The notes beneath the pieces are model-generated. The model was given only the letters and a program-made list of their open reading frames with translations. It did no database searches and was not told the origin of the DNA. Positions 1 through 14,733 of a stretch of DNA of 14,733 nt are shown here, piece after piece (position 1 is the first letter of the stretch; every line of letters begins with the position of its first letter). The DNA is from Deltaproteobacteria bacterium. Lineage in GTDB: Bacteria; Desulfobacterota; Desulfobacteria; Desulfobacterales; JAFDCJ01. The position numbers and the translations under genes are program-made. The stretch covers positions 1 to 14,733 of the forward strand of contig JAJRVC010000311.1 in NCBI GenBank assembly GCA_024277475.1, written 5' to 3'.

Positions 1-652
1 CAACCTTTTTACCCTTGCGTAGAATCGTCACCCGATCCGACTGCAGCACTTCGTTCAGCTTATGGCTGATGAGAATCACGGACATATTCTTGTGGGTCAT
101 AACGCGCAGGATTTCAAACAAGGCACGCGACTCCTGGGGAGTCAAAGCAGCAGTGGGCTCATCCAGAATCAACAGGCGCGCACCCACATAGAGTGCTTTA
201 AGGATCTCAATCCACTGTTGCTGACCCACTGGCAACTGCCACACCTTCGTTGCCAGGTCCAGTTCCACACAATACCGCTCACAAAGCCGCTTGACTTCCT
301 TCTCGGCCTTGCCCAGATTCAGTAGGATTCCGGACGTATCGGTACCGACAATGATGTTTTCCAAAACGCTCAGGGTCGGCACCAGTACAAAGTGCTGGTG
401 TACCATTCCGATACCGTGGGCGATAGCTTCGGCCGGAGACGACATCTGAACAGGTTGGCCCTCCACAAAAATCTTACCCTGCTCCGGCTTATAGAAACCG
501 TAGATGCACTCGGCCAAGGTAGACTTGCCGGCACCGTTTTCACCCAGCAGACAGTGTATCTCACCCGGCCGGACATCGAAGGAAACCGAATCGATGGCAA
601 CAACTTGATGAAATTTCTTAGTCAAAGCTTGAGTGCGGAGCAATTGTTCCAT
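1..652 (-). CDS. ABC transporter ATP-binding protein, BMP/nucleoside-type (YufO/NupO-like), 3' end beyond window
   Basis: Only the first 217 residues are visible; the gene runs off the left edge. They form a complete first ATPase domain of the kind that powers BMP-dependent importers for nucleosides and similar solutes at the inner membrane; family members are about 500 residues with two such domains, so a second half is expected outside the window. Visible motifs: Walker A GENGAGKST (37-45), Q-loop Q86 inside the family-typical MVHQHFVLVPTLSVLENI, signature LPVGQQQ (140-146, where LSVGxQQ is usual), Walker B LLILDEP (160-166) and switch histidine H197. The ATG at 650-652 follows an AGGGT Shine-Dalgarno with a 5-base spacer. 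It starts 15 bases after the stop of the BMP binding-protein gene, so the two are one operon; permease genes presumably follow to the left. Family assignment is firm, substrate unknown. Confidence 0.93.
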   Translation of the reverse strand, partial: MEQLLRTQALTKKFHQVVAIDSVSFDVRPGEIHCLLGENGAGKSTLAECIYGFYKPEQGKIFVEGQPVQMSSPAEAIAHGIGMVHQHFVLVPTLSVLENIIVGTDTSGILLNLGKAEKEVKRLCERYCVELDLATKVWQLPVGQQQWIEILKALYVGARLLILDEPTAALTPQESRALFEILRVMTHKNMSVILISHKLNEVLQSDRVTILRKGKKV

Positions 653-667
653 TTAGAACCCTGAAAA

Positions 668-1693
668 TTAATCTGATTTTGGCAGTGAGGAATCCAGCTC
701 GACCTTGAGTTTGCCCGCCATGATATCGGCCCTGGCTTGTGCGACTTTGGCCTTTACGTCCTCCGGAATGACACTGTCGAAATTGTGGTAGGGCGCAATA
801 TCGGATCCGCCTTCGGCCATGGAGTACCAAACCTTTTCCATGGGAGCCTTGTAAGGCTTGCCGGTTGCATGGTGATCGCGCCACTGCCCAATGACATAAT
901 TGATTTGGGGATCCCAGTTCAAGACGGTACTCGTGGGGATGACCTCGGGGGCCACGGCGTTCAGGTCGACATAATTTCCGAAACAGTAGACATTTTTTTG
1001 TTTGCAGGTTTCGAAGGACTCGCCCAGCTGGAGGATAAAATCGGCTCCGGCTGCAATCTGAGCATTGGCGGCCTCGGAGGCCTTGGCCGGATCGTACCAG
1101 CTTTCGATGAAGCTCACCTTGACCTTGATGCCTGTATTCACCGATTGGGCTCCAGCGCGGTAAGCATGGATCTGGTCATTGACGTCGTCCGCCGGAAACA
1201 ATCCTACAACGCCCAATACATTGCTTTTGGTCATGGACCCTGCGATCAGTCCCAATAGATATGAGGGCTCATGCAGATGGGCGTATAGCAGATAGGCATT
1301 ATCGCCCAGGGGTCGGTTGCCGGACCCGGTCACCACAAATAAGATATCCGGATACTTGGCTTTAATTGATTCGACTTCATCGGATGCCGAGCTGTGAAAC
1401 CAGATAATCCCGTACTTCCCGGTTTCGGCATAGACTTCGATCACAGGCAGGACTTTGTCACCGTAAATATTTTCGGAATAATCCAATTCCAACTCCAAAC
1501 CATGGGGTTTGGCAGCTTTCACCCGCTCGAAGGAATCAATCCAGGAGGCTGTCCACGCATTTTCGATAGGCGATACGAATACCGCCGCCACTTTAAGTTT
1601 TTTCGGTACGTCACCGGCCGAGGCGGGAAAAACCGCAACCGATAAAAGCATCAGACCAGCCAGCAGGACGTGCAAAACACCAGATTGTTTCAT
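668..1693 (-). CDS. BMP family ABC transporter substrate-binding protein
   Basis: Periplasmic solute receptor of the basic membrane protein (BMP, PF02608-type) family, which feeds ribose/galactose-type permeases and in characterised cases binds nucleosides. The 341-residue product starts with a classical signal peptide: MKQ, hydrophobic core 6-22, then ASA|GD at 24-28. No lipobox cysteine is present, so it should be a soluble periplasmic protein. The mature part shows BMP features: ETGKYGIIWFHSSASDEVE (a region where the family reads GF--D), VVGLFPADDVNDQIHAYRAGA, and an SWYDPAKASEAANAQIAAGAD helix. An ATG 15 bases upstream (1708) is in frame, but it overlaps the GGAGGG ribosome site (1701-1706) that sits 7 bases before the 1693 ATG, so 1693 is the better start. 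It is the first gene of the operon with the ATPase to its left. Substrate cannot be read from sequence. Confidence 0.93.
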   Translation of the reverse strand: MKQSGVLHVLLAGLMLLSVAVFPASAGDVPKKLKVAAVFVSPIENAWTASWIDSFERVKAAKPHGLELELDYSENIYGDKVLPVIEVYAETGKYGIIWFHSSASDEVESIKAKYPDILFVVTGSGNRPLGDNAYLLYAHLHEPSYLLGLIAGSMTKSNVLGVVGLFPADDVNDQIHAYRAGAQSVNTGIKVKVSFIESWYDPAKASEAANAQIAAGADFILQLGESFETCKQKNVYCFGNYVDLNAVAPEVIPTSTVLNWDPQINYVIGQWRDHHATGKPYKAPMEKVWYSMAEGGSDIAPYHNFDSVIPEDVKAKVAQARADIMAGKLKVELDSSLPKSD

Positions 1694-1751
1694 TGAATAA
1701 CCCTCCATTTTTTCTTTTACGTTTACATTCGAATGTTTGCCCCCGGATTAA

Positions 1752-1845
1752 CCGGAAATAACAAATAACAATATCCAAATCTCAAATAAGATCAAAAGCC
1801 AAGTGTTTGGGATTTTGAATTTCGGTCTTTGTTATTTGAAATTTT
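1752..1845. repeat. AT-rich imperfect inverted repeat, about 40-base arms
   Basis: AAATAACAAA (1756-1765) is the exact reverse complement of TTTGTTATTT (1828-1837). Matching continues imperfectly inward on both sides through CAAATCTCAAAT on the left and its counterpart ATTTTGAATTTCGG-like sequence on the right, leaving a short centre near 1795-1805. It lies in the leader between the candidate promoter and the BMP gene. AT-rich CAAATAACAAAT-type repeats are common between genes in environmental anaerobes, so a dispersed repeat is more likely than a gene-specific regulator. No T-run follows it on the minus strand in the manner of a terminator. Confidence 0.5.
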
Positions 1846-1878
1846 TAAATTACTGCAACCTGACACCTTCGGTATCGA

Positions 1879-1890
1879 ACAACATGTTGT
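1879..1890. promoter_or_regulatory. Perfect 12-bp palindrome ACAACATGTTGT in the BMP operon leader
   Basis: ACAACATGTTGT is a perfect 12-base palindrome about 30 bases downstream of the predicted start site of the BMP operon. Position and symmetry would suit a dimeric repressor, but a single short palindrome can arise by chance. Confidence 0.25.
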
Positions 1891-1908
1891 CATAAAAACC
1901 CGATAAGA

Positions 1909-1956
1909 GTCCGGCAGGTGCCGGACCTTCTAACATATATTTTAGGACGCTGTCAA
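1909..1956 (-). promoter_or_regulatory. Candidate sigma70 promoter of the BMP transporter operon, with an 18-bp dyad at the start site
   Basis: On the minus strand there is a perfect -35 TTGACA (plus-strand 1951-1956). An 18-base spacer then leads to TAGAAG (1927-1932), a 4/6 -10 box preceded by TG as in an extended -10 promoter (17 bases to TTAGAA is the alternative). Immediately downstream lies the perfect dyad GTCCGGC-AGGT-GCCGGAC (1909-1926), covering the expected +1 near 1920. This would give a leader of roughly 225 bases. The dyad could be an operator or a leader hairpin. Motif-level evidence only. Confidence 0.4.
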
Positions 1957-2238
1957 AATGATGTTCGCAGTTCCCGTGTCGCAGGCGCGTATCAGCCGGC
2001 CAGCTCCTTGTTCGCCCTTGCGGCAATTGCATCCAAAGTTAAACCTCTGATTCTTATGGTTTATGACTGAAAAGATATTAATTCTTGATCACGAAGAATA
2101 CGAGCGGGGGGGGACTTAAGATTTTTTATCTAAAAGATCCTAAAATTTTATTTTTGTGCTTTTTGAGCCTTTTTGCGGCCATATCAAATCTAATCTTCCA
2201 ACTTCTCAACCTGGCCTCATTGCCACGCATAGAAAGCT

Positions 2239-2613
2239 TCATCCCAGGATGCGCTCATACGCAATCAGCGCCCAAACAACGGCAGCGGTGATCATGCTGA
2301 TAAATGCTGCAGCGGAGCCCAGATCTTTTGCCAGTTTTGATAATTTGTGTCGTTCCGGCCCAATTCGATCCACTACCGCCTCCACTGCAGAGTTCAGCAA
2401 CTCGACAATGAGAATCGACATAGCGGATACAATCAGCAGAGCCCGCTCCACCGCAGTTCTTCCAAGCCAAAGGCCCACCGGAAACATTAGGAGAATTATT
2501 GTAGCTTCCCACCGAAACGCCTGTTCATTTTTCCAGGCAGCCTTGATGCCGGCCACCGACCAAATGACGGCTTTTATGATATGCCCTATGATCGTATCCT
2601 TTGCTTCTCCCAT
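2239..2613 (-). CDS. dgkA: Diacylglycerol kinase (prokaryotic, integral membrane)
   Basis: Phosphorylates diacylglycerol (and often undecaprenol) with ATP in the inner membrane, recycling lipid for phospholipid or cell-envelope synthesis. The 124-residue product is close to the usual length of about 122. The N-terminal amphipathic part carries the family motif NEQAFRWEA (29-37, with E30 and E36). The catalytic stretch VELLNSAVEAVVDR (70-83) contains E71, N74, E78 and D82, which correspond to E69, N72, E76 and D80 of the E. coli enzyme with a constant offset of two. Three membrane helices are evident (about 37-53, 57-75 and 98-118). Its ATG lies 13 bases after the stop of the 61-residue gene with only a weak ribosome site, so translation is probably coupled. 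It is the last gene of the paaK-like operon; the functional link to a CoA ligase is not obvious. Confidence 0.96.
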   Translation of the reverse strand: MGEAKDTIIGHIIKAVIWSVAGIKAAWKNEQAFRWEATIILLMFPVGLWLGRTAVERALLIVSAMSILIVELLNSAVEAVVDRIGPERHKLSKLAKDLGSAAAFISMITAAVVWALIAYERILG

Positions 2614-2626
2614 AAAAAATTCTCTT

Positions 2627-2812
2627 TTAATCAGGCCTTTCCAGTTCTACAACGTCGGTAATATTAATCTCCAGCATTTTTATGCCGGCCGAAATTCGCA
2701 CGATATTTCTGGCAATGGCTGGAAAATTTTCCCCCGCCAGGCTAAGCTCCTCGGCGGTTCTTTTCATCAATTTAATTTTGGAGTCAATCTCATTCAGGTC
2801 GAATTGTGGCAT
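2627..2812 (-). CDS. Small conserved-looking protein of unknown function (61 aa)
   Basis: I do not recognise this family. The 61-residue product is soluble and looks mostly helical. An N-terminal charged segment (LNEIDSKIKLMKRTAEEL, 6-23) is followed by FPAIARNIVRISAGIKMLEINITDVVELE (30-58), with regularly spaced hydrophobics typical of a helical hairpin. It has no cysteine, signal peptide or membrane helix. It is supported as a real gene by its tight packing: the AGGA of its ribosome site overlaps the TAG stop of the CoA ligase (start 11 bases later), and its own stop is 13 bases from dgkA. It could be a small partner or regulator of the ligase. That is inference from position alone. Confidence 0.75.
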   Translation of the reverse strand: MPQFDLNEIDSKIKLMKRTAEELSLAGENFPAIARNIVRISAGIKMLEINITDVVELERPD

Positions 2813-2823
2813 ATTTTTTAATC

Positions 2824-4158
2824 CTATTTCGGTTTCTGGCGCAAGTCTTTAAAGCGTTTAGCTTTCACTTCGTACCGGGGCAAAGTTTCGCAACCGCAAA
2901 TTTCAATATCATATCGTAAATTGGTCTTTAACCTGAGCTGATCGGCCAGCTCGGATTCAACCCATTGGCACTGGTCCTGGGCTTCAGGCAATACTTCCAC
3001 TTTGAGTTTTATTCGATCCGTATGACCGACCCGGTCCACAATGACTTCGTATTCGTCTCCCAGGCCGTTGATGCCGTGAACGACCTCCTCAATCGCAGAG
3101 GGTGCCAGGAGGACACCTTTGACCTTGGTGATATCATCGGCCCTGCCGACCACGCCGCCTTTAATCAGGCGGGACGTCCGTCCGCAGGAGCACGGGTCGG
3201 CAGACCATTCGATAACATCCTTGGAGTCAAAACGAATACAGGGCTGAGCCTGGCGGTCCAGGGCGGTGATAACCATTTTTCCCCGTCGTCCCGGTTCTTC
3301 GATGATTTCGCCGCTTTCCACATCCTCGATTTCAACCAAAAACAAAGCATCGTTGACATGCAGGCCACCCGGCTGATCCCGGCACTCAAAAGACCAGGCA
3401 CCGATTTCGGTGGCTCCGGCATGATCATACACCTTGGCCCCCCAGGCGTCTTCCAAACGCCTTTTGGTACTGGGAATACTGGCACCACACTCGCCGGCAC
3501 AGGTAATTTTGTCAATGGTTAATTCAGACGGATCAATCTCCATTTTCATTTGCGCCGTCTCGGCCATCCCGAGGATATAGGTCGGGGTGCCCATCATGGC
3601 CGTGGCCTGCAATTCCCGGATTTTAAGGATCCTGGCTTTGGTGTCCAGCACTCCTCCCGGAATAACTTCGCAGCCGATCTTTTCAGCGGCATAGTGGCCA
3701 GCCCAAAAAGCGACAAAGATGTTATAGCCGAAGGGAATAAATACCCGGTCCCTGGGACGATAGCCCTGGGCCCAAAGGATATAGGACCAGCACTCTGCCC
3801 ACCACTCCCAATCCTGCCAGGTATCCGGTTGGTAGACGGGTTGGCCGGTGGTACCGCTGGTTTGGCGAAAGACGGTCACTTCTTCCAGGGGAACACAGAG
3901 GGCATCACCATAGGGAAACGGGTCCTTTCTCTGGATGTCCCGCATCATGGATTTTTCCACCTTGGGTATCCGACGAATATCTTCAAAGGAGCGGATATCC
4001 TCCGGCTTTAGGCCGGCTTCATCATAAATCTTGCGATGAAATTTTGAACGCTTATAGGTCCACTTAAAAATCTTACGAAACTTTTTAAGCTGTAGTTTTC
4101 GAATTTTTTCCCGCGGCAATGTCTCCAGCACGGGGTTCCAGTAGATTTGATCAGCCAT
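2824..4158 (-). CDS. Phenylacetate-CoA ligase family protein (PaaK-like aryl/acyl-CoA ligase)
   Basis: ANL-superfamily enzyme that adenylates a carboxylic acid with ATP and transfers it to CoA in the cytoplasm. At 444 residues it matches PaaK length. Motifs: phosphate loop QTSGTTGQP (99-107), A5-like DHAGATEIG (245-253), RFDSKD (309-314), the PaaK-type CSCGR (323-327), hinge region GRADDITKVKG (338-348), and a C-terminal YEVKAKRFKD (429-438) whose lysines 433/435 are candidates for the adenylation lysine. The start is fixed by AAGGAT eight bases before the ATG. It heads a three-gene operon with the 61-residue gene and dgkA and faces a PaaI-type thioesterase across a 389-base gap. Many anaerobes carry several such paralogues, so the substrate could be phenylacetate, another aromatic acid or a different acid; I would not name it paaK. 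Confidence 0.93.
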   Translation of the reverse strand: MADQIYWNPVLETLPREKIRKLQLKKFRKIFKWTYKRSKFHRKIYDEAGLKPEDIRSFEDIRRIPKVEKSMMRDIQRKDPFPYGDALCVPLEEVTVFRQTSGTTGQPVYQPDTWQDWEWWAECWSYILWAQGYRPRDRVFIPFGYNIFVAFWAGHYAAEKIGCEVIPGGVLDTKARILKIRELQATAMMGTPTYILGMAETAQMKMEIDPSELTIDKITCAGECGASIPSTKRRLEDAWGAKVYDHAGATEIGAWSFECRDQPGGLHVNDALFLVEIEDVESGEIIEEPGRRGKMVITALDRQAQPCIRFDSKDVIEWSADPCSCGRTSRLIKGGVVGRADDITKVKGVLLAPSAIEEVVHGINGLGDEYEVIVDRVGHTDRIKLKVEVLPEAQDQCQWVESELADQLRLKTNLRYDIEICGCETLPRYEVKAKRFKDLRQKPK

Positions 4159-4204
4159 TTTGTGTCATCCTTATATCGTTTAATACATCAAAATCAGATT
4201 CACT

Positions 4205-4407
4205 TTATAGATAGTGCCCATCCACAAAGCCTTTTTTATCCATGGGCACTGACGTAAGTTTCCAATTCAGAAATGAGCAATTTTTTCTCTGAGCAAGGCC
4301 GCACAAGGGTTTATGTCGAGACGTACTTTTCGTACTTCGCAGACGTAAACCCGCGGAGAACGCCGATCAGGGAAAAAAGGGCCATTTATGGATGGAAACT
4401 AGCTATA
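4205..4407. repeat. Complex palindromic intergenic element with three related arm units
   Basis: A 144-base imperfect palindrome runs from AGTTTCCA (4257-4264) to TGGAAACT (4393-4400). Inside it TTTTTTCTCTGA (4281-4292) pairs with TCAGGGAAAAAA (4367-4378), and GGGTTTATGTC (4307-4317) pairs with GACGTAAACCC (4342-4352). A GTAC...GTAC tip (4323-4335) closes it. A third copy of the arm unit lies just outside (4205-4240, TATAGATAGTGCCCATCCA...), matching the inverse of the right end (TATAGCTAGTTTCCATCCA...). The same left flank also forms a 9-bp hairpin AGTGCCCAT/ATGGGCACT (4213-4221, 4242-4250). No reading frame of note is inside. It resembles a fold-back or REP/MITE-type repeat more than a terminator. 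Confidence 0.7.
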
Positions 4408-4414
4408 TAATAGC

Positions 4415-4430
4415 CACATAGTCACATAGT
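4415..4430. repeat. Short tandem repeat, 2 x CACATAGT
   Basis: Two perfect 8-base units (CACATAGT CACATAGT) directly after the right end of the palindromic element, upstream of the thioesterase promoter candidate. Too short to interpret; possibly replication slippage at the element border. Confidence 0.5.
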
Positions 4431-4475
4431 CAAGAGAAAACTCCGGGAATCGTTTAAAGCTCCCAAGACTTACAA

Positions 4476-4504
4476 TTGTCACCGAACCGTATTTCTGGTA
4501 ACCT
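4476..4504 (+). promoter_or_regulatory. Candidate sigma70 promoter of the thioesterase gene
   Basis: TTGTCA (4476-4481, 5/6 match to the -35 consensus) is separated by 17 bases from TAACCT (4499-4504), a weak -10 box preceded by TG in the extended -10 position. Start of transcription would be near 4511, giving a leader of about 37 bases. A perfect TATAAT at 4406-4411 lacks a good -35 and borders the palindrome. Confidence 0.4.
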
Positions 4505-4547
4505 GACGCCATCGTTCTGATTTCGCAAAAATACGGGGAGATGATTT

Positions 4548-4979
4548 ATGGATGTGTTGGTCAAAAAAGCAATTGCCCGGGCGGTGGAAAAAGAACCGTT
4601 TGCTCAGGCGTTGCGGATGGAGCTGGTCGAATTGGAAGACGGCTATTCGGTCGTTAAAATGGAGTATAAGCCGCAAAAAATGGACAATATTTACAGCCGC
4701 GCCCACGGCGGGGCGATATATGCACTGATTGATGAGGCTTTTGAAACTGCCGGCCAGACGGACGGCACCGTGGCGGTGGCATTGAATGTAAATGTTACCT
4801 ACGTGTCCAGCCCCGAACCGGGATTGCAATTACGCGCGGAAGCCCGCCGGGTGAGCAGGACAAAAAAGACCGCAAGTTACGACATCAAAGTCACAGACCA
4901 AAACGGACGGATTATTTCCCTGTGCCAGGCCCTGGCTTTTCGCACGGGCAAACCGATTCCGTTTCTTAAAACCGGCTAA
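4548..4979 (+). CDS. PaaI-family hotdog-fold acyl-CoA thioesterase
   Basis: Hydrolyses acyl- or aryl-CoA thioesters in the cytoplasm; PaaI-type enzymes typically act as housekeeping thioesterases that release CoA from dead-end phenylacetate-pathway intermediates. The 143-residue length is normal. The hallmark HGGAIYALIDEAFETA spans 53-68, with the central-helix carboxylates D62/E63 in the catalytic position, followed by the core strand NVNVTYVSSPEPGLQLRAEAR (80-100). Start: ATG seven bases after a strong GGGGAG. It is the only convincing plus-strand gene and is divergent from the PaaK-like ligase, consistent with a ligase-thioesterase pair acting on the same CoA ester. Relatives in the hotdog superfamily include 4-hydroxybenzoyl-CoA thioesterases, so the acyl group is uncertain. 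Confidence 0.92.
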   Translation: MDVLVKKAIARAVEKEPFAQALRMELVELEDGYSVVKMEYKPQKMDNIYSRAHGGAIYALIDEAFETAGQTDGTVAVALNVNVTYVSSPEPGLQLRAEARRVSRTKKTASYDIKVTDQNGRIISLCQALAFRTGKPIPFLKTG

Positions 4980-4997
4980 AACCCCTTGCCGGTTTTT
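4968..4997 (+). terminator. Intrinsic terminator of the thioesterase gene, possibly bidirectional
   Basis: AAAACCGGC (4968-4976) pairs perfectly with GCCGGTTTT (4988-4996) around an 11-base loop and ends in T5. The stem overlaps the last codons, and the stop TAA lies in the loop. On the minus strand the same stem ends in TTTTAAG, about 107 bases after the stop of the RdhA-like gene, so it may also end the liv-rdh transcript. Confidence 0.8.
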
Positions 4998-5103
4998 CGC
5001 TTAGGCAAACTATTCGAGAGTTGAAGATCCTAACGGACTTGTCAAATTCTCACCTTTACTGAGGGTATATTTCGTACGACTCGTTAGAACCAGTCGGCCG
5101 GTA

Positions 5104-6252
5104 TCATCTTTCTACAGCCCAGTAATCCTTATTTCTGAACGGCTTGCCATAGCCTAAAAGATCATCGATCCACACGATGGGCCGGCTTAAGAAAGGCAGG
5201 TTTTTTATGTGCCAACGCGTGATGTCGTGGAGGATTCCCGAGGGTTTATTGAAAGGGCAAGTCATCACGCAGTTATTGCAATCCATCCAGTTCTTGACCC
5301 AGAACATAAAACACTTTTCCGGATTGATGTACCACTTGCGCACCCCGGAAAAGTTAGAAATCGATGGCCCCTCCAGGGTCGGTTCGCCCATGGAGATGGC
5401 CTTGGACGGACAATGCTTGGCGCACTTCAGACAGATCCGACAAAAGGCCTCAACTCCGAAATGGATGGGATGATCATAGGCCAGGGGCATATCGGTAAAC
5501 ACTTTGCAAATCCGTACCCGGGGTCCGTAGGGTTTGGTAATTAAAAGACCCATACGTCCCAATTCGCCCAGGCCGGCAGCGATAGCCAGGGGAATGGAAG
5601 GTCCCGTATCGTTGCCCGAAGGCACCGCCCGGTAGCCCAGACCCCGAATAAAAGTGGCCACCAGATTGGCCACCACCGCCTGCATGGAGTAGCCCAGACC
5701 GGTAGCCGCACCGCTGATTGCATCCGGGGAATAGCGAGTTAGATCGTAATCCATCGCCACGGCCATGACGATGGCGTGATGGCACCCTTCAGGTAGTTCC
5801 AATGGGTCGTGTGTCATCTCCAACAGATTATATTCACGGGCGTAGATCAGGTTGGGATGGGCATAGCAGGTCCCCACCAGGTCAGCTCCCAAAAACCGGG
5901 CTGCTTTTTTAACCATGCGACTGTTGGCTTCAGGCGTCTGTTCCACCGGATCCCCGGTCTCAACAAAACGTTTGACCTTATCAGCGATGTGGGTCCAGGA
6001 GTATAGGCCGTGATTGCTGCGCATGTTGCCGAAGGCAAAGTCATACTCCATGTTCCACGCGGCATTACGCAGGGCGTAGTCGGGTTTACGGTAACCGGAC
6101 CGGCTATCATACTTGACTTGGCCGTAAAGCCGGTTGCCGTGGAGAACAAAAGCATCGTCCCAGGTACGTCGTTTGAACATCTCGTTTCTCTGATCAAAGC
6201 GATAATCCGGTACATCCAAGGGAAAGAGCTCTGTTGCCGTGTTAAGTGTCAT
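5104..6252 (-). CDS. Reductive dehalogenase (RdhA)-like iron-sulfur/corrinoid protein, cytosolic form
   Basis: Matches the RdhA catalytic subunit in order. N-terminal FDQRNEMFKRRTWD (19-32) is RdhA-typical. The corrinoid-domain core runs from GLGYSMQ (185-191) through SGNDTGPSIPLA and AGLGELGRMG to GPRVRICKVFTDMPL (243-257). A first cluster motif follows, C271-X2-C274-X2-C277-X3-C281P, then a second, C314-X10-C325-X2-C328-X3-C332P, and a C-terminal DDLLGYG (363-369). Y188, N214 and R247 keep the spacing (26 and 33) that I recall for PceA Y246, N272 and R305. RdhA proteins reductively remove halogens using a corrinoid and two 4Fe-4S clusters. There is no Tat signal and no RdhB anchor gene nearby, so it should be cytosolic and probably non-respiratory; it also lacks the fused flavin reductase of BhbA-type enzymes. 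Its ATG overlaps the livF stop (TAATG) behind GGGG. A non-dehalogenating corrinoid reductase is possible; QueG is unlikely given the second cluster. Confidence 0.88.
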   Translation of the reverse strand: MTLNTATELFPLDVPDYRFDQRNEMFKRRTWDDAFVLHGNRLYGQVKYDSRSGYRKPDYALRNAAWNMEYDFAFGNMRSNHGLYSWTHIADKVKRFVETGDPVEQTPEANSRMVKKAARFLGADLVGTCYAHPNLIYAREYNLLEMTHDPLELPEGCHHAIVMAVAMDYDLTRYSPDAISGAATGLGYSMQAVVANLVATFIRGLGYRAVPSGNDTGPSIPLAIAAGLGELGRMGLLITKPYGPRVRICKVFTDMPLAYDHPIHFGVEAFCRICLKCAKHCPSKAISMGEPTLEGPSISNFSGVRKWYINPEKCFMFWVKNWMDCNNCVMTCPFNKPSGILHDITRWHIKNLPFLSRPIVWIDDLLGYGKPFRNKDYWAVER

Positions 6253-6959
6253 TACATCCCCATATATGCCTTGCGCAGGTGGTCGTCTTTAATCAGTTCG
6301 GCACCTTGTCCCTGCATGACAATACGCCCGTTTTCAATGACATAGGCCCGGTCGGACATTTTTAGAGCCCGCACCACGTTCTGTTCCACCAGCAGGATGG
6401 TCATCCCTGCGGTTTTGATTCGTTCCAGAATCTTGAAGGTGTCGTCCACCAAAATGGGCGACAGTCCCAGGGAGGGCTCATCCACTGTCAACAACCGGGG
6501 TTTGGCCATCAACCCCCGGGCGATAGCCAGCATCTGTTGTTCCCCGCCACTCATGGAACCGGCCATCTGGTGGCGAAGCCGCTTGAGCCGGGGGAACATA
6601 TCGTAGGAGCGGGTGATCAAGTCGGCTATCTCGCCGTCCTTGCGCTTGGAATAGCCCCCTATCTGCAAATTATCCTCCACCGTCATCATGGGAAAGACCC
6701 GGCGGCCTTCGGGTATATGAATAATACCATGATTAACCATTTCGTAGGCCGGTGTGTCAATGAGTTCATGGCCGCCAAAACTGATGGTTCCGGAGACCTT
6801 TTTGAGCATTCCCGAAAGGCATCTCAGCAGGGTCGATTTACCAGCCGAGTTGGCCCCGACCATGGAAACCAGTTCACCCTCCGCCACCTCAAGGGAGACA
6901 TCGAAAAGCACCTGTACATCACCGTAGTAGGCATTGAGCCCCTCAACTTGTAACAGCAA
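6252..6959 (-). CDS. livF: Branched-chain amino acid-type ABC transporter ATP-binding protein LivF
   Basis: One of the two ATPases that drive a HAAT-family importer at the cytoplasmic face of the inner membrane. 235 residues, usual length. Walker A GANSAGKST (35-43), the LivF-typical HIPEGRRVFP (81-90), signature MSGGEQQ (136-142), Walker B LLTVDEP (156-162), and LVEQNV (190-195), where LivF proteins commonly have glutamine in place of the switch histidine. The start is TTG (6957-6959) behind GGAAG; it lies 17 bases inside the end of livG. Its stop overlaps the start of the RdhA-like gene, so the two are translationally coupled. The name reflects family; the transported solute may be an aromatic or other carboxylate instead of an amino acid. 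Confidence 0.94.
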   Translation of the reverse strand: MLLQVEGLNAYYGDVQVLFDVSLEVAEGELVSMVGANSAGKSTLLRCLSGMLKKVSGTISFGGHELIDTPAYEMVNHGIIHIPEGRRVFPMMTVEDNLQIGGYSKRKDGEIADLITRSYDMFPRLKRLRHQMAGSMSGGEQQMLAIARGLMAKPRLLTVDEPSLGLSPILVDDTFKILERIKTAGMTILLVEQNVVRALKMSDRAYVIENGRIVMQGQGAELIKDDHLRKAYMGM

Positions 6960-7668
6960 GATATTCTTCCGCCAAATAAGCTTTGATCACATCAGGATCG
7001 CAGGAAATCGACTCGGGTGAGCCCTCGCACAGCATCTTTCCGTAATCCAAAACGATGATACGGTCCGACAAGGACATCATCACACCCATAATGTGTTCGA
7101 TAATAAACAAGGTGATCCCGGAGAGGCGAATATTTTCGATCAGACGCTTTACTTCTTCGAGTTCCTGGAGATTGAGCCCGGCCATAACTTCGTCCAATAA
7201 TAAAAGCTGGGGTTGAGTCGCCAACCCCCGGGCGATTTCCAACCGCTTGCGATCGGCAATGGTCAGGGAGCTACCCAACACATCACGTTTGTCGTAAAGC
7301 CCGACGAACTCCAAAATATCCAGGGCCTTCCGTTCAGCCTTTTTGAGGCTCCCGGTACGAATGAGAGCCCCCACCATCACATTTTTGGTAACGCTGATAT
7401 TACCGAAAGGTTTGGTGATCTGAAATGTCCGGCATAAGCCCCGTTTACAGATTTGCTCAGGTTTAAGCCGGTCGATGGACTGCCCGCCGAACTTGATGTG
7501 TCCCGTCCTGGAGCGATATACGCCCGCTAAGACATTGAACAGTGTGGTCTTGCCGGCACCATTGGGACCGATCAGCCCCACCACCTCTCCCGAATTAATG
7601 TCGAAGCTGACGTCGGTAAGGACGACATTGCCCCCGAACCACTTACTGATGTCGCGTACTTGCAGCAT
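6943..7668 (-). CDS. livG: Branched-chain amino acid-type ABC transporter ATP-binding protein LivG
   Basis: Second ATPase of the HAAT importer, 241 residues from the chosen start. Walker A GPNGAGKTT (34-42), Q-loop Q83, Walker B LLLLDEV (156-162) and switch histidine H192 in IIEHIM (189-194) are intact. The signature reads SLTIADRKRLEIARGL, lacking the glycine of LSGGQ; this variant occurs in some LivG relatives. A longer reading frame opens at 7737, but the ATG at 7668 follows AGGGGC (7673-7678) by four bases and begins the conserved MLQVRDISKWFGG. That ribosome site overlaps the livM stop, so livM and livG are coupled. The C-terminal HIMGVMMSLSDRIIVLDYGK is standard for LivG. Confidence 0.94.
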   Translation of the reverse strand: MLQVRDISKWFGGNVVLTDVSFDINSGEVVGLIGPNGAGKTTLFNVLAGVYRSRTGHIKFGGQSIDRLKPEQICKRGLCRTFQITKPFGNISVTKNVMVGALIRTGSLKKAERKALDILEFVGLYDKRDVLGSSLTIADRKRLEIARGLATQPQLLLLDEVMAGLNLQELEEVKRLIENIRLSGITLFIIEHIMGVMMSLSDRIIVLDYGKMLCEGSPESISCDPDVIKAYLAEEYLAVTS

Positions 7669-7678
7669 GTTTGCCCCT

Positions 7679-8665
7679 TTATGAATTCGCAGGCCCGACG
7701 GCGGCGCGACGATTTTTGATTTTACCGTAAATCCCATCCGGCATGTAGAGCATAATGACGACGAGAATCACGCCGTAAATGATCATATAAAGCCCGGGAA
7801 TTGAGGTTCCCAGCCAGGCCCTGAGGCCAATGGTGATGGGGATGAAAATCGCCGCGCCGATGATGGGCCCGAAGACGGTGCCTACCCCGCCCACAATGGC
7901 GAACAAGGCTACTTGGATTGAAATCGGCAGACGGATTACACTGGAAGGATCGATGTAGACCACATACTGGGCGTAGAAGGTGCCTATAATAGCGGAGAGG
8001 AACGAACTCAGCGCCATGGCGATCAAGCGTACCCGGCCGGTATTGACTCCCAGAGCCCGGGCCGCATCCTCATTCTCTTTAAAAGCGGTCAGGTAGTATC
8101 CCAGTTTGGAGTTCTCGATATAATAACAGATGCCGGTTACCCCCGCACACAACACCAATCCAATGTAAACATAGGGCAATTTTGAGTCAAAAGCGTAGTT
8201 GTATAAATTCGGTTCAATAGGCAGTGCCAGGCCCTCGGCGCCGCCGGTAAGCGAACGCCAACTCAAGGCAAGGATGGAACACACTTCCCCGAAGGCCAGG
8301 GTTGCCAGGGCAAAGTAGTGGGAACGCAGCCGGAAGCAGACAATCCCCACCAACAGGCCCACGGTCATGGCCAGAAGGCCACCGGCAAACATGCCCAACC
8401 AGGGCGTCAGGCCGTAGCGTAAAAACAGCAGAGTCGATGTATAGGCGCCAATGCCAAAAAAAGCATTATGTCCCAAGGAGGTCATGCCCGCGTATCCAGA
8501 AAGGATATTCCAGGCCCCGGCAAAGGCCCCCCACATAAAAACGAGAATAAATCCGTCCAGATAGAAATTGTTTTTTATAAACAGGGGGCAGATCGCCATG
8601 ACCGCCAGCGCAGTCCAGATCCAGACCCAGTGTTTATGATCGGTACGACTATTCGATTGCTTCAA
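7679..8665 (-). CDS. livM: Branched-chain amino acid-type ABC transporter permease LivM
   Basis: Inner-membrane permease partner of LivH. About 328 residues and rich in hydrophobic helices. The LivM hallmark SGYAGMTSLGHNAFFGIGAYT lies near residues 56-77. The cytoplasmic coupling loop FKENEDAARALGVNTGRVRL lies near 195-215, and late helices include VALFAIVGGVGTVFGP. No ATG is near the beginning. Two TTG codons are available: 8672-8674, only one base after GAGGAG, and 8663-8665, ten bases after it; the second fits ribosome spacing better and is used here. Either start overlaps the end of livH, which reads EEELERIEAIE. A possible downstream start at M26 of the long form would cut the first helix. 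Confidence 0.93.
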   Translation of the reverse strand: MKQSNSRTDHKHWVWIWTALAVMAICPLFIKNNFYLDGFILVFMWGAFAGAWNILSGYAGMTSLGHNAFFGIGAYTSTLLFLRYGLTPWLGMFAGGLLAMTVGLLVGIVCFRLRSHYFALATLAFGEVCSILALSWRSLTGGAEGLALPIEPNLYNYAFDSKLPYVYIGLVLCAGVTGICYYIENSKLGYYLTAFKENEDAARALGVNTGRVRLIAMALSSFLSAIIGTFYAQYVVYIDPSSVIRLPISIQVALFAIVGGVGTVFGPIIGAAIFIPITIGLRAWLGTSIPGLYMIIYGVILVVIMLYMPDGIYGKIKNRRAAVGPANS

Positions 8666-9575
8666 TTCGTTCAAGCTCCTCTTCTCCCTTCACCCCGAAC
8701 AGTCCCGAGGGTTTGACCACCAGGACGGCGATGAAAACCAGGAAGTAAATTGCCTGTTTGGACTCGGGACTGATCAGAAAACTGGAAAAGACTTCCAGCA
8801 CTCCGATAAAAAGACCGGCAATGACAGCCCCCGCAATACTGCCCATGCCGCCCAGAACCACCACCACGAACATGATCAGCACGAACTCGAACCCCACAAA
8901 AGGGTGGGCGGTAAAAATGGGCATCATCAAGGCCCCCGCCACGCCCACCATCAGCAACCCGATGGCAAACGTCAGCGTAAAAACCCGATCGATGTTGATC
9001 CCCATCAAAAGGGCCGTAGAGCGGTCCTGGGCCGTGGCCCGGATCACCTTGCCGGTGTAACTTTTTTGAATAAACAGGTAAAAAATCAGGGCGAGCCCCA
9101 TGCCCAATACAAAAGCGATCAACCGGGCCGGATTAACAATCAACTCCTCTATGCCCAAGGCCGGGAAGGGACCGATGATAATGGGGGATTTGGCGTACTC
9201 CAGGCTGATGGTTCGAAAGTCCGCCGACCAGAAAAGAAGGACTACATTCTGAATCACCGTGGAGATTCCAACGGTTACGAAAATCTGGGCCAGGTGGTTT
9301 TTGCCGATGGTTTGGCGCACAATAAAGCGATAGGACAGCCAGCCGAGAGCGAAAAGGATCGGACCCACGATCAGGATAGACAAATAGGGATCGATACCGG
9401 CAAGAGTATAAAGCCAAAAGGTAGCGTACATCGCCAACATTAAATATTCACCATGGGCGAAGTTGACGATCTTCATGACCCCGAAAATCAGCGTTAACCC
9501 GATGGAAGACAGGGCATAGATTCCGCCCAGTAAGATGCCGGAAATAAGCAGTTGTATAAATAATGTCAGATCCAT
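8649..9575 (-). CDS. livH: Branched-chain amino acid-type ABC transporter permease LivH
   Basis: Inner-membrane permease of the HAAT importer, 308 residues, normal length. The N-terminal GGIYALSSIGLTLIFGVMKI with NFAHGEYLMLAMY (residues about 17-50) is the LivH signature. The coupling loop RATAQDRSTALLMGIN (about 180-196) and the helix VVVVLGGMGSIAGAVIAGL follow. The ATG at 9573-9575 has only a weak ribosome site (GGATGAG). It follows livK after a 153-base gap with a hairpin, an arrangement that often lets the binding protein be made in excess over the membrane parts. Its 3' end overlaps livM. Confidence 0.94.
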   Translation of the reverse strand: MDLTLFIQLLISGILLGGIYALSSIGLTLIFGVMKIVNFAHGEYLMLAMYATFWLYTLAGIDPYLSILIVGPILFALGWLSYRFIVRQTIGKNHLAQIFVTVGISTVIQNVVLLFWSADFRTISLEYAKSPIIIGPFPALGIEELIVNPARLIAFVLGMGLALIFYLFIQKSYTGKVIRATAQDRSTALLMGINIDRVFTLTFAIGLLMVGVAGALMMPIFTAHPFVGFEFVLIMFVVVVLGGMGSIAGAVIAGLFIGVLEVFSSFLISPESKQAIYFLVFIAVLVVKPSGLFGVKGEEELERIEAIE

Positions 9576-9681
9576 GTTCTCATCCGGGACGGCTTTGGCA
9601 TACGCCTAAACGTCAGCTTTGATAACCGCAATCGCCGCAGTGTCGTTCGTCAGTGGAAGGTGCGTCTGCTGATCCTGAAGA

Positions 9682-9703
9682 GCCCCGGCCACAGGGTCGG
9701 GAC
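9682..9703 (-). promoter_or_regulatory. Intercistronic hairpin between livK and livH
   Basis: On the minus-strand RNA, the 9-base segment GUCCCGACC pairs with GGCCGGGGC (one mismatch, one G-U) around a CUGU loop. No T-run follows, so it is not a full terminator. It may stabilise the livK message or reduce read-through into livHMGF. Confidence 0.45.
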
Positions 9704-9728
9704 CCAGTTCGTCATTTTCCAATGCTCG

Positions 9729-10949
9729 TTACTGCAATTCGGACGAGGCAACCGCATAGGGATAGATCAATTTGATCTTTCCGTTCTGCCATTGATTGAT
9801 CCCGGCCGAGGAGTAAATGTTTTGGCCCCTGATTTTGCCCTCGGAGGCGAATTGTATGCCCCAATTGAGAACCCCTTCACCGGGTTTCACATCCAGGCTT
9901 GCAGCCGCCTCGCGAAGTTTGTCCGGATCCAGACTGCCGGCTTTAGGTAAAATAAATTTGTAAAGAATCCAGGCACCGGCAAAACCGACAAATGCCGTGG
10001 GGTTGGGATATTCGCCGTTGTGTGACGCCCTATAGCGCTTTACAAATTCTTCGGCATCTTTTCTCTGCTCGGCACCCAGTCCTTTGGTGGATATTTCCGA
10101 GGGAATCCCACCAGCCAAAATCCCGTTTGCGTCCTCACCCAGGGCCTCGTAGAAATCCGGATTGCCCTGGCCGGCAGTGGTACCGAAGATCATCGCTTTG
10201 AGTCGATATTCTCTGGCCTGACGGTGAAACAGAATCGCGTCGTTGATATACTGAGCTGCCAGAATCAGATCGGGTTTTTTCTGTTTTAATTTGAGAACTA
10301 GACCCGACAGATCCGCTGACTTGGCCGAGTAGGCTTCTTCAGCGACTACATTCATGCCCAATTCCTTTGCCCTGGCGGACAGACCTTTACCAGAAGATGT
10401 ACCGAACCCGCCGTCTTCATGAATAATAGCCACACGCAAATCTTTAGCTTTCTTTCCGAATTTCTTGGGGGCCAGTACTTCGGCCGTAAAGTCCACCATC
10501 TGGTAAGCAAACATCCGGCCGGAAAAAGTGGTTCGTACCAGATATTTAAAACCCCGGGCTGTAATCAAGCCGGATACCCCTTCGTTCTCGAGATAAAAGA
10601 CCTTGTTCTTTTCCGCCACTACAGTGGCCGCCATAGATAGGGAGGACGCCTGGGTTCCGATAATGCAGGTAATTTTTTCGTTGTTGATCAGCCGATTGGC
10701 TTCACTGGCCGCTGCCTGGGGATCCGGAGCGTCGGCACTGATCAATTCCACTTTTCTGCCCAAGACACCGCCGGCATCATTGATCATGTTTGTGGCGATT
10801 TTTACCCCGTCAAAGTTCTTGGTCCCGTTTTTGGAAAGTGCGCCTGTGACGGGAAAAATGGTTCCAATCCGCCACGCATCAGCGGCCCAGGCCGTTGCGC
10901 CAAAAATTAACGCTAAAACAACAATTCCGATTCCAACTAATTTACGCAT
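9729..10949 (-). CDS. livK: ABC transporter substrate-binding protein, LivK/HAAT type
   Basis: Periplasmic receptor (type I periplasmic-binding fold) delivering solute to LivHMGF. 406 residues with a signal peptide: MRK, hydrophobic core 4-18, AWA|AD at 20-24. The mature protein begins WRIGTIFPVTGALSKNGTKN, followed by the typical INDAGGVLGRKVELI and IGTQASSLSMAATVVAEKNKV, and later DLILAAQYINDAILFHRQARE. Start ATG 5 bases after a strong AGGAGG. A small hairpin, AGGTG/CACCT (10968-10982), sits just before that ribosome site. It is the first gene of the liv-rdh operon, behind a candidate promoter near 11294. Receptors of this class bind branched-chain amino acids, amides, urea or aromatic acids; the ligand cannot be told from sequence, but the RdhA-like gene in the same operon argues against simple leucine transport. 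Confidence 0.92.
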   Translation of the reverse strand: MRKLVGIGIVVLALIFGATAWAADAWRIGTIFPVTGALSKNGTKNFDGVKIATNMINDAGGVLGRKVELISADAPDPQAAASEANRLINNEKITCIIGTQASSLSMAATVVAEKNKVFYLENEGVSGLITARGFKYLVRTTFSGRMFAYQMVDFTAEVLAPKKFGKKAKDLRVAIIHEDGGFGTSSGKGLSARAKELGMNVVAEEAYSAKSADLSGLVLKLKQKKPDLILAAQYINDAILFHRQAREYRLKAMIFGTTAGQGNPDFYEALGEDANGILAGGIPSEISTKGLGAEQRKDAEEFVKRYRASHNGEYPNPTAFVGFAGAWILYKFILPKAGSLDPDKLREAAASLDVKPGEGVLNWGIQFASEGKIRGQNIYSSAGINQWQNGKIKLIYPYAVASSELQ

Positions 10950-11015
10950 GATGTCCTCCTGTGTTTGAGGTGTCTTGCACCTGTTGATGATTATGACCGA
11001 AATTTTGGATAGGCA

Positions 11016-11261
11016 ATGGCTGATACCTTAGAAAAGGTCCGTAACCGCCCCATGGCTGAAAGTCGTGGTTTTAAAGCCGCCCATTCCCCCGATGTCGCCG
11101 TCTCCGCCCGCTTCTTCGTCAATAGCACCGATGAGCCTTTCATCAGCCTGTCGGCGAAACTATTCCAGACGGTAGAGCCAAAATTGGGGCGTATAGCGCT
11201 GGACACGAGCAAATGTCTGCCGGGGCGGGTGACTCGGAAGCATTCCCCCATAGTTGCATAA
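11016..11261 (+). CDS. Uncertain small ORF (81 aa), possible gene remnant
   Basis: This plus-strand frame of 81 codons has an ATG preceded by GGATAGG and third codon positions leaning to C and G, unlike the AT-rich flanks. The protein (MADTLEKVRNRPMAES... ending KHSPIVA) matches no family I know, has no signal or membrane segment and no motif. A 120-codon frame lies on the other strand over the same bases (10991-11353), so at most one is real. It could be a remnant of a larger gene or part of a dispersed repeat within the long livK leader. Confidence 0.2.
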   Translation: MADTLEKVRNRPMAESRGFKAAHSPDVAVSARFFVNSTDEPFISLSAKLFQTVEPKLGRIALDTSKCLPGRVTRKHSPIVA

Positions 11262-11292
11262 ACAACATGCCAAAGAATGGTTAATAGACTGT

Positions 11293-11311
11293 AATTATAC
11301 ACGATATAATT
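11293..11311 (-). promoter_or_regulatory. Candidate -10 region of the liv-rdh operon inside a 19-bp perfect dyad
   Basis: AATTATA-CACGA-TATAATT is a perfect inverted repeat, so a consensus TATAAT is present on each strand (minus strand at 11294-11299, plus strand at 11305-11310). Neither has a recognisable -35 box. Used on the minus strand it would start transcription near 11287, about 340 bases before livK. The symmetry suggests a repressor or activator site over the promoter. Motif evidence only. Confidence 0.35.
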
Positions 11312-11382
11312 GCGAAAGCACCATTTCATGAATATCTCCACTGGTGAATTCAAAGGATGGGGTCGATTTTGTCATGTTGTTT

Positions 11383-11502
11383 ACCCTGCGGGAAAGCCGG
11401 AGAACTTCAGATCCTGTGTTGTCAAGGATTCGAGGTAAACGACTACAACTTCACCCTTGACGCCTTAGCTCTGAAGCCCTCCGGCTTTTGCAACGATAGG
11501 GT
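11383..11502. repeat. 120-base imperfect palindromic element downstream of hutH
   Basis: Nested pairs: ACCCT (11383-11387) with AGGGT (11498-11502); AAAGCCGGAG (11393-11402) with CTCCGGCTTT (11479-11488); CTTCAG (11405-11410) with CTGAAG (11471-11476); and GTCAAGG (11421-11427) with CCTTGAC (11455-11461). The loop also holds GGTAAACGAC (11434-11443), a 9/10 inverse match to GTTGTTTACC (11376-11385), giving an alternative fold. No T-run follows either side. It begins 22 bases after the hutH stop. A structured RNA 3' end or a palindromic repeat family member are both possible. Confidence 0.65.
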
Positions 11503-11524
11503 TCCCTGTGCAGTTGATCCTTAA

Positions 11525-13045
11525 TCAAGATAAATCGCCGACCGCATCTTCAACGCGCTTAACCAGTTGTCCGCTTTGGATCAATTTAACAACTCTTTCA
11601 ATATCTTTAGATAGAACACGGTCCTTGTCCATGTGACTGACCACCTCTCGGATGCTCTGGAAAGCTGCTTCAGTACCCCGGCCGGGGCGACCTTTGGTGA
11701 GCAGATCAAGCGCTTGGGCGCCGCAAAGGAGTTCGATAGCGAGAACATTTTCGGCATTCTCTAAAACGGAGCGAGCCTTGCGGGCGGAGATGGTACCCAT
11801 GGAGACATGGTCTTCCTTGTTTCCGGAAGTAGGAATCGAGTCAACACAAGCCGGATGAGACAATGGTTTATTCTCAGAGACCAGGGCAGCTGCAGTATAT
11901 TGGGCTATCATAAACCCGGAGTTGAGGCCGCCCTCGTTTACCAGGAAGGCGGGCAAACCGCTCAACTGGGGATTGACCAGCCGTTCGATCCGACGTTCAG
12001 ACACGTTAGCCAGTTCGGCCAAAGCCATGCATAGGTAGTCGGCGGTCAGGGCCAGGGGTTGACCATGAAAATTGCCACCCAGGAGAAAGTCGCCCTGATC
12101 AGGCATGATTAATGGGTTGGTTGTGCACGAATTAATCTCAATGTCCACTACGGATTTAATATGATTGATGGCGTCTTTGCTGGCTCCGTGAATCTGTGGC
12201 GAGCAACGGAGAGTATAGGCATCCTGAATTCTAGTACAATCCTTGTGAGATGAAATGATCTCACTGGAATCCGTTATCCGGGCCATGTTGTCAGCCGATG
12301 CGATTTGCCCGGCGTGTGGTCTGATGCGATGGATTCTGGGATCGAATTCAGTATTGGAACCCATCAGGGTCTCCAGGCTAATGGAACAGGCGATATCGGC
12401 AATCTTTGCCAATCTGATGGCATCGTGGACGGCCAAAGTCGATAGGGCGCTCATGACCTGGGTGCCGTTAGTTAACGCGACCCCTTCGCCGGCTTCCAAT
12501 TCAACAGGAGATAAGCCTACTTTGGCTAATCCTTCCGCACCGCTCATTCTCTGCCCCTTGTAGAAGGCTTCTCCCTGGCCAATGAGCACCAGTGCCAGAT
12601 GCGCCATGGGACACAGGTCTCCACTGGCTCCCACAGATCCCCTCTCCGGGACTACGGGTGTCAAACCACTGTTGAGCAGAGCGGCCAAAGCATGAATGGT
12701 TTCCGGTCTTATTCCTGAATAACCCTGGGTCAGGTCTTGCAATCGGATGGCCATTGTGGCTCGGACCACTTCCTCGTCGAAGGGATTACCAACTCCGGCG
12801 GCATGACTCATTAGCAGGTTAACCTGGAGTTGACGGGAATCGTCGATGGAAATGATCTGGTCGGACAGCAGCCCGAAACCGGTTGTGATGGCGTAAATTG
12901 CCCGACCCTCGGCGATCCAGCCTTCGATGAGTTTTCGGGCCTTGGCGGTCTTGACCAAGGCCTCTTCGGATACTTCAATACCGGCTCCGTTACGGGCCAC
13001 ATTTACAACACCCTCAATACTGATCCTATCTTTGCCTACCAACAT
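11525..13045 (-). CDS. hutH: Histidine ammonia-lyase
   Basis: Removes ammonia from L-histidine to give urocanate, in the cytoplasm, using an MIO cofactor formed from an internal Ala-Ser-Gly. The 506-residue length is normal. The MIO triad is A140-S141-G142 in GSVGASGDLCPMAH. Active-site residues match Pseudomonas HAL with a constant offset of 2-3: Y51 (Y53), H81 (H83), N193 (N195), Y277 (Y280), R280 (R283), F326 (F329) and E411 (E414). H81 and E411 favour histidine over phenylalanine as substrate; a related aminomutase or tyrosine lyase is less likely. One change stands out: SGNKEDHVS has K410 where the family mostly has glutamine. ATG follows GGGGAG by nine bases. No hutU, hutI or hutG is in the window, so it stands alone between the liv operon and the molybdoenzyme. 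Confidence 0.93.
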   Translation of the reverse strand: MLVGKDRISIEGVVNVARNGAGIEVSEEALVKTAKARKLIEGWIAEGRAIYAITTGFGLLSDQIISIDDSRQLQVNLLMSHAAGVGNPFDEEVVRATMAIRLQDLTQGYSGIRPETIHALAALLNSGLTPVVPERGSVGASGDLCPMAHLALVLIGQGEAFYKGQRMSGAEGLAKVGLSPVELEAGEGVALTNGTQVMSALSTLAVHDAIRLAKIADIACSISLETLMGSNTEFDPRIHRIRPHAGQIASADNMARITDSSEIISSHKDCTRIQDAYTLRCSPQIHGASKDAINHIKSVVDIEINSCTTNPLIMPDQGDFLLGGNFHGQPLALTADYLCMALAELANVSERRIERLVNPQLSGLPAFLVNEGGLNSGFMIAQYTAAALVSENKPLSHPACVDSIPTSGNKEDHVSMGTISARKARSVLENAENVLAIELLCGAQALDLLTKGRPGRGTEAAFQSIREVVSHMDKDRVLSKDIERVVKLIQSGQLVKRVEDAVGDLS

Positions 13046-13067
13046 TTTTTTAAACTCCCCAAATCAG

Positions 13068-13137
13068 CGACCACCAGCAAGGCTGGGGGTATGAAGCTGG
13101 CCCCTGGAAGGGGCCGGGCCACCTCTGCTGGGGGTCG
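13068..13137. repeat. GC-rich hairpin element in the hutH leader
   Basis: CGACCACCAGCA (13068-13079) pairs with TGCTGGGGGTCG (13126-13137), 11 of 12. A second perfect stem, GGCCCCT-GGA-AGGGGCC (about 13099-13115), sits inside. The hairpin ends eight bases before the GGGGAG ribosome site of hutH on the minus strand. On the plus strand it is followed by TTGATTTTTTAATTTTTTTTT, so for plus-strand transcripts it looks like a terminator, although no plus-strand gene ends here. It may be a REP-like repeat or a leader structure limiting hutH expression. Confidence 0.65.
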
Positions 13138-13265
13138 TTGATTTTTTAATTTTTTTTTAATCTCTGTTTTATCGGATCTGTTGGTTTTGATGCCCACTTG
13201 ACCGACTAACCATTGGCAAGTATCTTGTTTGCCTCAGCCGGCTTTGGTAGTGGTTGTTCTGCCGG

Positions 13266-13294
13266 CGTATATCAACAATTGAAAAAATATGCAA
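13266..13294 (-). promoter_or_regulatory. Candidate promoter of hutH
   Basis: On the minus strand TTGCAT (13289-13294) is 17 bases from TATACG (13266-13271), which has TGA before it as in an extended -10 promoter. Both boxes are partial matches. Start near 13259 would give a leader of about 215 bases that includes the GC-rich hairpin. Confidence 0.3.
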
Positions 13295-13362
13295 AAAAAA
13301 TTTTATACCAATGCAAACGATGCCGTAATCGTTGGAACGTCGGCAAAAGATAAACGAACCTT

Positions 13363-14733
13363 CTAATCCTGCTCTTTTGTCACCTGGCAAAGTAGAGCTT
13401 TAAATCCTGGATAACCTGAAATCGGATCCTGATAATTCGGCTCGATAAGCTCGTTTACATCCGCTCCTGGATAGTTATGATATACCGAAACTACGCCGGG
13501 GGGAACCATCTCCGTCAAATTGGCTTTAAGCCTGAGTGAATTGCGCGGCGTCTTCAACTCGATCCAATCGTCCGGCCCAAGGCCCCGTTCGGCGGCATCA
13601 TGAGGATTGATGTCCACCATCGGATCCGGCCGCAGACTCCGGGTCGAGGACATGCGAAATGTGCGGCTATGAATGAACATGGGCAGTCTGGCGCCGGTTG
13701 TCAGAATGAGGGGGTATTCCTTATATATCTCTGGAGTGGAGATCGGACTCATCTGCGGTTCAATATAACGGGGCAAAGGATCCAGGCCCAAATTTTTCAT
13801 AGTGGTCGATGTAAACTCCATCTTCCTTGACGGGGTATTAAAGCCATGAAGTTTGTATTTCTCATAAGGCGGCATCGACACATTTTTCAGTGGCATGCCC
13901 CCCGGGTGTTTTTTCAATTCGGCGGTCGTCAGGCCCGAGGGTTCCAAAATCCAGTTAACACAGGCCTCGTGACCGCTGGTTAATAGCAAATCACCCGGAG
14001 TGAGTTGTTTTGCCAATTCAACGATGATATCGTTGTCGGGTCTGGATTCACCCCTGGGTTCAATCGTGGGTTTCGTCCAGATGGCATATTGTTCCGGGTA
14101 CAGCTTCAATTCACTTCTTTCGAACGAAGAGCATGCCGGTAAAATGATATCGGCCAGTTTAGTGCTCTCAGTCAGGAAAAGATCGGCTACCGCCAGGAAA
14201 TCAAGCTCTTTTAGGCTGTCACGCATAAAATCCGATCCCGGCCAGAGATGATAATTTAAACCAAATGCGACCATGGCCCGAATAGGATAGGGCTGCTTAC
14301 TTCTAATTTGATATGGAAGCTGCATAGCCTGACCTTCATCGACCAAATGCGCCCAAACGGGAAATTCTTCCTGCCCGACTCTTTGCGCCAGTTCAGCCCA
14401 GGAACGACTCAATGCAAACTCATGCTGACGGGTTATGAGCCCGTTCTCCACTTCGATGTAACTCTCAGGAACAACGTAATTGCCGCCTTCACGGTCGAAA
14501 TTGCCGGTCAGGCCTGCTAAGGCGGTTATCAGACGATGGTTGTTTACACCATTTGTATGATGCACGGAAGTATTGGGGCTGCAAAGCATCGCGGCGGTCT
14601 TACTTGTGGCATAGAGTCTCGCCGCATCGCGCATAGACATGACCGGTACACCGGTAATCTCCTGGACCCGTTGCGGGGGAAATTCCATAACGTAATCCTG
14701 GTATTCGTCAAAACCCTGGGTATAGGTCGAAAC
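13363..14733 (-). CDS. Molybdopterin-dependent oxidoreductase, large subunit (C-terminal 456 residues; N-terminus beyond window)
   Basis: The frame is open to the right edge, so the N-terminus, including any 4Fe-4S motif or Tat signal, is missing; full enzymes of this class have about 650-900 residues. Visible: GFDEYQDYVMEF and ITGVP...RDAARLYA, then NTSVHHTNGVNNHRL with ALAGLTGNFDREGGN, typical of the bis-MGD (DMSO reductase) superfamily. TESTKLADIILPACSSFERSE follows. The C-terminal dinucleotide-binding domain contains HSRTFRM, VDINPHDAAERGLGPDDWIEL and GVVSVYHNYPGADVNELI. The internal ATG at 14688 is not the real start, since coding homology continues upstream. The style resembles the branch holding acetylene hydratase, polysulfide/thiosulfate reductases and the PadB subunit of phenylacetyl-CoA oxidoreductase; I cannot choose among them. 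Partner iron-sulfur and membrane subunits, if any, would lie outside. Confidence 0.9.
   Translation of the reverse strand, partial: VSTYTQGFDEYQDYVMEFPPQRVQEITGVPVMSMRDAARLYATSKTAAMLCSPNTSVHHTNGVNNHRLITALAGLTGNFDREGGNYVVPESYIEVENGLITRQHEFALSRSWAELAQRVGQEEFPVWAHLVDEGQAMQLPYQIRSKQPYPIRAMVAFGLNYHLWPGSDFMRDSLKELDFLAVADLFLTESTKLADIILPACSSFERSELKLYPEQYAIWTKPTIEPRGESRPDNDIIVELAKQLTPGDLLLTSGHEACVNWILEPSGLTTAELKKHPGGMPLKNVSMPPYEKYKLHGFNTPSRKMEFTSTTMKNLGLDPLPRYIEPQMSPISTPEIYKEYPLILTTGARLPMFIHSRTFRMSSTRSLRPDPMVDINPHDAAERGLGPDDWIELKTPRNSLRLKANLTEMVPPGVVSVYHNYPGADVNELIEPNYQDPISGYPGFKALLCQVTKEQD

What the first reader, a model, noticed from the sequence alone, without database searches (positions are those of the whole stretch)
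5104..10949. Cytosolic RdhA-like enzyme encoded in one operon with a liv-type importer
Seen: livK-H-M-G-F run without internal promoters of note, and the RdhA-like gene starts in the livF stop (TAATG). Known: respiratory RdhA proteins carry a Tat signal and pair with RdhB, while non-respiratory BhbA/NpRdhA types are cytosolic with a fused reductase. This protein has neither arrangement. Inference: an importer-coupled, separately reduced intracellular dehalogenase or a new corrinoid reductase acting on the transported solute.
Basis: partly seen in the sequence, partly recalled or inferred. Interest (0 to 1): 0.72.

Follow-up and report, generated by a model that had tools for sequence, protein, structure and literature searches.

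The report
Dehalogenase tied to histidine breakdown genes
Some uncultured bacteria carry a dehalogenating enzyme that stays inside the cell, encoded right after an amino-acid-type importer and often beside the genes for breaking down histidine, which suggests that it strips bromine, chlorine or iodine from an imported histidine-like compound before the cell eats it.

Summary

The liv link recurs in 5 of 7 genome loci with RdhA at least 65% identical.

Best reading: an imported, probably halogenated, histidine-type compound is dehalogenated in the cytosol and fed to HutH/HutU/HutI. Bromo- and chlorohistidine are reported from marine sponges. The substrate is inferred, not shown; two of the seven relatives lack both links, and a haloaromatic acid remains possible. 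New variant of a known kind.

The parts
5104..6252 (-). rdhA: 382-aa reductive dehalogenase homologue without export signal; FeS1 CRICLKCAKHCP, FeS2 C-X10-C-X2-C-X3-CP; Y188/N214/R247 match PceA Y246/N272/R305; clade-specific pair R62 + D324 at PceA Glu92/Tyr382 positions
6252..6959 (-). livF: ABC ATPase; stop overlaps rdhA start (TAATG)
6943..7668 (-). livG: ABC ATPase (start at inner ATG inferred from L002)
7679..8674 (-). livM: ABC permease
8649..9575 (-). livH: ABC permease
9729..10949 (-). livK: solute-binding protein (Peripla_BP_6)
   Evidence: best solved relative 8wch, 136 bits
11525..13045 (-). hutH: histidine ammonia-lyase with the MIO Ala-Ser-Gly triad and the Ser-His and Glu positions of solved HAL chains
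   Evidence: TIGR01225 673.5 bits vs cut-off 539.15; alignment with HAL structures
4548..4979 (+). PaaI-like hotdog thioesterase, convergent neighbour (rival substrate clue)
   Evidence: TIGR00369 above cut-off, PaaI model 79.9 below its 118.9
2824..4158 (-). PaaK-like AMP-dependent acyl-CoA ligase (rival substrate clue)
   Evidence: TIGR02155 232.8 bits, below equivalog cut-off 646.3

Best explanation
A Liv-type ABC importer brings a histidine-type compound into the cell. An RdhA encoded in the same run of genes, expected to carry a corrinoid and two [4Fe-4S] clusters and to be reduced by an unlinked ferredoxin- or flavodoxin-level donor, removes a halogen (Br, Cl or I on the imidazole ring) by two-electron reductive dehalogenation in the cytosol. 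The freed histidine (or urocanate, if the enzyme acts after HutH) enters the ordinary hut pathway: HutH, HutU, HutI, then FtcD/FchA. Shown here: RdhA family membership, catalytic residues, lack of a recognisable export signal, gene overlap with livF, and recurrent closeness to hut genes. Inferred: co-transcription, corrinoid content, electron donor, that the liv solute and the RdhA substrate are the same, and that it is a halogenated histidine or close relative. Personal odds: RdhA family 0.97; one operon with liv 0.95; functional tie to histidine catabolism 0.65; halohistidine or halourocanate in particular 0.4.
For: RdhA membership. liv genes directly before rdhA in 5 of 7 genome loci with RdhA >=65% identical: L002, L004 (livG-livF seen, contig edge), L005 (a hutU fragment lies between), L006, L097. 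hut genes beside rdhA in 4 of 7: L002 (hutI, fchA, ftcD, hutU, hutH), L004 (hutU is the next gene), L005 (hutU, hutH, hutU, hutI), L097 (hutH); names checked by NCBIfam models for genes of L002, L005 and L019 and for the hutH of G002, G004, G360 and G008. Chance model P(>=4 of 7) about 1.3e-6. L005 is from Bacillota, the other three from one order; gene arrangement differs in each. Distant case L019 (49%): rdhA-hutH-hutU-ftcD. In G002, G004, G360 and G008 the only hutH match of the genome at E<=1e-60 is the one beside rdhA. All 7 genomes with RdhA >=65% carry hutU, two of them (G001, G360) only a long divergent form. Liv importers also lie near hut genes where no close rdhA is present (L127, L128, L132). 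R62 and D324, at positions of PceA's polar upper cavity (Glu92, Tyr382; PMC5500849, passages), occur together in 8 of 8 clade rows and 37 of 37 A1 relatives but in 0 of 68 rows under 50% identity, and could hold an amino-acid carboxylate and ammonium. Natural substrates exist: monobromohistidine in a sponge skeleton (PMC4145324, passages; marked there as not verified with a standard), chlorohistidine in a sponge peptide (PMC7460063, passages).
Against: L001 and L003 have neither liv permeases nor hut genes nearby (L001 shows only 3.7 kb on one side); L006 ends after rdhA. The window shows only hutH, 0.6 kb upstream of livK, not the whole pathway. hutU is common in the order of G001 (80 of 194 genomes), so co-occurrence there is not significant (3/3 vs 77/191, p 0.07); in the order of G002 three of seven RdhA-bearing genomes (55-56% relatives) lack hutU. 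The R62/D324 pair is also common in the 54-60% group, which shows no hut linkage apart from L011's fragments, and L019, which has hut genes, lacks both residues. All 120 LivK relatives listed are 69% identical or more, many on long contigs whose lengths do not appear among the listed RdhA contigs, which suggests that this importer is not tied to RdhA. No halide, corrinoid or activity evidence. The chance model ignores shared ancestry; three of the four hut-positive genomes are in one order.
Confidence: 0.42

Rival explanations
1. The enzyme dehalogenates an imported haloaromatic acid (halo-phenylacetate or halo-hydroxybenzoate), as NpRdhA-type catabolic RdhAs do, and the product goes through the PaaK-like ligase nearby.
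For: PaaK-like ligase and PaaI-like thioesterase lie just downstream in the window; a distant paralogue in G003 (L021, 49%) lies between two ligases 68% and 71% identical to the window's; NpRdhA is solved with 3-bromo-4-hydroxybenzoate (6zy1 title).
Against: No match to the window's paaK or paaI at any of the seven close loci held (some are short contigs); the window's paaI is on the opposite strand; the recurring neighbours are hut genes.
Confidence: 0.22
2. A cytosolic RdhA for some other imported organohalide (halotyrosine, halopyrrole, haloimidazole); hut genes are near only because catabolic genes cluster.
For: More distant cytosolic RdhAs sit near varied genes: TRAP transporter genes in 9 of 81 loci clustered (Pfam-checked for L010 and L048), a molybdenum hydroxylase in L007, liv genes of another kind near L007, L041 and L106; two close relatives have no hut link (L001, L003).
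Against: Low chance of 4 of 7 by random placement and the genome's only hutH beside rdhA in four genomes.
Confidence: 0.22
3. A corrinoid reductase that cleaves a bond other than carbon-halogen, for instance C-S of thiohistidines (ergothioneine, ovothiol).
Against: Linked HutU proteins score as urocanate hydratase (876, 753, 988 bits, cut-off 375) and stay below the cut-offs of the thiourocanate hydratase models; HutH keeps the HAL MIO triad; PceA catalytic residues are kept.
Confidence: 0.09
4. A QueG-like or other non-RdhA protein, as some source annotations say (epoxyqueuosine reductase).
Confidence: 0.02

Closest known systems
PceA-type respiratory reductive dehalogenases (TIGR02486; 8q4h, 4uqu)
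   Same: Fold over 330-368 aligned residues at 33-36% identity, both FeS motifs, Tyr/Asn/Arg triad
   Different: No Tat signal, no RdhB neighbour, shorter; upper-cavity Glu92 and Tyr382 replaced by Arg62 and Asp324; encoded with an importer
NpRdhA catabolic reductive dehalogenase (4ras, 6zy1)
   Different: No fused reductase; Asn214 and Arg247 as in PceA, where NpRdhA shows other residues in my alignment; other genomic setting
Tat-less putative RdhAs of Asgard archaea and Deltaproteobacteria (PMC6737245, PMC6797604)
   Same: No Tat; catalytic residues kept; function unknown
   Different: No N-terminal transmembrane helices as in the hybrid class of PMC6797604; this clade has the liv and hut setting
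QueG epoxyqueuosine reductase
   Same: Part of the fold and an FeS region
   Different: Model scores and fold match far weaker
Liv-type importer plus hut cluster (histidine uptake and degradation)
   Same: Liv genes directly beside hutU/ftcD in L127 and L128 (BLAST labels)
   Different: No rdhA there; those LivK proteins are only 27-28% identical to the window's

Membership tests
RdhA reductive dehalogenase (TIGR02486) | Curated model score above cut-off | tested here: met
   226.4 vs 160.35 bits; Pfam PF13486 below its cut-off, 19.8 vs 24.3
RdhA reductive dehalogenase (TIGR02486) | Two 4Fe-4S motifs | tested here: met
   Motif check, cysteines invariant in 38 rows
RdhA reductive dehalogenase (TIGR02486) | PceA active-site Tyr246, Asn272, Arg305 | tested here: met
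   Gap-free alignment gives Y188, N214, R247; invariant in 38 rows
RdhA reductive dehalogenase (TIGR02486) | RdhA fold | tested here: met
RdhA reductive dehalogenase (TIGR02486) | Corrinoid bound and C-halogen cleavage | not testable with these tools
   Needs the purified protein
Respiratory RdhAB | Tat signal and RdhB partner | tested here: not met
   No Tat motif or hydrophobic N-terminus; 124 bases to the next gene, livF on the other side
NpRdhA/BhbA type | Fused reductase domain | tested here: not met
   382 aa, only Fer4-type and weak Dehalogenase matches
Hybrid RdhA with N-terminal transmembrane helices | Three N-terminal transmembrane helices | tested here: not met
   Highest 19-residue hydropathy starting in the first 90 residues is -0.01
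QueG | TIGR00276 above cut-off | tested here: not met
   44.2 vs 200 bits
HutH histidine ammonia-lyase (neighbour) | Equivalog model and HAL active-site residues | tested here: met
   673.5 vs 539.15 bits; alignment with HAL chains; residue roles recalled
Halohistidine catabolic operon (proposed) | Conserved liv-rdhA-hut neighbourhood | tested here: inconclusive
   liv 5 of 7, hut 4 of 7 with one untestable, both absent in 2 of 7

The most novel reading that the evidence does not exclude
A clade of cytosolic reductive dehalogenases is the missing first (or second) step of halohistidine catabolism: it takes bromo-, chloro- or iodohistidine imported by its Liv transporter, holds the amino-acid end with Arg62 and Asp324, strips the ring halogen and delivers histidine or urocanate to HutH/HutU, so that these uncultured, probably anaerobic bacteria can live on halogenated protein residues such as those of marine animals.
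Probability: 0.35. Interest if true: 0.78.

Novelty: new variant of a known kind. Interest (0 to 1): 0.58.

Why it matters
Many RdhA homologues have no known substrate (recalled; PMC6797604 and PMC6737245 call their own groups functionally unknown or putative). Here genome context points to a definite class of test substrates. If right, it would link the hut pathway to the natural halogen cycle and give a reason why bacteria keep reductive dehalogenases that are not exported and cannot serve organohalide respiration in the usual way. Full-text searches for 'reductive dehalogenase' with 'histidine degradation' gave no paper, and with 'urocanate' three held, two listed, both on protein flavinylation; this covers only the open library searched.

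Tried and rejected
QueG placement: rejected by model scores and fold. Ergothioneine/thiohistidine route: considered because NCBIfam holds thiourocanate hydratase models; the linked HutU proteins score as ordinary urocanase. General claim that cytosolic RdhAs are importer-coupled: TRAP genes in 9 of 81 loci, liv next to a few (L106 at 46%; L007, L041 nearby), but liv and TRAP operons are common (recalled) and I had no base rate, so I do not claim it. The script also flags L003 as 'liv next to rdhA'; that is a lone ABC ATPase 30% identical without permeases, and I did not count it. Whole genome of the window: none held. Searches for more close relatives gave few: 9 of 395 genomes in the phylum of G002 at E<=1e-90, 1 of 301 in the phylum of G008, 7 of 85 in the order of G002 at E<=1e-130 (one search repeated the same 85), 1 of 2, 3 of 194, 2 of 389 at E<=1e-165 (both already known). 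Contig-length matching: six lengths >=4000 shared between the RdhA and LivK hit lists and two between RdhA and HutH, against 0.15 and 0.4 in a jittered control; this hints at more linked contigs (one of the six is L097's own) but is indirect, and the second result is weak. Promoter/terminator scan: promoters at shuffle level, terminator-like sites somewhat above it and inside genes; not used. Ligand prediction for LivK: not made; its solved relatives are diverse. The tree is a quick one without bootstrap and warns that long branches meet, so deep placement of PceA and NpRdhA is not relied on. In the residue table two of the 16 rows of the 54-60% group repeat other rows (L084 = L011, L095 = L015).

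Full report
What is there. On the minus strand the window carries livK (9729-10949), livH (8649-9575), livM (7679-8674), livG (6943-7668), livF (6252-6959) and a 382-aa ORF (5104-6252) whose ATG overlaps the livF stop as TAATG. Upstream, same direction, is hutH (11525-13045); further up a molybdopterin oxidoreductase cut by the window edge. Downstream are a convergent PaaI-like thioesterase (4548-4979, plus strand) and a PaaK-like ligase (2824-4158).

Relatives and the liv link. The protein search found 3433 relatives at E<=1e-20 among 5331 candidates. A scan of genome contigs with a 38-row alignment confirmed 107 stretches and kept 80 loci. Six of these have RdhA at least 65% identical (L001-L006); a seventh genome, G360, came from whole-genome searches (L097). 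On a quick tree these and the window form an 8-row group with SH-aLRT 99. Of the seven loci, five have liv genes directly before rdhA on the same strand: L002, L004 (only livG-livF before the contig edge), L005 (with a 157-aa hutU fragment between), L006 and L097; L001 and L003 do not. Six long contig lengths shared by the RdhA and LivK hit lists hint at further linked contigs (indirect; one is L097's). Liv genes of other kinds also lie next to or near a few distant RdhAs (L106, L041, L007).

The hut link. Beside rdhA lie: in L002 hutI, fchA, ftcD, hutU and hutH on the other strand, starting 86 bases away; in L004 hutU, 216 bases downstream on the same strand, running off the contig; in L005 hutU, hutH, hutU and hutI downstream; in L097 hutH, 3.7 kb downstream on the other strand, after a second rdhA. 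NCBIfam puts hutI, ftcD and hutU of L002 and hutU of L005 and L019 above cut-off; fchA of L002, the hutU fragment and the cut-off hutI of L005 are below. The hutH of G002, G004, G360 and G008 are above cut-off. L006 ends after rdhA; L001 (9.9 kb up, 3.7 kb down) and L003 (10 kb each way) have none. So 4 of 7, plus hutH in the window. The arrangement differs each time, and L005 belongs to Bacillota. With the number of hutH/hutU places per genome and genome sizes, random placement gives P(>=4 of 7) of about 1.3e-6; this ignores shared ancestry, and three of the four genomes (G002, G003, G360) are from one order. Within the 80 loci, hut genes are at 3 of 6 close loci and 2 of 74 others (L011, short pieces; L019), Fisher p 0.002; many loci are short, which lowers both counts. 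L019 (49% identity, Chloroflexota by its title) is rdhA-hutH-hutU-ftcD. In G002, G004, G360 and G008 the genome's only hutH match at E<=1e-60 is the one beside rdhA (14 of 18 genomes had a match, 10 over the cut-off).

Genome-level control. All 7 genomes with close RdhA hold hutU; in G001 and G360 it is a long divergent form only. Base rates: 14 of 85 in the order of G002, 80 of 194 in the order of G001. For RdhA at E<=1e-130: 4 of 7 with hutU against 10 of 78 others in the first order (p 0.013), 3 of 3 against 77 of 191 in the second (p 0.07). Supportive, not strong. Liv importers stand beside hutU and ftcD in genomes without close RdhA (L127, L128) and near G360's other hut genes (L132) (BLAST labels), so Liv-type uptake of histidine is plausible here, though those LivK proteins are only 27-30% identical to the window's.

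A possible substrate clamp. In PceA the polar upper cavity holds Tyr102, Tyr382, Glu92 and Lys64 (PMC5500849, passages seen). At the Glu92 position the clade has Arg62 and at Tyr382 Asp324: both in 8 of 8 clade rows and 37 of 37 A1 relatives. In the 54-60% group Arg62 is in 15 of 16 rows and Asp324 in 14 of 16 (two rows are repeats). Among 45 rows at 42-49% Arg62 is in 2 and Asp324 in 24, among 23 rows below 42% in 1 and 6, and in none of these 68 do both occur. An Arg/Asp pair there could hold an amino-acid carboxylate and ammonium. This is inference: the N-terminal alignment to PceA is weak (13 bits), the 54-60% group has the pair without hut linkage, and L019 has hut without the pair.

Reading. 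HutH of the window keeps the MIO triad and the Ser-His and Glu positions of solved HAL chains (residue roles and the Pseudomonas origin of those chains recalled), so its substrate is most likely histidine itself. The simplest model is: Liv import, dehalogenation in the cytosol, HutH and the rest of hut. Monobromohistidine was reported from a sponge skeleton (PMC4145324, passages; marked as not verified with a standard), chlorohistidine from a sponge peptide (PMC7460063, passages), and a review names 5-bromohistidine for the same sponge (PMC8659048, one passage). Electron donor: nothing is linked; ferredoxin or flavodoxin is a guess. The main rivals are a haloaromatic acid (PaaK/PaaI neighbours in the window; the L021 paralogue between two PaaK-like genes; but no such gene at the seven close loci) and another organohalide with incidental hut closeness.

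Verdict. The importer link recurs in 5 of 7 close relatives. The new point is the recurring histidine-degradation neighbourhood, which turns a generic unknown dehalogenase into one with a testable substrate class. I rate it a new variant of a known kind.

Noticed in passing
L097:9287-12743; L003:8745-11143; L043:2551 and 3715; L064; L066: Two rdhA genes in tandem at five loci (in L003 they overlap by 4 bases); in L097, L003 and L066 the partner copy is distant (33-43% identical to the window's RdhA).
   Followed up: no
L010, L022, L023, L025, L029, L032, L033, L048, L059: More distant cytosolic RdhA genes lie on loci with TRAP transporter genes (DctP/DctQ/DctM) (clusters; Pfam-checked in L010 and L048); no base rate was measured.
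   Followed up: partly
L005:9206-9679, 11324-12967, 17204-18856: Three hutU-like stretches around one rdhA: a 157-aa N-terminal fragment between livF and rdhA, and two full copies, of which the one next to rdhA is the more divergent (753 vs 930 bits).
   Followed up: partly
G360:C4, G001:C75, G007:C1 and many genomes: A long divergent urocanase (open frames mostly about 650-750 aa, about 405-445 bits to TIGR01228) is common in the order of G001 and outnumbers the ordinary hutU of about 930 bits there.
   Followed up: no
L101:5375-9264; L009:2717-6690: ORFs that look by eye like hydantoinase A/B subunits lie near rdhA in two relatives at 56-58% identity; not tested with a model.
   Followed up: no
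L021 (first 2.9 kb): In G003's contig, a second RdhA (49%) lies between two PaaK-like ligases 68% and 71% identical to the window's ligase.
   Followed up: partly
window 2-1708: Part of a second importer: an ABC ATPase and a Bmp/PnrA-like binding protein.
   Followed up: no
window 2239-2613 and 13363-14733: Prokaryotic diacylglycerol kinase and the C-terminal part of a molybdopterin oxidoreductase cut by the window edge.
   Followed up: no
L100:18284-19591 (same stretch as in L011): Short hutU-like (35%) and hutI-like (48%) open frames 7 kb from an rdhA at 56%; they look broken or fragmentary.
   Followed up: no
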